Assembly (NCBI GenBank): GCA_913776195.1
Contig: CAJYMH010000027.1
Coordinates: 16,093 to 80,092, forward strand
DNA from: an uncultured Caulobacter sp.
GTDB lineage: Bacteria; Pseudomonadota; Alphaproteobacteria; Caulobacterales; Caulobacteraceae
DNA length: 64,000 nucleotides
Reading direction: 5' to 3'
Part shown: in pieces, positions 1 to 64,000 of the stretch
Layout: each line of letters opens with the position of its first letter
Position numbering within the stretch: position 1 is the first letter of the stretch
Position numbers and translations under genes: made by a program
Notes under the pieces: generated by a model
Told to the model about the DNA's origin: nothing
Databases searched by the model: none
What the model saw: only the letters and a program-made list of their open reading frames with translations

Positions 1-39
1 GCCTTGCGTGTAGCCTTCAGCGTCAAGACGAGATGAGCC

Positions 40-2361
40 GTGCCAAGAACTCTCAAGGACAGCCCTGACAGAAACGCCAGCGCGGCGCGGCTGGTCCAAT
101 TGGCGGAGACCCTGGCCGGTGTCGGTCATTGGCGCCTGGATCTGCGCACCAACAAGGTCGAGTGGTCAGACCAGGTCTATCGCATCCACGGCGTCGACCC
201 CGACAGCTTCGATCCCAATATCGACGCGGCCATCGACGCCTATCACCCCGACGACCGCGCCCAGGTCGTCGCGATGTTGGAGCGTGCGCGGACGACAGAC
301 GAACCCTATGCCGCGACCTTGCGCCTTCGCCGACTGTCGGACGGCGAGGAGCGCATCGTCTCCATACGCTCGGCTGTGGAGACAGACCCGGCGGACGGCA
401 AGACGGTGGCGGTGTTCGGCGTCTTCCAAGACATCACCGAGCAGCAATCTGCTCTAGAGAGGGCTGAGACCAATGAGCGGCGCTATCGGCTGCTGTCCGA
501 TAACGCCACCGACGTCATCGCCATTTACCGGCCGGATTCAATCTTCACCTACCTGTCGCCTTCAGCCTATTCGCTGCTGGGCTATCGGCCGGAGGAGATG
601 ATCGGCCGCTCGACCTACACCATCATCGATCCGCTCGATCAGACCCGGGTGTCCCGCGAATTCGCCGCCTATATCCAGGCGGGCCCGAACGCGCCGCCTA
701 CGCGGATCGAGTATCGCGGCGTCCACAAGGACGGGCGCCGCATTTGGGTGGAGGCTCATCCCCGCACCCTGTTTGACCAGAACGGCCAACTCATCGAACT
801 GCACGACGTGGTCCGCGATATCAGCCAGCGCAAGGAGGCGGAGGCCAAGCTGGAGGAGAGCGAGCGCCGCTACCGGCTGATCGCCGAGAACGCCACGGAC
901 CTGATCGTCCGCATGGGCCCGGACGGCACTATTCTCTACTGCTCTCCCGCCTGCCGGCAGCTGGGCTTCGAGCCACACGAACTCACCGGCCGCAACCTGC
1001 TGGACGGGGTGCACGCGGACGAGCGTGAGAAGGCGCGCACCAATCTCCAGGCGTTGTTCGCCGGAGAACCCGTGGACATCGACGCCGCCCGCCAGCACCG
1101 GGTGCGCACGAAGGATGGCCGCTGGGTCTGGCTGGAGGGCGCCCCGTCGATCGTCCGTGACGAGCATGGCAAGCCCGTCGAGGTGGTCAACGTCCTGCGC
1201 GACGTCACCGCTCGCATCCAGATGGAGAGCGATCTGCGCCATGCCAAGGTGCAGGCGGACGCCGCAGCGGCGGCCAAGGCGGACTTCCTGGCCACCATGA
1301 GCCATGAGATCCGCACGCCCCTGACCAGCGTGATCGGCTTTTCGCGCCTGCTGAACGAGATGGAAGGGCTGACTGAATCCGCCCGCCACTTCGCCGGCCG
1401 CATAAGCCGCGCCAGCCAGAGCCTGCTGGCCCTGATCAACGACATTTTGGACTATTCAAAGCTCGAAGCCGGCCAAGTGGCGATCCATCGTCAGCCGACC
1501 CAGACCCGCACCTTCCTGTCCGACATCCATGACATGTTCGCCTCACAGGCGGCGGCCCGGGGGCTGGAGTTGAGCCTCACCGTGGATCAGGCCGCCCCGG
1601 CGGAGATCAACATCGACCCCGATCGTCTGCGTCAGGTCCTGGTCAACCTGATCGGCAACGCGGTGAAGTTCACCGAGACCGGGCGCGTCGATATCGACGC
1701 CGATTGGGAGCCGCAGAGCCAGGCGGTGATCGTGTCGGTGCGCGACACCGGCGCCGGCATTCCCGAGGACAAGCTGGTCAACCTGTTCAAGCGCTTCTCG
1801 CAGGTGGACGGCACATCGACCCGCAAGCATGGGGGGACGGGTCTGGGTCTGGCGATCTGCAAAGGCCTCGTAGAAGCCATGGGCGGAAAGATCGGAGTCG
1901 ACAGCGTGGAGAACGAAGGCTCCCGCTTCTGGTTTGTTCTGCCCGCCGGCTTAGGACTGACCGACGATTTCACGCCGTCGGATATCCGCTTCGACGCCGA
2001 CGCCCGCATCCTGGTGGTGGACGACCACGAGCCGAACCGCGCGCTAGTCCGCACCCTTCTCGTACCGTACGGCGTCGCCGTGGACGAGGCGGTGGATGGC
2101 GAGATGGCCACGGCCATGGCGATGAGCACGCCTTACGCCGCGATCATCATGGACATGCACATGCCGACCATGAACGGCCAGAAGGCGGCACAGGCGATCA
2201 AGAAGGAAGGCGAAAGCCGCGACGCGCCGATCCTGGCCTTTTCCGGCGACCGGCGAGTGACGGCGACGGCGGAATCTGGCTTCGACGGACGCCTGGATAA
2301 ACCGATTTCAGGCGCGGCGCTGCTGACGGCCCTGCGCGACGCCCTGTCCAATCGCGACTGA
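40..2361 (+). CDS. Hybrid sensor histidine kinase (three PAS domains, HisKA, HATPase_c, C-terminal receiver)
   Basis: 773 aa; repeated PAS/PAC segments (RYRLLSDNATDVIAIY, RYRLIAENATDLIVRM), H-box MSHEIRTPL, N/G boxes (NLIGNAVKFTETG, DTGAGIP, GGTGLGLAI), REC domain ILVVDDHEPNR. GTG start. Confidence 0.93.
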   Translation: MPRTLKDSPDRNASAARLVQLAETLAGVGHWRLDLRTNKVEWSDQVYRIHGVDPDSFDPNIDAAIDAYHPDDRAQVVAMLERARTTDEPYAATLRLRRLSDGEERIVSIRSAVETDPADGKTVAVFGVFQDITEQQSALERAETNERRYRLLSDNATDVIAIYRPDSIFTYLSPSAYSLLGYRPEEMIGRSTYTIIDPLDQTRVSREFAAYIQAGPNAPPTRIEYRGVHKDGRRIWVEAHPRTLFDQNGQLIELHDVVRDISQRKEAEAKLEESERRYRLIAENATDLIVRMGPDGTILYCSPACRQLGFEPHELTGRNLLDGVHADEREKARTNLQALFAGEPVDIDAARQHRVRTKDGRWVWLEGAPSIVRDEHGKPVEVVNVLRDVTARIQMESDLRHAKVQADAAAAAKADFLATMSHEIRTPLTSVIGFSRLLNEMEGLTESARHFAGRISRASQSLLALINDILDYSKLEAGQVAIHRQPTQTRTFLSDIHDMFASQAAARGLELSLTVDQAAPAEINIDPDRLRQVLVNLIGNAVKFTETGRVDIDADWEPQSQAVIVSVRDTGAGIPEDKLVNLFKRFSQVDGTSTRKHGGTGLGLAICKGLVEAMGGKIGVDSVENEGSRFWFVLPAGLGLTDDFTPSDIRFDADARILVVDDHEPNRALVRTLLVPYGVAVDEAVDGEMATAMAMSTPYAAIIMDMHMPTMNGQKAAQAIKKEGESRDAPILAFSGDRRVTATAESGFDGRLDKPISGAALLTALRDALSNRD

Positions 2362-2654
2362 TGAAAAAGAATGGGCGGCGCAGGACAGCGCCGCCCCAAG
2401 TCACGCAGAGGAGATTCTGAAGCCGCTCGTTTTGGGGACGAGATGTTCCAGAAAGAACCCCGCCGATGCGGACTGAAAGGATCAGCCAGCTTCGTCAGGA
2501 TGACGGCGGCGCGTTCGCGCCTGTCCGGTGATCACCTGCCCGGTCGGAAGACGGCGCCGCGAGATCGCGCGGGCGTCCGGCCGTTCATGTGAAGAAATTC
2601 AACGCCTCCTCCGCCGACGCTCTTGGGGTCGGTCGAAGGAAGGTTGAACCCGGC

Positions 2655-2709
2655 ATGACAACGCTGTCAAGCGAAACGGAAGGCGTTGTCATAGGTAGAA
2701 CATCTACCT
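2655..2709. repeat. Nested inverted repeats in intergenic DNA (ATGACAACGC/GCGTTGTCAT and AGGTAGA-aca-TCTACCT)
   Basis: 10-bp perfect arms at 2655-2664 and 2683-2692, followed directly by 7-bp arms at 2693-2699 and 2703-2709. Confidence 0.6.
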
Positions 2710-2726
2710 GGGCGAGCTTTAGACGA

Positions 2727-3233
2727 TCAGTGGGCCTTGCCGCCCCGAACCAGGCGCGCTGCGGCGGCGTGGAAGCGGGCGTCCGCCTCTCCCGCCTCGG
2801 CCATGGTCTCGAAGCGGACAACCGAGGCCTTCAGCGCCACTTGCGTCTCGGCGTCGCGGGCATAGCCGGCGGCGGTCTGGCGGGAGCTCTCCGCGCGCTG
2901 GGCGGCGTTGCGGGACCTTTGGTCATGCCACTGCGCCAAGGCCTCGGCTGTCAGCGTCTCGTCGAAGGGCGTGTCGGTGGCGTGAGGCACACGGCCGAAG
3001 CCGATGGCCACCCAGCCATGGATGAAGCCAAAGCCCTCTTCGGACAGCAGATAGGTGATCTGCCGCTCCTCCGTCTGGCCGGTGTAGTCCTCGGTGGCGG
3101 GATCGAACTCCCGCAGCACAACGATGTCGCCGAGCTGGAAGCCGCGATCGTTGCGGCGCATCTCGAACGTCTTGGTTCCGGCCCGGATGGCGGCGAAATA
3201 GTCCGGCCAGCACTTCAGTTCGTGACGGGTCAT
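2727..3233 (-). CDS. DUF3850 (ASCH/PUA-like) domain protein
   Basis: N-terminus MTRHELKCWPDYFAAIRAGTKTFEMRRNDRGFQLGDIVVLREFDP resembles DUF3850. Confidence 0.8.
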   Translation of the reverse strand: MTRHELKCWPDYFAAIRAGTKTFEMRRNDRGFQLGDIVVLREFDPATEDYTGQTEERQITYLLSEEGFGFIHGWVAIGFGRVPHATDTPFDETLTAEALAQWHDQRSRNAAQRAESSRQTAAGYARDAETQVALKASVVRFETMAEAGEADARFHAAAARLVRGGKAH

Positions 3234-3298
3234 GGCGAGGCTCCCTAAAGCGGGCTTGCTATCCCCATTCCCCCCTGCCCGTCACCCCGGCGGACATA

Positions 3299-3334
3299 AA
3301 AAATCCGCCGAAGCGCTTGGCTCCGGCGGATCAT
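3299..3334 (-). terminator. Rho-independent terminator downstream of pstS
   Basis: Minus strand ATCCGCCG..CGGCGGATTTTTT, just after the pstS stop. Confidence 0.75.
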
Positions 3335-3356
3335 TTCATCACTCAGGCGGGGCGGC

Positions 3357-4409
3357 TCAGGCCGCCGGAGCCTGGGTCTTCAGTTGCTCCAGGACCAGGG
3401 TCTTCACCTCGGCAGGCAGCGGCACATAGGCCAGGTTGGAGGCGGCGGCGTCGCCCTTGGCGTAGGCCCACTCGAAGAACTTCAGGACCTGGGCCTTCTT
3501 GGCGGCGTCGGTCGGCTGCTTCTGGACAAGAATGAAGGTCGCGCCGGCGATCGGCCAGGCGCCCGCACCGTCCTGGTCGATCAGGATCGGCGCGGCATTC
3601 CAGTCAGCGCCGGCGGCGGCGGCGGCGAAGCTTTCAGCGCTCGGATTCAGGAAGGTCGATCCGTCCTTGGACTGAAGCTGGGCGTGAGCCAGGTTGTTCT
3701 GCTTGGCGAAAGCGTATTCCACGTAGCCGATGGAACCGGGCGTCTGGCGCACGAAGGCGGAGACGCCGTCGTTGCCCTTGCCGCCCTGGCCGGTCGGCCA
3801 CGACACGGCGTCGCTGGCGCCGACCTTGTCCTTCCAGGCGGGGCTCTTAGCCGACAGGTAGGTCGTGAACAGGAAGGTCGTGCCGGAACCGTCGGCGCGG
3901 TGCACCACGGTGATCGGCAGGTTGGGGATGTTCACACCGGCGTTAAGGGCGGCGATCTTCGGGTCCGACCACTTGGTGACGGTCCCAGCGTAGATGTCGG
4001 CCAGCAGCGCGCCGCTCAGCTTCAGCTGCCCGGCGGCGACGCCCGGCAGATTCACGATCGGCACGATGCCGCCGATGACGGTGGGGAACTGGAACAGGCC
4101 GGCGGCGTCCAGGTCAGCCTGGCTCAGCGGCTTGTCGGTGGCGCCGAAATCGACGGTCTTGGCCTTGATCTGCTTGATGCCGCCGCCCGAGCCAATGGCC
4201 TGGTAGTTGATAGCGACGCCGGTCTCGGCGCGATGCTCTTCCGCCCACTTGGCGTAGAGGGGAGCCGGGAACGTGGCGCCCGCGCCCGACAGGCCCCCGC
4301 CCGAGGCCATAGCCGCCGGCGACTTGGCGACGTCGGACTTGCCGCAGGCGGCCAGGGCCGCGGCGCCGGCAAACACGGCGAGGGTGAGAAGAATCGACTT
4401 GGCGCGCAT
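3357..4409 (-). CDS. pstS: Phosphate ABC transporter substrate-binding protein PstS
   Basis: Lipoprotein signal (LAACGKS), GAGATFPAPLYAKW, GSGGGIKQI, DFGATDKPL, RADGSGTTFLFTTYLS motifs. Confidence 0.95.
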   Translation of the reverse strand: MRAKSILLTLAVFAGAAALAACGKSDVAKSPAAMASGGGLSGAGATFPAPLYAKWAEEHRAETGVAINYQAIGSGGGIKQIKAKTVDFGATDKPLSQADLDAAGLFQFPTVIGGIVPIVNLPGVAAGQLKLSGALLADIYAGTVTKWSDPKIAALNAGVNIPNLPITVVHRADGSGTTFLFTTYLSAKSPAWKDKVGASDAVSWPTGQGGKGNDGVSAFVRQTPGSIGYVEYAFAKQNNLAHAQLQSKDGSTFLNPSAESFAAAAAGADWNAAPILIDQDGAGAWPIAGATFILVQKQPTDAAKKAQVLKFFEWAYAKGDAAASNLAYVPLPAEVKTLVLEQLKTQAPAA

Positions 4410-4510
4410 TGGCGGAAACCTCGTGTGAAGCGGTCTGGGATCGCAGGGCCAGCGGCCCGGACGCTAATGTCTAGCGCCTCAAACCAACCCGCCTAGCGAC
4501 GTCCCTAGAG

Positions 4511-4535
4511 CAGTTTCACGACAGTTTCGTGACAG
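4511..4535 (-). promoter_or_regulatory. Candidate Pho box (PhoB site) upstream of pstS
   Basis: Minus strand CTGTCACGAAA-CTGTCGTGAAA-CTG: 11-bp direct repeats with CTGTC cores, about 100 bp upstream of the pstS ATG. Confidence 0.75.
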
Positions 4536-4578
4536 TTGTCACAAACCACGGCGAGCCTCCTGCGGCCCGCCGTCGCGC

Positions 4579-6732
4579 CTACGGACGAGGGCCCTTCTTG
4601 AACGGCTTCTTGAAGCCGTCAGGCTTGGCCTTGAAGCCGGTCTTGGGGTTGAAGCTCGTCTGCGGGCGCTCATCCTTGCGGAAGTCGCTCTTGGCCTTGA
4701 AGTCGGTTTTCTTCTTGAAGCCGTCCTTCTTGAAACCATCCTCACGGGGCTTGAACTCGCCACGAGGCTTGTCCTCGCGCGGCTTGAAATCCCGACGCGG
4801 CTTTTCGTCCTGCGGATTGTAATCGCCGCGCGGCTTGAAATCGCGCTTCGGCTTAAAGTCCGACGCGCCGCCTTCGTTGCGGTCGCGATAGGGCTTGCGG
4901 GGACCGTCGCGCGGGCCGTCGAAGTTCGGCTTGTCGCCACGCGGCCGCTCGAACGGGCGCTCTGAGCGCTCACCCCGTTCCGGACGCGGGCCGTCGAAGC
5001 GCGCACGATCCGAACGTTCGGGGCGCGGGCCATCGAACTTCGGACGGTCGCGACGTTCCGGACGGGGGCCGTCGAACTTGCGCTCGGGGCGCGGACCACG
5101 CGGGCCTTCGCCGCGGGCGGCTGGCGGAGTGCTCGGCTCGATGCGGATGTCGTCTTCCGAGGTCGCGGCCACGGCGGCCGAGAACTTGGGTTCGGACTCC
5201 TTCAGGATTTCGAACTTCGTCTCGCGATCAAAGATGCGGATGGAGCCGATGTCCTTCTTCAGGACGTGGCCCAGACGGCAGATCAGCGGGATAAGCCACT
5301 TGGGGTCGGCGTTCTTGGCGCGGCCGACATTGACGCGGAACCAGACCACATCCTCGGGAGCCGGGCGTTCACGCGGCTCACCACGGTCGGCGCGCTCGCT
5401 GCGGCGGATTTCCTGGTTGGGGCCATCCTCCAGCATGTCTTCCGGCTCCGGCAAGCGCGAGCGGTAGACACGGGCCAGAGCGGCGGCGACCTCTTCCGGC
5501 GTACGGTTTTCCAGGATGGTCCGGCCCATGGCCAGATCGTCCTCGGTCGGAGCCTCGCTCAGCAGCGGATCGCTGAGCATTCGCGTCCGGTCCTGGGCGC
5601 GGATGGCGTCGGCGGTGGGCGGGCTTTCCCAAACGCCTTCGACGGCGGCGGCGTCCAGCAGCATCTCCGCCTTGCGGCGACGAGTATAGGGCGCGATCAG
5701 GACCGACACGCCCTTCTTGCCGGCGCGGCCGGTACGGCCCGAACGGTGCAGCAGGGTGGCGCGGTTCACCGGAAGATCAGCGTGAACCACCAGGCCCAGG
5801 TCCGGCAGGTCGAGGCCACGGGCCGCCACGTCTGTGGCGACGCAGACGCGGGCGTGGCCGTCACGCAGGGCCTGCAGCGCGTCGGCGCGTTCCTTCTGGG
5901 TAAGTTCGCCCGACAGGCCGACGACCGAGAAGCCGCGCTCACGCAGGCGGGCGTGCATATGGCGAACGCCGTCACGGGTGTTGCAGAACACCAGGGCGCC
6001 CTGCGCCTCGAAGAAGCGTAGGACGTTGACAACCGCGTGCTCGACCTCGTTGGGGGCGCACCTGACCGCCCGGTACTCGATGTCCCCGTGCGGCACATCC
6101 TTGTTGGTCGTGTCGATGCGCAGGGCGTCGCGCTGGTAGGTGCGGGCCAGATTGGCGATCTCGCGCGCGATGGTGGCCGAGAACAGCAGGGTGCGGCGTT
6201 CGGCCGGCGCAGCGTCGAGGATGAAGGTCAGGTCTTCGCGGAAGCCCATGTCCAGCATCTCGTCCGCCTCATCGAGGACGACGACACGCAGCTCCGACAG
6301 GTCCAGGCGATCGCGCTCCACGTGGTCGCGCAGACGGCCGGGCGTGCCGACCACGATGTGGGCGCCGAAGTTCAGGTCGCGCATCTGCTTGCGCAGATCC
6401 ATGCCGCCGACGCAGGAGACGATGCGGGCGCCGGCCTGGGCGTAAAGCCAGGTCAACTCGCGCTCGACCTGAATGGCCAGTTCGCGGGTCGGGGCGATGA
6501 CCAGGGCCAGGGGCGCGCCGGCGGGGCCGAACGTCTCGTCGTCGCCCAGCAGGGTCGGCGCGGCGGCGAGGCCGAAGGCGACCGTCTTGCCCGAGCCGGT
6601 CTGGGCGCTGACCAGCAGGTCGCGGCCCTCGGCGTCGGCTTCCAGCACGGCGGCCTGGATCGGGGTCGGGTTCTCGTAGCCCTGCGCGGCGAGGGCGCGC
6701 GCGAGGGCGGGCTGGGTCGGGGGAAAGCTCAT
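4579..6732 (-). CDS. DEAD-box ATP-dependent RNA helicase with DbpA-like C-terminal domain and long basic repeat tail
   Basis: AQTGSGKT, PTRELA, GTPGR, DEADEMLDMGF, SAT, HRSGRTGRAGKKG; start set at MSFPPTQPALARALAAQGY; tail with FDGPRPER-type repeats. Confidence 0.93.
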   Translation of the reverse strand: MSFPPTQPALARALAAQGYENPTPIQAAVLEADAEGRDLLVSAQTGSGKTVAFGLAAAPTLLGDDETFGPAGAPLALVIAPTRELAIQVERELTWLYAQAGARIVSCVGGMDLRKQMRDLNFGAHIVVGTPGRLRDHVERDRLDLSELRVVVLDEADEMLDMGFREDLTFILDAAPAERRTLLFSATIAREIANLARTYQRDALRIDTTNKDVPHGDIEYRAVRCAPNEVEHAVVNVLRFFEAQGALVFCNTRDGVRHMHARLRERGFSVVGLSGELTQKERADALQALRDGHARVCVATDVAARGLDLPDLGLVVHADLPVNRATLLHRSGRTGRAGKKGVSVLIAPYTRRRKAEMLLDAAAVEGVWESPPTADAIRAQDRTRMLSDPLLSEAPTEDDLAMGRTILENRTPEEVAAALARVYRSRLPEPEDMLEDGPNQEIRRSERADRGEPRERPAPEDVVWFRVNVGRAKNADPKWLIPLICRLGHVLKKDIGSIRIFDRETKFEILKESEPKFSAAVAATSEDDIRIEPSTPPAARGEGPRGPRPERKFDGPRPERRDRPKFDGPRPERSDRARFDGPRPERGERSERPFERPRGDKPNFDGPRDGPRKPYRDRNEGGASDFKPKRDFKPRGDYNPQDEKPRRDFKPREDKPRGEFKPREDGFKKDGFKKKTDFKAKSDFRKDERPQTSFNPKTGFKAKPDGFKKPFKKGPRP

Positions 6733-6877
6733 GGTAGTCCTTGGCCGGGATCGAACGCGCAAGGCGCGCCGCCAGATTGCGACGCTCGAAAACCCGGGCG
6801 AATTCTTTGGATGGCGCGGCTGATAGCAGAAAACGGCGCCCCGCGCCATGGGGTGCGCCGTTGAGTCCTGCCCTGCC

Positions 6878-7072
6878 CTACGCCTCGTCCTGGAAGATCG
6901 CCTCGATGGACTGTCCGAACAGCCGCGCGATCTTGAACGCCAGGGGAAGACTGGGATCGTACTTGCCGGTCTCCAGGGCGTTGACCGTCTGGCGCGACAC
7001 CTCCAGCCGCGCCGCCAGATCCGCCTGGCTCCAGTCCCGCTCGGCCCGAAGGACCTTGAGGCGGTTCTTCAT
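6878..7072 (-). CDS. Small XRE-family HTH regulator
   Basis: MKNRLKVLRAERDWSQADLAARLEVSRQTVNALETGKYDPSLPLAFKIARLFGQSIEAIFQ. Confidence 0.9.
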   Translation of the reverse strand: MKNRLKVLRAERDWSQADLAARLEVSRQTVNALETGKYDPSLPLAFKIARLFGQSIEAIFQDEA

Positions 7073-7467
7073 CGATCCAACACGGCGCCGACGACCTGCG
7101 CTAAACCCAGACACCCGCACCAGACCGGGAAAGCCCACAGAGCGTCAGCCTGGATAGCGCCGGCGTTCTCCAGAAAGCCCAGCACCGTGAAGATCGACAG
7201 GCTGAGGCCCGTGGCGACGATCATGGCCCGGACCAGCTTCATACGCTGGTACTCGTCCTTCATCTCCACTACGAAGGCGCCCATGGTGGCGATGGCTCCG
7301 AAGATGGGAAGAGCCGGCGCGGACGCCACCAGCCACAACACAGGCCCCTCGAGCTCACGCGACCTCAGCAAGGTCAACGAGCCGACCAGGACGACCGCAT
7401 AGACCGTCATGGCGGCCAGAATGCGCACGGTGTAACGCCGCGCAGCCGGATTCCACTCGCAGTTCAT
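7069..7467 (-). CDS. Four-TM membrane protein (XRE operon)
   Basis: Start at MNCEWNPAARRYTVRILAAM; hydrophobic segments; ATGA overlap with the downstream XRE gene. Confidence 0.75.
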   Translation of the reverse strand: MNCEWNPAARRYTVRILAAMTVYAVVLVGSLTLLRSRELEGPVLWLVASAPALPIFGAIATMGAFVVEMKDEYQRMKLVRAMIVATGLSLSIFTVLGFLENAGAIQADALWAFPVWCGCLGLAQVVGAVLDR

Positions 7468-7489
7468 GGTGTTGTCCCTGATTTGAAAG

Positions 7490-7933
7490 TCAGCGGCTGG
7501 CGCGCCGCCACCAGATGGCCCAGCCGGCGATGCCGCCGGCGGCCTGGGCCGCCAAGCACGCCACGATGCCGAGACCGAACAAGGCCCCGTTGTCGGAAAG
7601 AGCCGGCACGGCGAGATCCATGCGAAGAACGCCGTAGAGCGAGAAGATCGCCACAAAGGCCGCGATGCTCATGGCCGCCGAGCCGCCCCAGAACATGCCC
7701 GCCATCCGGGCGCGCTGCGCGGCTTCATCGAGCGTCCGCCACTTGCGCCAGGCCTGCAGGTTGGCTGTCACGATGGAAACCAGGGCCAGGACCAGAAGAA
7801 CCGTGACCGGGATGGGAGACATCTCGACGTCACCAGCCCGCATCGCACCCATCAGGGCGCCGCCCACCAAGGCTGCGATCAAACCCGCCCGTCCGACGGT
7901 CTTCCAAGGCTCCTTCAGCAAACTCATCCGCAT
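7490..7933 (-). CDS. Membrane protein (first gene of XRE operon)
   Basis: MRMSLLKEPWKTVGRAGLIAALVGG..; SD GGGAG 7 nt upstream; several TM segments. Confidence 0.75.
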   Translation of the reverse strand: MRMSLLKEPWKTVGRAGLIAALVGGALMGAMRAGDVEMSPIPVTVLLVLALVSIVTANLQAWRKWRTLDEAAQRARMAGMFWGGSAAMSIAAFVAIFSLYGVLRMDLAVPALSDNGALFGLGIVACLAAQAAGGIAGWAIWWRRASR

Positions 7934-7948
7934 GGCGCGCCTCCCGTT

Positions 7949-7970
7949 GATGACAAGGAAACTTGTCATC
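7949..7970. promoter_or_regulatory. Palindromic operator candidate GATGACAAG-gaaa-CTTGTCATC
   Basis: Perfect 9-bp arms between a -35-like TTGACT (minus strand, 7984-7989) and the SD of the membrane/XRE operon. Confidence 0.65.
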
Positions 7971-8013
7971 ATGGAGCAGGTGGAGTCAAGCACGCTTTAC
8001 ATGAAGCCGTGCG

Positions 8014-8113
8014 TCCTTCGACTGGATGCTGCGCATCCGCTCAGGAGACGAGTTCAGAGCCAACCCATTTGCGTCATGCTGAGCTGCGCGGAGCGCAGAT
8101 CGAAGCATGCAGG
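8014..8113. repeat. Dispersed intergenic inverted repeat, family 2 (TTCGA..CTCAGGA / GTCATGCTGAG..TCGAAGCATGC)
   Basis: Similar arms and core to 12211-12308. Confidence 0.55.
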
Positions 8114-8117
8114 ACAC

Positions 8118-9134
8118 CTACTTCCAGACCTTGAAGTGCTTGGACAGCTTCAGGCCCTGGCGCTGGTAGTGCGAGCCGTCCTCGCCATAGAGCCGGGTCG
8201 GACGGGCGGTCAGCGGCTCATAGACCAGGCGAGCGACGATCTGGCCGTCTTCCAGCAGGAAGGGAGTCTCGTGGCTGCGGACCTCAAGCACGCCCTTGGA
8301 GCCGACAGCGCCCGCCTCCTCCGTGCCGAAGCCCGGATCGAAGAAGCCGGCGTAGTGGACGCGGAACTCGCCCACCGACGGATCGATTGGGGTCATCTCG
8401 GCGGCCTGGAGGACCGGAATCTGGACGTTTTCCTTGGAGGCCAGGATGTAGAACTCGCCCGGATCGAGCAGCAGCTCGCCCCGGCGCGGCTCCAGCGGCT
8501 CCCAGAAGTCTCGGGGGTCATGGCCGTCTTCCTTGTCCAGATCGACGACGCCCGCGTGACGGCGGCCGCGGAAGCCGGCCAGGCCGCTGGTCAGATCGAC
8601 GCCGACGCTGCGGGTCTCCAGCTTCGGCGGCTCCCCTTCCTTCAGACGCAGCTGGTTCAGGCGCGTGCCCGTGCGGACCAGGACAGAAAAGGTCTGGGGA
8701 GCGATCTCGATATAGAGGGGGCCGTCATAGCCGGCGTCCACGTCATCGAAGGTCAGGCCCCGGTCGGTCAGCAGGCGGACGAACACGTCCACCCGGCCGG
8801 TGGAGCTTTTCGGATTGCCCCGGGCCGAGACCCCGGCGGGCAGGCGCAAGCGCTCCTGCACCTCGGCGATATAGACGCAGCCCCGCTCCAGCACCGCGCC
8901 GGCGGCGAGGTCGAGCTCGTGCATCTTCACGTCGTCCAGGCGCTCCATCACCGTACGGCCGCGCGGCAGGAACGAGGCCCGCACCCGCCAGGCGCGAACG
9001 CCCAGCCGCAGGTCGAGGCTGGCGGGCTGGACCTGATCGGAATCAAAGGCGGTGAGCGAGGTGATCGCCTCGCGGGCGATCAGATCCTCGATGGACTGGC
9101 AGGGAAGGATGCCTGCGATAAGGGCGTCGGTCAT
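8118..9134 (-). CDS. dcd: 2'-deoxycytidine 5'-triphosphate deaminase (long alphaproteobacterial form)
   Basis: MTDALIAGILPCQSIEDLI.., GNPKSSTGRVDVFVRLLTD, DFGxxY-type DUTPase/Dcd fold motifs in duplicate. Confidence 0.88.
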   Translation of the reverse strand: MTDALIAGILPCQSIEDLIAREAITSLTAFDSDQVQPASLDLRLGVRAWRVRASFLPRGRTVMERLDDVKMHELDLAAGAVLERGCVYIAEVQERLRLPAGVSARGNPKSSTGRVDVFVRLLTDRGLTFDDVDAGYDGPLYIEIAPQTFSVLVRTGTRLNQLRLKEGEPPKLETRSVGVDLTSGLAGFRGRRHAGVVDLDKEDGHDPRDFWEPLEPRRGELLLDPGEFYILASKENVQIPVLQAAEMTPIDPSVGEFRVHYAGFFDPGFGTEEAGAVGSKGVLEVRSHETPFLLEDGQIVARLVYEPLTARPTRLYGEDGSHYQRQGLKLSKHFKVWK

Positions 9135-9205
9135 TGGACGGCGACACTCGCCGCCCCGCGCCCGGAAGGCAAGGCTTGGTCGGCGACGAGTTTTCCTCAA
9201 TGAGG

Positions 9206-9246
9206 CGAGAGGCGCGTTCGGCTTGACCTCTCGGCGGGCGTAAGCC
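9206..9246 (+). promoter_or_regulatory. H-type pseudoknot candidate in metZ 5' region
   Basis: Stem CGAGAGG (9206-9212)/CCTCTCG (9227-9233); loop GGCTTG (9220-9225) complementary to TAAGCC (9241-9246); SD AAGGAG about 22 nt downstream. Confidence 0.35.
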
Positions 9247-9279
9247 TTTCTCCGCGCGACGAAACTAAGGAGTCCCGCC

Positions 9280-10464
9280 ATGGCCGACGATCCAAAAACC
9301 TGGAACCCAGCGACCAAGCTGATCCGGGGCGGCCTGATGCGCAGCCCGTGGGGCGAGACGGCCGAAGCGCTCTTCCTGACCCAGAGCTTCGTCTACGATT
9401 CGGCCCAGGGGGCGGACGCCCGCTTCGCCGGGGACGAGCCGGGCTTCGTCTACAGCCGCTACGCCAACCCGACGACCGCGATGTTCGAGCAGCGGATGGC
9501 CCTGCTGGAAGGCGCCGAGGCGTGCCGCGCCGTGGCCTCGGGCATGGCGGCGGTGCATGTGGCGCTGTCGGGCCTGGTGCAGGCCGGCGACCACATCGTG
9601 GCCGGCCGGGCGCTGTTCGGCTCCTGCCGCTGGATCCTGTCGACCTGGATGCCGAAGTACGGGATCGAGGTGACCTATGTGGACGGCCCGGACCTGAAGG
9701 CGTGGGAGGCGGCCCTGCGCCCCAACACCAAGGCCGTGTTGATCGAGACGCCCTGCAATCCGCTGCTTGAGATCACCGACATCGAAGAGGTGGCCAAGCT
9801 GGCGCACGCTGTCGGCGCCAAGGTGGTGGTCGACAACGTCTTCGCCACCCCGATCTTCCAGCAGCCCCTGGCTCTGGGGGCTGATGTGGTCGTCTATTCG
9901 ACCACCAAGCACATCGACGGCCAGGGCCGCGCCCTGGGCGGAGCCATCCTGTGCTCGCAGGAGCTGATGGACGAAACCTATCGCGACCTGCTGCGCCATA
10001 CTGGCCCGGCTATCTCGCCGTTCAACGCCTGGCTCCACCTGAACGGCTTGGCGACCATGGACCTGCGGGTGCGTCGCCAGACCGAAACGGCGGCCAAATT
10101 GGCCGATCTGATCGGTAACCATGAAAAGGCCCAGCGAATCTTCTATCCGGGTCGCTCGGACCATCCGCAGGCGGATGTGGCGAGGAAGCAGATGAGCGGT
10201 TTCTCCAATCTGGTCGCCTTCGATCTGGGTTCGCGCGAGCGAGCCTGGGCCTTCCTCGACGCGCTGCAGCTGGTGGACATCTCCAACAACCTCGGCGACG
10301 CCAAATCCATGGCCACCCACCCCTCCACCACGACCCATCGCTCCATGAGCGACGAGGACCGCATCGCCATCGGCGTGACCGAAGGCTGCGTGCGGATGTC
10401 CGTGGGCCTTGAGGACGCGGATGACTTGGCGCGCGACGTGGAAAGAGCCCTCGACGCCGCATGA
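9280..10464 (+). CDS. metZ: O-succinylhomoserine sulfhydrylase
   Basis: Cys/Met-metabolism PLP enzyme; YSRYANPTTAMFEQRMALLEGAE, PLP region VVYSTTKHIDGQGRALGG. Confidence 0.92.
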   Translation: MADDPKTWNPATKLIRGGLMRSPWGETAEALFLTQSFVYDSAQGADARFAGDEPGFVYSRYANPTTAMFEQRMALLEGAEACRAVASGMAAVHVALSGLVQAGDHIVAGRALFGSCRWILSTWMPKYGIEVTYVDGPDLKAWEAALRPNTKAVLIETPCNPLLEITDIEEVAKLAHAVGAKVVVDNVFATPIFQQPLALGADVVVYSTTKHIDGQGRALGGAILCSQELMDETYRDLLRHTGPAISPFNAWLHLNGLATMDLRVRRQTETAAKLADLIGNHEKAQRIFYPGRSDHPQADVARKQMSGFSNLVAFDLGSRERAWAFLDALQLVDISNNLGDAKSMATHPSTTTHRSMSDEDRIAIGVTEGCVRMSVGLEDADDLARDVERALDAA

Positions 10465-10895
10465 TGAGACGCATCCGCCACAAGCGCAGGGGTGACGCCC
10501 CGGTCTACGAGACCAAGACCCGCGACATTCTCGTGCGCGTGGCGGCCGATTACATGCCCGGCCACTCAGACCCGGACGAGAACCGCTACTTCTGGGGCTA
10601 CATGGTCGAGATCGAGAACCATGGCGAGGAGACGGTCCAGCTCGTGTCCCGCCACTGGGTCATCACCGACGCCATGAACCGGGTCGAGGAAGTGCGCGGC
10701 ATCGGCGTGATCGGCGAACAGCCCGAGCTGAAGCCCCGCGAGGCGTTCCGCTACAACTCCGGCTGCCCCCTGGGCACTTCGTCCGGCACCATGCGCGGCG
10801 CCTATCAGATGATCACCGAGGCTGGCGAAGTGTTCGAGGCGATGATCCCCGAATTCTCCCTGCACATGCCGGACGCCCGCAAGCGGATGAACTGA
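10461..10895 (+). CDS. apaG: ApaG protein (Co2+/Mg2+ efflux-associated)
   Basis: RYFWGYMVEIENHGEETVQLVSRHWVITDA, GEQPELKPREAFRYNSGCPLGTSSGTMRGAYQM; overlaps metZ stop. Confidence 0.95.
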   Translation: MMRRIRHKRRGDAPVYETKTRDILVRVAADYMPGHSDPDENRYFWGYMVEIENHGEETVQLVSRHWVITDAMNRVEEVRGIGVIGEQPELKPREAFRYNSGCPLGTSSGTMRGAYQMITEAGEVFEAMIPEFSLHMPDARKRMN

Positions 10896-10960
10896 GCCGG
10901 AGGCGCTTGCGCGCCCTGCTCCGCCGGGCCAACGTCCCTCCCTCGATTTTCGGAGGGGTC

Positions 10961-12208
10961 ATGATCCGCAAAGCCTTGTTGCTCGCCAGCGCCGTCGCCG
11001 CGCTTTCGTCCGTCGCCCATGCGCAACCGACCGCCGCCGACCACGCCAAGGCCAAGGCGGCCCTGGCCAAGAGCCCGGTCTTCGACGGTCACAACGACTT
11101 GCCCTGGGCCCTCCTGGGCGGCTACGACAGCGATCCGGACAAGGCGGGCATCGACGGCGACACGCGCGGCAAGCTGCACACGGACATGGACCGCCTGAAG
11201 CAGGGCGGCGTCGGCGCGCAGTTCTGGTCGGTCTACATCCCGGCCAGCATGAAGGGCCCGATCGCCACCCAGGCGGTCTGGAAGCAAATCGACACCGCTC
11301 GCCGCATCATCGACCGCCGCCCCGACCGGCTTGAGTTCGCTCGCACCGCCAACGACGTGGTCCGCATCGAAAAGGCCGGCAAGGTCGCCTCCCTGTTCGG
11401 GATCGAGGGCGGCAACGCCATCGACGGCCAACTGTCGATGCTGCGCGAGTTCCGCGAGGCGGGCGTGGCCTACATGACCCTGACCCACTCCCAGAGTCTG
11501 CCCTGGGCCGACAGCGGCACGGACAAGCCGATCAGCGACGGCCTGTCGCCCTTCGGCGAGGCGGTGGTGAAGGAGATGAACCGCATCGGCATGCTGGTGG
11601 ACCTGTCTCACGTCTCGCCGGCGACCATGAAGGACGCCCTGCGGGTCACGCGCTCGCCGGTGATCTTCAGCCACTCCTCGGCCTTTGGCGTTACGCCGCA
11701 CGCCCGGAACGTGCCGGACGACGTGCTGAAACTGGTGGCCGCCAACAAGGGCGTGGTGATGATCACCTTCGTCCCCGGCTTCGTCTCCGAGGCGGTCCGC
11801 CAGTGGGGCGCGGAGAAGACGGCGGTCGAGGCGAAGCTGCGGTCGCTCACCCCCGCCGATGAAGCCGCCGTCAAGGCGGGCGTCGACGCCTGGGTCGCCA
11901 CCCATCCCGAGCCCAAAGCCAGCGCCAAGGACGTAGCTGACCACGTGGAGCACGTGCGCAAGGTCTGCGGTATCGACTGCGTCGGCCTGGGCGGCGACTT
12001 CGACGGCATCGAAAGCACGCCCACCGACCTGACCGGCGTGGAGTCCTATCCCGTCCTGCTGGCGGAGCTGTCTTCGCGCGGCTGGACCGAGGCCGACCTT
12101 CGCAAGCTTACCGGCGAGAACATCCTACGCGTCATGCGAGCCAATGAGGCGACGGTAAAGGCGCTGGCCGGCGAAAAGCCGGCGCTGCTGAGCGATACGG
12201 CCAAGTAG
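10961..12208 (+). CDS. Secreted membrane-dipeptidase family (M19) dipeptidase
   Basis: Signal peptide MIRKALLLASAVAALSSVAHAQ; VFDGHNDLPW, IEGGNAIDG, LTHSQSLPWADS, DLSHVSP, FSHSSAFG. Confidence 0.93.
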   Translation: MIRKALLLASAVAALSSVAHAQPTAADHAKAKAALAKSPVFDGHNDLPWALLGGYDSDPDKAGIDGDTRGKLHTDMDRLKQGGVGAQFWSVYIPASMKGPIATQAVWKQIDTARRIIDRRPDRLEFARTANDVVRIEKAGKVASLFGIEGGNAIDGQLSMLREFREAGVAYMTLTHSQSLPWADSGTDKPISDGLSPFGEAVVKEMNRIGMLVDLSHVSPATMKDALRVTRSPVIFSHSSAFGVTPHARNVPDDVLKLVAANKGVVMITFVPGFVSEAVRQWGAEKTAVEAKLRSLTPADEAAVKAGVDAWVATHPEPKASAKDVADHVEHVRKVCGIDCVGLGGDFDGIESTPTDLTGVESYPVLLAELSSRGWTEADLRKLTGENILRVMRANEATVKALAGEKPALLSDTAK

Positions 12209-12210
12209 CC

Positions 12211-12308
12211 TCTTTCGAGACGCCGCTTCGCGGCTCCTCAGGATGACGAATTCAGCAGACCAAGCTCGTCATGCTGGGGAGCGCCGCAAGGCGCGTCTCG
12301 AAGCACGC
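12211..12308. repeat. Dispersed intergenic inverted repeat, family 2
   Basis: TTTCGAGACGCCGCTTCGCGGCTCCTCAGGATGACG.. / CGTCATGCTGGGGAGCGCCGCAAGGCGCGTCTCGAAGC between convergent genes. Confidence 0.65.
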
Positions 12309-12310
12309 AA

Positions 12311-13204
12311 TCATCCCGCCTTGCCAGGATCCAGGTCATACACCCGCGAGCAGTACTCGCAGGTCACATGGATCTTGCCGTCGTCCTCGACCATGTCGGC
12401 GCGTTCTTCCTCGCTGAAGGACTGCAGCACGGTCTCGATCCGCTCCGGCGAGCAGCGGCAGAACGCCTTCAAGGGCTGAGGCTCGAACAGGCGCACGCCG
12501 TCCTCGTGGAACAGACGGTAGAGCAGCGTCTCGGCCGGCACGGTCGGGTCGATCAGTTCGTCCTCGCCCGTGGTCTCGAACAGGGCGCGCACGTGATCCC
12601 AGGAGTCTTCGGTGTCGCCGCGAGTCTGGTCGCCGCCGATCATCTGGATCATCAGACCGCCGGCCCGCCACTTCGGACCCGAGCCGTCGTTCACCTGGCC
12701 GACCGCCAGACGCAGGCGCGTCGGCGTCTGCTCGGACTGGGCGAAGTATTGCTCGGCGCACAGGGCCAGGGTCTCTCCCTCGATGGAGGTGACTCCCTGG
12801 TAGCGGTCCATGTCCGCCCCCTGGTCGATGGTCATGATGAACACGCCGTCGCCCAGCAGGGTCTTGGCGCCGGGGCGCACAAAACCCTTGGACGCCTCGG
12901 CCACGCGTTCGGCGTCGAAGCGGCAATAGCCGCGCATGGAGCCGTCGGTCTCGTAGTCGCAGACCACATAGGCCACAGGGCCGTCGCCCTGGGCCTGGAC
13001 GATCAGGCGGCCGTCGAACTTAAGAGCCGACCCCACCAAGGCGGCCAGCGCGCAGGCTTCGCCCAGCAGGTTGGCCACCGGCTCGGGATAGTCGTGATGG
13101 CTCATCACCTCGTTCACGGCGTCGCCCAGACGAACGATGCGGCCGCGAACGGGGTGGCCTTCGATAGAGAAGGCGGCGACGAGGTTGTCGGTGATTTCGG
13201 TCAT
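12311..13204 (-). CDS. hslO: Hsp33 redox-regulated chaperone
   Basis: CRCSPERIETVLQSFSEEERADMVEDDGKIHVTCEYCSRVY (C-X-C...C-X-X-C). Confidence 0.95.
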   Translation of the reverse strand: MTEITDNLVAAFSIEGHPVRGRIVRLGDAVNEVMSHHDYPEPVANLLGEACALAALVGSALKFDGRLIVQAQGDGPVAYVVCDYETDGSMRGYCRFDAERVAEASKGFVRPGAKTLLGDGVFIMTIDQGADMDRYQGVTSIEGETLALCAEQYFAQSEQTPTRLRLAVGQVNDGSGPKWRAGGLMIQMIGGDQTRGDTEDSWDHVRALFETTGEDELIDPTVPAETLLYRLFHEDGVRLFEPQPLKAFCRCSPERIETVLQSFSEEERADMVEDDGKIHVTCEYCSRVYDLDPGKAG

Positions 13205-13249
13205 GGGGCGGTCAGATAGGGGCTCGCGCGCAAGATTGCGAGCCTAGCC

Positions 13250-14185
13250 TCACCCAACCTTGCCGAAGCACCAGGCCAGGACGGACTTCTGGGCGTGGAT
13301 GCGGTTCTCAGCCTCGTCCCAGACCAGCGAGCGCGGGCCGTCCAGAACGGCGTCGGTCACTTCCTCGCCCCGGTGCGCCGGCAGGCAGTGCAGGAACACG
13401 CCGTCCGGATGCGCCAGGTCCATCAGCGCATCGTCCACCTGATAGGGTTCGAAGGCGGCGATGCGCTCGTCATGATCAACGTCGCCCATGGACACCCAGG
13501 TGTCCGCCACAACGCAGTCGGCGCCGCGCACGGCTTCACGCGGGTCGTCGGTCATGGTGATGCGGCCCTGCTGCTCGGCGGCGCGGGCCAGGTCGACCAG
13601 ATCGGGGTGATAGACCGCGGGGCAAGCGATCTTCAGCTCGAAGCCCAGCTTGGGTGCGGCGTGGATGAAGCTGGCGCAGACGTTGTTGCCGTCGCCCACC
13701 CAGGCGATCGTCTTGCCCTCGACCGAGCCGCGATGCTCTTCGAAGGTCAGCAGGTCAGCCATGATCTGGCACGGGTGGCTCTTGTCGGTCAGGCCGTTGA
13801 TCACCGGCACGGTGCTGTACTGGGCGAACAGCTCGACGTCCTCATGATGGTTGGCGCGGATCATCACCGCATCGACCATGCGCGACAGGACACGGGCCGT
13901 GTCCTCAATGGTCTCGCCACGGCCCAGCTGCATGTCAGAGGCGGTGGAGATGATCCCCGCGCCGCCCAGCTGGCGGATCGCCGCGTCAAAGGAAAAGCGA
14001 GTGCGGGTCGAGTTCTTCTCGAAGATCATCGCCAGGGTGCGGCCGTCGGCCGGCGCATCGGCGTCCACGCGCGCCTGACCCCAGCCTTTTCGCGCGGCCT
14101 TGCGGGCCTTGGCGTCCTCTAGGATCGCGCGCAGGTCGGAAGACTGGAGCTTCCAAAGGTCGATGAAGTGGCGGGGCGTGGTCAT
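13250..14185 (-). CDS. argF: Ornithine carbamoyltransferase
   Basis: [50 protein letters not shown]. Confidence 0.96.
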
Positions 14186-14199
14186 CTCTAGTTCCTAAA

Positions 14200-14285
14200 C
14201 TCCGCTCACCCCGGCGAAGGCCGGGGTCCAGATGACGGACACGGAGCTTTACGATCTGGTTCCCGGCCTTCGCCGGGATGAGCGG
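14200..14285. repeat. REP-like dispersed repeat, family 1
   Basis: CTCCGCTCACCCCGGCGAAGGCCGGGGTCCAG...TTCCCGGCCTTCGCCGGGATGAGCGG; same unit at 37387, 53978 and 62268. Confidence 0.75.
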
Positions 14286-14293
14286 TTGAAGGT

Positions 14294-15514
14294 TTAAGCG
14301 GCTTTCTGCGACGCGCGGACGACGTCCAGCGTCTTTTCCAGCTTGCCGATGGCTTCGCTGGCTTCTTCCATGGTCAAGTTCAGCGCTGGCAGCAGACGGA
14401 TGCAGTTGTCGCCGCCCCCAGCCACCAGCAGCTTCTGATCCCGGGCCAAAGCCATGAATTCACGGTTGTTGCTGGCCAGCTTGACGCCGATCAGCAGACC
14501 CTTGCCGCGCACGTCGACGATCAGATCCGGATAGCGATCCTTCAGGCCGTTCAACTGCTGGACGAAGTAGCCGGCCACGTCTCGGACGTTGCCCAGCGTC
14601 TCTTCGCTGTTGATCGTGTCAAAGGCGGTGACGCCAATAGCCATGGCCAGCGGGTTGCCGCCAAAGGTCGAACCGTGGACGCCCACGGTCATGCCGCGCG
14701 CCGCCTCAGCCGAGGCCATGCAGGCGCCGATCGGGAAGCCGCCGCCGAGCGCCTTGGCGATGCACATGATGTCCGGCTCGGCGTCGCTGGCCCACTCATA
14801 GGCGAACAGCTTGCCGGTCCGCCCCATGCCGCACTGGACTTCGTCGTAGATCAGCAGCACGCCGGCTTCGCGCGTCATGGCGCGCAGTTCGTTCAGCTGA
14901 GCCTCGGTCAGAGCGCGGGCGCCGCCCTCGCCTTGCACGGGTTCGATGATGACCGCGGCCGTGGTCGGGCCGAGGGCGGCCTTCAGGGCTTCCCAGTCGC
15001 CGAACGGCAGCTGGGTGTAGCCTGGCAGGCGCGGGCCGAAGCCCTCGAGATAGCTGGCGTTGCCCGAGGCGTTCACCGCCGCGTAGGAGCGGCCGTGGAA
15101 CGAGCCGTCGAAGCCGATGATCTCGACCCGCTCCGGCTGGCCGTTGACCACGTGATAGCGGCGGGCGGTCTTCAGGGCGCACTCGATCGCCTCGGTGCCC
15201 GAGTTGGTGAAGAACACCGCGTCGGCGAAGGACGCCGCGCACAGGCGGTCGGCCAGGGCTTCCTGCTGCGGAATGCGGAAGATGTTGGAGACGTGCCAGA
15301 GCTTCTCGCCCTGTTCCTTCAGCGTCTTCACCAGGGCCGGATGGGCGTGGCCAAGGCCGGTGGTGGCGATGCCGCCCACGCAGTCCAGATAGGTCTCGCC
15401 GTCCGTGGAGAACAGTCGCGACCCCTCGCCTCGCTCGAACGCCAGCGGAGCGCGATTATAGACACCCATAATGTGCGTCTGCGCGGCGGCGGAAGAGGAC
15501 GTAGGCGTGGTCAC
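14294..15514 (-). CDS. argD: Acetylornithine/succinyldiaminopimelate aminotransferase
   Basis: Class III aminotransferase; FFTNSGTEAIECALKTARRYH, LLIYDEVQCGMGRTGKLFAYE, HGSTFGGNPLA. Start set at the GTG giving VTTPTSS; ORF track extends to 15529. Confidence 0.94.
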   Translation of the reverse strand: MTTPTSSSAAAQTHIMGVYNRAPLAFERGEGSRLFSTDGETYLDCVGGIATTGLGHAHPALVKTLKEQGEKLWHVSNIFRIPQQEALADRLCAASFADAVFFTNSGTEAIECALKTARRYHVVNGQPERVEIIGFDGSFHGRSYAAVNASGNASYLEGFGPRLPGYTQLPFGDWEALKAALGPTTAAVIIEPVQGEGGARALTEAQLNELRAMTREAGVLLIYDEVQCGMGRTGKLFAYEWASDAEPDIMCIAKALGGGFPIGACMASAEAARGMTVGVHGSTFGGNPLAMAIGVTAFDTINSEETLGNVRDVAGYFVQQLNGLKDRYPDLIVDVRGKGLLIGVKLASNNREFMALARDQKLLVAGGGDNCIRLLPALNLTMEEASEAIGKLEKTLDVVRASQKAA

Positions 15515-15606
15515 TGAGCAACCCTCCAAAAGCTGATCCCCGCGCGGTGGGCGCGGGGATGGGAAGGCTGAGCGTTGTCGTCGCGTATGCGCGCTATGTC
15601 AATAAA

Positions 15607-16422
15607 TCAGCTCTTCAGACGCCAGCCCCGCTGGAACAGACGCAGGCACAGGAAAAACAGGGCGACCGTAAGAACCGCGGTCATCACCGCGCCGATGGCG
15701 ATGGAGCCGTCCGACACGCCGATGAAGCCGTAGCGGAACCCATCGATCAGATAGAAGAACGGGTTGTAGTGGCTGATGGTCCGGAACGGTTCAGGTAGGC
15801 GATCGACCAGATAGAAGGTCCCCGACAGGAAGGTCATCGGCATGATCAGGAAATTGGTGACCGCCGCCAGGTGGTCGAACTTCTCCGACCAAAGGCCGGT
15901 CAGGATGCCGACCATGCCCAGGATCAAGGCCGCGCCGATGCAGAAGTAGATCGCCCACAGCGGATGGATCAGGGTGACGTTTGCGAACGGGAGCACGGCC
16001 AGGGCCGTCACAGCCCCCACCAGCACGCCCCGCGTGGCCGCGCCCAGAGTGAAGGCTAGAACCTGCTCCAGGGGCGACAGGGGCGGAGTGAGGAAGTCCG
16101 AGGTTAGGCCCATCATCTTGGCCTGCAGCAGGCTGGACGACGAATTGGCGAAGGCGTTGTTCAACACGCCCATCATGATCAGACCGGGGGCGACGAAGGT
16201 GGCGAAGCTGACCCCTTCCATGGCTGGCCGCGAGGCGCCCACCGCGACCACGAAAACCATCATGTAGAGCAAGGTCGTCACCACCGGCGCGGCGACCGTC
16301 TGGGTGCCCACCTTCCAGAACCGGCGGATCTCCTTGAGATACAAGGTGCGGAAACCCCGCCAGTTGAAGCCCGCATAGTCGCGCGGCTGCGGCGGAATCA
16401 CGGTGTCGGCCATATCTTTCAT
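15607..16422 (-). CDS. ABC-2 type transporter permease (orphan)
   Basis: Six hydrophobic segments; LKEIRRFWKV, ABC-2 signature MTFLSGTFYLVDRLPEPFRTISHYNPFFYLIDGFR. Confidence 0.9.
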   Translation of the reverse strand: MKDMADTVIPPQPRDYAGFNWRGFRTLYLKEIRRFWKVGTQTVAAPVVTTLLYMMVFVVAVGASRPAMEGVSFATFVAPGLIMMGVLNNAFANSSSSLLQAKMMGLTSDFLTPPLSPLEQVLAFTLGAATRGVLVGAVTALAVLPFANVTLIHPLWAIYFCIGAALILGMVGILTGLWSEKFDHLAAVTNFLIMPMTFLSGTFYLVDRLPEPFRTISHYNPFFYLIDGFRYGFIGVSDGSIAIGAVMTAVLTVALFFLCLRLFQRGWRLKS

Positions 16423-16472
16423 GCCGCCTAAGTGCGCTCGCGCCTGCCTGATCGCAAGGATCGACGCCAGTG

Positions 16473-16492
16473 GACTCGACGAATCTCGAGTC
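16473..16492. promoter_or_regulatory. Cluster of three GANTC (CcrM) sites upstream of gcrA
   Basis: GACTC 16473-16477, GAATC 16481-16485, GAGTC 16488-16492. Confidence 0.7.
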
Positions 16493-16494
16493 GG

Positions 16495-16561
16495 TTATCA
16501 ACATCTTGTTTCTGTGGACAGACGCAATGGCGCCTATTGTGTGCCTTAACTCCTGGTTTAC
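16495..16561 (+). promoter_or_regulatory. Near-consensus DnaA box (TTATCAACA) and CtrA-like TTAA-N7-TTTA site in the gcrA upstream region
   Basis: TTATCAACA 16495-16503; TTAACTCCTGGTTTAC 16546-16561. Confidence 0.45.
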
Positions 16562-16663
16562 GATTAGTGGTGTGGAGGCCGGGGAACACCCGCCCTCCGA
16601 CACAAGATGTTGTCCACTGACGCCGCGGGGGCGGCGCTGGACTAAGCGGCTGGAGGGTTGGCT

Positions 16664-17179
16664 ATGAGCTGGACCGACGAACGGGTCACCACGCTGAAGA
16701 AGCTTTGGCTAGACGGGCTTTCCGCCAGTCAGATCGCCAAGCAATTGGGCGGCGTCACGCGCAACGCCGTGATCGGAAAGGTCCACCGTCTGGGCCTGTC
16801 GGGCCGCGCTGCGCCTTCGCAGCCGAGCCGCCCGGCTTTCAAGACCCCGCGCCCTGCGCGGCCGGTCACCGCGGCCCCGTCGGCACCGCGCCGCGTGGCC
16901 GAAGCCGTGTCGGCGTCCGCTGCTCCGGCCGTCCCGGCCCAGCAGCCGGTCTATCGCGTGGAGGAGCCCGGCTCGGCCACCGTGCTGACCCTGGGCGCGC
17001 ACATGTGCAAGTGGCCGATCGGCGATCCGTCGACGGACAGCTTCACCTTCTGCGGTCGCCGCTCGGATGAAGGCGTGCCCTACTGCGTCGAACACGCCCG
17101 GGTCGCATACCAACCGCAGCAGACCAAGAAGAAGTCCGGCGCGACCGAACTGGCCCGCTCCCTGCGCCGCTACATCTAG
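16664..17179 (+). CDS. gcrA: GcrA cell-cycle regulator
   Basis: MSWTDERVTTLKKLWLDGLSASQIAKQLGGVTRNAVIGKVHRLGLSGRA; C-terminal CKWPIGDPSTDSFTFCGRRSDEGVPYCVEHARVAYQP. Confidence 0.97.
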   Translation: MSWTDERVTTLKKLWLDGLSASQIAKQLGGVTRNAVIGKVHRLGLSGRAAPSQPSRPAFKTPRPARPVTAAPSAPRRVAEAVSASAAPAVPAQQPVYRVEEPGSATVLTLGAHMCKWPIGDPSTDSFTFCGRRSDEGVPYCVEHARVAYQPQQTKKKSGATELARSLRRYI

Positions 17180-17182
17180 GAC

Positions 17183-17578
17183 TTACTGTCGTACGGCGGT
17201 GAACGTGCCGGTCTTGCCCAACGCGAGCAGCTGGCCGTTCATCGTCCGTCCGCGGACGACGCCGGAATACCGCGCGTCGAATTCATAGACGGTCCAGCGG
17301 GTCTGGTAGGTCCAGCTGAGCTGATCGCCCTTCAAGGCCGCTGCGCGGATCACGTGCCGCTTACCGCCCTTGATATTGGCGTCGTTGGTCGGCCCGTCGA
17401 CGCATTCTCCGCCTATGACCCCGCCCAGCCGCGTGAAACGGCAGTTCACGGTAAAGGTCAGCGGCCCCCACCTGCCCTTGACCAGCCAGGTCCCGGGAAT
17501 GGGCTCTGGCGAATTGGCCGCGGCCGCCGCGGGTCCCGCCAGGGACAGAGCCGCCATGATCAGGGTGAGGGTTTTCAT
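17183..17578 (-). CDS. Secreted hypothetical protein
   Basis: MKTLTLIMAALSLAGPAAAAANSP signal peptide; 131 aa. Confidence 0.7.
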   Translation of the reverse strand: MKTLTLIMAALSLAGPAAAAANSPEPIPGTWLVKGRWGPLTFTVNCRFTRLGGVIGGECVDGPTNDANIKGGKRHVIRAAALKGDQLSWTYQTRWTVYEFDARYSGVVRGRTMNGQLLALGKTGTFTAVRQ

Positions 17579-17676
17579 CAGACGAAGCTCGGTGTCGGGA
17601 GCTTTCATCCTGACACCGCCGCCTTTCGCGATCATTGACGCCTGACGTCTGCGACAACGCGCCCTATCTTGCACCC

Positions 17677-19095
17677 GTGACCGACTCCGACTCCGACGCC
17701 GCCACCAACGCCTCCGCCTATTCCGTCTCGGAACTCGCCTTCGCGCTCAAGCGGACGCTGGAGGATTCCTATGGCTTCGTGCGCCTGCGCGGCGAACTGT
17801 CGAAGGTCACCTTTCACTCCAACGGCCACGTCTATCTGACCATCAAGGACGACAAGGCCGCCATCGACGGCGTGGTCTGGAAGGGCAGCGTCCGCAACCT
17901 GCAGGTCCGGCCCGAACAGGGGCTGGAGGTGATCGTCACCGGGCGTATCACCACCTATCCCGCCGGCTCCCGCTATCAGATCGTCATCGAGGGGATGGAG
18001 GCCGCCGGCGTCGGCGCCCTGCTGGCCCAGCTGGAGCGGCTGAAGGCCAAGCTGGCGGGCGAGGGCCTGTTCGAGGCGTCGCGCAAAAGCCCCCTGCCCG
18101 CCATGCCCGCCGTGGTCGGCGTCATCACCAGCCCGACAGGCGCGGTGATCCGCGACATCCTGCACCGCATCCGCGACCGCTGGCCCTGCCGCGTCGTGGT
18201 CTGGCCCGTGGTCGTCCAGGGCGACGCGGCGGCGGCTCAGGTCTGCGCCGCCATCCGCGGCTTCAACGCCCTGCTGCCCGATCAGGACATCCCGCGACCT
18301 GACGTGCTGATCGTCGCGCGCGGCGGCGGCTCGGTAGAGGACCTGTGGCCCTTCAACGACGAGACGCTGGCCCGAACCGCGGCCGAAAGCGCCATTCCGC
18401 TGATCTCCGCAGTGGGACACGAGACCGACACCACCCTGATCGACTTCGTCTCCGACCGCCGCGCGCCGACGCCGACGGCGGCGGCCGAGATGGCGACGCC
18501 AGTCCTGTCCGAGCTGCGCGCGGCCGTCGCCGACTACGAGCGCCGCCTGGCCCGATGCAGCGGACGGGTGCTGGAGGAGCGCCGCAATCGCCTGGCCGCC
18601 GCGGCGCGGGGCCTGCCGCGCCCCATGGACCTGATCGCCCTCGGCCAGCAGCGGTTCGACCACGCCGCCAGCCGCCTGGGCGCCGCCCTCAGCCGTAATG
18701 CCGACGCCCATGAACGCGATCTGGTCCGCGTCGCGTCACGCCTCACCCCCGGCCTGCTGGAACGCCCGCAGGTTATGCAGGCCCGACGCCTGGAGGAATT
18801 CTCCGCGCGTCTGAAGCCCGCGCTCGACCGCAGGATAACGCGGATGGAGCAGGACCTCGCCAACCTAGACAAGCTGCGCCGGTCGCTCGATCCGGACCGG
18901 CCGCTGAACCTGGGCTTTGCTCGGGTGCATCGAGCCGACGGCTCCCTCGCCCGCTCGGCCAAGGGCCTTTCGGCCGGCGAAGGCGTCACCCTGGTGTTCG
19001 GCGACGGCGAGCGCGGGGCAGTGGTCGATGGAGCACCTTCGGCGCCGAAAGCCAAGGCCAAGCCGCCAGCGGCCGACCAGGGCGATCTGTTCTGA
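17677..19095 (+). CDS. xseA: Exodeoxyribonuclease VII large subunit
   Basis: [94 protein letters not shown] start chosen; track starts at TTG 17635. Confidence 0.95.
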
Positions 19096-19139
19096 CGCCC
19101 ACCTGTTCTTGAGCCGCCGGATGACTTAAATAGAAGACC

Positions 19140-19355
19140 ATGAACGCTTACGATCGCCAGATGGGCTCAGACGCCGCCGTCCTGCACTACGGTGACGGCG
19201 AATTCGCCATCATCAAGCCGGGCCGCTACGTGGTCTGCGCCGTCAGCGGCAAGAAGGTCCCGCTGCAGGCCCTGCGCTACTGGAGCCCGGAGCTTCAGGA
19301 AGCCTATGCCGGACCGTCCGAGGCGCTGAAGCGCTGGCAGGAAACCCGCTCCTGA
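19140..19355 (+). CDS. DUF2093 family protein
   Basis: AVLHYGDGEFAIIKPGRYVVCAVSGKKVPLQALRYWSPELQEAY. Confidence 0.9.
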   Translation: MNAYDRQMGSDAAVLHYGDGEFAIIKPGRYVVCAVSGKKVPLQALRYWSPELQEAYAGPSEALKRWQETRS

Positions 19356-20179
19356 ACCGTCGCGGCCTGCTGACCGGCGCGCTCGCCGCCGCCGCGACGC
19401 CGGCCTTCGCCGCCGCACTGCCCCTCGCCCTCATCGGCCGGCCGCGACAGGGTGGTTATATGATCGGCCAGACCACGCCTCGCGCGACCGTCAGCCTGGA
19501 TGGCGTCGAGGTGGCCAAAGCCTCCCGCGCGGGCCACTTCTTCATCGGCTTCGACCGCGACGCGTCGTCGGACACTCTGCTGAGCGTTGCTCAGAACGGC
19601 GAGACCATCACGCACCGCATCGCCGTCTCGCCCGGCGACTTCGACATTCAGCGCATCGACGGTCTGCCTGTCGATCAGGTGTCGCCCCAAGACCCCATCC
19701 TGCTGGCCCGCATCAGCGAGGAAGCCAAGCGAAAGGCGGTGGGTTTCGCCAGCCTCAACGACGATGACAGCTTCCACAACGGCTTTCGCCCGCCCCTGCC
19801 GACCTGGCGGCTGTCCGGCCGTTTCGGTGGCCAGCGCATCCTGAACGGGCGCCCCAATCGCCCGCACTACGGCGCCGATCTGGCGGCGCCGACGGGAACG
19901 CCGGTCATGGCGCCCGCCCCCGGCGTGATCAGCTTCGCCGAGATGGGCCTGCATTTCGAAGGCGGGCTGATCCTGATCGACCATGGACAAGGGGTGGTCA
20001 GCGCCTATCTGCACCTGTCGCGCATCGACGTGCGCGCCGGGGATCACGTCCGCGCCGGTCAGGTCATCGCCGCCGTGGGCCAGGAAGGCCGAGCCACCGG
20101 GCCCCACCTGTGCTGGAGATTGAAGTGGCGCGGGCGAAATCTGGACCCCATGCTCCTGCTACGAAACGTCTCATTGTGA
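19352..20179 (+). CDS. M23-family (LytM/peptidoglycan endopeptidase) protein with Tat-like signal peptide, likely CTG start
   Basis: HYGADLAAPTGTPVMAPAPGVISFAE..GLILIDHGQGVVSAYLHLSRIDVRAGDHV; frame extends upstream in phase to (L)NRRGLLTGALAAAATPAFA. ORF track starts at the internal ATG 19460. Confidence 0.88.
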   Translation: MNRRGLLTGALAAAATPAFAAALPLALIGRPRQGGYMIGQTTPRATVSLDGVEVAKASRAGHFFIGFDRDASSDTLLSVAQNGETITHRIAVSPGDFDIQRIDGLPVDQVSPQDPILLARISEEAKRKAVGFASLNDDDSFHNGFRPPLPTWRLSGRFGGQRILNGRPNRPHYGADLAAPTGTPVMAPAPGVISFAEMGLHFEGGLILIDHGQGVVSAYLHLSRIDVRAGDHVRAGQVIAAVGQEGRATGPHLCWRLKWRGRNLDPMLLLRNVSL

Positions 20180-20268
20180 GTCGGGGCTAAACAAGCTTCA
20201 CCACGGGCGCTTTCTATTTGCGGTAGCACGCGCTATCCGCCCCTTGAGTAACGTGGGGATGTGAGTCG

Positions 20269-20781
20269 ATGTCCGCCGACCTTTCGGCGCTGCGCCTTCT
20301 TCTGGTTGATGACAACCAGCACATGCGGTCGATCGTCCGGCAGCTGTTCAAAGGCGTCGGACTTCATGACATCAGGGAAGCGTCCAACGGGGCGGAGGCT
20401 CTGCAGATTCTTCGCGGCTGGACACCTGACTTCGCCATCGTCGATTACCAGATGGAGCCGTTGGACGGCGTGCAGTTCACCGAGCTGGTCCGCAAGTCGC
20501 CCGACAGCAAGGTCCCTTACCTGCCGATCATCATGCTGACCGCCTATGCCGACAAACGGCGGGTGTTCGAGGCTCGCGACGCCGGCGTGAACGAGGTCGT
20601 GGTCAAGCCGATCACCGCCAGCCAGCTGTTCAGCCGCATGAACGCGGTCATCTACAAGCCGCGTCCCTTCGTGCGGGTTCCGGACGACGGCTATTTCGGG
20701 CCGGAGCGACGGCGGATCAGCGATCCCGACTACGACGGGCCAAAGCGCCGCGCCGAGGAACAGGGCTCGGTCGAAATCTAG
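20269..20781 (+). CDS. Response regulator receiver protein with short C-terminal extension
   Basis: LLLVDDNQHMRSIVRQL, IVDYQMEPLDG, IIMLTAY, VVKPITASQLFSRM; GPERRR tail. Confidence 0.9.
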   Translation: MSADLSALRLLLVDDNQHMRSIVRQLFKGVGLHDIREASNGAEALQILRGWTPDFAIVDYQMEPLDGVQFTELVRKSPDSKVPYLPIIMLTAYADKRRVFEARDAGVNEVVVKPITASQLFSRMNAVIYKPRPFVRVPDDGYFGPERRRISDPDYDGPKRRAEEQGSVEI

Positions 20782-21701
20782 GCTTCAGCTTTCAGGCTGT
20801 CATAGGCCTCCGCGGACCAGCGCTTGTGCACCCAGAACCATTCGTGCGGCCGCTTGCGGATCTGCGCCTCGACCATGGCGTTGATGCGCTTCACGCCCGC
20901 TTCAATGTCGGCGGTGCGGTCGTCGGTATGCTCAAGCGTGATGGGGTCGTGGACGACAGCCCTGAACCGCGCGCCGCGCGTGCGCTCCACCGTCATGGGC
21001 TGCAGGACGGTCCCGAACCGCAGGGCCAGGCGCGTCGGCCCTGGCGCCGTGTGGGCGAGATGGCCGAAGAACGGCGCAGGGACCCCGCCGTTGAACTTCT
21101 GGTCGTTCATCAGGGCCACGGACTGCCCGGTCTTCAGCGCCGCCAGCAACTCCTTGGCGCCGTCTCCGCCCTTGGGCGCGAACAAACGTACGCCGTAGCG
21201 GAACCGGCTCTTGCGGATGCGAGCATCCACATAGGGATTGTTGGCCGCGCGATAGGTGATCTGGCAGTCGACGCCCGACTGCACGATGGCCGCGGGCATC
21301 ACCTCCCAGTTGGAGAAGTGGCCGCTGATGAACACCACAGGCTCCCGGTCCGCCGCGATCCGCGCCAGGCGTTCGGCGTTTTCGATCTCCACCCGGTGGG
21401 GCGACAGGATGATGCGGTCCATGATTGGGAACTCGGCGAAGGTGCGTCCCACCTCATCCCACTGCTTCTTCAGGATATCCGCCCGCCAGGCCTCGTCCTT
21501 CTCGGGAAAGGCCAGACGAAGATTACGGTCCGCTGTCTTGTGCGCGCCGGTCAACGGCCCCAGCGTCCGGGTCAGCGCTCCGCCAAAGGCCGACGCCCAG
21601 TCCACCGGCAGAAGCCGCATCGCGGCGGTGAAGGCGTCAAAGGCGAAGGCCTCCAGCCTCCAGGCCAGGTCCTGCGCGAAACGGGGACGGGTGTCCGACA
21701 T
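20778..21701 (-). CDS. Lysophospholipid acyltransferase (LpxL/HtrB-like)
   Basis: SGHFSNWEVMPAAIVQSG, FAPKGGDGAKELLAALKTGQSVALMNDQKFNGGVPAPFFG. Confidence 0.9.
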   Translation of the reverse strand: MSDTRPRFAQDLAWRLEAFAFDAFTAAMRLLPVDWASAFGGALTRTLGPLTGAHKTADRNLRLAFPEKDEAWRADILKKQWDEVGRTFAEFPIMDRIILSPHRVEIENAERLARIAADREPVVFISGHFSNWEVMPAAIVQSGVDCQITYRAANNPYVDARIRKSRFRYGVRLFAPKGGDGAKELLAALKTGQSVALMNDQKFNGGVPAPFFGHLAHTAPGPTRLALRFGTVLQPMTVERTRGARFRAVVHDPITLEHTDDRTADIEAGVKRINAMVEAQIRKRPHEWFWVHKRWSAEAYDSLKAEA

Positions 21702-21836
21702 GCCTGTTTTCTAGGCCGCTTTCGGCTTTCTGGGCAACGGGCTTGGCTTGTCGTTAATACGGCACGTCCCTTGCGGATATTGGTGTGGAGCGTGCCAGAT
21801 CGGGACGCTCGGGGATCAACAGCTAGGGACTGTTCC

Positions 21837-22100
21837 ATGCCCATGAGCAACGATATCGACCTGCATTTGGGCAAGCGCCTGCGCAGCCGCCGCCGCATCC
21901 TGGGCCTGACCCAGCAGCAGCTCGCGGGCGCCTGCGGAGTGCGCTTCCAGCAGATCCAGAAGTACGAGTGCGGCGCCAACCGCATCTCGGCCGCGCGCCT
22001 GTGGCGGATCTCCGAGGCGCTGCAGGTGCCGGTCGGCTACTTCTATGACGGGCTGGAGCAGCCGCGCACCAAACAACACTCGATGGCTGTCGCGGCTTAA
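21837..22100 (+). CDS. XRE-family transcriptional regulator
   Basis: IDLHLGKRLRSRRRILGLTQQQLAGACGVRFQQIQKYECGANRISAARLWRISEALQVPVGYFYDGL; upstream part of the 424-aa track ORF is antisense noise. Confidence 0.9.
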   Translation: MPMSNDIDLHLGKRLRSRRRILGLTQQQLAGACGVRFQQIQKYECGANRISAARLWRISEALQVPVGYFYDGLEQPRTKQHSMAVAA

Positions 22101-22148
22101 GCGTCGGGCGTCCTTCCATGGCGGCGCGGCATCGGATAAGCCGACGCC

Positions 22149-22967
22149 ATGCTGCCTACTGATCGTCTCGCCGACCTCGACGCCTTCCTCATCGCGCTGA
22201 ACCGCGCCTCCGGGGAAGCCATTCTCCCACTGTTTCGAGCCGATCACGGCCTGGAAGACAAGGGCAAGGCCGGCGCCTTCGATCCTGTCACGGAGGCGGA
22301 TCGCGGCGCGGAGGCGGCGATCCGCAAGCTGATCGCCGAGCATTATCCGGAGCACGGCGTCATCGGCGAAGAGTACGGCGAGGACCGGCCTGACGCCGAG
22401 TTCGTCTGGGTCCTGGACCCCATCGACGGCACCCGCGCCTTCATTTCCGGCTTGCCCCTGTGGACCACCCTGATCGGGCTACGCTGGAACGGCGCGCCGG
22501 TGCTCGGCTCCGTGGGCCAACCTTATCTGGACGAAATCTTCATCGGCTCGGCCGCCGGATCGCGTCTCGTCTCACGCGGCGCAAGCCAGCCCCTGCAAGT
22601 CCGCGCCTGTCCCGACCTGGCACAGGCGGTGATCTCCACCACCGATCCGCAAGCCTGCTTCGACAGCCCGGAAAGGGCCGTGTGGGACGACGTGCGCGCC
22701 GTCACGCGCCTCGCCCGCCTGGGTTGCGACGCTTACGCCTACGCTATGGTCGCCATGGGGAAAATGGATATGGTCATCGAGGCTGGGCTTAAAGCCTGGG
22801 ACGTCGAGGCCGCCATTCCCTTGATCGCCGGTGCTGGCGGCGTCACCACCGACTGGCGCGGCGACGAAATCGGCAAGAACGGCGGCCAGATGCTGATCGT
22901 CGGCGACAAGGCCCTGGTTGATCCGACGCTCGAGCTGCTGGCCCCAGCGGCGAAGGCCCAGCCCTAG
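22149..22967 (+). CDS. hisN: Histidinol-phosphatase / inositol monophosphatase family
   Basis: DPVTEADRGAEAAIRKLI, GEEYGEDRPDAEFVWVLDPIDGTRAFISGLPLWTTLIGL, AWDVEAAIPLIAGAGG. Confidence 0.9.
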   Translation: MLPTDRLADLDAFLIALNRASGEAILPLFRADHGLEDKGKAGAFDPVTEADRGAEAAIRKLIAEHYPEHGVIGEEYGEDRPDAEFVWVLDPIDGTRAFISGLPLWTTLIGLRWNGAPVLGSVGQPYLDEIFIGSAAGSRLVSRGASQPLQVRACPDLAQAVISTTDPQACFDSPERAVWDDVRAVTRLARLGCDAYAYAMVAMGKMDMVIEAGLKAWDVEAAIPLIAGAGGVTTDWRGDEIGKNGGQMLIVGDKALVDPTLELLAPAAKAQP

Positions 22968-23914
22968 AGCGCGGCGGCCACGGCGTCGAACTCGCGCCAG
23001 AAGACGGCGCGCTTGTCGTCCGTCTCCATCAGGATCTCGTGGTAGCTGCCGGCGACCTCGATGAACCTGCCCTTGGGCAGACGCCCAGCCACCATCTTGG
23101 CGTCGGGATTCCACACCAGCTTCTCTTCGCTGGCCGACAGGATGACGACCGGGATCGTCACCTTCTCCAGCCGCCCCGGCGCCCGCATCGAGGCGAAGGC
23201 CGACAGGGCGAAATCGACCCAGCCCCAGGTGACCCCGCCCAGGTCCAGGTCAGGATTGGCGGCCAGCTGCTTCATCCAGGTGTCGTAGCGGCCCTTATCA
23301 TGGGTCAGCACCTGCCCCTCGAAAGGCGCCGCGCCGCCGCCGCCCTTGCCAGCGGCCTCCGGCATATAGACCCCGCCCCGCCCGATCAGGTTCTGAAATC
23401 CCGCCATGGCGCGCACGGCCCAAAACGGGCGTCCGCCCAGAGGCAGGCCGAGCATCGGCGCGGACAGCACCGCTGCGCTGAACCGCGTCTCGCCCCGCGT
23501 CAGCGCCAGCATGGTCAGGCATCCGCCCATGGAGTGCGCCATGGCGATCCAGGGCTTCGGTAGGCGGCTCTCGAACTGCGCCAGCAGAGCCTGATAGTCG
23601 GTCATGAAATCGGCGTGGCCCGCCGCATGGCCTTTCAGGCGATCCGGCAGCAGGCGCTGCGACAGCCCCTGCCCGCGCCAGTCATGGGCCAGGACGGTGA
23701 AGCCGCGCCCGGTCAGGTCACGGATGACCTCGTAGTATTTCTCGATCGGCTCGGTGCGGCCGCCGCTCAGGACGACCGAACCCTTCGGCGAACCGGTCGC
23801 CGGAAACAGAGCGGCGCGAAGGGTCGCCCCCTTCGCGCCGGTGAACCATTCAGCTTGTCCGCCCGCGGGCACGGGCGCCTCGGCGAGGTCGAGCAGAGGC
23901 GCCGGCCGCATCAA
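22964..23914 (-). CDS. Alpha/beta hydrolase (lysophospholipase-like)
   Basis: SGGRTEPIEKYYEVIRDLTGRGFTVLAHDWRGQGLS, AHSMGGC catalytic serine motif. Confidence 0.9.
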   Translation of the reverse strand: MMRPAPLLDLAEAPVPAGGQAEWFTGAKGATLRAALFPATGSPKGSVVLSGGRTEPIEKYYEVIRDLTGRGFTVLAHDWRGQGLSQRLLPDRLKGHAAGHADFMTDYQALLAQFESRLPKPWIAMAHSMGGCLTMLALTRGETRFSAAVLSAPMLGLPLGGRPFWAVRAMAGFQNLIGRGGVYMPEAAGKGGGGAAPFEGQVLTHDKGRYDTWMKQLAANPDLDLGGVTWGWVDFALSAFASMRAPGRLEKVTIPVVILSASEEKLVWNPDAKMVAGRLPKGRFIEVAGSYHEILMETDDKRAVFWREFDAVAAAL

Positions 23915-23919
23915 GGCGA

Positions 23920-24225
23920 TCAGGCCTTGCTGAACAGGGCCTGCAGCTTCGGCTGCAGCGACATGGCCAGACCCATGTCCGACAGCTTCAGACGGCCGCT
24001 CATGAACGCCATAGTGGCGTCCAGCTGGCCCTGGCTCATGGCGATCAGGTCAGCCAGGCTGAGGGTCATGGTCAGGTCAGCCGGCTTGTCTTCGTTGCTG
24101 ACTTCGCCGCCGTCGATATGGATGAAACCGTCGCCCTTCAGGTCGAACTTCAGGCTCTTGCCAAGGCCCGAGTCATCGCCCACGGCGCCTTTGATCTTGT
24201 CGGTGACTTCCTGCAGCGTGGCCAT
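23920..24225 (-). CDS. SCP2 sterol-binding domain protein
   Basis: LKFDLKGDGFIHIDGGEVSNEDKPADLTMTLSLADLIAMSQGQLDATMAFMSGRLKLSGDM-type SCP2 motif. Confidence 0.92.
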   Translation of the reverse strand: MATLQEVTDKIKGAVGDDSGLGKSLKFDLKGDGFIHIDGGEVSNEDKPADLTMTLSLADLIAMSQGQLDATMAFMSGRLKLSDMGLAMSLQPKLQALFSKA

Positions 24226-24305
24226 GCGACGCGCTCCCTTAGTTGAAATTGGCGGCCACCTTGGCCGGTGATCGACGACAAGTAAACAACGCTCAGACGT
24301 TGACG

Positions 24306-25199
24306 TTACGACGGTTTGACGAATTTCAGCGTCATGCGGTCGCTTTCTCCGATCGCGTCGTACTTGCTGTGGTCAAAGCCTGCCTCGGCAGGCTCTCCAC
24401 GCGGCGCCGACAGCCGCGTCGGCGGCAGGGTCCACACACCGAAGGGATGGTCGCGAGTGTCCTTAGGGTTTGCGTTGATCTCGCTCGCCTCGGCCAAGGT
24501 GAAGCCCGCCTCCTTGGCCAACTGCATGACATAGGCTTGCTGAACATAGCCGTCGGCGGCCAGGGCCTCCTGCACCCCGCCCGGATCGGCGCGATGCTCC
24601 TCCACCCCCAGCACGCCGCCTGGCTTGAGAGCGGCGAAGGCGTCGCGGAAGGCTTTCTCGGCCACGCCCGCCGCCATCCAGTTGTGGATGTTGCGCAGAA
24701 ACAGCACCAGGTCAGCGCCGCCGGCCGGAGCCACCGGTCCGCTGGTCGGGCCGAAGGCGGTGACCTCAACCTTTCCATAGACGCGGGGCCGCGCCGCGAG
24801 CTTGTTGCGGAAGGCCTGGACGATCTCGCCCGCCGTCGGGTCATTGGGGTTGTCGGTCTGCAGGTGCGCGGCGTAGAGCCGCCCGCCCGTGCTGTTCAGG
24901 TAAGGGGCCAGGATGTCGGTATACCAACCGGCCCCCGGCCAGAACTCGACGACGGTGATCCCTGGGCGCAGCCCCCAGAACTCCAGGCTCTGGCGCGGAT
25001 GACGCCAGGGATCACGCGCCTTGTCGGTTTGCGGGCGCCAATCGCCGGCGATGGCGGCGGCCAGGGCGTCGGACGCCTTGGCCTTGGCCGGCGCCGAAGC
25101 GGCTGGCTTGTCTTCCGCCTTCTTTCCGCAGCCGGCGAGGACTAGCCCCGCCGAACCCAGCAGAAGACCTCGTCGCGACCAGTCGCCCACCGCCACCAT
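24306..25199 (-). CDS. Exported lipoprotein with class I SAM-methyltransferase-like fold (paralog A)
   Basis: SRRGLLLGSAGLVLAGC (Tat-like plus lipobox), ITVVEFWPGAGWYTDILAPYL motif I-like, ADLVLFLRNIHNW. Confidence 0.85.
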   Translation of the reverse strand: MVAVGDWSRRGLLLGSAGLVLAGCGKKAEDKPAASAPAKAKASDALAAAIAGDWRPQTDKARDPWRHPRQSLEFWGLRPGITVVEFWPGAGWYTDILAPYLNSTGGRLYAAHLQTDNPNDPTAGEIVQAFRNKLAARPRVYGKVEVTAFGPTSGPVAPAGGADLVLFLRNIHNWMAAGVAEKAFRDAFAALKPGGVLGVEEHRADPGGVQEALAADGYVQQAYVMQLAKEAGFTLAEASEINANPKDTRDHPFGVWTLPPTRLSAPRGEPAEAGFDHSKYDAIGESDRMTLKFVKPS

Positions 25200-26041
25200 C
25201 AGGCCGGCTTCTTGAAGCGCAGGGTCATGCGGTCGCTTTCGCCGATGGCGTCATACTTGGCGCGATCAAAGTCGGCCGCCGGCTGCTGACCCGACGCTGC
25301 GCTCTGGCGCACGGGCGGCAGTGTCCAGACGCCGAAGGGGTGATCCTTGGTGTCCTTCGGGTTGGCGTTGATCTCCGACTGTCCGTCCAGCTTGAAGCCG
25401 GCCTTCTCGGCCAGGGCGATCACGGTGGCGGTCGACAGGTAGCCGTCGGTGCCGCCGCCAGCCTGCGGCTTCGGATCGGCGCGATGATCCTCGACGGCCA
25501 GCAGGCCGCCCGGCTTCAGCACGGCGAAGAAGTCGGCGAAGATCTTGTCGGCGACGCCAGCGGCGGTCCAATTGTGAACGTTGCGGGCGGTCAGAACGAG
25601 ATCGGCGGAGTTCGGCGCGCCCAGCGGCTTGGACACGGCGCCGAAGTTCACGAACTTGATCGCGCCCCACTTGGCCTGGTCGGCGTACTTGGCCTCGAAA
25701 TCAGCGCGAGCCTTGCGGGCGCCTTCGGTGACCTTCGGGTTATCAAGGTCGGTCACGCCGGCGACGTAATGGCCGCCGGTCGCCTTGGCGTAGGGAGCCA
25801 GGATCTCCAGCCAGTAGCCGCCGCCCGGCGACACCTCGATCACCGTCTGCTTGGGCTTCAGCCCCCAGAAGGTCAGGCTTTCGACGGGATGGCGATGCGG
25901 ATCGCGCGCCACATTGGCGGGCGCCCGGTTCGGGCTGGCCACGGCGGCGGTCAGGGCTGCGTCGGCGGCGAAGGCGGCCGGAGCCGCGATCAGGGCCGCG
26001 GCGGCGAAGCCGGCGGCGATAGCGAGGCGTCGAGTGGTCAT
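25199..26041 (-). CDS. Exported class I SAM-methyltransferase-like protein (paralog B)
   Basis: Signal peptide MTTRRLAIAAGFAAAALIAAPAAFA; TVIEVSPGGGYWLEILAPYA; shares EINANPKDTKDHPFGVWTLPP and KYDAIGESDRMTL with 24306..25199. Confidence 0.85.
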   Translation of the reverse strand: MTTRRLAIAAGFAAAALIAAPAAFAADAALTAAVASPNRAPANVARDPHRHPVESLTFWGLKPKQTVIEVSPGGGYWLEILAPYAKATGGHYVAGVTDLDNPKVTEGARKARADFEAKYADQAKWGAIKFVNFGAVSKPLGAPNSADLVLTARNVHNWTAAGVADKIFADFFAVLKPGGLLAVEDHRADPKPQAGGGTDGYLSTATVIALAEKAGFKLDGQSEINANPKDTKDHPFGVWTLPPVRQSAASGQQPAADFDRAKYDAIGESDRMTLRFKKPA

Positions 26042-26239
26042 GGTGGAGCTCCTGGGTGTTTTTCGTTGGAGCGGAGCCTTACGGGCGGAGCGTGACCGAT
26101 CAAGGGCGAATCTTGCGGATTCGACCCCTTGAAGCGATTTCGCACGATCCTAACTGATACTCCGAAGGCGCCGATGTCGGGCCTTCACGGACTTGCAGGC
26201 GGGGCCGATCCGGGCCGCCGAAAAGTCCGACAACCGCAA

Positions 26240-26261
26240 CCTTGCTTACGCAAAGAAGGAT
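26240..26261 (+). promoter_or_regulatory. ROSE-like RNA thermometer hairpin candidate at hsp20 SD
   Basis: CCUUGCUUACGCAAAGAAGGAU: UUGC/GCAA stem with CC/GG closure sequestering AAGGA, contains UUGCU. Confidence 0.45.
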
Positions 26262-26267
26262 GTGACC

Positions 26268-26729
26268 ATGCGTACGATCGACCTGTCCCCCCTGTACCGC
26301 TCTGTCGTCGGCTTCGACCGTCTGGCCGCGCTGCTTGACGCCGCCGCTACCAACGAAGCCGCCAGCGGTTACCCGCCCTACAACATCGAGCGGACCGACG
26401 AGAACGCCTACCGCATCGAGATCGCGGTCGCGGGCTTCAAGCCGGAAGAGCTGAACATCGAGGTCAAGGAAAACCTCCTGACCGTTCAAGGCCGCAAGAC
26501 GGCTAATGATGAAGCCAAGCGCTACCTGCATCGCGGCCTGGCCGAGCGTAACTTCGACCGCAAGTTCCAGCTCGCCGACTACGTCGTTGTGACCGACGCC
26601 CAGCTGCGCGACGGCCTGCTGGCCATCTCGCTGAAGCGCGAACTGCCGGAATCTCTGAAGCCGCGCCGCATCGAGATTTCGACGGCTGCGATCGACGCTC
26701 CGCTGATCGAAGGCGAGAAGGCCGCCTAA
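26268..26729 (+). CDS. Hsp20 family small heat-shock protein
   Basis: YPPYNIERTDENAYRIEIAVAGFKPEELNIEVKENLLTVQGRK, YLHRGLAERNFDRKFQLADYV. Confidence 0.95.
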   Translation: MRTIDLSPLYRSVVGFDRLAALLDAAATNEAASGYPPYNIERTDENAYRIEIAVAGFKPEELNIEVKENLLTVQGRKTANDEAKRYLHRGLAERNFDRKFQLADYVVVTDAQLRDGLLAISLKRELPESLKPRRIEISTAAIDAPLIEGEKAA

Positions 26730-26777
26730 GCGGCCTCACAAAACGCCGGCCCTTCCCCAGGCTGGCCTAAACGACGG

Positions 26778-26806
26778 AAAGGCGGCGCAGCGATGCGCTG
26801 CCTTTT
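26778..26806 (+). terminator. Terminator after hsp20 (AAAGGCgGCGCAgcgaTGCGCtGCCTTTT)
   Basis: Near-perfect stem plus T-run; also has A-run for the opposite strand. Confidence 0.8.
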
Positions 26807-26807
26807 C

Positions 26808-28142
26808 TCATTTCGGTGCGCTCTCAGCCTCGGCGGATGGAGGCTCCTTGGGCGGCAACGGACCGAACTCGTCGTGGGTCGGCTCGCCCTTCGGCGGCTC
26901 GAAGCCCTGAACTTGGCGGAAATCCACGTCCTTTATGCTGGCCCCGTCCATCAGGGCGGCCGTCAGGTCCGCCCCGCGCATGTCGGCGGCGTCGAGGACA
27001 GCGGCGGTCAGGTTGGCGGTCTGGGCGGAGACATAGCGCAGCTTGGCGCCCGTCACGTCCGTGGGGATTTCGCGCCCGCCCAAGGGCAACGGCCCCAGAT
27101 ACGCTCCACGCAGATCGGCCTTGGTCAGGTCCGCTCGCATCAGCTTGGCGCCGCGCAGGTCGGCCCCGCGCAGGTTCGCCGCCCGAAGGTCGGCCCCCTC
27201 CAGCTTCGCCCCCTGCAAATGCGCGCCTGACAGATCCAGGCCCATCATGATCGCGCCCTTGGCGCTCATCGCCGTCAGCCGCATGCCTTTCAGCGCCCCG
27301 CCCAGGGGACGCAAATCCTCGCCGTCCAGCTTCGCCGCCGCGCCTTCCTTGCCGCCGGTTCTGCACCAGGCCTGGTTGGCCTTGGCCTGTTCCAGCAGCG
27401 CCGGCGACTTCTCGATCGCCTCGGGCGTGGGCTCGCGGAGCACCTGCTCCATGCGCGCGCCCTGAACGCTGGCCTTCAGCAAGTTCGCCCCGACCAGAAC
27501 CGCTCCGGCGAAGTTGGCGTTGTCCAGGTTCGCGCCGCTCATGTCGGCGTTCTCCATCAGGGCGCCGCTGAAATTGGCGTCCTTCAGGTTCGCTCCGATC
27601 AGCTTGGCCCCCACCAGGGAACAGTCGGTGAAGTCCGCGGCGAACGCTGACACGCCGCTCATCTCGGCGTCATTCAGGATCGCGCCGGTGAAGTTCGCCT
27701 GATCAACCTCGCCCGCACGCTCCTCGTGGCGCGAGATGTCCAAACCATTCTTCGCCCCCGGAATCGCCACCTTGCCTTCACGGAAATCCGCGCCGGTCAG
27801 GTCGGCCTGGGACAGGTTCGCCCCACGCAGGCACACGCCCCGCAGGTCCGCCTTCACCATCACCGCTTGGCGCAGGTCGGCCATGCGCAGATCGCAGCCG
27901 AACAGGTCAGCCCGTTCCAGCTTGGTGCGGATCAGACGACAGCCTTCCAGGATCGAGGCCGACAGGTCGGCTTCCGAAAGGTTTCGACCGGAAAGGTTCA
28001 GGCCGCCCAGATGGACGAAACGCAGCGACGCCCGGCGTCCGCCCGGCTTGCGTTGCAGATATCGCTCATGCGAGCCGACGATGAGGTCGAGCTCGGCTTG
28101 GGACAGCCGGCGGCGGCCGGCGAGTTTCGCTTGGGCGGACAA
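26808..28142 (-). CDS. Pentapeptide-repeat protein (two repeat blocks with WCxTGGxEG insert)
   Basis: Multiple A(D/N)LxG repeats; AWCRTGGKEGAAAKLDGEDLRPLG insert. Confidence 0.92.
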   Translation of the reverse strand: MSAQAKLAGRRRLSQAELDLIVGSHERYLQRKPGGRRASLRFVHLGGLNLSGRNLSEADLSASILEGCRLIRTKLERADLFGCDLRMADLRQAVMVKADLRGVCLRGANLSQADLTGADFREGKVAIPGAKNGLDISRHEERAGEVDQANFTGAILNDAEMSGVSAFAADFTDCSLVGAKLIGANLKDANFSGALMENADMSGANLDNANFAGAVLVGANLLKASVQGARMEQVLREPTPEAIEKSPALLEQAKANQAWCRTGGKEGAAAKLDGEDLRPLGGALKGMRLTAMSAKGAIMMGLDLSGAHLQGAKLEGADLRAANLRGADLRGAKLMRADLTKADLRGAYLGPLPLGGREIPTDVTGAKLRYVSAQTANLTAAVLDAADMRGADLTAALMDGASIKDVDFRQVQGFEPPKGEPTHDEFGPLPPKEPPSAEAESAPK

Positions 28143-28163
28143 GGCTTTGCTTCCGGCTCATAA

Positions 28164-28185
28164 CGATAGATGTCGCTATCTATCG
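28164..28185. promoter_or_regulatory. Inverted repeat CGATAGAT-gtcgct-ATCTATCG upstream of pentapeptide gene
   Basis: Perfect 8-bp arms, 22 bp upstream of the 28142 start. Confidence 0.6.
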
Positions 28186-28234
28186 CCCAGAAGCCCAACC
28201 GAACCGTTAAGGCGCTAAGCTTCGAAGAACGACG

Positions 28235-29503
28235 TTATATAAACCCCTCAAGGCCGCGTGCGCCCTGCCGGATCACCTCGGTCAGGTCGATGTCCTTGAG
28301 CATGGCGTTGGTGAAGTTCGCGCGGGAGATGTCCGCTCCCCGCAACACCGCCTGGCGAAGGTCCGCCCGCGCAAGGTCGGCGCTCTTCAGCACCGCCTCA
28401 GACAGGTCCGACGGCAGAACCCTGTCCTTGCCGATCAGCAGAGGCCCCAACTGGGCGTCGCGCAAATCGGCCTCCGAGAGCTTTGCGCCGTTCAACTTGG
28501 CGCCCCGCAGATCGGCGCGGCGCAGGTTGCAGGACCGCAGATCGGCCCCCTGAAGCTGCGCGCCCTGAAGCTGAACGCCTTCCATGTCGAGACCGTAGAA
28601 CACCGCTCCCTTGGCGCTCATGGCCGTCAGGTTGAAGCCCTTGATCGAACCCAGGCTGCGCAGATCGGCCTTGTCGAACAGGGACGGCTTGCCCTCCGCC
28701 CCGCCGGTCTCGCACCACTTGGCGTGGTCGCGCACCATCTGCGGATAGGGCGAGCTGTGGTCGTCCTTGATCTCCTTGGGGTCGGTCAGTACGCCCTGCA
28801 GGTTGGCGTCGATGGTGTTCCAGGCGAAGGTCTTGGCCCCCACCATGATGGCGTCGCGCAGGTCCGCGCCCCGCAAATCCGCGCCAGACAGGTCCGCGCC
28901 TGCCAGGTTGCAGCCGCTCAGGGAGGCCTGCTTCAGGTTCGCGCGGACCAGCTTGGCGTCTTTCAGCACCGCGTCGGTGAAGTCCGCCCGGATGGCCATG
29001 ATGCCCGACAGACGCGACCGCTCAAGGTTGGCGCCCACCAAATTGGTGCTTTGCGCCTGGGTCGACAGACCACCGCGCTGGGTATGCTCCATGACGCGGT
29101 AGCCTTCCTTGCGGTCGGCGGCGGCGATGGCCCCCTCTCGCAGGTCGGCCTCGAACATGTCAGCGCCGGTCAGGTTCGCGCCGCGCAGGCAGGCGCCGCG
29201 CATGTCCGCGCGACGCAGGGAGGCCTCGACGAGATCGACTTCCGTCATGTCCGCGCCGAACAGCACGGCGTTGTCCAGCCGCGCCCCCGCCATGCGGGTC
29301 TGATGCATGACCGCGCCGGAAAAGTCGGCGTCGCACAGATTTCGGCCGCGTAGATCCAGGCCCGACAGATCGGTGAAGCTGAACACGGCGCGCCCGCCGC
29401 CCATACGAGCCGACCACAACCGATCATGCTTGGCGCAGATCAGATCGACTTCCTGCTGCGTGAGACGCCGATGCGTGACACCGGGCGCCGGCGACGCGAC
29501 CAT
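28235..29503 (-). CDS. Pentapeptide-repeat protein, paralog
   Basis: Same architecture as 26808..28142: LTQQEVDLICAKHDRL N-terminus, KWCETGGAEGKPSLFDKADLRSLG insert. Confidence 0.92.
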   Translation of the reverse strand: MVASPAPGVTHRRLTQQEVDLICAKHDRLWSARMGGGRAVFSFTDLSGLDLRGRNLCDADFSGAVMHQTRMAGARLDNAVLFGADMTEVDLVEASLRRADMRGACLRGANLTGADMFEADLREGAIAAADRKEGYRVMEHTQRGGLSTQAQSTNLVGANLERSRLSGIMAIRADFTDAVLKDAKLVRANLKQASLSGCNLAGADLSGADLRGADLRDAIMVGAKTFAWNTIDANLQGVLTDPKEIKDDHSSPYPQMVRDHAKWCETGGAEGKPSLFDKADLRSLGSIKGFNLTAMSAKGAVFYGLDMEGVQLQGAQLQGADLRSCNLRRADLRGAKLNGAKLSEADLRDAQLGPLLIGKDRVLPSDLSEAVLKSADLARADLRQAVLRGADISRANFTNAMLKDIDLTEVIRQGARGLEGFI

Positions 29504-29551
29504 GGATGCTCCACCCTTCCAGAGTTAGGGCGGAAGCTTCACCTGATACGA

Positions 29552-30199
29552 TTAACGCAAGCTTTCCAACGGCTTCGACAATAGTCCGGCGGCATGCAGA
29601 CGACGGGCGGGCTCGCTGTCTTTAGGAACCCATAGCCGCGTATGGCCAAGATCGGCGTAGCGGGTCAGGGCCGCCTCCAGTCCCTCGCCTTCGGAAAGCT
29701 CGAACTGGGCCTCATAACCGTCGGCGCCGAACGCAGCCTCCACCAGCGGCCTTCCGGTCTTCAGCTTGTGCACGAAACCGGCGCACAAAACGAAGGCCTC
29801 CTTCGCCAACAGACCAGTCTCCACCTGTAATCCCGCCTCATGCAGACGGTGCGTCCCCTGCCCGGAGGCGAAGGGCGACGGGTCCTCGCAGGCGATAACC
29901 ACCCGCGTCACGCCGGCCGCGACCAGATGCTGCGAACAGGACGGCGCCCCGCTGGTCCGCGCGCCGCAGGGCTCGAGGGTGACATAGGCCGTCGCGCCGG
30001 GGGCCGAACCGCCCAGGGCCGCCACCGCCTGCTCTTCGGCATGCGGACGGCCGCCGACGCCGGTGGCGGCCTCGGCGAGCAACGTCTCACCGTCGGCGAT
30101 GACGCAGCCGACGACCGGATTGGGCCAGGTCTTGCCAAGATTGCCCCGGGCGACCGTGATCGCCCGGCGCATATGCTGGATGTCGAGGTCGTTCGACAT
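29552..30199 (-). CDS. RibD-like deaminase with vestigial reductase domain
   Basis: MRRAITVARGNLGKTWPNPVVGCVIADG, PHAEEQAVAALGG, TLEPCGARTSGAPSCSQHL; only about 215 aa. Confidence 0.85.
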   Translation of the reverse strand: MSNDLDIQHMRRAITVARGNLGKTWPNPVVGCVIADGETLLAEAATGVGGRPHAEEQAVAALGGSAPGATAYVTLEPCGARTSGAPSCSQHLVAAGVTRVVIACEDPSPFASGQGTHRLHEAGLQVETGLLAKEAFVLCAGFVHKLKTGRPLVEAAFGADGYEAQFELSEGEGLEAALTRYADLGHTRLWVPKDSEPARRLHAAGLLSKPLESLR

Positions 30200-30208
30200 C
30201 CCCGTTCC

Positions 30209-30922
30209 CTAGCCGACGGCCGGCAGGGGTTGGGCGCGAGTCTCGTCCAGATAGCGCGCGCCGGTCGGCTTCAGGTCGCCATCCAGCTCGATCAGAAGCG
30301 GATTGCCGGTCGGGATCTCCACGCCGACGATCTTGTCGTCCGGCACGTTGAACAGGTGCTTCACGATGGCGCGAAGCGAGTTGCCGTGGGCGGCGACCAG
30401 GATGGTCTCGCCCGCCTTCAGTTTCGGCGCGATCTCGGCGTCCCAGTACGGCAGCACGCGGTCCAGGGTGGTCTTCAGACTTTCGGTCACCGGCACGGCG
30501 TGGCCGGCGTAGCGGGGATCGGCAGCGAAATCGTACTCGCCGCCCGGCGCTAGGTCCGGCGGCGGAATGTCGTACGACCGGCGCCAGATGGTCACCTGCT
30601 CCTCGCCGTGCTTGGCGGCGGTCTCGGCCTTGTTCAGGCCCGTCAGCCCGCCGTAGTGGCGCTCGTTCAAACGCCAGTCCTTGACCACCGGCACGTCCGA
30701 CTGGCCAGCGGCGGCCAGGGCCAGGTCGTTGGTGCGCTGGGCGCGCGTCAGAACCGAGGTGTAGGACCGATCGAACTTCAGGCCGGCGGCCTTGATCAGC
30801 TCCCCGCCCTTGGTCGCCTGGGCCTCGCCCTCGGCGGTCAGGTCCACATCCACCCAGCCGGTGAAGCGGTTTTCCAGGTTCCACTGGCTTTGGCCGTGGC
30901 GAAGCAGGACGAGCGCGGGCAT
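30209..30922 (-). CDS. gpmA: 2,3-bisphosphoglycerate-dependent phosphoglycerate mutase
   Basis: [65 protein letters not shown]. Confidence 0.96.
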
Positions 30923-31036
30923 CGGACCTCCAAATGTTGTTGCTGGTCGGGCTAAGGCTTGCGCGTTCCAGCGTCAAGCACGCCCTCCCCACGCGCGGCG
31001 CGCGTGCTATAGGACCGATCCGCGCAAGGATTCTTC

Positions 31037-31327
31037 ATGTCTGACCGCATCGTCCTGCCTGCCCTGGCCCTCCTCGCCGCCGCCCTGATCGGTCTGGCGA
31101 TGATTTGGCCGCAGGGTCTCGGCGCCCGATCCCCCGGCCCCTTCGGCTCGCAGCCCGTGCAGCAGCGCCCCGAGGTTCAGGCCGCCATCCAGCGCGAGGA
31201 GGCCGCCGCCGCCCGCCGCGCCCAGCAGGAGCAAAAGGAGCAGCGCATCCCCGCGCCCACGCCCAGCGCTCCCCGCGAACCCGCGCCGCCGGCCGAGCCG
31301 CCCGTTCTGCGGGAGGAGACCCCGTGA
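31037..31327 (+). CDS. Small single-TM Pro/Gln/Glu-rich protein
   Basis: SD AAGGA upstream; MSDRIVLPALALLAAALIGLAMIWPQGLG; GTGA overlap with kdsD. Confidence 0.65.
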   Translation: MSDRIVLPALALLAAALIGLAMIWPQGLGARSPGPFGSQPVQQRPEVQAAIQREEAAAARRAQQEQKEQRIPAPTPSAPREPAPPAEPPVLREETP

Positions 31328-32280
31328 GCGAATTCGACGCCGCAGCCGTCGGCCGACGTGTCCTGAAGATCGAGGCCGAGGGCCTGGCCGCCCTGGCCGC
31401 CAGCCTCGACAAGCCTTTCGTCAAGGCGGTCGAGACCCTGTTCAAGGCCAAAGGCAAGATCGTCTGCACCGGCGTGGGCAAGAGCGGCCATGTGGCGCGC
31501 AAGATCGCCGCCACCCTGGCCTCCACCGGATCGCCCGCCATGTTTGTCCACGCCGCCGAGGCCAGCCACGGTGACCTGGGCATGATCGGCAAGGGTGACG
31601 TGATCCTGGCCCTGTCCAAGTCGGGCGAGGCGCGAGAACTGTCCGACATGCTGGCCTATGGCGCCCGCTTCGGGATTCCGATCATCGCTATCACCGCCAA
31701 TGCCGACAGCCAGCTAGGCCGCGCCGCGGACATCCCCCTGCTGCTGCCCGATTCCGCCGAGGCGACGGCCGAGGTCAACGCTCCGACCACCTCCACCACC
31801 CAGCAGATGGCCCTGGGGGACGCCCTGGCCGTGGCCCTGCTGGAGCGTCGCGGCTTCACCGCCGCCGATTTCCGCATCTTCCACCCCGGCGGCAAGCTGG
31901 GCGCCATGCTGCGCACGGTGTCGGACCTGATGCACAAGGACGGCGAGTTGCCGCTCGTCCCTTCGACAAAGACCATGGCCCAGGCTCTTCTGGTCATGAC
32001 CGAGAAGCGCTTCGGCTGCGTGGGCGTCACCTCGCCCGACGGCCGTCTCGCCGGCCTGATCACCGACGGCGACCTGCGCCGCCACATGGACGGCCTAATG
32101 ACCCACAGCGCCGGCGAGGTGATGACCGCCAATCCGCTGACCATCGCCCCCGGGGCCCTGGCCGCAGAGGCCCTGAAGCTGATGAACGACCGCCGCATCA
32201 CCGTGCTGTTCGTGGTCGAGGCCAAGCGCCCGGTGGGCATCCTGCACATCCACGACCTGCTTCGCGCCGGCGTGATCTGA
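31324..32280 (+). CDS. kdsD: Arabinose-5-phosphate isomerase (KpsF/GutQ)
   Basis: SIS domain GVGKSGHVARKIAATLASTGSPAMFVHAAEASHGDLG plus CBS pair. Confidence 0.94.
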   Translation: MSEFDAAAVGRRVLKIEAEGLAALAASLDKPFVKAVETLFKAKGKIVCTGVGKSGHVARKIAATLASTGSPAMFVHAAEASHGDLGMIGKGDVILALSKSGEARELSDMLAYGARFGIPIIAITANADSQLGRAADIPLLLPDSAEATAEVNAPTTSTTQQMALGDALAVALLERRGFTAADFRIFHPGGKLGAMLRTVSDLMHKDGELPLVPSTKTMAQALLVMTEKRFGCVGVTSPDGRLAGLITDGDLRRHMDGLMTHSAGEVMTANPLTIAPGALAAEALKLMNDRRITVLFVVEAKRPVGILHIHDLLRAGVI

Positions 32281-32753
32281 TGGCGCACCGCCCCCTCGGT
32301 CGTGGCGAGACGGCCGTCCTGGCCCTCAACAACGCCAACAAGGTCGAGACCTCGCTCCTGACCCAGGAGGAGCTGGACGCCATGGCGGCCAACGCCTGGC
32401 GCGCCTGGGTGATCGGCGACGCAGACGCGGTGCTGATCGCCTTCGACCAGGACGGCGACTACGACAGCCCCAACTTCCTGTGGTTCCGCGACCGCTATGA
32501 GCGCTTCATCTATATCGACCGGGTGATCGTCTCCGAACGCGCCCGGGGCATGGGCATGGCCCGCGCGCTCTACGAGGCCGCCATTCAGGAGATGCGGGCC
32601 GACGGCCACAACGTCTTCTGCTGCGAGGTCAACTCCGACCCGCCCAATCCCGGCTCGGACGCATTCCACGCCGCCCTGGGCTTCGAGGAGGTCGGTGTCG
32701 CCCGTCTTGAGGATCGCGCGAAAAGCGTGCGTTACCTCGCCCGCCGGGTGTGA
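32280..32753 (+). CDS. GNAT-family acetyltransferase
   Basis: FIYIDRVIVSERARGMGMARALYEAAIQEMRADGHNVFCCEVNSDPPNPGSDAFHAALGFEEVG. Confidence 0.9.
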   Translation: MAHRPLGRGETAVLALNNANKVETSLLTQEELDAMAANAWRAWVIGDADAVLIAFDQDGDYDSPNFLWFRDRYERFIYIDRVIVSERARGMGMARALYEAAIQEMRADGHNVFCCEVNSDPPNPGSDAFHAALGFEEVGVARLEDRAKSVRYLARRV

Positions 32754-32863
32754 CGGAACTAGCGTCATCAGAAGTCATTACGCCCGCGGGGCGAACGGGC
32801 TCGCGACTTCGCGCGCCGCCCTCTACAACGTCACACAACACAACTACGCATCGCTGAGGTTCC

Positions 32864-34363
32864 ATGTTCTCCAAGCCCCGCGCCGATCTCGTCGCCAACA
32901 CCGCCGCCTATGAGAACGAGCCGCTGGTCAAGGCCACGGGCTTCCGTGAGTACGACGCGCGCTGGCTGTTCGGGCCGGAGATCAACCTGCTGGGCATCCA
33001 GGCCCTGGGCCTGGGCCTGGGCACCTACATCCAGGAGCTGGGCCAGAAGCGCATCGTGGTCGGCCACGACTTCCGCTCCTACTCCCTGTCGATCAAGCAG
33101 GCCCTGACGCTCGGCCTGCTGTCGGCCGGCTGCGAGGTTCTGGACATCGGTCTGGCCGTCTCGCCCATGGCCTATTTCGCCCAGTTCGACCTGGACGCCC
33201 CCTGCGTCGCCATGGTCACCGCCAGCCACAACGAAAACGGCTGGACCGGCGTGAAGATGGGCGCCCAGAAGCCCCTCACCTTCGGCCCGGACGAGATGGG
33301 TCGTCTGAAGGACATCGTTCTGAACGGCGAGTTCGTGGAGCGTGAAGGCGGCAAACTGACCCGCGTGGACGGCGTGGCCGAGCGCTACATCGCCGACGCC
33401 GCCAGCCGTGTGAAGGTCTCCCGCCCGCTGAAAGTCATCGCCGCCTGCGGCAATGGCACTGCCGGCGCCTTCGCCCCCGAGGCGCTGAAGCGCATGGGCG
33501 TCGAGGTGATACCGATGGACGCCGAGCTGGACTTCACCTTCCCGCGCTACAACCCGAACCCCGAAGACCACGAGATGCTGATGGAGATGGCCAAGGCCGT
33601 TCGTGAGCATGGCGCCGACCTGGCCTTCGGCTTCGATGGAGACGGCGACCGCTGCGGCGTGGTCGATGACGAAGGCGAGGAGATCTACGCCGACAAGATC
33701 GGCCTGATGCTGGCCCGCGACCTGGCCCCGCTGCACAAGGGCGCGACCTTCATCGTCGATGTGAAATCGACCGGCCTCTACGCCACCGACCCGATCCTGG
33801 CCGAGAACGGCTGCACCACCGTCTACTGGAAGACCGGCCACAGCTACATCAAGCGCAAGACCGCCGAGCTGGACGCCCTGGCCGGCTTCGAAAAGAGCGG
33901 CCACTTCTTCCTGGCCGGCGAGCTGGGCCGCGGCTACGACGACGGCCTGATCGCCGCCGCCGCCATCCTGGGCATGCTGGAACGCAACCCGGGCAAGAAG
34001 CTGTCGGACCTCAAAAAAGCTCTGCCGATCGCCTACACCTCCCTGACCATGTCGCCCAAGTGCGCCGACGAGGTGAAGTACAAGGTCGTCGAGGACGTGG
34101 TGAAGGAGTACGAGGCGCTGGGTAAGGCCGGCGGCTCGATCCTGGGCCGCAAGATCAAGGACGTCATCACCGTCAACGGCGTGCGCGTCGCCCTGGAAGA
34201 TGGCTCCTGGGTCCTGGTCCGCGCCAGCTCCAACAAGCCTGAATTGGTGGTCGTGGTCGAAAGCACGCAGTCGGAAGACGACATGCGCGACCTGTTCCAC
34301 AAGGAAGTGAAGCCGCGTCTCGGCAAGCATTCCGAGGTCGGCAAGTACAATCAGGAAATCTGA
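32864..34363 (+). CDS. Phosphomannomutase/phosphoglucomutase
   Basis: TASHNENGWTGVKMG active-site serine loop, FGFDGDGDRCGVVDD, GEELGRGYDDG-like. Confidence 0.94.
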   Translation: MFSKPRADLVANTAAYENEPLVKATGFREYDARWLFGPEINLLGIQALGLGLGTYIQELGQKRIVVGHDFRSYSLSIKQALTLGLLSAGCEVLDIGLAVSPMAYFAQFDLDAPCVAMVTASHNENGWTGVKMGAQKPLTFGPDEMGRLKDIVLNGEFVEREGGKLTRVDGVAERYIADAASRVKVSRPLKVIAACGNGTAGAFAPEALKRMGVEVIPMDAELDFTFPRYNPNPEDHEMLMEMAKAVREHGADLAFGFDGDGDRCGVVDDEGEEIYADKIGLMLARDLAPLHKGATFIVDVKSTGLYATDPILAENGCTTVYWKTGHSYIKRKTAELDALAGFEKSGHFFLAGELGRGYDDGLIAAAAILGMLERNPGKKLSDLKKALPIAYTSLTMSPKCADEVKYKVVEDVVKEYEALGKAGGSILGRKIKDVITVNGVRVALEDGSWVLVRASSNKPELVVVVESTQSEDDMRDLFHKEVKPRLGKHSEVGKYNQEI

Positions 34364-34391
34364 AGCGCCCGCCTTCGAGGCGCACAAATGG

Positions 34392-34417
34392 ACGGGCGGC
34401 TTCGGTCGCCCGTTTTC
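34392..34417 (+). terminator. Terminator (ACGGGCG-gcttcggt-CGCCCGT-TTTC)
   Basis: Stem-loop plus short T-run after the phosphomannomutase gene. Confidence 0.7.
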
Positions 34418-34439
34418 ATTTCAGGTCTGAACGGCGGGT

Positions 34440-34595
34440 CTAGCCGCCCCAGCCGAACCAGCGGGCGATGACCATATAAGCCGCCACCCAGAACACACCG
34501 CACAGAACGCTAAGCACAAGCAGGCAGCTTATGGCGTATCGGCCATTGCTGCGAACCGCCGGCTGCTGGCCGGCGGCGGCGAGATGTCGCCGCAT
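34440..34595 (-). CDS. Small (51 aa) single-TM protein
   Basis: MRRHLAAAGQQPAVRSNGRYAISCLLVLSVLCGVFWVAAYMVIARWFGWGG with SD GGGAGC. Confidence 0.5.
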   Translation of the reverse strand: MRRHLAAAGQQPAVRSNGRYAISCLLVLSVLCGVFWVAAYMVIARWFGWGG

Positions 34596-34785
34596 GTTTC
34601 GCTCCCATTCTTTCTTTCGTCTGGACGGTCGAGCGGCCAGATCGATTCGATGCTGACACGTTGTTGAAAACCCGCAAGGGCCACGCGCGATTTCGTGAAG
34701 CTTCTGCGACCAACGTCCATAGCTCCAGGCGCTTGCCCTCACCGCCCCTTCCCCTAGTCTCCCCCTCCGTCGCAAAGGGGGGCCC

Positions 34786-35451
34786 ATGCTGACTCTGTTG
34801 GGGATCGCAGTCGTGGTCGTGGGCTTCGTCGCCCGGATCAATCCGCTGCTGGTGGTGGTCGCCGCCGCATTGGTCACCGGCCTCGCCGGCGGCATGGGGC
34901 CGCTGGAGGTGCTCGCCCTCTTCGGCAAGGCCTTCAAGGAGAACCGCTACGTCTCCCTGCTGTGGCTGGTCCTGCCCGCCATCGGCTTGCTGGAGCGCTA
35001 CGGCCTGCAGGAACGGGCCAAGGCTCTGATCGGCGGGCTGAAGGCCGCCACCACCGGCCGCATCTTGCTCCTCTATTTCGGCATTCGCCAGATCACCTCG
35101 GCCCTGGGCCTGACCTCGCTGGGCGGTCACCCGCAGATGGTCCGCCCCCTGGTCGCTCCCATGGCCGAAGCCGCCGCCGAAACCCATGGCCTGACCGACG
35201 ACGAAACCCGCCAGAAGGTGCGCGCCATGTCCGCGGCCACCGACAACATCGGCCTGTTCTTCGGCGAGGACATCTTCATCGCCATCGGCTCGATCCTGCT
35301 GATGGTGGGTTTCCTGCAGCAGAACGGCATCGTGGTTGAACCCCTGCACCTGTCGGTCTGGGCCATCCCCACCGCCATCGTCGCCTTCGTCGTCCACGGA
35401 ACACGGCTGGCGCTATTCGACCGCAAACTGAAGGCCGGAGCCGCCAAATGA
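34786..35451 (+). CDS. DUF969 membrane protein (putative 5-oxoproline transporter subunit)
   Basis: GGMGPLEVLALFGKAFKENRYVSLLWLVLPAIGLLERYGLQERA; LTSLGGHPQMVRPLVAPMAE. Confidence 0.9.
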   Translation: MLTLLGIAVVVVGFVARINPLLVVVAAALVTGLAGGMGPLEVLALFGKAFKENRYVSLLWLVLPAIGLLERYGLQERAKALIGGLKAATTGRILLLYFGIRQITSALGLTSLGGHPQMVRPLVAPMAEAAAETHGLTDDETRQKVRAMSAATDNIGLFFGEDIFIAIGSILLMVGFLQQNGIVVEPLHLSVWAIPTAIVAFVVHGTRLALFDRKLKAGAAK

Positions 35452-36404
35452 TCGGCCTCGAAGTCCTCTACGCCATCGCCGGCGCCCTGTTCGGCGCCAT
35501 CGCCCTGCTCAGCGGCCTCGACCGCAGCAACAGCCGGCGCTGGCAGAATGCCGCCTTCTGGGGACTGTTCTCGGCCTGCTTCCTATTCGGCTCCCACCTG
35601 CCGAACGCCGCGAACGGCGTCATGGCCGTCGGCCTGGTCATCGTCGGCGGCCTGGGAGGCTGGCGGCGGGGCGAGCCGCAGACCACCACCGTCGAGCAGC
35701 GTCAGGCCAGCGCCGCGACCCACCGCAACCGCCTGTTCCTCTGCGCGCTCATCATCCCGGTCGTCGCCCTAGCCGGGACCATGCTGTTCAAGCATCTGAC
35801 CTTCGGCGGCGTGCATCCCGTCGATCCGAAGCAGGCGACGCTGGTGTCCCTGGTGCTCGGCATCATCCTGTCGCTGGCGGTCGCCATGCCCATGCTACGC
35901 GCCCGTCCGACCGAACCGCTGCAGGAAGGCCGCCGCCTGTTCGATCAGGTGGGCTGGGCCCTGCTCCTGCCGCAGATGCTGGCGGCCCTCGGCGCGGTCT
36001 TCGCCGCCGCCGGGGTGGGCGAGGCGGTCGGCGCCCTGACCACCGCCTGGCTGCCGGAGGGCTCGCAGCTCGCCGCCGTGGTCACCTACACGCTGGGCAT
36101 GGCGCTCTTCACCATGGTCATGGGCAACGCCTTCGCCGCCTTCCCAGTGATGACCGCCGGGGTCGGCCTGCCGCTGATCGTCCTGAAGTTTGGCGGCGAT
36201 CCGGCGATCATGTGCGCCATCGGCATGCTGTCGGGCTTCTGCGGCACGCTGATGACCCCCATGGCCGCCAACTTCAACCTTGTCCCCGCCGCTCTGCTGG
36301 AGCTGAAGGACAAGAACGGGGTCATCAAGGCCCAGGTCCCCACCGCCCTCATCCTGCTCTTCGCCAACACAGTGCTGATGTATGTCCTCGTCTTCCGTTT
36401 CTGA
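35448..36404 (+). CDS. DUF979 membrane protein (putative 5-oxoproline transporter subunit)
   Basis: MIGLEVLYAIAGALFGAIALLS, FGSHLPN, MGNAFAAFPVMTAGVGLPLIV. Confidence 0.9.
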   Translation: MIGLEVLYAIAGALFGAIALLSGLDRSNSRRWQNAAFWGLFSACFLFGSHLPNAANGVMAVGLVIVGGLGGWRRGEPQTTTVEQRQASAATHRNRLFLCALIIPVVALAGTMLFKHLTFGGVHPVDPKQATLVSLVLGIILSLAVAMPMLRARPTEPLQEGRRLFDQVGWALLLPQMLAALGAVFAAAGVGEAVGALTTAWLPEGSQLAAVVTYTLGMALFTMVMGNAFAAFPVMTAGVGLPLIVLKFGGDPAIMCAIGMLSGFCGTLMTPMAANFNLVPAALLELKDKNGVIKAQVPTALILLFANTVLMYVLVFRF

Positions 36405-37377
36405 GGCCGTCGCCTCAAAGTTCGCGTCCATCGCCCTCGGCCATGTGACCCGCCCGTGGCCCTACAAGGCCGACCACGTGATGGACGGCGAGGCCGACGT
36501 GGTCGCGCCGCGCGTCCTGCACCCGATCTTCTTCGGCAGCTTCGACTGGCACTCCTGCGTCCATGGCTATTGGACCCTGGCGACTCTGCTGCGCCTGCAT
36601 CCTCAGATTCCGCAGGCGCCGGCCATCCGCGCCCTTTTCGACGACGCGTTCACCGCAGCAAAGGTCGAGACCGAGCGCGCCTATCTCGACCGCCCGCTGA
36701 GCCGCGGGTTCGAACGGCCCTACGGCTGGGCCTGGCTGCTGATGCTGGCGGCGGAGTTGGACCGCCACGACGCCCCCTGGGGCGCGGCCTTAAAGCCGCT
36801 AGCCCTGGCCTTCGCCGACCGGTTCAAGGCCTTCCTGCCCAAGGCGACCTATCCCATCCGGGTCGGCACGCACTTCAACACCGCCTTCGCCCTGACCCTT
36901 ACGCTGGAGTGGGCGCAAGCCAGCGACCCGGCCCTCGCCGATCTGTGCCGCGAGACAGCGCAAGGCTGGTACGGCGAGGACGCCGACTGCCAGGCCTGGG
37001 AGCCCAGCGGCGATGAGTTCCTGTCCTCAGCCCTGATGGAGGCCGAATGCATGCGCCGCATGCTGTCGGCGGACGACTTCAAGACCTGGTTCGCCGCCTT
37101 CCTGCCGCGCGTGGCGCAGCAGTCCCCGGCGACCCTGTTCACCCCCGCCACGGTCAGCGACCGCAGCGACGGCAAGATCGCCCACCTGGACGGCCTGAAC
37201 CTGTCGCGCGCCTGGTGCTGGCGCGGCATCGCTTCGACCCTGGACGGAGATACGAAAGCCGCCGCCCTGGAGGCCGCCGAGCGCCACATGAACGACGCCC
37301 TGCCCCATGTGGCCGGCGACTACATGGGCGAGCACTGGCTGGCCAGCTTCGCCCTGCTGGCGATGCTGGCGGAGTGA
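36382..37377 (+). CDS. DUF2891 protein
   Basis: HPIFFGSFDWHSCVHGYWTLATLLRLHP, GTHFNTAFALTLTLEWA. Confidence 0.9.
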   Translation: MSSSSVSEAVASKFASIALGHVTRPWPYKADHVMDGEADVVAPRVLHPIFFGSFDWHSCVHGYWTLATLLRLHPQIPQAPAIRALFDDAFTAAKVETERAYLDRPLSRGFERPYGWAWLLMLAAELDRHDAPWGAALKPLALAFADRFKAFLPKATYPIRVGTHFNTAFALTLTLEWAQASDPALADLCRETAQGWYGEDADCQAWEPSGDEFLSSALMEAECMRRMLSADDFKTWFAAFLPRVAQQSPATLFTPATVSDRSDGKIAHLDGLNLSRAWCWRGIASTLDGDTKAAALEAAERHMNDALPHVAGDYMGEHWLASFALLAMLAE

Positions 37378-37386
37378 CACCCAAAC

Positions 37387-37477
37387 CCGCTCACCCCGGC
37401 GAAGGCCGGGGCCCAGGTGAAGTCCTGCTGACTCACCGGATGAATCGGGGTCCCGGCCTTCGCCGGGAATGAGCGGA
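37387..37477. repeat. REP-like dispersed repeat, family 1
   Basis: CCGCTCACCCCGGCGAAGGCCGGGGCCCAGGTGAA...GTCCCGGCCTTCGCCGGGAATGAGCGG. Confidence 0.75.
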
Positions 37478-37483
37478 GTTAGA

Positions 37484-38839
37484 TCACGCCGCCGCCGCCT
37501 TCACCGCGCCGGCGATCTCTTTCACTAGCTGCTTCACCAGCTTTTCGTCATCGCCCTCGGCCATGACGCGGATCAGGGGCTCGGTCCCCGACGCGCGGAC
37601 CAGCACGCGGCCCGAGCCGTTCAGCTTGCCTTCCGCGTCGGCGATCGCGGCCTTGACCTTGTCATGCTCAAGCGGCTTGGCGCCGGCGGCGAAGCGGACG
37701 TTCTCCAGCTTCTGCGGCACGGGCTCGAACTGGCGGGCCAGCTTGCTCATCGGCTCGCCGCTGTCGACCAGCACGGCCAGCACCTGCAGGGCCGCGATCA
37801 GGCCGTCGCCCGTGGTCGAGAAGTCCGACAGGATCACGTGGCCCGACTGCTCGCCGCCCAGGTTGAAGCCGCCCTCGCGCATCCGCGCCATGACATAGCG
37901 GTCGCCCACGCCGGTGCGCTCCAGCTTCAGCCCCTTGGACGCCATGAGGCGCTCCAGCCCCAGGTTCGACATCACCGTGGCCACCACGCCGCCGCCCTTC
38001 AGCAGGCCGCGCTTGGCGTAGGCGCAAGCGATGATCGCCATGATCTGGTCGCCGTCGACCACCAGGCCGTTCTCGTCGCAGATCACCAGCCGGTCGGCGT
38101 CGCCGTCCAGGGCGATGCCGATGTCGGCGCGGTACTCCTTCACCGCCTTGGCCATGGCGGCCGGGTGGGTCGAACCGCAGTCGGCGTTGATGTTCACCCC
38201 GTCCGGGTCGACGCCCACCGGGATCACCTCGGCGCCCAGTTCGTACAGGACGGTCGGCGCGACCTTGTAGGCGGCGCCGTTGGCCCCATCGATCACCACG
38301 CGAAGGCCGGACAGGTTCATCTGGCGCGGGAAGGTCGCCTTGACGATCTCAACATAACGGGCCTGGGCGTCGTCGATGCGCTTGACCCGACCCAGGGCCG
38401 CCGGCGTCGCCAGACCCTCCTGCAGACCCTCGTCCATGTAGGACTCGATCTCGGCCTCCTGGGCGTCCGACAGCTTGTAGCCGTCCGGCCCGAACAGCTT
38501 GATGCCGTTGTCCGCGAAGTTGTTGTGGCTGGCGCTGATCATCACGCCCAGGTCCGCGCGCATGGAGCGGGTCATCATCGCCACCGCCGGCGTCGGCAGC
38601 GGTCCGAACAGACGCACGTCCATGCCCACGCTGGTGAAGCCCGCCACCAGGGCCGGCTCGATCATGTAGCCCGACAGGCGGGTGTCCTTGCCGATCACCA
38701 CCAGGTGCCGGCGGTCGTCGCGCGAGCGGAACAGCTTGCCCGCCGCCAGACCCACGCGCAGCGCCACTTCGGCGGTCATGGGATGCTGGTTGGCCTGACC
38801 GCGGATGCCGTCGGTGCCGAAGTAAGAGCGCTTGGCCAT
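37484..38839 (-). CDS. glmM: Phosphoglucosamine mutase
   Basis: [55 protein letters not shown]. Confidence 0.97.
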
Positions 38840-38980
38840 AGGTCGGAGACTCGTGCGAAACGAAGCGAAATGCAGATTTATGCGGGTGATGGAGAACCGG
38901 GTGATAAAGCCCAGCTCCAAGCCTGCGTCGCGGCAGGATTAAACCCGTCCGCGGCTTTCGACAAAGGATCAAAGCGTTCC

Positions 38981-40801
<1,821 letters not shown>

Positions 40802-40876
40802 CGCATTCGCCGCAGCCGCACATCTGGACGGCCCCGCCGCATCAGCTCCATGATGCGGTCGATGGGGTGTATCTGA

Positions 40877-41737
40877 GTGAAGCTTCTGACTTTCGGCCAC
40901 GGCTATACGGCCCGGGCCCTCGCCAAGCGTCTTTCCGTGACCGGCTGGGCCACGATCGCCGTCGCCCGCGATGGGGAGCGCGCCGGCGAACTGCGCGCCG
41001 AGGGGCTCCAGGCCGTCGCTGGCGATGACCGTCCGGCCCTGATCGCGGCGCTGCAGGGCGTCTCGGCGATCCTGATCTCCGCTCCGCCGACGCCCGACGG
41101 TTGTCCCGGCCTCAATACCCTGGTCCCCGCCCTGGCCGAAGCCCAGGCCTTCCCGGACTGGATCGGCTACCTGTCCACCACCGGCGTCTATGGCGACCTG
41201 CGCGGCGGCTGGGCCTTCGAGACAAGCCCCCTGCCCGCCGCCTCGCCCGAGGGCGCCCGCCGCGTCGCCGCAGAACGCGACTGGATGCAGGTGGGCCGCG
41301 GCATGGGCCTGACCGTCCAGGCCTTCCGCCTGCCCGGCATCTACGGCCCTGGCCGCAGCGCCTTCGACCGCCTGCGCGACGGCACGGCCCGCCGCATGGT
41401 CAAGCCGGGCCAGATCTTCTCGCGCATCCATGTGGACGACATCGCCGCCGCCCTGGCCGCCTCAATCGCCGCCCCTTGCGCCGGTCGCCGCTACAATCTT
41501 TGCGACGACGAGCCCTGCGCGCCGCAGGACGTGGTGCTGCACGCCGCCGAACTTCTTGGCATGGCCCCGCCGCCTATCACTTTGTTCGACCCGGACAAGC
41601 TGCCCGCCGCTGCTCTCCGCTTCTACGCGGAGAGCAAGCGCGTCTCGAACGCCAGGGCGAAGGCGGAGCTCGGCTGGCTGCCTGCCTATCCGACCTATCG
41701 CGAAGGGCTGAGGGCCGTTCTGGCGGCGGGGGGATAG
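40877..41737 (+). CDS. NAD(P)-dependent epimerase/dehydratase-like (YeeZ type)
   Basis: LLTFGHGYTARALAKRL, IGYLSTTGVYGD, RIHVDDIAAALAASI. Confidence 0.88.
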   Translation: MKLLTFGHGYTARALAKRLSVTGWATIAVARDGERAGELRAEGLQAVAGDDRPALIAALQGVSAILISAPPTPDGCPGLNTLVPALAEAQAFPDWIGYLSTTGVYGDLRGGWAFETSPLPAASPEGARRVAAERDWMQVGRGMGLTVQAFRLPGIYGPGRSAFDRLRDGTARRMVKPGQIFSRIHVDDIAAALAASIAAPCAGRRYNLCDDEPCAPQDVVLHAAELLGMAPPPITLFDPDKLPAAALRFYAESKRVSNARAKAELGWLPAYPTYREGLRAVLAAGG

Positions 41738-41776
41738 GGGATCCGACAGCGATGATCGGAACCCCGCGCCATCACC

Positions 41777-42511
41777 TCATACCTGGGCCAGACCGCCATC
41801 GACGAAGACTTCGCCGCCGGTCATGAAGCTGCTGTCGGACGAGGCAAGGAAGGCCGCCACCGCCCCTGTTTCAGAAGCATCGCCCATGCGCCCGAGCACG
41901 GTGGAGGCGCCGATCTGGGCCGCTCCTTCGTCGCCCAGAACCTCCATCGCCAACTCCGTCGTGATGGGGCCCGGAGACATTACATTGACGCGGATGCCCG
42001 TACCCTTGAGATCCAGCGCCCAACTGCGCGCCAGATTGCGGACGGCGGCTTTCGTGGCGCTATAGATGCTGAACGCCGGCGTTCCCATCACCCCTGTGCT
42101 CGATCCGGTCAGGATGATCGACGCCCCCGCCCCCATCAGCGGCAGGGCCTTCTGCACGGTGAAGACCAGCCCCTTCACATTGAGATCGAAAATCTGGTCG
42201 TAGTGCTCGGGCGTGATCTCGCCCAACTTCGCGAACGATCCTGTTCCGGCGTTGGCCAGCAGGATGTCCACCCCGCCCCGCTCTACCTTCACCGTCTCGT
42301 AGAGGCGATCAAGGTCGCCAAGATCGGTCACCGACCCGCGCACTGCTCGCGCGTTCGGACCCAGTTGCTTCAGGGCGGCGTCCAGCACGTCCTGGCGGCG
42401 GCCGAAGATGTAGACGAACGCGCCTTCTTCGATGAAGCGCTTGGCCGCGCCCAGTCCGATACCGGTCCCGCCGCCTGTAACCACCGCCGTCTTGCCGTTA
42501 AGTCTGCTCAT
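41777..42511 (-). CDS. SDR-family oxidoreductase
   Basis: KTAVVTGGGTGIGLGAAKRFIEEGA, YSATKAAVRNLARSWA; start at MSRLNGK (track starts 42526). Confidence 0.92.
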   Translation of the reverse strand: MSRLNGKTAVVTGGGTGIGLGAAKRFIEEGAFVYIFGRRQDVLDAALKQLGPNARAVRGSVTDLGDLDRLYETVKVERGGVDILLANAGTGSFAKLGEITPEHYDQIFDLNVKGLVFTVQKALPLMGAGASIILTGSSTGVMGTPAFSIYSATKAAVRNLARSWALDLKGTGIRVNVMSPGPITTELAMEVLGDEGAAQIGASTVLGRMGDASETGAVAAFLASSDSSFMTGGEVFVDGGLAQV

Positions 42512-42596
42512 GATGTGCTCCTTCATTGAGGTTGCACTCAGCTGGCGGCGCGCCTACCTATCGGCAAGTATGCACCTTTTGGTAAGTATCAAGAAT

Positions 42597-43016
42597 ATGT
42601 CAAAGAAGCTCGCCCTCCCACATACCCCGCCTTCGGTGGACGGCTGCACGCCGACCCTGCCGGGCTTCACCTGCGGGCTCGACGCCACGCTTCGGCTGAT
42701 CTCCGGCAAGTGGAAGCCGCTGATCCTGTACTTCCTCGCCCAAGGCGGTCCGACCCGTTACGGCGAGCTGCGGCGCGCCATCCGCGACGTCAGCGACAAG
42801 GTGCTGATCCAGCAGCTCAAGGAGCTCGAGGCCGACGATCTGGTGAAGCGGACCGACTACAAGGAGATTCCTCCGAGGGTCGATTACAGCCTCACGCCCC
42901 TGGGCATTAGCCTCGCTCAGGCCCTCGTGCCGCTCTGCACCTGGGGTACGGAAAACATGGCCGAGGTCGCGCGCGTCTTCTCGCAAAGAGAGGCCTGGAG
43001 CCGCAAGGCGGGCTGA
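42597..43016 (+). CDS. HxlR-family transcriptional regulator
   Basis: GLDATLRLISGKWKPLILYFLAQGGPTRYGELRRAIRDVSDKVLIQQLKELEADDLVKR. Confidence 0.93.
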   Translation: MSKKLALPHTPPSVDGCTPTLPGFTCGLDATLRLISGKWKPLILYFLAQGGPTRYGELRRAIRDVSDKVLIQQLKELEADDLVKRTDYKEIPPRVDYSLTPLGISLAQALVPLCTWGTENMAEVARVFSQREAWSRKAG

Positions 43017-43051
43017 ACTTCGACGTCCAAGATAACACCCTTGACTCATTT

Positions 43052-43071
43052 CGATGATTAGCTAATCATCG
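43052..43071. promoter_or_regulatory. Perfect 20-bp palindromic operator CGATGATTAGCTAATCATCG
   Basis: Overlaps -10 region; TTGACT -35-like at 43041-43046; ATG of ArsR gene at 43076. Confidence 0.8.
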
Positions 43072-43075
43072 CAAT

Positions 43076-43390
43076 ATGAGCCAGGTTTTCAGAGCCCTCT
43101 CCGATCCGACCCGCCGACGGGTGCTGCTGCTCCTGCGCGGCGGGCCGATGAGCGCGGGCGAGCTCAGCGACCAATTCGACGTCTCCAAGCCGACCATGTC
43201 GGCGCACTTCGCGGTGCTGAAGGAGGCCGATCTGATCCATGCTGAAAAGTTCGGCAAATCAATCATCTACCACTTGAAGCTCTCGGTGCTCGAAGAGGCG
43301 TTGTTGGGCTTCGTCCATTCCTTCGGCATGGGCGCCGAGCCCGAAACCCCGGCCGCCCCGAAGTCAGCCCCCAAAGCGGAGACCGCGTGA
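43076..43390 (+). CDS. ArsR/SdpR-family transcriptional regulator
   Basis: [76 protein letters not shown]. Confidence 0.93.
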
Positions 43391-43782
43391 TGAGCAAGAA
43401 CGATCAGAAGAAGGACCTGCTCGGCAACCTCGCCTGGGGCGTCGGCATCATCGTCCTCGCCCTCGCCGCATCCTTCGCGCGCAAGCAGGGCTATGTGGAC
43501 AGCGAGACGGTCACGCGGATCGTCATCGGCGCCGCCGGCCTGATGATCGCCTGGTCCGGAAACCGCATGCCCAAGACCGTCGTACCCAACGCCTGGGCCG
43601 GCCGCGCCCGCCGGGTCGCGGGCTGGTCGCTGACCTTGAGCGGACTGGTCTATGCCGGCCTGTGGGCCTTCGCCCCCATTCCCCTGGCGGTCACCTTCGG
43701 GTCCGCGGCTGTCCTCGGCGGCATGGTCGTGACCCTCGGCTACTGCTTGCACCTGCGGACCAAGGTGAGGGCCGCCGGATGA
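43387..43782 (+). CDS. Membrane protein, possible divergent SdpI-like
   Basis: Four TM segments; [35 protein letters not shown]; overlaps SdpR-like stop. Confidence 0.75.
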
Positions 43783-44132
43783 GCCACCGCATCTACACCA
43801 CCAGCTTCGCCAGCGTTTATGTCCACTACGTCGCCAAGGCGGAGAAGAAGGGGCGCACCAAGGCGGAGGTCGATCAGATCATCCGCTGGCTGACCGGTTT
43901 CACCCAGGAGGCGTTGGAGGCGCACCTGGCGGCCAAGACGGATTTCGAGACCGTCTTCGCCCAGGCGCAGCTCAACCCCGCGCGCGATCTCATCAAGGGC
44001 GTGGTCTGCGGCGTGCGGGTGGAAGACGTCGCCGATCCCCTGATGCGAGAGATCCGCTACCTGGACAAGCTCATCGACGAACTGGCCAAGGGTAAGGCGA
44101 TGGAGAAAATCCTGCGCGCGCCAGCTGCCTAG
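43779..44132 (+). CDS. DUF2200 protein
   Basis: [40 protein letters not shown]. Confidence 0.92.
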
Positions 44133-44575
44133 TCTTTCCAGTTGGCGTAACGCCCGCACTCCGGATCAATCACCGGACCACGCCCCGCCTGGATGCGTTC
44201 GACCTTCCAGCGCTTTTCCAGCAGAGCCTTCACCTCACCGGACAGCGCTTCGCGGCGGGCCTTCGGTCCCGTGAAACCGACCGCCAGCTGATAGAAGGCG
44301 AGGCCGGAATTGCCGGCGACGACCCGGGCGCCGTCGTTTTCGGCCACGACCTCGATGACTGGCCGCGAAGGTCCGGTGGCGGCTGTCTCACGGCTGCTGT
44401 CGATGAAGTTCAGACCCTGAGTCCGTGCATAGCTCTTCAGCAGGTCCTTGAAGGCTTCCGCGCCCGCGGCGTCCTGCACGCAAACCTCAAGCTCGGGGGC
44501 GTAGGGTTCTGGCTGGGCGCATGCCGCGGAAAGGCCCGCCAAGGCGACGGCCGCCATGATTACGCCGCGCTTCAC
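44129..44575 (-). CDS. Putative secreted/lipoprotein of unknown function
   Basis: [28 protein letters not shown] overlap with upstream hydrolase gene. Confidence 0.7.
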
Positions 44576-45315
44576 GCCACCTCCTCCACCGCCGCCGTCA
44601 GCCGCGCCAGGTCCTGATCCCGCGACAGACGATGGTCGCCATCCTTGATCAGGCTGAACACCACGTCGTCGCAGCGGATCGCATGAGCCAGGGTCAAGGC
44701 GTGCATCCACGGGACGTCGGGGTCCTGGCCGCCCTGCAGGATGCGCACGGGAACGCCGATGTTCACCGGCCCCGGCAGGATCGACCAGCGCGCGCCGTCC
44801 TCCAGCAATTCGCGGGTGATCGGATAGGGATCGCCGTACTCAGACGGCCGCATCCACACCCCGTCGCTCGCCAGCGCTTCATGCGCCTCGGGCGGGAATT
44901 CGGGGACCATCAGCTTCTCGGTGAAGTCTGGCGCAGGGGCGATCAGGACCATGGCCTTCACCCGATCCGGCCGGGCCGCCGCCGCCAGGCAAGCGATCCA
45001 TCCGCCCATGGATGAGCCGACTAGGACCAGCGGCCCTTGGGTCAGGCGGTCGATCACCTCCAGCGCATCGGCCCGCCAACGGCTGATCGTGCCGTCGCGG
45101 AACGCGCCGCCGGACTCGCCGTGGCCGAAATAGTCGAAGCGGACATAGGCCCGCCCCTTGTCCAGCGCCCAATCGGCCAGGGTCTGGGCCTTGCTGCCGG
45201 CCATGTCCGACATGAACCCGCCCAGCCAGACCACCGTCGGCCCCGCCCCCTCGACCTTGCGCCACGCCACGGGCGCGCCGCCTTCCACCTCGAGACGTCC
45301 GGTCGATTCGGTCAT
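44572..45315 (-). CDS. Alpha/beta hydrolase
   Basis: VVWLGGFMSDMAGSKAQTLADWA, LVGSSMGGWIACL, DGDHRLSRDQDL. Confidence 0.9.
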   Translation of the reverse strand: MTESTGRLEVEGGAPVAWRKVEGAGPTVVWLGGFMSDMAGSKAQTLADWALDKGRAYVRFDYFGHGESGGAFRDGTISRWRADALEVIDRLTQGPLVLVGSSMGGWIACLAAAARPDRVKAMVLIAPAPDFTEKLMVPEFPPEAHEALASDGVWMRPSEYGDPYPITRELLEDGARWSILPGPVNIGVPVRILQGGQDPDVPWMHALTLAHAIRCDDVVFSLIKDGDHRLSRDQDLARLTAAVEEVA

Positions 45316-45332
45316 GGCGTTAACAGGCCTCT

Positions 45333-46577
45333 TTGATTAGTAACGGCGGCTACCTGAATTACCCGCCTCTGCGCCGACGTGAAACGGCTGAGGCGAAGCT
45401 GGAAGCGCGCCCCTTGGCCCTGCCGCCCGATTTCACCCTGCTGCAGGTCGTTCCCGAGCTGGAGACCGGCGGCGCCGAGCAGACCACCCTGGACGTGGCC
45501 AACGCCGTAATCGCGGCCGGCGGCGCGGCCCTGGTCGCCACACGTGGCGGCCGCATGGCCCAGAAGCTCACCGCCGAGGGCGGTCGCCTGGCCCAGATGC
45601 CGGTGCAGTCCAAGAACCCGCTGGTCATGCTGGGCAACGCCTCGCGCCTGGTGGACCTGATCAGGCGCGAGAAGGTGGATCTGGTCCACGTTCGCTCCCG
45701 CGCCCCGGCGTTCAGCGCCCTTTGGGCGGCGCAGGCGACCAAAACCCCGCTCGTGGCCACCTATCACGGGGTCTACAACGCCAAGTCCGGCCTGAAGCGC
45801 TGGTACAACGCGGTCATGACCAAGGGCGACTTGGTCATCGCCAATTCCGACTACACCCGCCGTCATGTGATCGCCGAGCACCATGTGGACCCGGAACGGG
45901 TGGTCAATATCCCGCGCGGCGTTGACCTGCGGCGGTTCGAGCCGCGCATGGTCGCTCCCAGCCGTGTGGACGCCCTGCGCCGCGCCTGGGGCCTCGCCCC
46001 CGCCGATCACCGGGTGAAGGTTCTACTGGCCGGCCGCCTTACCCGCTGGAAGGGCCAGGCCCTGCTGATCGAGGCGGCGGCCCGGCTCAAGCAGCGCGGC
46101 CTCACCGGCTTCCTGATCATCTTGGCCGGCGACGACCAAGGCCGCCACGACTATCGGGCCGAGCTGGAGCGCAAGATCAGCGCGGATGGGTTGAGTGACA
46201 ACGTGCGCATCGTCGGCCATTGCGACGACATGCCCGCCGCCTACCTCATCGCAGACTACGCCGCCGCGCCCTCGCTGGAGCCCGAAGCCTTCGGCCGCAC
46301 AGCGGTGGAGCCGCAGGTCATGGGCCGCCCGGTTCTGGCCGCCGGTCATGGCGGGGCGCTGGAGACCGTGCTCCATGGCGAGACCGGCTGGCTGGTCGCC
46401 CCCGGCGACGCCGACGCCTGGGCCGACGCCCTGGACACCGCCATCGCCCTGCCCGCCCACAAGCGCATGAGCATGGGCGAGGCCGGCCGCGCCCGCGCCC
46501 GCAAGCTGTTCTCGGTGGACGCCATGTGCGCCGCCTATCTCGACGTTTACGCCCGCGTGCTCGAGGCCCGCCGATGA
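45333..46577 (+). CDS. Family 4-type glycosyltransferase
   Basis: LLQVVPELETGGAEQTTLDVANAV, NIPRGVDLRRFEP, PSLEPEAFGRTAVEPQVMGRPV. Start codon uncertain (TTG at 45333). Confidence 0.9.
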   Translation: MISNGGYLNYPPLRRRETAEAKLEARPLALPPDFTLLQVVPELETGGAEQTTLDVANAVIAAGGAALVATRGGRMAQKLTAEGGRLAQMPVQSKNPLVMLGNASRLVDLIRREKVDLVHVRSRAPAFSALWAAQATKTPLVATYHGVYNAKSGLKRWYNAVMTKGDLVIANSDYTRRHVIAEHHVDPERVVNIPRGVDLRRFEPRMVAPSRVDALRRAWGLAPADHRVKVLLAGRLTRWKGQALLIEAAARLKQRGLTGFLIILAGDDQGRHDYRAELERKISADGLSDNVRIVGHCDDMPAAYLIADYAAAPSLEPEAFGRTAVEPQVMGRPVLAAGHGGALETVLHGETGWLVAPGDADAWADALDTAIALPAHKRMSMGEAGRARARKLFSVDAMCAAYLDVYARVLEARR

Positions 46578-47545
46578 GCCGTCCCGTGCGCAAGGTCCTG
46601 GTGATCAAGCTGGGCGCCCTGGGCGATTTCGTCCTGGCCCTTGCCGCAGCCCGCAAGATCCGCGAGGCGCACCCCCAGGCGCACATCACCCTGCTGACCA
46701 CCCCCGCCTATGAAGGCTTGGCCGTGGCCAGCCCCTATTTCGACGTGGTGGAGACCGACGGTCGCCCCGAGGACGCCGCGGAGTTGCGCGCCATGCTGAA
46801 GCGTATGCGCGGCGCCGGCTATGACCGCATCTACGACCTGCAAACCTCCGGCCGATCCAGCCGCTACTTCTACGCCCTGTGGCCGTTCGCGCCGAAGTGG
46901 TCCGGCATCGCCCCAGGGGCTGCCTTCCGCCACAAGAATCCCGACCGCGACCACATGCACACCCTGGAGCGGCAGGCAGAACAGCTGAAAGTCGCCGGCA
47001 TCTGGCCGGACGCGCCGATCGCCCCCGGCGAGGCGCCGCCGCCGGACCTGTCATGGATGGCTGACACGCCGCTCAAGATCCGCCCCACCCGCCCCTTCGT
47101 TCTGCTGGTCCCCGGCGCCTCGGCCCACCGGCCGGAGAAGCGCTGGCCGGCCGAGCGGTTCAACGAGATCGCCCGCTTCCTGGACGAGGCCGGCTACGAC
47201 GTGGTGGTCATCGGCGGCCCACAGGAAAATCCGCTGGCCCGCATCATCGCCAAGGGCGCCAAGGGCGTCCGCGACCTGACCGGCCGGACCGACTTCGCCC
47301 AGATCGCCGCCCTGGGCGCCAAGGCGGTCCTGGCCATCGGCAACGACACAGGGCCGCTGCATCTGATCACCGCCGCCGGCGCCCCGAGCATCGCCCTGTT
47401 CTCCAGCGCCTCGGACCCGGATCTTTGCGCCCCGCGCGGCCATGTCGCCATCATCCGCGCTGATGACCTGAACGATGTGCCCGCCGAGACGGTGCTGACC
47501 GCCGTCCGCGCCATGCTGCCGCAAAAGGAAAAGGCCCCCGCCTGA
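46574..47545 (+). CDS. Family 9 glycosyltransferase (heptosyltransferase-like)
   Basis: VLVIKLGALGDFVLALAAARKIREAHP, VPGASAHRPEKRWPAERF, AIGNDTGPLHLITAAGAPSIALF; ATGA overlap with preceding GT. Confidence 0.92.
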   Translation: MSRPVRKVLVIKLGALGDFVLALAAARKIREAHPQAHITLLTTPAYEGLAVASPYFDVVETDGRPEDAAELRAMLKRMRGAGYDRIYDLQTSGRSSRYFYALWPFAPKWSGIAPGAAFRHKNPDRDHMHTLERQAEQLKVAGIWPDAPIAPGEAPPPDLSWMADTPLKIRPTRPFVLLVPGASAHRPEKRWPAERFNEIARFLDEAGYDVVVIGGPQENPLARIIAKGAKGVRDLTGRTDFAQIAALGAKAVLAIGNDTGPLHLITAAGAPSIALFSSASDPDLCAPRGHVAIIRADDLNDVPAETVLTAVRAMLPQKEKAPA

Positions 47546-47581
47546 CGCGAGGGCCTCGACCATTCCGAAAAGAGACCGTCC

Positions 47582-48445
47582 TTATGCCGGCGGGATCGAG
47601 CTGATCGCGCTGGTAAGGGCGTCGTCGCTGGAGGCGTTCACACGCAGATTGTTCTGCACGTTGCTCACGCCGCTGATCGACTCAGCCAGATTCTCTGCCC
47701 GGCGCTTGTCGTCACGGCTGCGGACAGTCCCCGTCAGGGTCACGTCAGCGTCGCTCACCGAAACATCAATGTTCGAGGCGTCCAGCCAGGCGTCGTCAGT
47801 CAGGCGGTCATTGACGTCCTCGCGGATGCGGTCGTCCGAACGGCGGTAGCCCTTCGGCCCCCGGCCGCGATGCTCGCCGCGCGCCAGCTCACGCGCCCGG
47901 ACACGCGCCTCGGCCTCGTCGTCGCCGAAGAAGGCGGAGATACGGTCGCCGGCCCGTTCGGCCCAGCTGCGCTCCTCGTCCGAACGCCAGTCGCGGCCGC
48001 GCGAGCGGTTGGAGTCCGCATAGGTCCCGCCGCCATAGCCGTACTCGTCGGCGCCATAGCCGTAGGCCGAATATCGGCGGCCCTCATGGCGGTCCCGGTC
48101 GTACTCTCCATAGCGCGCCTGGTTGTCGAGGCCGGGGTCATACCCGCCGCCGACGCCATTGGGATTGTAGCTCTGATCGCCGTACCCATAGCGGCCCCGG
48201 TCAGCGGCGCTGTAGCTGGTCGGCGCGCTGAACGTGCGCCCGCCGTGGACGCGATCGCCATATTCGCGGCGATACGCGCCCCGGCCGCCATAGCGGCGCT
48301 CGCGGTCACGATCCGTGTCGCCGGAATAGCGTCCGAAGTCGCGGTCGGCGCCGTAACCGCCACGGCCGTCCTCGCGGCCTTCCCACCAGCTGCGGTCGTC
48401 GCGCCAGTCGCGGTCTCGGTCACTCCACCTGTTGTCATCGGCCAT
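47582..48445 (-). CDS. BON-domain protein with long Arg/Asp/Gly/Tyr-rich disordered N-terminus
   Basis: DVNDRLTDDAWLDASNIDVSVSDADVTLTGTVRSRDDKRRAENLAESISGVSNVQNNLRV; low-complexity N-terminal 160 aa. Confidence 0.88.
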   Translation of the reverse strand: MADDNRWSDRDRDWRDDRSWWEGREDGRGGYGADRDFGRYSGDTDRDRERRYGGRGAYRREYGDRVHGGRTFSAPTSYSAADRGRYGYGDQSYNPNGVGGGYDPGLDNQARYGEYDRDRHEGRRYSAYGYGADEYGYGGGTYADSNRSRGRDWRSDEERSWAERAGDRISAFFGDDEAEARVRARELARGEHRGRGPKGYRRSDDRIREDVNDRLTDDAWLDASNIDVSVSDADVTLTGTVRSRDDKRRAENLAESISGVSNVQNNLRVNASSDDALTSAISSIPPA

Positions 48446-48623
48446 GGTCGTTTCTCCTTTGTGGCGTTTGGGGCCGGGCGTGGGGGATCAATCGCCCGTC
48501 CCTGCGCATTAAACCCATCGGCGAGCGGCCAAGTTTCTTAACGCTCAGCGCCTATTTCCGACCGTCTAAGGTCCGGCGCAGCTTGAAGAAGGGCGGTCCT
48601 TTCGTCATATATCGAGCCAACGT

Positions 48624-48639
48624 GGCGCACCTGTGCGCC
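48624..48639 (+). promoter_or_regulatory. Hairpin in infC leader (GGCGCAC-ct-GTGCGCC)
   Basis: Perfect 7-bp complementary arms about 35 nt upstream of the likely infC start. Confidence 0.4.
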
Positions 48640-48673
48640 GCGCGATTGCTGTAACAGGTCCGGAGCACCGCCT

Positions 48674-49207
48674 ATTCGCCGCCCGATGCAAGCGCCCCCC
48701 GTCAAGGACGGCCCGCGCACCAATGATGAGATCCGCGTTCCGCGCGTCCTGCTGATCGACCAGAATGGCGAGAAGCAGGGGATCATGCCGACGTCCGCCG
48801 CCCTGGAGGCTGCGGAGGAGGTTGGTCTCGATCTCGTTGAAATCGTTCCGAACGCTGATCCGCCCGTTTGCAAGATCCTGGATTACGGCAAGTACAAGTT
48901 CCAGGAGCAGAAGAAGAAGAACGAGGCGCGCAAGCGTCAGAAGGTCGTCGAGATCAAGGAGATCAAGCTGCGACCGAACATCGACACTCACGACTACGAC
49001 GTGAAGGCCAAGTCGATGCACCGCTTCTTCGAGGAAGGCGACAAGGTGAAGGTCACCCTGCGCTTCCGCGGCCGTGAAATGGCTCACCCGGAGCTGGGCA
49101 TGAAGCTGCTCCAGAAGGTCAAGGCCGACTTCGATGAAGTCGCCAAGGTCGAGTACGAGCCGCGCATGGAAGGCCGTCAGATGATCATGATCCTGGCCCC
49201 TCGCTAG
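48674..49207 (+). CDS. infC: Translation initiation factor IF-3, probable AUU start
   Basis: [61 protein letters not shown]; in-frame ATT at 48674, 8 nt after GGAG; the ATG at 48686 (track start) is about 20 nt from that SD. Confidence 0.9.
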
Positions 49208-49234
49208 GAGATCGAAATTCCTTACGGAATAAGG

Positions 49235-49263
49235 CGCTCCGGCAGAAATGCCGGAGCGTTTTT
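49235..49263 (+). terminator. Terminator after infC (CGCTCCGGCA-gaaa-TGCCGGAGCG-TTTTT)
   Basis: Perfect 10-bp stem plus T-run. Confidence 0.92.
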
Positions 49264-49331
49264 CATTTGCGCCGACGCTCAGCGAATCTTACTCAGATTA
49301 CTCCCGATGGTTGTGCTTCAAGTAGGGGTGC

Positions 49332-51290
49332 ATGAAGCGTCTATTCGTGGCGGGCCTGATCGCCTGCCTGTCCGTCGCCGCGTCCGCCGTCGCCGCGCCG
49401 CTTGAGGCCTATGGCCGCCTGCCCGCCATAGAAGACGTCCAAATCTCGCCGGATGGGCAAATGCTGGCCTCTTCCGTAACGATCGGCGGCGAGCAGCGAT
49501 ACATCATGGTGAAGCGGATCGCCGACAATGCGACCGTCTACAGCGTCGCCGCCGGGAACGTGAAACTGCGCGACCTAAGCTGGGCCGGCCCCGACCACCT
49601 AGTGGTCACGAGTTCGCGGACCAGTTCGGCTCGCGGCGTCACCGGCGGACGTCGGGAGTATTTCCTGGCGCTCCTGCTCGACATCAAAAGCCGCAAGAGC
49701 AAGCACCTGCTCTCCAACGAGCCCAACGCCATGAACGTGGTCGCGCGGCCGCCCGAGGTGCGGATGGTCAACGGCTCTCCATCCCTTCTGCTCTATGGCT
49801 TTCGCATGTCGACCGAGCGCGGATCGTCATCCAACAGGCTCTATCTGACGGTCTTCCGCCACAATGTCGGCAATGGGAGCACCATGGTCCTCGCCCAGGG
49901 GGAAGAGGACGTCGACGACTGGCAGATCGCGCCGGACGGCACGGTGCTGGCTCGCTCCCTGTATGACCAGGGCACAGGCCAGTGGTCGCTGCAGATGCGC
50001 GACGGCTCAAACTGGAAAACAGTCGAGCAGGAACGCCTCCCGCTCGGCTCGCCCCGCATCCGCGGCCTCGGCCGCACCGCCGACTCCGTGGTCACCCTCT
50101 CGCCGGCCGAAGCCGGAGAAGGCGATGACGACGAAGACGCCGCCCTGCGCCGCACGATGCGGGAATATCGCCTCTCTGGCACATGGAATCTTCCCCCGAC
50201 CACCGGCCAGCTTCTCCATGATCCGGCGACCGGTCACCTGATCGGCGGCGGCGAAATCACCGGCGACACCAGCCGCTACAGCTTCTTCGATCCAAAGGCC
50301 GATGCGGCTTGGAAGGCGATCATCCGCACCTATCCAGGCCAGATGGTCACCTTGGCGTCCTGGTCGGCCAATCGCCGCCGGATCGTGGTCAAGGTGGATG
50401 ATCCCAAGGCCGGGCCAGCCTTCGCCTTCGTCGATCTGGATGCCCGGCGCGCCGACTGGATTGGGAACGTCTACAACCTCGACCCCGAGGACATCTCTGA
50501 AAAGCGCGCCATCATCTACAAGGCCAAGGATGGGCTGGACATCCCCGGCTACCTCACCCTGCCGCGCGGCAAGGATGCCAAGAAGCTTCCGCTGGTCGTC
50601 CTGCCGCACGGCGGTCCCGCCGCTCGCGACACCCTGAGCTTTGACTGGTGGAGCCAGGCCATGGCCTCGCGCGGCTACGCGGTCCTGCAACCCAACTTCA
50701 GGGGCTCCGCCGCCGTGCGGGCCGGCCTGCGCGAAGCCGGCTTCGGCGAGTGGGGCCGCAAGATGCAAAGCGATATCAGCGACGGTGTCGCCCATCTTGC
50801 GAGAGAAGGCCTGATCGATCCAAAAAGGGTCTGCATCGTCGGCGGCAGCTATGGCGGCTACGCCGCCCTTGCGGGCGTGACGGTAGAACAGGGCGTATAC
50901 AGGTGCGCCGTCTCGGTGAACGGCGTGACCGACCTTCGCCGCATGCTGCTGACAGCGCAGAACGGGCCGATCCGACGCAACTCAACCCTCCGCTACTGGA
51001 GCGCCTTCATGGGTGTCGACGGCGCCCGCGACCCCGACCTCGCCTCCATATCCCCAGCTATCCTGGCCGCCAGAGCCGACGCCCCCGTCCTGATGATCCA
51101 CGGCAAGGACGACACCGTCGTTCCCTACGACCAGAGCCGGGTAATGGCTGACGCCCTGAAGAAGGCCGGCAAGCCGCACGAGTTCGTCACCCTCGCCGGC
51201 GAGGACCACTGGCTCTCCCGTGGCGAAACCCGCTTGCAGATGCTGCAGGCCACGGTCGCCTTCCTGGAGCGCGAGAACCCGCCGCGATAA
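49332..51290 (+). CDS. Secreted S9-family peptidase (prolyl oligopeptidase type)
   Basis: Signal peptide; LVVLPHGGPAARDTLSFDWWSQAMASRGYAVLQPNFRGS, VGGSYGGYAAL, HGKDDTVVPYDQS, GEDHWLS. Confidence 0.94.
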   Translation: MKRLFVAGLIACLSVAASAVAAPLEAYGRLPAIEDVQISPDGQMLASSVTIGGEQRYIMVKRIADNATVYSVAAGNVKLRDLSWAGPDHLVVTSSRTSSARGVTGGRREYFLALLLDIKSRKSKHLLSNEPNAMNVVARPPEVRMVNGSPSLLLYGFRMSTERGSSSNRLYLTVFRHNVGNGSTMVLAQGEEDVDDWQIAPDGTVLARSLYDQGTGQWSLQMRDGSNWKTVEQERLPLGSPRIRGLGRTADSVVTLSPAEAGEGDDDEDAALRRTMREYRLSGTWNLPPTTGQLLHDPATGHLIGGGEITGDTSRYSFFDPKADAAWKAIIRTYPGQMVTLASWSANRRRIVVKVDDPKAGPAFAFVDLDARRADWIGNVYNLDPEDISEKRAIIYKAKDGLDIPGYLTLPRGKDAKKLPLVVLPHGGPAARDTLSFDWWSQAMASRGYAVLQPNFRGSAAVRAGLREAGFGEWGRKMQSDISDGVAHLAREGLIDPKRVCIVGGSYGGYAALAGVTVEQGVYRCAVSVNGVTDLRRMLLTAQNGPIRRNSTLRYWSAFMGVDGARDPDLASISPAILAARADAPVLMIHGKDDTVVPYDQSRVMADALKKAGKPHEFVTLAGEDHWLSRGETRLQMLQATVAFLERENPPR

Positions 51291-51378
51291 GGCCCTGCTA
51301 GACCTGCAACGGGTTTCGTGGCCTGATCGCGCAACCCGCTCCTCGGCCGCCTTGCCGAGAAATCGCTTGCGCCGGATA

Positions 51379-51396
51379 TATGTAAGTAATTACATA
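51379..51396. promoter_or_regulatory. Palindromic operator TATGTAA-gtaa-TTACATA before MarR gene
   Basis: 7-bp perfect arms ending 5 bp upstream of the ATG. Confidence 0.7.
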
Positions 51397-51401
51397 AATT
51401 C

Positions 51402-51890
51402 ATGGATTACATCGCGCAAAAAGGAGCGTCGGCCTTCGGTTCTCGTCTCCGCCGCCTCATCGACCGCCTCGACCGCGAGGTTCAGGAGATTTATCGCGGC
51501 GCCGAGGTCGCCTTCGAGCCCCGCTGGTTCTCCGCCTTCATCGCCATTCGAGACGCCGGCTCCCTGACCGTCGGCGAGATCGCTGAGCGGACGGGCGTGA
51601 CCCACGCCGCAGTCAGCCAGGTGCGCGCCGCCATGGAGGCCGCCGGCCTGGTGCAATCCGAATCCGATCCGAGCGACGGCCGGGTCAAACGTCTGAGCCT
51701 CACCGAGAAAGGCCAGGAGGAGGCCCGGCGGCTGGAGCCCCTGTGGTCGGCCATCGCCGCCGCCACTGGCCAGTTCCTGGGCGAAGGCGCCCCGCAGATG
51801 CTGGCCCAGCTCGACGGCCTGGACGCCGCCCTCGCCCGTCAGGGTCTCAAAGACCGCGTCGCGGAGCTGATGAAGGCGAACGGCAAGTGA
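51402..51890 (+). CDS. MarR-family transcriptional regulator
   Basis: GSLTVGEIAERTGVTHAAVSQVRAAMEAAGLVQSESDPSDGRVKRLSLTEKGQEEA. Confidence 0.92.
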   Translation: MDYIAQKGASAFGSRLRRLIDRLDREVQEIYRGAEVAFEPRWFSAFIAIRDAGSLTVGEIAERTGVTHAAVSQVRAAMEAAGLVQSESDPSDGRVKRLSLTEKGQEEARRLEPLWSAIAAATGQFLGEGAPQMLAQLDGLDAALARQGLKDRVAELMKANGK

Positions 51891-53206
51891 AGCGCGCCGC
51901 ATCGCTCGCCTTGGCGGCGTGCCTGCTCGCCTCCGCCGCCGGTACCACCCTCGCTCAGCCGCCCGTCGCCGCCTCGTCCTCCGCCCGCGTGACGCCGGCC
52001 CAGACCGCCGTCTTGCTCGCGGCGGTGAAGAAGGAGATTCGCGACCGTTATGTCTTCGCGGACCGTCGCGACGCCATGATCAAGGCGCTCGACGCCGGCC
52101 AGGCTTCCGGCCGCTACGCCGTGACAGACCCGTTCGAGCTCGCCTCGCGCATCGGCGCCGACCTGGAAAGCTCCAGCCGCGACAAGCATATGGCGCTGAG
52201 CTGGTCGCCGGCCCAGTACGCTGCGGCCACCGCCCCCGCCAACGGCCCCGCCGCGCCGGACAACGCCTTCTGGCGCACCCAGGCGATCCGCCGGAACAGC
52301 GGCCTGACCGAGCAGAAGATCCTGCCCGGGAACGTCCGCTACGTGAAACTGGCCGCCTTCCTGTGGGAGGATGACCTTTCCCCTATCGCCTATGATGGGG
52401 CCATGCGGTTTCTGGCCGGCGGCGACGCGGCGATCATCGACCTGCGCGGCAATGGCGGCGGCGATCCGGCGGCGGTGAACTACCTGACCAGCCACTTCCT
52501 GCCGGCGGACCAGTTGCTGGTGTCCTTCCATATGGGCGGCGACAAGCCGGACCTGTCGAAGACCGCGGCCCGGCCCGCCGGACGCATCACCACGCCGCTC
52601 TATGTTCTGATTGACGACGGTGTCGCCTCGGCCGGCGAGGAGTTCGCCTATCATGTGGAGCAGTTCAAGCTGGGTGAGCTGATCGGCCAGACCACTGCCG
52701 GCGCCGCCAACCGCAACGACGGCGTGCCCATCGCACCGGGCTTCATGCTCAGCATCTCGATCGGCCAGCCGGAGCATCCGGTCAGCAAGACCAACTGGGA
52801 AGGCGTCGGGGTCAAGCCGGCGGTCGAAACCGCGCCCGCAAAGGCGCTGGACGTCGCGCTGGTCCGCGCCCTGACCACGCTGGAGGCGGCCGCCCCGCCC
52901 ACCGACAAGGCGCGCTACGCCTGGGCCAGGACCGACGCCGCCGCCCGCGCGAAGCCTGTCTCCCTGGCCGCGCCAGCCGCCGCCTATGCCGGCAAGTTCG
53001 GTGCAGTTACGGTGGAATTAGCGGGCGACATCCTGACACTGCGCCTTCCGGAACGGCCTGCCGCGCGCCTCACCCCGCTGGGTCCGGACCTTTTCGCCAT
53101 CGGGGATGCGCCGCGCCGCGCCCGCTTCGTCCGTACAGGCGGCGCGGTCACGGGTTTGGAGCTGCTGCGCGAGAACGGCGAGGTTAAGGTCTATCCGAAA
53201 GGCTAG
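51887..53206 (+). CDS. Secreted S41-family peptidase
   Basis: IDLRGNGGGDPAAVNYLTSHFL, LYVLIDDGVASAGEEFAYHVEQF, GQTTAGAANRND; GTGA overlap with marR. Confidence 0.9.
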   Translation: MKRAASLALAACLLASAAGTTLAQPPVAASSSARVTPAQTAVLLAAVKKEIRDRYVFADRRDAMIKALDAGQASGRYAVTDPFELASRIGADLESSSRDKHMALSWSPAQYAAATAPANGPAAPDNAFWRTQAIRRNSGLTEQKILPGNVRYVKLAAFLWEDDLSPIAYDGAMRFLAGGDAAIIDLRGNGGGDPAAVNYLTSHFLPADQLLVSFHMGGDKPDLSKTAARPAGRITTPLYVLIDDGVASAGEEFAYHVEQFKLGELIGQTTAGAANRNDGVPIAPGFMLSISIGQPEHPVSKTNWEGVGVKPAVETAPAKALDVALVRALTTLEAAAPPTDKARYAWARTDAAARAKPVSLAAPAAAYAGKFGAVTVELAGDILTLRLPERPAARLTPLGPDLFAIGDAPRRARFVRTGGAVTGLELLRENGEVKVYPKG

Positions 53207-53254
53207 GCCGCTTGCCACCGGACGGCTTTTGCCCTAGAGACACCGCCTTTCCGG

Positions 53255-53288
53255 AACCGCCTGGCCATTTTGGCATGCCATGGCGGTT
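53255..53288 (+). promoter_or_regulatory. Stem-loop in rpmI-rplT leader (AACCGCC...GGCGGTT)
   Basis: Outer arms 53255-53261/53282-53288, inner TGGC/GCCA pairing. Confidence 0.45.
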
Positions 53289-53329
53289 CGTCATGCTTTT
53301 AGAGGACGGCGCTTCGGCGTCGACGCGAA

Positions 53330-53530
53330 ATGCCTAAGTTGAAGACCAAGTCGGGCGCTAAAAAGCGCTTCAAACTGACGGCCACGGGCAAGCTCAAGGC
53401 GGGTGTCGCCGGCAAGCGCCACCGTCTGATCAGCCACAACGGCAAGTACATCCGCCAGCAGCGCGGCACGAAGGTCATGAGCGAAGCGGACGCCCGCATC
53501 ATCAAGACCTACCTGCCCTACGGCCTGTAA
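53330..53530 (+). CDS. rpmI: 50S ribosomal protein L35
   Basis: [36 protein letters not shown]. Confidence 0.98.
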
Positions 53531-53545
53531 GAGGAGCGCTGAACA

Positions 53546-53902
53546 ATGGCTCGCGTTAAACGGGGCGTCGTCGCCCACGCCAAGCACAAGAAGGTTCTGG
53601 AGCAGGCCAAAGGTTTCTATGGCCGCCGCAAGAACACCATCCGCGCCGCCAAGGCCGCGGTGGACAAGGCCGGTCAGTACGCCTACCGCGACCGCAAGGT
53701 CCGCAAGCGTAACTTCCGCTCGCTCTGGATCCAGCGCATCAACGCCGCTGCGCGTCTGGAAGGCTTCACCTACTCGCAGTTCATCCACGGCCTGGACAAG
53801 TCCGGCATCGAGATCGACCGCAAGGTCCTGGCCGACATCGCCGGTCAAGACGCGGCTGCGTTTAAGGCCATCGCCGACAAGGTTCGCGCCGCGCTGGCTT
53901 AA
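53546..53902 (+). CDS. rplT: 50S ribosomal protein L20
   Basis: [68 protein letters not shown]. Confidence 0.99.
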
Positions 53903-53933
53903 GGTCTTGGGGCTGTAGTCCCTCGAGTTTGAA

Positions 53934-53964
53934 AAGCCCTCCGGTGCGAACCGGGGGGCTTTTT
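53934..53964 (+). terminator. Terminator after rplT
   Basis: AAGCCCTCCGGT-gcga-ACCGGGGGGCTT-TTT. Confidence 0.92.
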
Positions 53965-53977
53965 GCTGTCCAAAAAC

Positions 53978-54066
53978 TCCGCTCACCCCGGCGAAAGCCG
54001 GGGCCCAGGTGAAATCCTGCTGGCGCTCAGGATGAATCTGGTTTCCGGCCTTCGCCGGGATGAGCG
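53978..54066. repeat. REP-like dispersed repeat, family 1
   Basis: TCCGCTCACCCCGGCGAAAGCCGGGGCCCAGGTGAAATCCTGCTGG...TTTCCGGCCTTCGCCGGGATGAGCGG. Confidence 0.78.
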
Positions 54067-54131
54067 GCGGGAGAGGTTCCGCCCCGTCTCCGAATGCTCT
54101 AGACCACAACCGCCCGCAGCCTGATGTACAA

Positions 54132-55205
54132 ATGACCGATCTCGCCACGCTCGAAGCTGAAATCACCGCCCAGATCGCCGCCGCCGGCGACGTCGCCGCC
54201 ATCGAGGCGGTCCGCGTCTCGGCCCTCGGCAAGTCGGGCTCCGTCTCCGCCCTCCTCAAGACCCTCGGCTCCATGAGCCCCGAGGAGCGCAAGGAGCGCG
54301 GCGCCCAGATCAACACCGTGCGCGACCGGGTGCAGACCGCCCTGACCGAGCGCAAGGCGTATCTGGAGGCCGCCGAGCTTAACGCACGCCTGGCGTCGGA
54401 GACCCTCGACCTCACCCTGCCGGCGCCCTACCGCCGCAAGGGTTCGGTGCATCCGACCATGCAGACCATGGACGAGATGATCTCCATCTTCGCCGAGATG
54501 GGCTTCGCAGTGGCCGAAGGCCCCGACATCGAGGACGACTTCCACAACTTCACCGCCCTGAACTTCCCCGAGAAGCACCCTGCGCGTGAGATGCACGACA
54601 CCTTCTTCTTCAACCCGAAGGAAAGTGGCGAGCGCATGCTGCTGCGCACGCACACCAGCCCCGTGCAGGTGCGCACCATGCTGAACCAGAAGCCGCCGAT
54701 CCGGATCATCGCCCCAGGCCGCACCTATCGCTGCGACAGCGACGCGACCCACACCCCGATGTTCCATCAGGTCGAGGGCCTGGTGATCGACAAGGCCATC
54801 CACATGGGCCACCTGAAGTGGACCCTGGAGACCTTCCTGGCCCGCTTCTTCGAGACGGACGCCGTCACCACGCGCTTCCGGCCGCACCACTTCCCGTTCA
54901 CCGAGCCCAGCGCCGAGACCGACGTCGGCTGCGACCGTTCGGGCGGCGAGATCAAGATCGGCACGGGCAGCGACTGGCTGGAGATCCTGGGCTGCGGGAT
55001 GGTCCATCCCAACGTGCTCAAGGCCTGCGGCATCGACCCGGACGAGTATCAGGGCTTCGCCTTTGGCATGGGCGTCGATCGCCTGGGAATGCTGAAATAC
55101 GGCATGCCCGACCTGCGCGACATGTTCGCTTCCGACAGCCGTTGGCTGGGCCACTACGGTTTCAGCGCCTTCGCCGCGCCGAACCTGGCCTCGGGCCTCA
55201 GCTGA
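54132..55205 (+). CDS. pheS: Phenylalanyl-tRNA synthetase alpha subunit
   Basis: [57 protein letters not shown]. Confidence 0.98.
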
Positions 55206-55537
55206 TGAAGCTGCCCGACAGCCCCTTCACGGCGGTGGACTGGTCGGCGATCGAGCCCGCCGTCCATCCTGGAGACACCGGGACGGCGACCTGGCGCACG
55301 ATCAATGTCGGCGACATGCGCATTCGCCGTGTGGACTATTCGCCCGGCTATTTCGCCGATCACTGGTGCGACCGCGGCCATGTGATCTTCGTGCTGGAAG
55401 GCGAACTGGTCAGCGAGCTCAAGGATGGCCGCAAGACCACCCTCACCGCCGGCATGAGCTATCACGTCTCCGATTTCGGCGACCCCGCACACCGCTCGTC
55501 GACCTCGGTCGGCGCCAAGCTGTTCATTGTAGACTGA
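55205..55537 (+). CDS. DHCW-motif cupin-fold protein
   Basis: RRVDYSPGYFADHWCDRGHVIFVLEGELVSELKDGRKTTLTAGMSYHVSDFGDPAHRSST; TGATG overlap with pheS stop. Confidence 0.92.
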   Translation: MKLPDSPFTAVDWSAIEPAVHPGDTGTATWRTINVGDMRIRRVDYSPGYFADHWCDRGHVIFVLEGELVSELKDGRKTTLTAGMSYHVSDFGDPAHRSSTSVGAKLFIVD

Positions 55538-55540
55538 CCG

Positions 55541-57967
55541 ATGAAATTCACGCTCTCCTGGCTCAAGGACCACCTCCAGACCGACGCGACGATCAGCCAG
55601 GTCGTCGACGCCATGACCATGGCCGGTCTCGAGGTCGAACACGTCACCGACCCCGCGACCAAGCTCGCCCCCTTCACGGTCGCCAAGATCGTCGAGGCGG
55701 TTCAGCACCCCAACGCCGACCGCCTGCGCGTCTGCCAGGTCGATACCGTCGATGGCCGGAAAGAGATCGTCTGCGGCGCGCCGAACGCCCGCGCGGGCCT
55801 GACCACCATCTACGCCCCCATCGGCGCCTATGTGCCGGGCCTGGGCGTCACCTTGGTCGAGAAGCCGGTTCGCGGCGTCGTCTCCAACGGCATGCTCTGC
55901 TCGGCGTCCGAGCTTGAAGCCGCAGGCGATAGCGATGGCATCATGGAGCTGCCCGACAGCCTGGCCGTCGGCACGCCCGCCGTGGACGCCCTGGGCCTGG
56001 AAGGCGTTATCGATTTCGAGGTCACCCCGAACCGCCCCGACTGGCTGGGCGTCAACGGCATCGCCCGCGACCTGTCCGCCGCCGGCCTGGGCACGTTCAT
56101 CGACCGCAAGGTCGAGCCGGTCGCCGGCAAATTCCCCTGCCCGATCAAGGTCAAGGTGGACGGCGACGCCTGCCACATCTTCGCCGGCCGCCTGATCAAG
56201 GGTGTCAAGAACGGCCCGTCGCCCAAGTGGCTGGCGGACCGCCTGACGACCATCGGCCTGCGCTCGATCAACATCCTGGTCGATATCACCAACCTGATCA
56301 CCTATGATCGCGCCCGGCCGCTGCACGTCTATGACGCCGACAAGCTTGTCGGCGACGTGATCGAGGCGCGTCTGGGCAAGACCCCGGCCCAGCCCGGCGG
56401 CGCGCACGAGCCCTCGCCGCAGAAGCATGCCGACGAGCAGCTGATCGCCCTGGACGGCAAGACCTACGACCTGTCGTCGGAAATGTCGGTCATCGCTGAC
56501 GCCGGCGGCGAACGTCCGATCGGCATCGGCGGCGTCATGGGCGGGGAGTCCACCGGCTGCTCGGACGAGACGGTCAACGTCTTCGTCGAGGCCGCGTGGT
56601 TCGATCCGATCCGCACCGCCCAGACCGGCCGCACCACCGGGATCAGCTCCGACGCCCAGTACCGCTTCGCCCGTGGCGTGGACCCGGAAAGCTGCGCCGA
56701 CGGCGTCGAACTGGCCACCCAGCTGATCCTTGAGCTCTGCGGCGGCGAGCCGTCGGACCTGACTGTCGCCGGCAAGGCTCCGGCCGCCCCGGCCCCGGTC
56801 GATTTCGACCCCGCCTACGTGCAGAAGCTGTCGGGTCTGTCGGTCACCGCCGACAAGACCAACGCCATCCTCACCGCCCTCGGCTTCAAGGTCGAAGGCG
56901 GCAAGGTCACGCCTCCGTCCTGGCGGCGCGACGTCCACGGCAAGGCCGATCTGGTCGAGGAAGTGGCCCGCATCGCCGGCTTCGACAGCCTGCCCTCCAC
57001 GCCCCTGCCGGAAGTCGCTCGCGCCGTTGGCGGCGTCCTGACGCCCAAGCAGGCCCGCGCCCGCCTGGCTCGCCGCGCCTTGGCGGCCGCCGGCTATCAG
57101 GAAGCGGTCACCTGGTCGTTCACGTCCAAGGCCACGGCTGAACTGTTCGGCGGCGGTCAGGCCGACCTGCTGCTCGCCAACCCCATCGCGGCCGAGCTCG
57201 ACTGCATGCGCCCGTCGATCCTGCCCAACCTGATCGAGGCCGCCGGCCGCAACGCCCGCCAGGGTTTCCCGGACGTCGCTCTGTTCGAGGTCGGTCCCGT
57301 GTTCCACAGCGACCGTCCCGACGGTCAGCGCACCGCCGTGACCGCCATCCTGGCGCCCCACGCTCCGCGCGGCTGGGAAAAGCGTCCGGCTGACGACCTC
57401 TACTCGGTTAAGGCCGACCTGATCGCCCTACTGGAGGAGATGGGCGCGCCCGTCGCCTCCCTGCAGACCGCCCAGGGTTCGGCCGGCGCCTGGTGGCATC
57501 CGGGCCGCTCGGCTCGCCTGCAGCTCGGCCCCAAGGCCGTCCTGGCAGAGTTCGGGGAGATTCACCCCGGCGTGCTCAAGGCCCTCGACGTGGCCGGCCC
57601 CGTCTACGCCTTTGAGATCTGGCTGGAAGCCGTGCCGGAGCCGAAGAAGAAGGCCCTGAAGACCAAGCCCGCCTTCACCGGCTCGGCCCTCATGCCCCTG
57701 AAGCGCGACTTCGCCTTCGTGGTCGAGGCCGCCAAGTCGGCTGGCGATCTGGTCAAGGCGGCGCTGAGCGCCGACAAGGCCCTGGTCACGGCCGCGCGGG
57801 TCTTCGACGTCTATCAGGGCCCGGGCGTGGCCGACGGCTTCAAGTCCGTCGCCCTGGAAGTCACCATCCAGCCTGTCGACCACACCCTCGCCGACGCCGA
57901 GATCGAAGCGCTCAGCGCCAAGATCGTGGCTGGCGCGGAAAAGGCCGGGGCGAAGCTGCGGGGGTAA
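55541..57967 (+). CDS. pheT: Phenylalanyl-tRNA synthetase beta subunit
   Basis: [35 protein letters not shown]; tRNA-binding, B3/B4, B5 and FDX-ACB regions. Confidence 0.98.
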
Positions 57968-58000
57968 CTTCTCCTGCCCCGCATATCGGGGGAGGAGAAG
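57968..58000. repeat. Short CTTCTCCT/GGAGGAGAAG inverted repeat, family 3
   Basis: CTTCTCCTGCCCCGCATATCGGGGGAGGAGAAG just after pheT; arms also at 61497-61642. Confidence 0.6.
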
Positions 58001-58063
58001 GAACCTTGCCTCCCCTCAACACTCACGTTAAGCCTGCCCTCGCACACGGGAGCTGACGCCGAA

Positions 58064-58207
58064 ATGCATCCGCGTTTCGACATCGCCGCGATGAACGCCA
58101 CGAGCCGCATGGCCTCGTGCGTTTCGCCGTGCGCCGCGCTCATGACCGCCACCATTAAAATTATGACCGTCTCCACTCGGACGGGGCGTCGGCGCGCGAC
58201 CACTTAA
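58064..58207 (+). CDS. Candidate attenuator leader peptide (core MTATIKIMTVSTRTGRRRATT from 58142)
   Basis: In-frame ATGs at 58064, 58091 and 58142; 7 Thr plus 2 Ile in the last 21 residues; below the ORF track length cut-off. Confidence 0.55.
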   Translation: MHPRFDIAAMNATSRMASCVSPCAALMTATIKIMTVSTRTGRRRATT

Positions 58208-58270
58208 AATCGCCGACAAAGATCGCAGGATCTTCCAAAGCCCCGCTCCGGAAACGGACGCGGGGTTTTT
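58178..58270 (+). promoter_or_regulatory. Transcription attenuator: antiterminator arm, hairpin and Rho-independent terminator
   Basis: Terminator CCCCGCTCCG-gaaa-CGGAcGCGGGG-TTTTT (58241-58270); CGGACGGGGC (58178-58187) complementary to GCCCCG(c)TCCG at 58240-58250; AAGATC-gcag-GATCTT at 58219-58234. Confidence 0.65.
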
Positions 58271-58314
58271 GTCGTGCGGTCTTCGTCGGTCCAAACTCAA
58301 AGGACCAGAACGAA

Positions 58315-58617
58315 ATGTCTTCGCTACCCAACACCTTCCCTCTGCCCGACGCGTCGCCCCAGCGATCCGTCGTTCACCTGCTGCTCGTCGCCGCGGCCAA
58401 CGCCCAGGCGGCGCTTGAGGCCGTGCGCACTGGCCTGGACCTGTCCGGCGGCGAGCTGGCCGGTCTCACGCTGAAGCCGCGCGGCGAGATCGTCGAAGCC
58501 TCCCTCAGCGTGCGCTCGCTCAGCGATGACGCCGCCGTGCGCCTGACCGCCAACCTCGCCAGCCGTCCGGGCGTCAGCTCGGCCCGCGTCGAGCACCTGT
58601 GGGGGAAAGCCTCGTGA
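58315..58617 (+). CDS. Small ACT-like domain protein (first of tandem pair)
   Basis: SD AAAGGA; RSVVHLLLVAAANAQAALEAVRTGLDLSGGELAGLTLKPRGEIVEASLSVRSLSDDAAVRLTANLASRPGVSSARVEHL fits a beta-alpha-beta-beta-alpha-beta ACT pattern. Confidence 0.75.
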   Translation: MSSLPNTFPLPDASPQRSVVHLLLVAAANAQAALEAVRTGLDLSGGELAGLTLKPRGEIVEASLSVRSLSDDAAVRLTANLASRPGVSSARVEHLWGKAS

Positions 58618-58868
58618 AACCGGACGCCGACAAACGCCGCCTGTTCATGGTCAGCGCCGCCGACACCACCGACGCCCTGATCCGCGTCCTAAACGTCGTG
58701 GCCGTGCAGCAGGCGCGGCTGCGGCGGGTGGAGGCCGCCCAGACCGCCGACGGCCTGACCATTTCGCTGGAGACGGATGACGAGGGCGACGACCGCGCCG
58801 ACCTGCTGGCCAGCCGCCTGGGCGCCTGCCTGGCCGTGCGCGGGGTCGGCTTCGGCTGGCGAATGTGA
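58614..58868 (+). CDS. Small ACT-like (IlvM-like) domain protein (second of tandem pair)
   Basis: RRLFMVSAADTTDALIRVLNVVAVQQARLRRVEAAQTADGLTISLETDDEGDDRADLLASRLGACLAVRGVGF; GTGA overlap with preceding gene. Confidence 0.75.
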   Translation: MKPDADKRRLFMVSAADTTDALIRVLNVVAVQQARLRRVEAAQTADGLTISLETDDEGDDRADLLASRLGACLAVRGVGFGWRM

Positions 58869-58887
58869 AGCTTCGCCAGCCCCTTGC

Positions 58888-59490
58888 TTAGAACGGAATG
58901 ATGTTCCGCTGACGGCTGTAGGCCAGGTAGCCCACGTTCGCCCCCAGGCGCAGGCCGATGCCCGCGCGGATGGGGGCCAGGGTGATGTCGTCAGCGCGCT
59001 GGTAGTTCACGCCCAGGCCGCCGATCAGATAGGCCGAGCCTTCCACGCCGGGGAACCGGCGGAAGATCGCGTCCGGGAATTGCAGGTTGTAGCACAGGGT
59101 GAAGACCCGGCTGCCGTTGCCGCCGATGTCCCAGCCGATGGACGGCCCCTGCCAGAAGACCTCCTGGGTCGGACGGCCCTTCATATAGACCAGACCCCTG
59201 CCGTAGCGCGCGCCGATGGTGAAGGCGGCCGAGGCTTCCTCCCCCGCAATATAGGCCGTGGGCCGGCCATTATCGGCGAAGATCTTCTCCACCGCCCCGC
59301 CCAGGGCCTCGGCGGTGACGCCCAGGAAGTCCGAACCCTTCTGAACGATCTCGTCCATGGTGTAGGTGTCCGCGCGCTGGGCACCGTCCTCGTTGAAGCC
59401 GCCCTGCGGCTGCTGCTGCGGCTGCGCGGTGGCGCAGCCGGTCGTGGCGAACGTGGCGAGGCCGGAGGCGATGAGAGCGCGGCGGTCCAT
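58888..59490 (-). CDS. eipA: DUF1134 / EipA-family envelope protein
   Basis: YTMDEIVQKGSDFLGVTAEALGGAVEKIFADNGRPTAYIAGEEASAAFTIGARYGRGLVYMKG; lipoprotein-like N-terminus. Confidence 0.9.
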   Translation of the reverse strand: MDRRALIASGLATFATTGCATAQPQQQPQGGFNEDGAQRADTYTMDEIVQKGSDFLGVTAEALGGAVEKIFADNGRPTAYIAGEEASAAFTIGARYGRGLVYMKGRPTQEVFWQGPSIGWDIGGNGSRVFTLCYNLQFPDAIFRRFPGVEGSAYLIGGLGVNYQRADDITLAPIRAGIGLRLGANVGYLAYSRQRNIIPF

Positions 59491-59687
59491 GGGCGGGCCT
59501 TTCGAATCAGGAGCTTGGCCGAAAGTGGCTGACCATTTCGTCGGGTTTGCGGCGGCAAGCTTAACGAGGGGTTAAGCGCCTATCCCATGGTCAAGCTGAC
59601 ATATCCCTGACGCCAGACCCTGCGCCGCACCGTTCGCGGACCGGGGGGATGATGCATAAGCCCGCGAATATGCTAGAGGCAGCCACC

Positions 59688-61493
59688 ATGACGACGCCTC
59701 TCGACAAGATCCGCAACTTTTCCATCGTGGCCCACATCGACCACGGCAAGAGCACCCTTTCCGATCGCCTCATCCAGGAGACGGGCGGCCTGACCGCGCG
59801 CGAGATGAGCGCCCAGGTGCTCGACAACATGGAGATCGAGAAGGAGCGCGGCATCACCATCAAGGCGCAGACCGTGCGCCTTCACTACAAGGCCGACGAC
59901 GGCGAGACCTACATCCTCAACCTAATGGACACGCCGGGCCACGTGGACTTCGCCTACGAGGTCAGCCGCAGCCTGGCCGCGTGCGAGGGCTCGATCCTGG
60001 TGGTCGACGCCTCGCAGGGCGTCGAGGCCCAGACCCTGGCCAATGTCTATTCGGCCATCGACAACAATCACGAGATCGTCCCGGTCCTCAACAAGATCGA
60101 CCTGCCGGCGGCGGAGCCCGAGCGCGTCCGCGCCCAGATCGAGGACCTGATCGGCCTGGACGCCAGCGACGCGGTCCTGGCCAGCGCCAAGAGCGGCCTG
60201 GGCATCCACGACGTGCTGGAAGCCATCGTCACCCGCCTGCCCGCCCCCAAGGGCGACATCGCCGCCCCGCTGAAAGCCCTGCTGGTCGACGCCTGGTACG
60301 ACGCCTATCTGGGCGTGGTCGTGCTGGTGCGCATCTTCGACGGCACGCTGAAGGCCGGCCAGCAGGTCCGCATGATGCAGACCGGCGCCACCCACCGCAT
60401 CGACAAGGTCGGCGTGTTCAAGCCGAAAGCCACCGACGTCGACGTCCTGGGGCCCGGCGAGGTCGGCTTCTTCACCGCCAGCATCAAGGAAGTGGCCGAC
60501 GCCGCCGTCGGCGACACCATCACCGACGAGAAGAAGCAGACCGCCCAGGCCCTGCCGGGGTTCAAGGACGTGCAGCCGGTCGTGTTCTGCGGCCTCTTCC
60601 CGGTGGACGCCGCCGATTTCGAGGACCTGCGCGCCGCGGTCGGCCGCCTGCGTCTCAACGACGGCAGCTTCACCTACGAGATGGAAAGCAGCGCGGCCCT
60701 GGGCTTCGGCTTCCGCTGCGGCTTCCTCGGCTTGCTGCACCTGGAGATCATCCAGGAGCGCCTGAGCCGCGAGTTCGACCTGGACCTGATCGCGACCGCC
60801 CCCTCGGTGGTCTACAAGATCCAGATGCGCGACGGCAGCGAGATCGAGCTGCACAACCCGGCCGACATGCCCGATCCGATGCACATCGAGCATATCAAGG
60901 AGCCGTGGATAAAAGCCACGATCTTCACCCCCGACGAATACCTCGGCGGCGTGATCAAGCTGTGCCAGGACCGTCGCGGCGAACAGCGCGAGCTGTCATA
61001 CGTCGGCAACCGCGCCATGCTGGTCTATGACCTGCCGCTGAACGAGGTGGTGTTCGACTTCTATGACCGCCTGAAGTCCATCTCGAAGGGCTACGCCTCC
61101 TTCGACTATCAGGTCGAGGATTACCGCGCCGGCGATCTGGTGAAGATGTCGATCCTGGTCAACGCCGAGCCGGTGGACGCCCTCAGCATGCTGGTCCACC
61201 GCGACCGGGCCGAAAGCCGCGGCCGCGGCATGTGCGAGAAGATGAAGGACCTCATCCCCCAGCACATGTTCGTCATCCCGATCCAGGCGGCCATCGGCGG
61301 CCGCATCATCGCCCGCGAAACCGTCCGCGCCCTGCGCAAGGACGTGACCGCCAAGTGCTACGGCGGCGACGCCAGCCGCAAGCGCAAGCTGCTGGACAAG
61401 CAAAAGGCCGGCAAGAAGCGCATGCGCCAGTTCGGCAAGGTCGAAATCCCGCAGGAAGCCTTCATCGCCGCCCTGAAGATGGATGGCGATTGA
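59688..61493 (+). CDS. lepA: Elongation factor 4 (LepA)
   Basis: [61 protein letters not shown]-terminal [22 protein letters not shown]. Confidence 0.98.
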
Positions 61494-61496
61494 TCG

Positions 61497-61642
61497 CTTC
61501 TCCTCCCCGTAGCGAAGCGTACGGGGAAGGTGGATCGGCGAAGCCGAGACGGAGGGGGCGTCCGCTCGCTCCGAGCTCAGTCTTCGCCCCCTCCACCATT
61601 CTGCGCATGGTCCCCCTCCCCCGCTCCGCAGGGGAGGAGAAG
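61497..61642. repeat. Long intergenic inverted repeat, family 3
   Basis: CTTCTCCTCCCC (61497-61508) ... GGGGAGGAGAAG (61631-61642), perfect 12-bp arms with further internal complementarity. Confidence 0.7.
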
Positions 61643-61683
61643 AGCGCCTTGAGATTGTCACCACCCACAGGCAGCATCCTCCC

Positions 61684-62259
61684 ATGCGCCTGACCGCCGC
61701 CTTCATCGCCCTCGCCGTCGCCACACCGGCCTTCGCGCAGGACGAGCCCACAGACGTCTCGCCCGTCACCGTCATGCCGGCGGGCGACCCGCCGAAGCTG
61801 ACGGCCAGCTACCCCGCCGAGGGCGCGCAGGTCGTCGCCGGCTTGCTGGCCCTGAAGCTGACCTTCGACCAACCCATGGACCCCAAGGGCTGGCGCATCG
61901 CCCAAACCCCCAACGCAGAGGGCCCCGGCGTCGAGGGCGCCGAGCCCGCCGCGCCGCTGGACTGCCTCGGGGTGCCGCGCCTGCTGAAGGACGAGAAGAG
62001 CTTCGTGGTCCTGTGCCGCACCCTGCCCGGGCGGCATTACGTGGTGGCCCTCAACGCCCCCGGAGCGGCTCCCGTCTCCCCTGACGGCACGCCCACCGCC
62101 TTCGCCAATCTGGGCGGCCGCAGCGCCCTGCCCGCCACCCTGGCCTTCGGCACCCGTCCGCGCGGCGACGACCCGGTGCGCACCCTCAAGGCGGCCATGA
62201 GCAATGCGGGCCTCAGCGACGTCGACAGCCCGGTCGTGGACACGCCGCAGATGCGGTGA
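61684..62259 (+). CDS. Secreted protein with Ig-like (SbsA-type) segment
   Basis: MRLTAAFIALAVATPAFAQ signal; ASYPAEGAQVVAGLLALKLTFDQPMDPKGWRI. Confidence 0.75.
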   Translation: MRLTAAFIALAVATPAFAQDEPTDVSPVTVMPAGDPPKLTASYPAEGAQVVAGLLALKLTFDQPMDPKGWRIAQTPNAEGPGVEGAEPAAPLDCLGVPRLLKDEKSFVVLCRTLPGRHYVVALNAPGAAPVSPDGTPTAFANLGGRSALPATLAFGTRPRGDDPVRTLKAAMSNAGLSDVDSPVVDTPQMR

Positions 62260-62267
62260 GGCTAAGC

Positions 62268-62341
62268 TCCGCTCACTCCCGCGGAGGCGGGAGCCCATAC
62301 TGAGGTTCAGCTTGGATCCCCGCCTTCGCGGGGATGAGCGG
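62268..62341. repeat. REP-like dispersed repeat, family 1 (divergent)
   Basis: TCCGCTCACTCCCGCGGAGGCGGGAGCCCA...GGATCCCCGCCTTCGCGGGGATGAGCGG. Confidence 0.65.
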
Positions 62342-62349
62342 ACAAGGTG

Positions 62350-62604
62350 CTAGTGCAGGTCCTCAGGGACCTCCACATCGCGCGCCAGCTCCGCGACAAT
62401 CGCCAGCTCCTTCTGGATGTGCGCCCAGACCTCCGGCGCGGCCCGACCGACCTTGGAGTCCTCGGCCTTGGCGATGGTGAACACCGCGCGCAGTTCGTCC
62501 AGAAGATCCGGATCACGCAGGGCCAGCAACGTCATCAGCGCCTTGAGCAGGCGGTCGTTGGCCTCGATCTTGGCGCGGAGCTTGGTCTCGGCGAGCTGTT
62601 CCAT
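62350..62604 (-). CDS. Hypothetical helical protein (84 aa)
   Basis: MEQLAETKLRAKIEANDRLLKALMTLLALRDPDLLDELRAVF; divergent from 62705. Confidence 0.65.
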   Translation of the reverse strand: MEQLAETKLRAKIEANDRLLKALMTLLALRDPDLLDELRAVFTIAKAEDSKVGRAAPEVWAHIQKELAIVAELARDVEVPEDLH

Positions 62605-62704
62605 CCACAGCCAACGCCGCGCACTCGGCGCCGTTCCGCGCCCCTTCCCCTTGGCGCGCCCGCCGACGCGGGGTCATGATGGCCCCCTGCCCCACGGAGA
62701 TTCC

Positions 62705-62995
62705 ATGGCCGACGCGGACGATGACCTGGACATGCTGAAGCAGGCGGTGCGCGACCTGCAGGCCGAAAGCTTCGCCACCCGCGCCCTGCTCCCCTGGCTG
62801 ATCGGCGTCGCCGTCAGCGGCTTCAGCGACGACCCCGAAGGGCGCCTGCGCGAGCTGCACGAAGTCGCCCAGGGCCGCCTCTACGAAATGGACATCGGCG
62901 GCGACGAGGAAGCCGTCACCCGCTTGAAAGACCGCGCCTCCCTGGTGCTGGACGATTGGATCAGCTCGATCCAGATCGAGCGGGGGGAGGCGTAA
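62705..62995 (+). CDS. Hypothetical protein (96 aa)
   Basis: MADADDDLDMLKQAVRDLQAESFATRALLPWLIGVAVSGFSDDPEGRLRELHEVAQGRLYEM. Confidence 0.7.
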   Translation: MADADDDLDMLKQAVRDLQAESFATRALLPWLIGVAVSGFSDDPEGRLRELHEVAQGRLYEMDIGGDEEAVTRLKDRASLVLDDWISSIQIERGEA

Positions 62996-63010
62996 GGGGG
63001 GCGATTACCC

Positions 63011-63481
63011 TCACCCCACCACAAACCTCGGCTCGTACGTCACCGGAAAGTTCACGGACCGCGCGATGAAGCAGACGCGGCTGATCTCGTGGTGGATCGC
63101 CTCGGCGCGGACCAGGTCGGCGCCTTCCTGCACGGCGATGACCGGGCGCAGGACCGCGCGCACGAACCGCCCGGCCCCGTCGGGGGTGCTTTCGCCCACG
63201 CCCACCGGCTCGTCCTCATAGCTGGTGACCACGATCCCCGCCGCGCTGGCCAGATGCAGGTACCAGAGCATGTGACAGGCCGAGAGCGAGGACAGCAGCA
63301 GATCCTCGGGGTTGGGCAGGCTCGGGTCGCCGCCCAGACGAGGGTCGTTGGAGCAATGCGTCACCGGCTTGCCCAGCGTGGCGATGTCCCAGGTCCGGTC
63401 ATAGCCGCGATAGGTCCTGGTCCCCTCCCCGCGATCCCCGGTCCAGACGACGCGGCTGGTGAATTCGTGCTCGTGCGACAT
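63011..63481 (-). CDS. OsmC-family protein
   Basis: MSHEHEFTSRVVWTGDRGEGTRTYRGYDRTWDI, NPEDLLLSSLSACHMLWYLHLA. Confidence 0.93.
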   Translation of the reverse strand: MSHEHEFTSRVVWTGDRGEGTRTYRGYDRTWDIATLGKPVTHCSNDPRLGGDPSLPNPEDLLLSSLSACHMLWYLHLASAAGIVVTSYEDEPVGVGESTPDGAGRFVRAVLRPVIAVQEGADLVRAEAIHHEISRVCFIARSVNFPVTYEPRFVVG

Positions 63482-64000
63482 GGCTCCCTCCCGGCGCCGG
63501 CGTGGCGCGATCCGCAGATAATGTCTCGCGGCCGTCCAGACAAAGCCGAACGGCGCCGTTCGACGCAGCCGTGATGACATTGGTCGCGAAACAGACCTCC
63601 TCTCCCATCAAGGCAGATCGGGGGATATCTCGAACCGCCCCCTCCGAAGCCTCCCGTACTCTTTCCCGGTCTTGGTCATACGGAAGGGCGCTCGGCCAGC
63701 GCCGGCCGTGGCGGGGATGCGGTCGAGCGGGCAGCGCTCCGCCGGGCGCGTTGCTGATCCTGCGGCCCGCAAGGGCGCGGCAGTTGCAGCCTCCGTCTCC
63801 ATCGGCACGTCCGCCCCTGGTTCGCCAGGCCCAGTTCGGACGGCGACAGGACGCCCTCGGATGTCGCCACAGGCGTGGAACCCCGGCGTCCACGCGGTCC
63901 GGGACCTCCTCGCTGGAGGAGGCCCGCCCGTCAGGGCCTTTGCTCGGAGATGTGTAAGTCCTCTCGAGGAGCCCCCAGACACGATCGCGCGGAGCGGAAA

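Follow-up and report, generated by a model that had tools for sequence, protein, structure and literature searches.

Locus organization and two predicted ACT proteins

The window, which is the whole 64,000-nucleotide stretch analysed, comes from Caulobacter and contains in order pheT, a leader unit, two small open reading frames (ORF1 and ORF2), eipA and lepA (Table 1). A leader-peptide attenuator controlling two tandem ACT/IlvM-like proteins had been predicted here, and the leader ORF with its codon counts and in-phase ATGs, CGGACGGGGC, the terminator and both ORFs were all present in the sequence as claimed. The predicted pheT-lepA setting was correct at its pheT end, whereas lepA is not a direct neighbour, since eipA lies between. 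The leader unit is set apart from pheT by a long hairpin, and in three genomes a thiolase gene replaces pheT upstream of the unit; for these two reasons, the leader and ORF1-ORF2 were considered a unit of its own. The hairpin lacks a T-run and could represent either a repeat element or a signal for a 3' end. Among relatives the neighbouring genes varied (pheT, thiolase, msrA, MATE exporter and ybaK-like, named by eye from translations), and no enzyme gene was consistently adjacent; only the two ACT proteins followed the attenuator.

Table 1. Position, strand and supporting evidence of the features at the locus
Feature	Position	Strand	Evidence or remark
Hairpin CTTCTCCTGCCCCG..CGGGGGAGGAGAAG just 3' of pheT stop	57968..58000	.	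-25.4 kcal/mol, z -5.5
Leader ORF, 47 codons, MHPRFDIAAMNATSRMASCVSPCAALMTATIKIMTVSTRTGRRRATT then stop	58064..58207	+	read from sequence
Presumed control codons ACC ATT AAA ATT ATG ACC GTC (T I K I M T V)	58151..58171	+	before/at segment 1
1:2 hairpin CCGTCT / GGACGG (anti-antiterminator)	58167..58184	+	fold -8.7 kcal/mol; both-side changes in relatives
Segment 2, antiterminator strand within leader ORF, CGGACGGGGC	58178..58187	+	duplex with terminator 5' arm -19.8 kcal/mol
Long-range helix GCCGAC (58212-58217) / GTCGGT (58285-58290)	58212..58290	+	A-U to G-C changes, conserved
GATC-GCAG-GATC hairpin	58221..58232	+	stem paired in 47/47 aligned sequences
3:4 Rho-independent terminator GCCCCGCTCCG-GAAA-CGGACGCGGGG+TTTTT	58240..58270	+	-24 kcal/mol, z -4.6
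Segment 3, terminator 5' arm	58240-58250	+	
GGTCC..GGACC hairpin over ORF1 Shine-Dalgarno	58288..58306	+	fold z -3.0
ORF1, 100 aa, stand-alone ACT-fold protein	58315..58617	+	AlphaFold, ACT matches, ORF2 paralogy
ORF2, 84 aa from GTG, ACT_5/IlvM-like	58614..58868	+	PF13710, structure, IlvM profile
eipA (EipA, envelope integrity protein A family), between operon and lepA	58888-59490	minus	

The two ORFs overlap in GTGA, and ORF2 is translationally coupled to ORF1. AlphaFold models of both proteins showed a beta-alpha-beta-beta-alpha-beta arrangement (ORF1, core pLDDT above 90; ORF2, pLDDT 92), and Foldseek matches to the two models included not only ACT domains (PGDH, Rel, homoserine dehydrogenase, aspartokinase and AHAS small subunits) but also other ferredoxin-like folds, among them NikR and MgtC. 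ORF2 aligned with IlvN at a TM of 0.78. Both proteins are predicted ACT domains, and by profile comparison they are paralogues (E 6e-11). ORF2 is also related at the profile level to IlvM, the AHAS II small subunit (E 1e-6, against five rows, one from E. coli and four from Caulobacteraceae ilvDCGM operons). ACT_5 (PF13710) was matched by 26/29 ORF2 family members (best E 3.5e-5) and by none of the ORF1 family; the window copies of ORF1 and ORF2, searched individually, reached no Pfam family. Searches of PDB sequence profiles returned a weak IlvH match for ORF2 (E 0.05) and nothing relevant for ORF1. Structure prediction, Foldseek, profiles and inspection of the neighbours support the claim of two tandem ACT/IlvM-like orphans with no adjacent catalytic gene.

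ORF1 was detected in 30/37 Caulobacter genomes searched (own genome counted), some Caulobacter genomes lacking the pair, and in 0/24 genomes from other families of the order. The ORF2 profile found relatives in 55/199 Caulobacteraceae genomes and 6/22 genera, and diverged versions of the unit occur in five Caulobacteraceae genera besides Caulobacter; each of the 20 diverged loci inspected had a small gene ahead of ORF2 as well as a leader ORF and a terminator. The Caulobacter profile of ORF2 gave matches in 0/386 other alphaproteobacterial genomes of a 387-genome class sample, a search that a distant homologue could escape.

A translated leader and predicted mutually exclusive RNA structures

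The short form of the leader originally predicted (58142-58207, MTATIKIMTVSTRTGRRRATT then stop) contains 7 Thr, 2 Ile and 1 Val codons, with further in-phase ATGs at 58091 and 58064. Its frame was retained and its start was not: the most likely start is 58064, giving 47 aa, because same-frame leaders of 43-50 aa are kept in relatives, several clades having an upstream GGAG/GGGAG. In the leader alignment of relatives, most variation fell at third codon positions and 45% of single-base codon changes were synonymous, which argues that the leader is translated. The presumed control codons, upstream of the terminator and overlapped by the 1:2 hairpin (more weakly, and in another register, at P-type loci, described below), were assigned by their position relative to this hairpin and by the I/T/M/K bias, which is kept in relatives as the prediction of conserved leader codons had anticipated. 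Because the terminal ACC ACT (2/7 Thr codons) and the ACG at 58181 fall within or downstream of the antiterminator strand, they cannot be control codons. In clade A, control codons are scarce in the leader (near the 1:2 stem, a single one for each of Ile, Lys and Thr), and the signal for stalling may accordingly be weak or composite.

The region from the leader to the start codon folded at z = -4.9, and 0/200 shuffles were equally good. Computation yielded the mutually exclusive antiterminator and terminator typical of ribosome-mediated attenuators, and the three alternatives 1:2, 2:3 and 3:4 recurred across 47 aligned sequences. In every aligned sequence, segment 2 paired to the 5' arm of the terminator (own duplexes, -16 kcal/mol on average), and this pairing was better than that of shuffles (median 1.5% of shuffles as good). 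Folded alone, the 1:2 hairpin, which links the final control codons with segment 2, was no better than shuffles (-8.7 kcal/mol). In the 47-sequence alignment, the proposed structure paired 90% of cells compared to 36-46% with slid partners, and the covariation score was 0.085 compared to 0.061 for shuffled data. The terminator core stem was invariant (47/47), as was the antiterminator core, and these cores consequently give no covariation support; such support is found in the 1:2 helix, in the long-range helix and in a shifted-register clade, so the covariation predicted for relatives was found in part. In that clade (L025-L029), the antiterminator strand is CCGGAGC, pairing GCTCCGG in a shifted register; it bound its own arm at -15 kcal/mol and clade A/P arms at only about -9 kcal/mol. 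The W-clade arms are nearly identical to the clade C arms, and binding was equal. An Rfam covariance-model search of the element returned nothing at the gathering threshold, and its miRNA/sRNA matches were at chance level only. With this fold, this antiterminator and conservation of the unit in dozens of genomes, the elements exceed chance, and the conserved 1:2/2:3/3:4 logic supports the attenuator proposed in the original prediction. The attenuator and ACT readings passed most of the refuting conditions that this prediction had set.

Three further elements accompany this core. The GATC-GCAG-GATC hairpin has a counterpart in relatives that is mostly GATC-GCAA-GATC (GATC-GNRA-GATC type). The long-range helix encloses the terminator and can form in read-through RNA only. 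A complement overlapping the Shine-Dalgarno sequence of the first gene was present in 60/67 sequences, and the hairpin that it forms in the window shares sequence with the 3' strand of the long-range helix. Because these two structures overlap, a second, translational switch in the read-through RNA is possible.

Probable amino-acid signal of the leader and related attenuators

We compared the 14-residue stretch ahead of the antiterminator strand in 29 pair-operon leaders with nine branched-chain leaders of the same family. The pair-operon cores contained 15.5% Ile, 18.2% Thr, 18.5% Met and 7.9% Lys, with 3.2% Leu and 4.7% Val, so that I+T+M+K reached 60% (17% in background proteins) and L+V 8%. 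Each of the 29 leaders fell within the top 0-2.7% of background windows; the leaders are related by ancestry and hence are not independent samples, while the contrast between pair and branched-chain leaders spans genera. In the branched-chain leaders, I+T+M+K was 22% and L+V 40% (25% Leu, 14% Val, 12% Ile; Met+Lys about 2%, each below 1%). Pair-operon leaders such as SKTMMMIIIPITGTG, SKTTMMIIITPTIGTG and IKTVRVRTG contrast with LAVVIIPAPVG (ilvE), LITLVLLGLLT (ilvDCGM) and LKIVLIRRP (ilvBN, own genome). The own-genome ilvBN (L072:4785-4950) carries a leader (..LKIVLIRRPTST) and a terminator of its own. On these codon frequencies, the sensed set appears to be Thr/Ile/Met/Lys rather than the Thr/Ile/Val first proposed: Thr and Ile stand, Val drops out, and Met and Lys are added. 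Lys, Thr, Met and Ile are the amino acids derived from aspartate semialdehyde.

A covariance model of the RNA element (R1), run over 199 Caulobacteraceae genomes, matched nearly all pair operons and extra copies. In three close relatives of the window, one such copy lies ahead of ilvE and a P-type gene (E 1e-13); in two Caulobacter, another lies ahead of a lone P-type gene; and weaker matches precede ilvD-ilvC-ilvG-ilvM in another Caulobacteraceae genus (E 1e-6 to 1e-3); these enzyme names were taken from translations, with no family search behind them. Since copies precede ilvE and ilvDCGM, the element is tied to branched-chain and aspartate-family metabolism. At the ilvE loci (L156:2036-3700, L157 and L158, reverse strand), a Val/Ile/Leu leader attenuator is followed by a small P-type protein and ilvE. 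At the others (L161:1974-8001, L162, L163, L172 and L173), a Leu/Ile/Val-rich leader precedes ilvD-ilvC-ilvG-ilvM and then leuA-like or another gene. No own-genome copy of the P-type/ilvE unit was found in the assembly, which is 84% complete.

P-type proteins (L104-L115, L117, L119, L154-L159) are about 100-125 aa long and gave nothing convincing in Pfam. In several genera they take the place of ACT ORF1, and copies of the RNA element also precede a P-type gene on its own or one paired with ilvE. A relationship between P-type ORF1 and ACT ORF1 was unsupported (profile E 0.07, probability 0.8%).

Proposed mechanism, target and relation to known attenuators

From the computed leader, alternative structures, conservation, ACT folds, paralogy and codon bias, we consider it probable that the locus forms an independent unit governed by ribosome-mediated transcription attenuation, with two free ACT-domain regulators as its output; the stalling response and the action in trans are what we infer. 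The leader would be translated by a ribosome that, when charging of Ile-, Thr-, Lys- or Met-tRNA is low, would stall on the T-I-K-I-M-T codons and cover segment 1. Segment 2 would then be free for the terminator 5' arm, and RNA polymerase would read through. With all four tRNAs charged, the ribosome would reach the stop codon and cover segment 2, allowing the terminator to form; with no ribosome, segment 2 would be held by the 1:2 hairpin, and the terminator would again form. In trans, the ACT pair may then serve as allosteric subunits of an enzyme that helps to make aspartate-derived amino acids. More tentatively, one leader may read the charging of Lys-, Thr-, Met- and Ile-tRNA, with scarcity yielding a free two-ACT module that retunes an enzyme encoded elsewhere; if true, the supply of an allosteric subunit, beyond ligand binding, would be set by attenuation.

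Judged by sequence, the leading target candidate is IlvB; judged by leader codons, it is an aspartate-family enzyme. The IlvM likeness of ORF2, together with copies of the RNA element before ilvE and, weakly, before ilvDCGM, makes the Thr-to-Ile entry, AHAS IlvB, the most plausible target. The pair could accordingly be an AHAS regulatory subunit, an alternative to IlvN made only under Ile-branch starvation, which we hold to be possible though short of an even chance: besides the ACT_5/IlvM likeness and the genes behind the RNA element, IlvN.Val is a close fold match, and IlvB with IlvN is the sole AHAS found in the own genome. However, the pair leader avoids the Leu/Val codons used by the AHAS and branched-chain leaders examined in the family, and no AHAS large-subunit gene lies near the pair, the normal ilvB-ilvN pair of the own genome being located away from it.

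It is rather unlikely, but still worth weighing, that the pair regulates another aspartate-family enzyme (aspartokinase or homoserine dehydrogenase), in the manner of the beta subunit of alpha2-beta2 aspartokinases, a free subunit containing ACT. The control codons specify the four products of aspartate semialdehyde, and ORF2 also matches aspartokinase and homoserine dehydrogenase ACT regions; yet fold similarity between ACT domains is unspecific, and in sequence ORF2 is nearest to IlvM/ACT_5 rather than to aspartokinase ACT domains. Aspartokinase-like and homoserine dehydrogenase genes are present in the own genome. We regard as improbable a leader peptide or terminated attenuator RNA acting in trans, with the downstream ORFs secondary. 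Such action has a precedent in S. meliloti peTrpL (PMC7298713), and the clade A leader N-terminus is hydrophobic and conserved, but N-termini are wholly different from clade to clade, and the control and antiterminator part alone is kept. A supply in trans of the regulatory domain absent from threonine dehydratase was suggested by the own genome, an incomplete assembly in which the only threonine-dehydratase-like gene found encodes about 317 aa and no ACT domain. This reading was rejected as highly improbable, since full-length IlvA (model residue 376/380, own ACT) occurs in every other Caulobacter genome searched, among them the closest relatives carrying the pair.

The preferred reading, an attenuator whose output is two free ACT regulators, was compared with known systems. 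Proteobacterial amino-acid attenuators (thr, ilvGMEDA, ilvBN, his and trp), a type reported for C. crescentus ilvBN (PMC4117421), likewise have a translated control-codon leader, 1:2/2:3/3:4 alternatives and a U-tract terminator. Here, in contrast, segment 2 lies inside the leader ORF, the control codons mix Thr, Ile, Met and Lys, and a conserved GATC tetraloop hairpin, a long-range helix and an SD hairpin are added. No biosynthetic enzyme for the sensed amino acids lies downstream, which makes this use of a classic switch unusual, and no paper on this operon was found among the open-access papers searched. The locus would show attenuation controlling allosteric regulators instead of enzymes, its leader giving a codon-based readout of which amino acids the two regulators serve. 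ORF2 resembles IlvM (ACT_5, PF13710) in size, ACT fold and profile; unlike IlvM, it is not beside ilvG, sits in a tandem pair and, in its window copy, falls below Pfam thresholds, as does ORF1. The P-type+ilvE and ilvD-ilvC-ilvG-ilvM operons share a related leader RNA (same covariance model) and differ from the ACT pair operon in their Leu/Val/Ile leader codons and enzyme structural genes, pointing, within the Caulobacteraceae, to which a laboratory model organism belongs, to an attenuator family that comprises the ACT pair, P-type with ilvE, and ilvDCGM.
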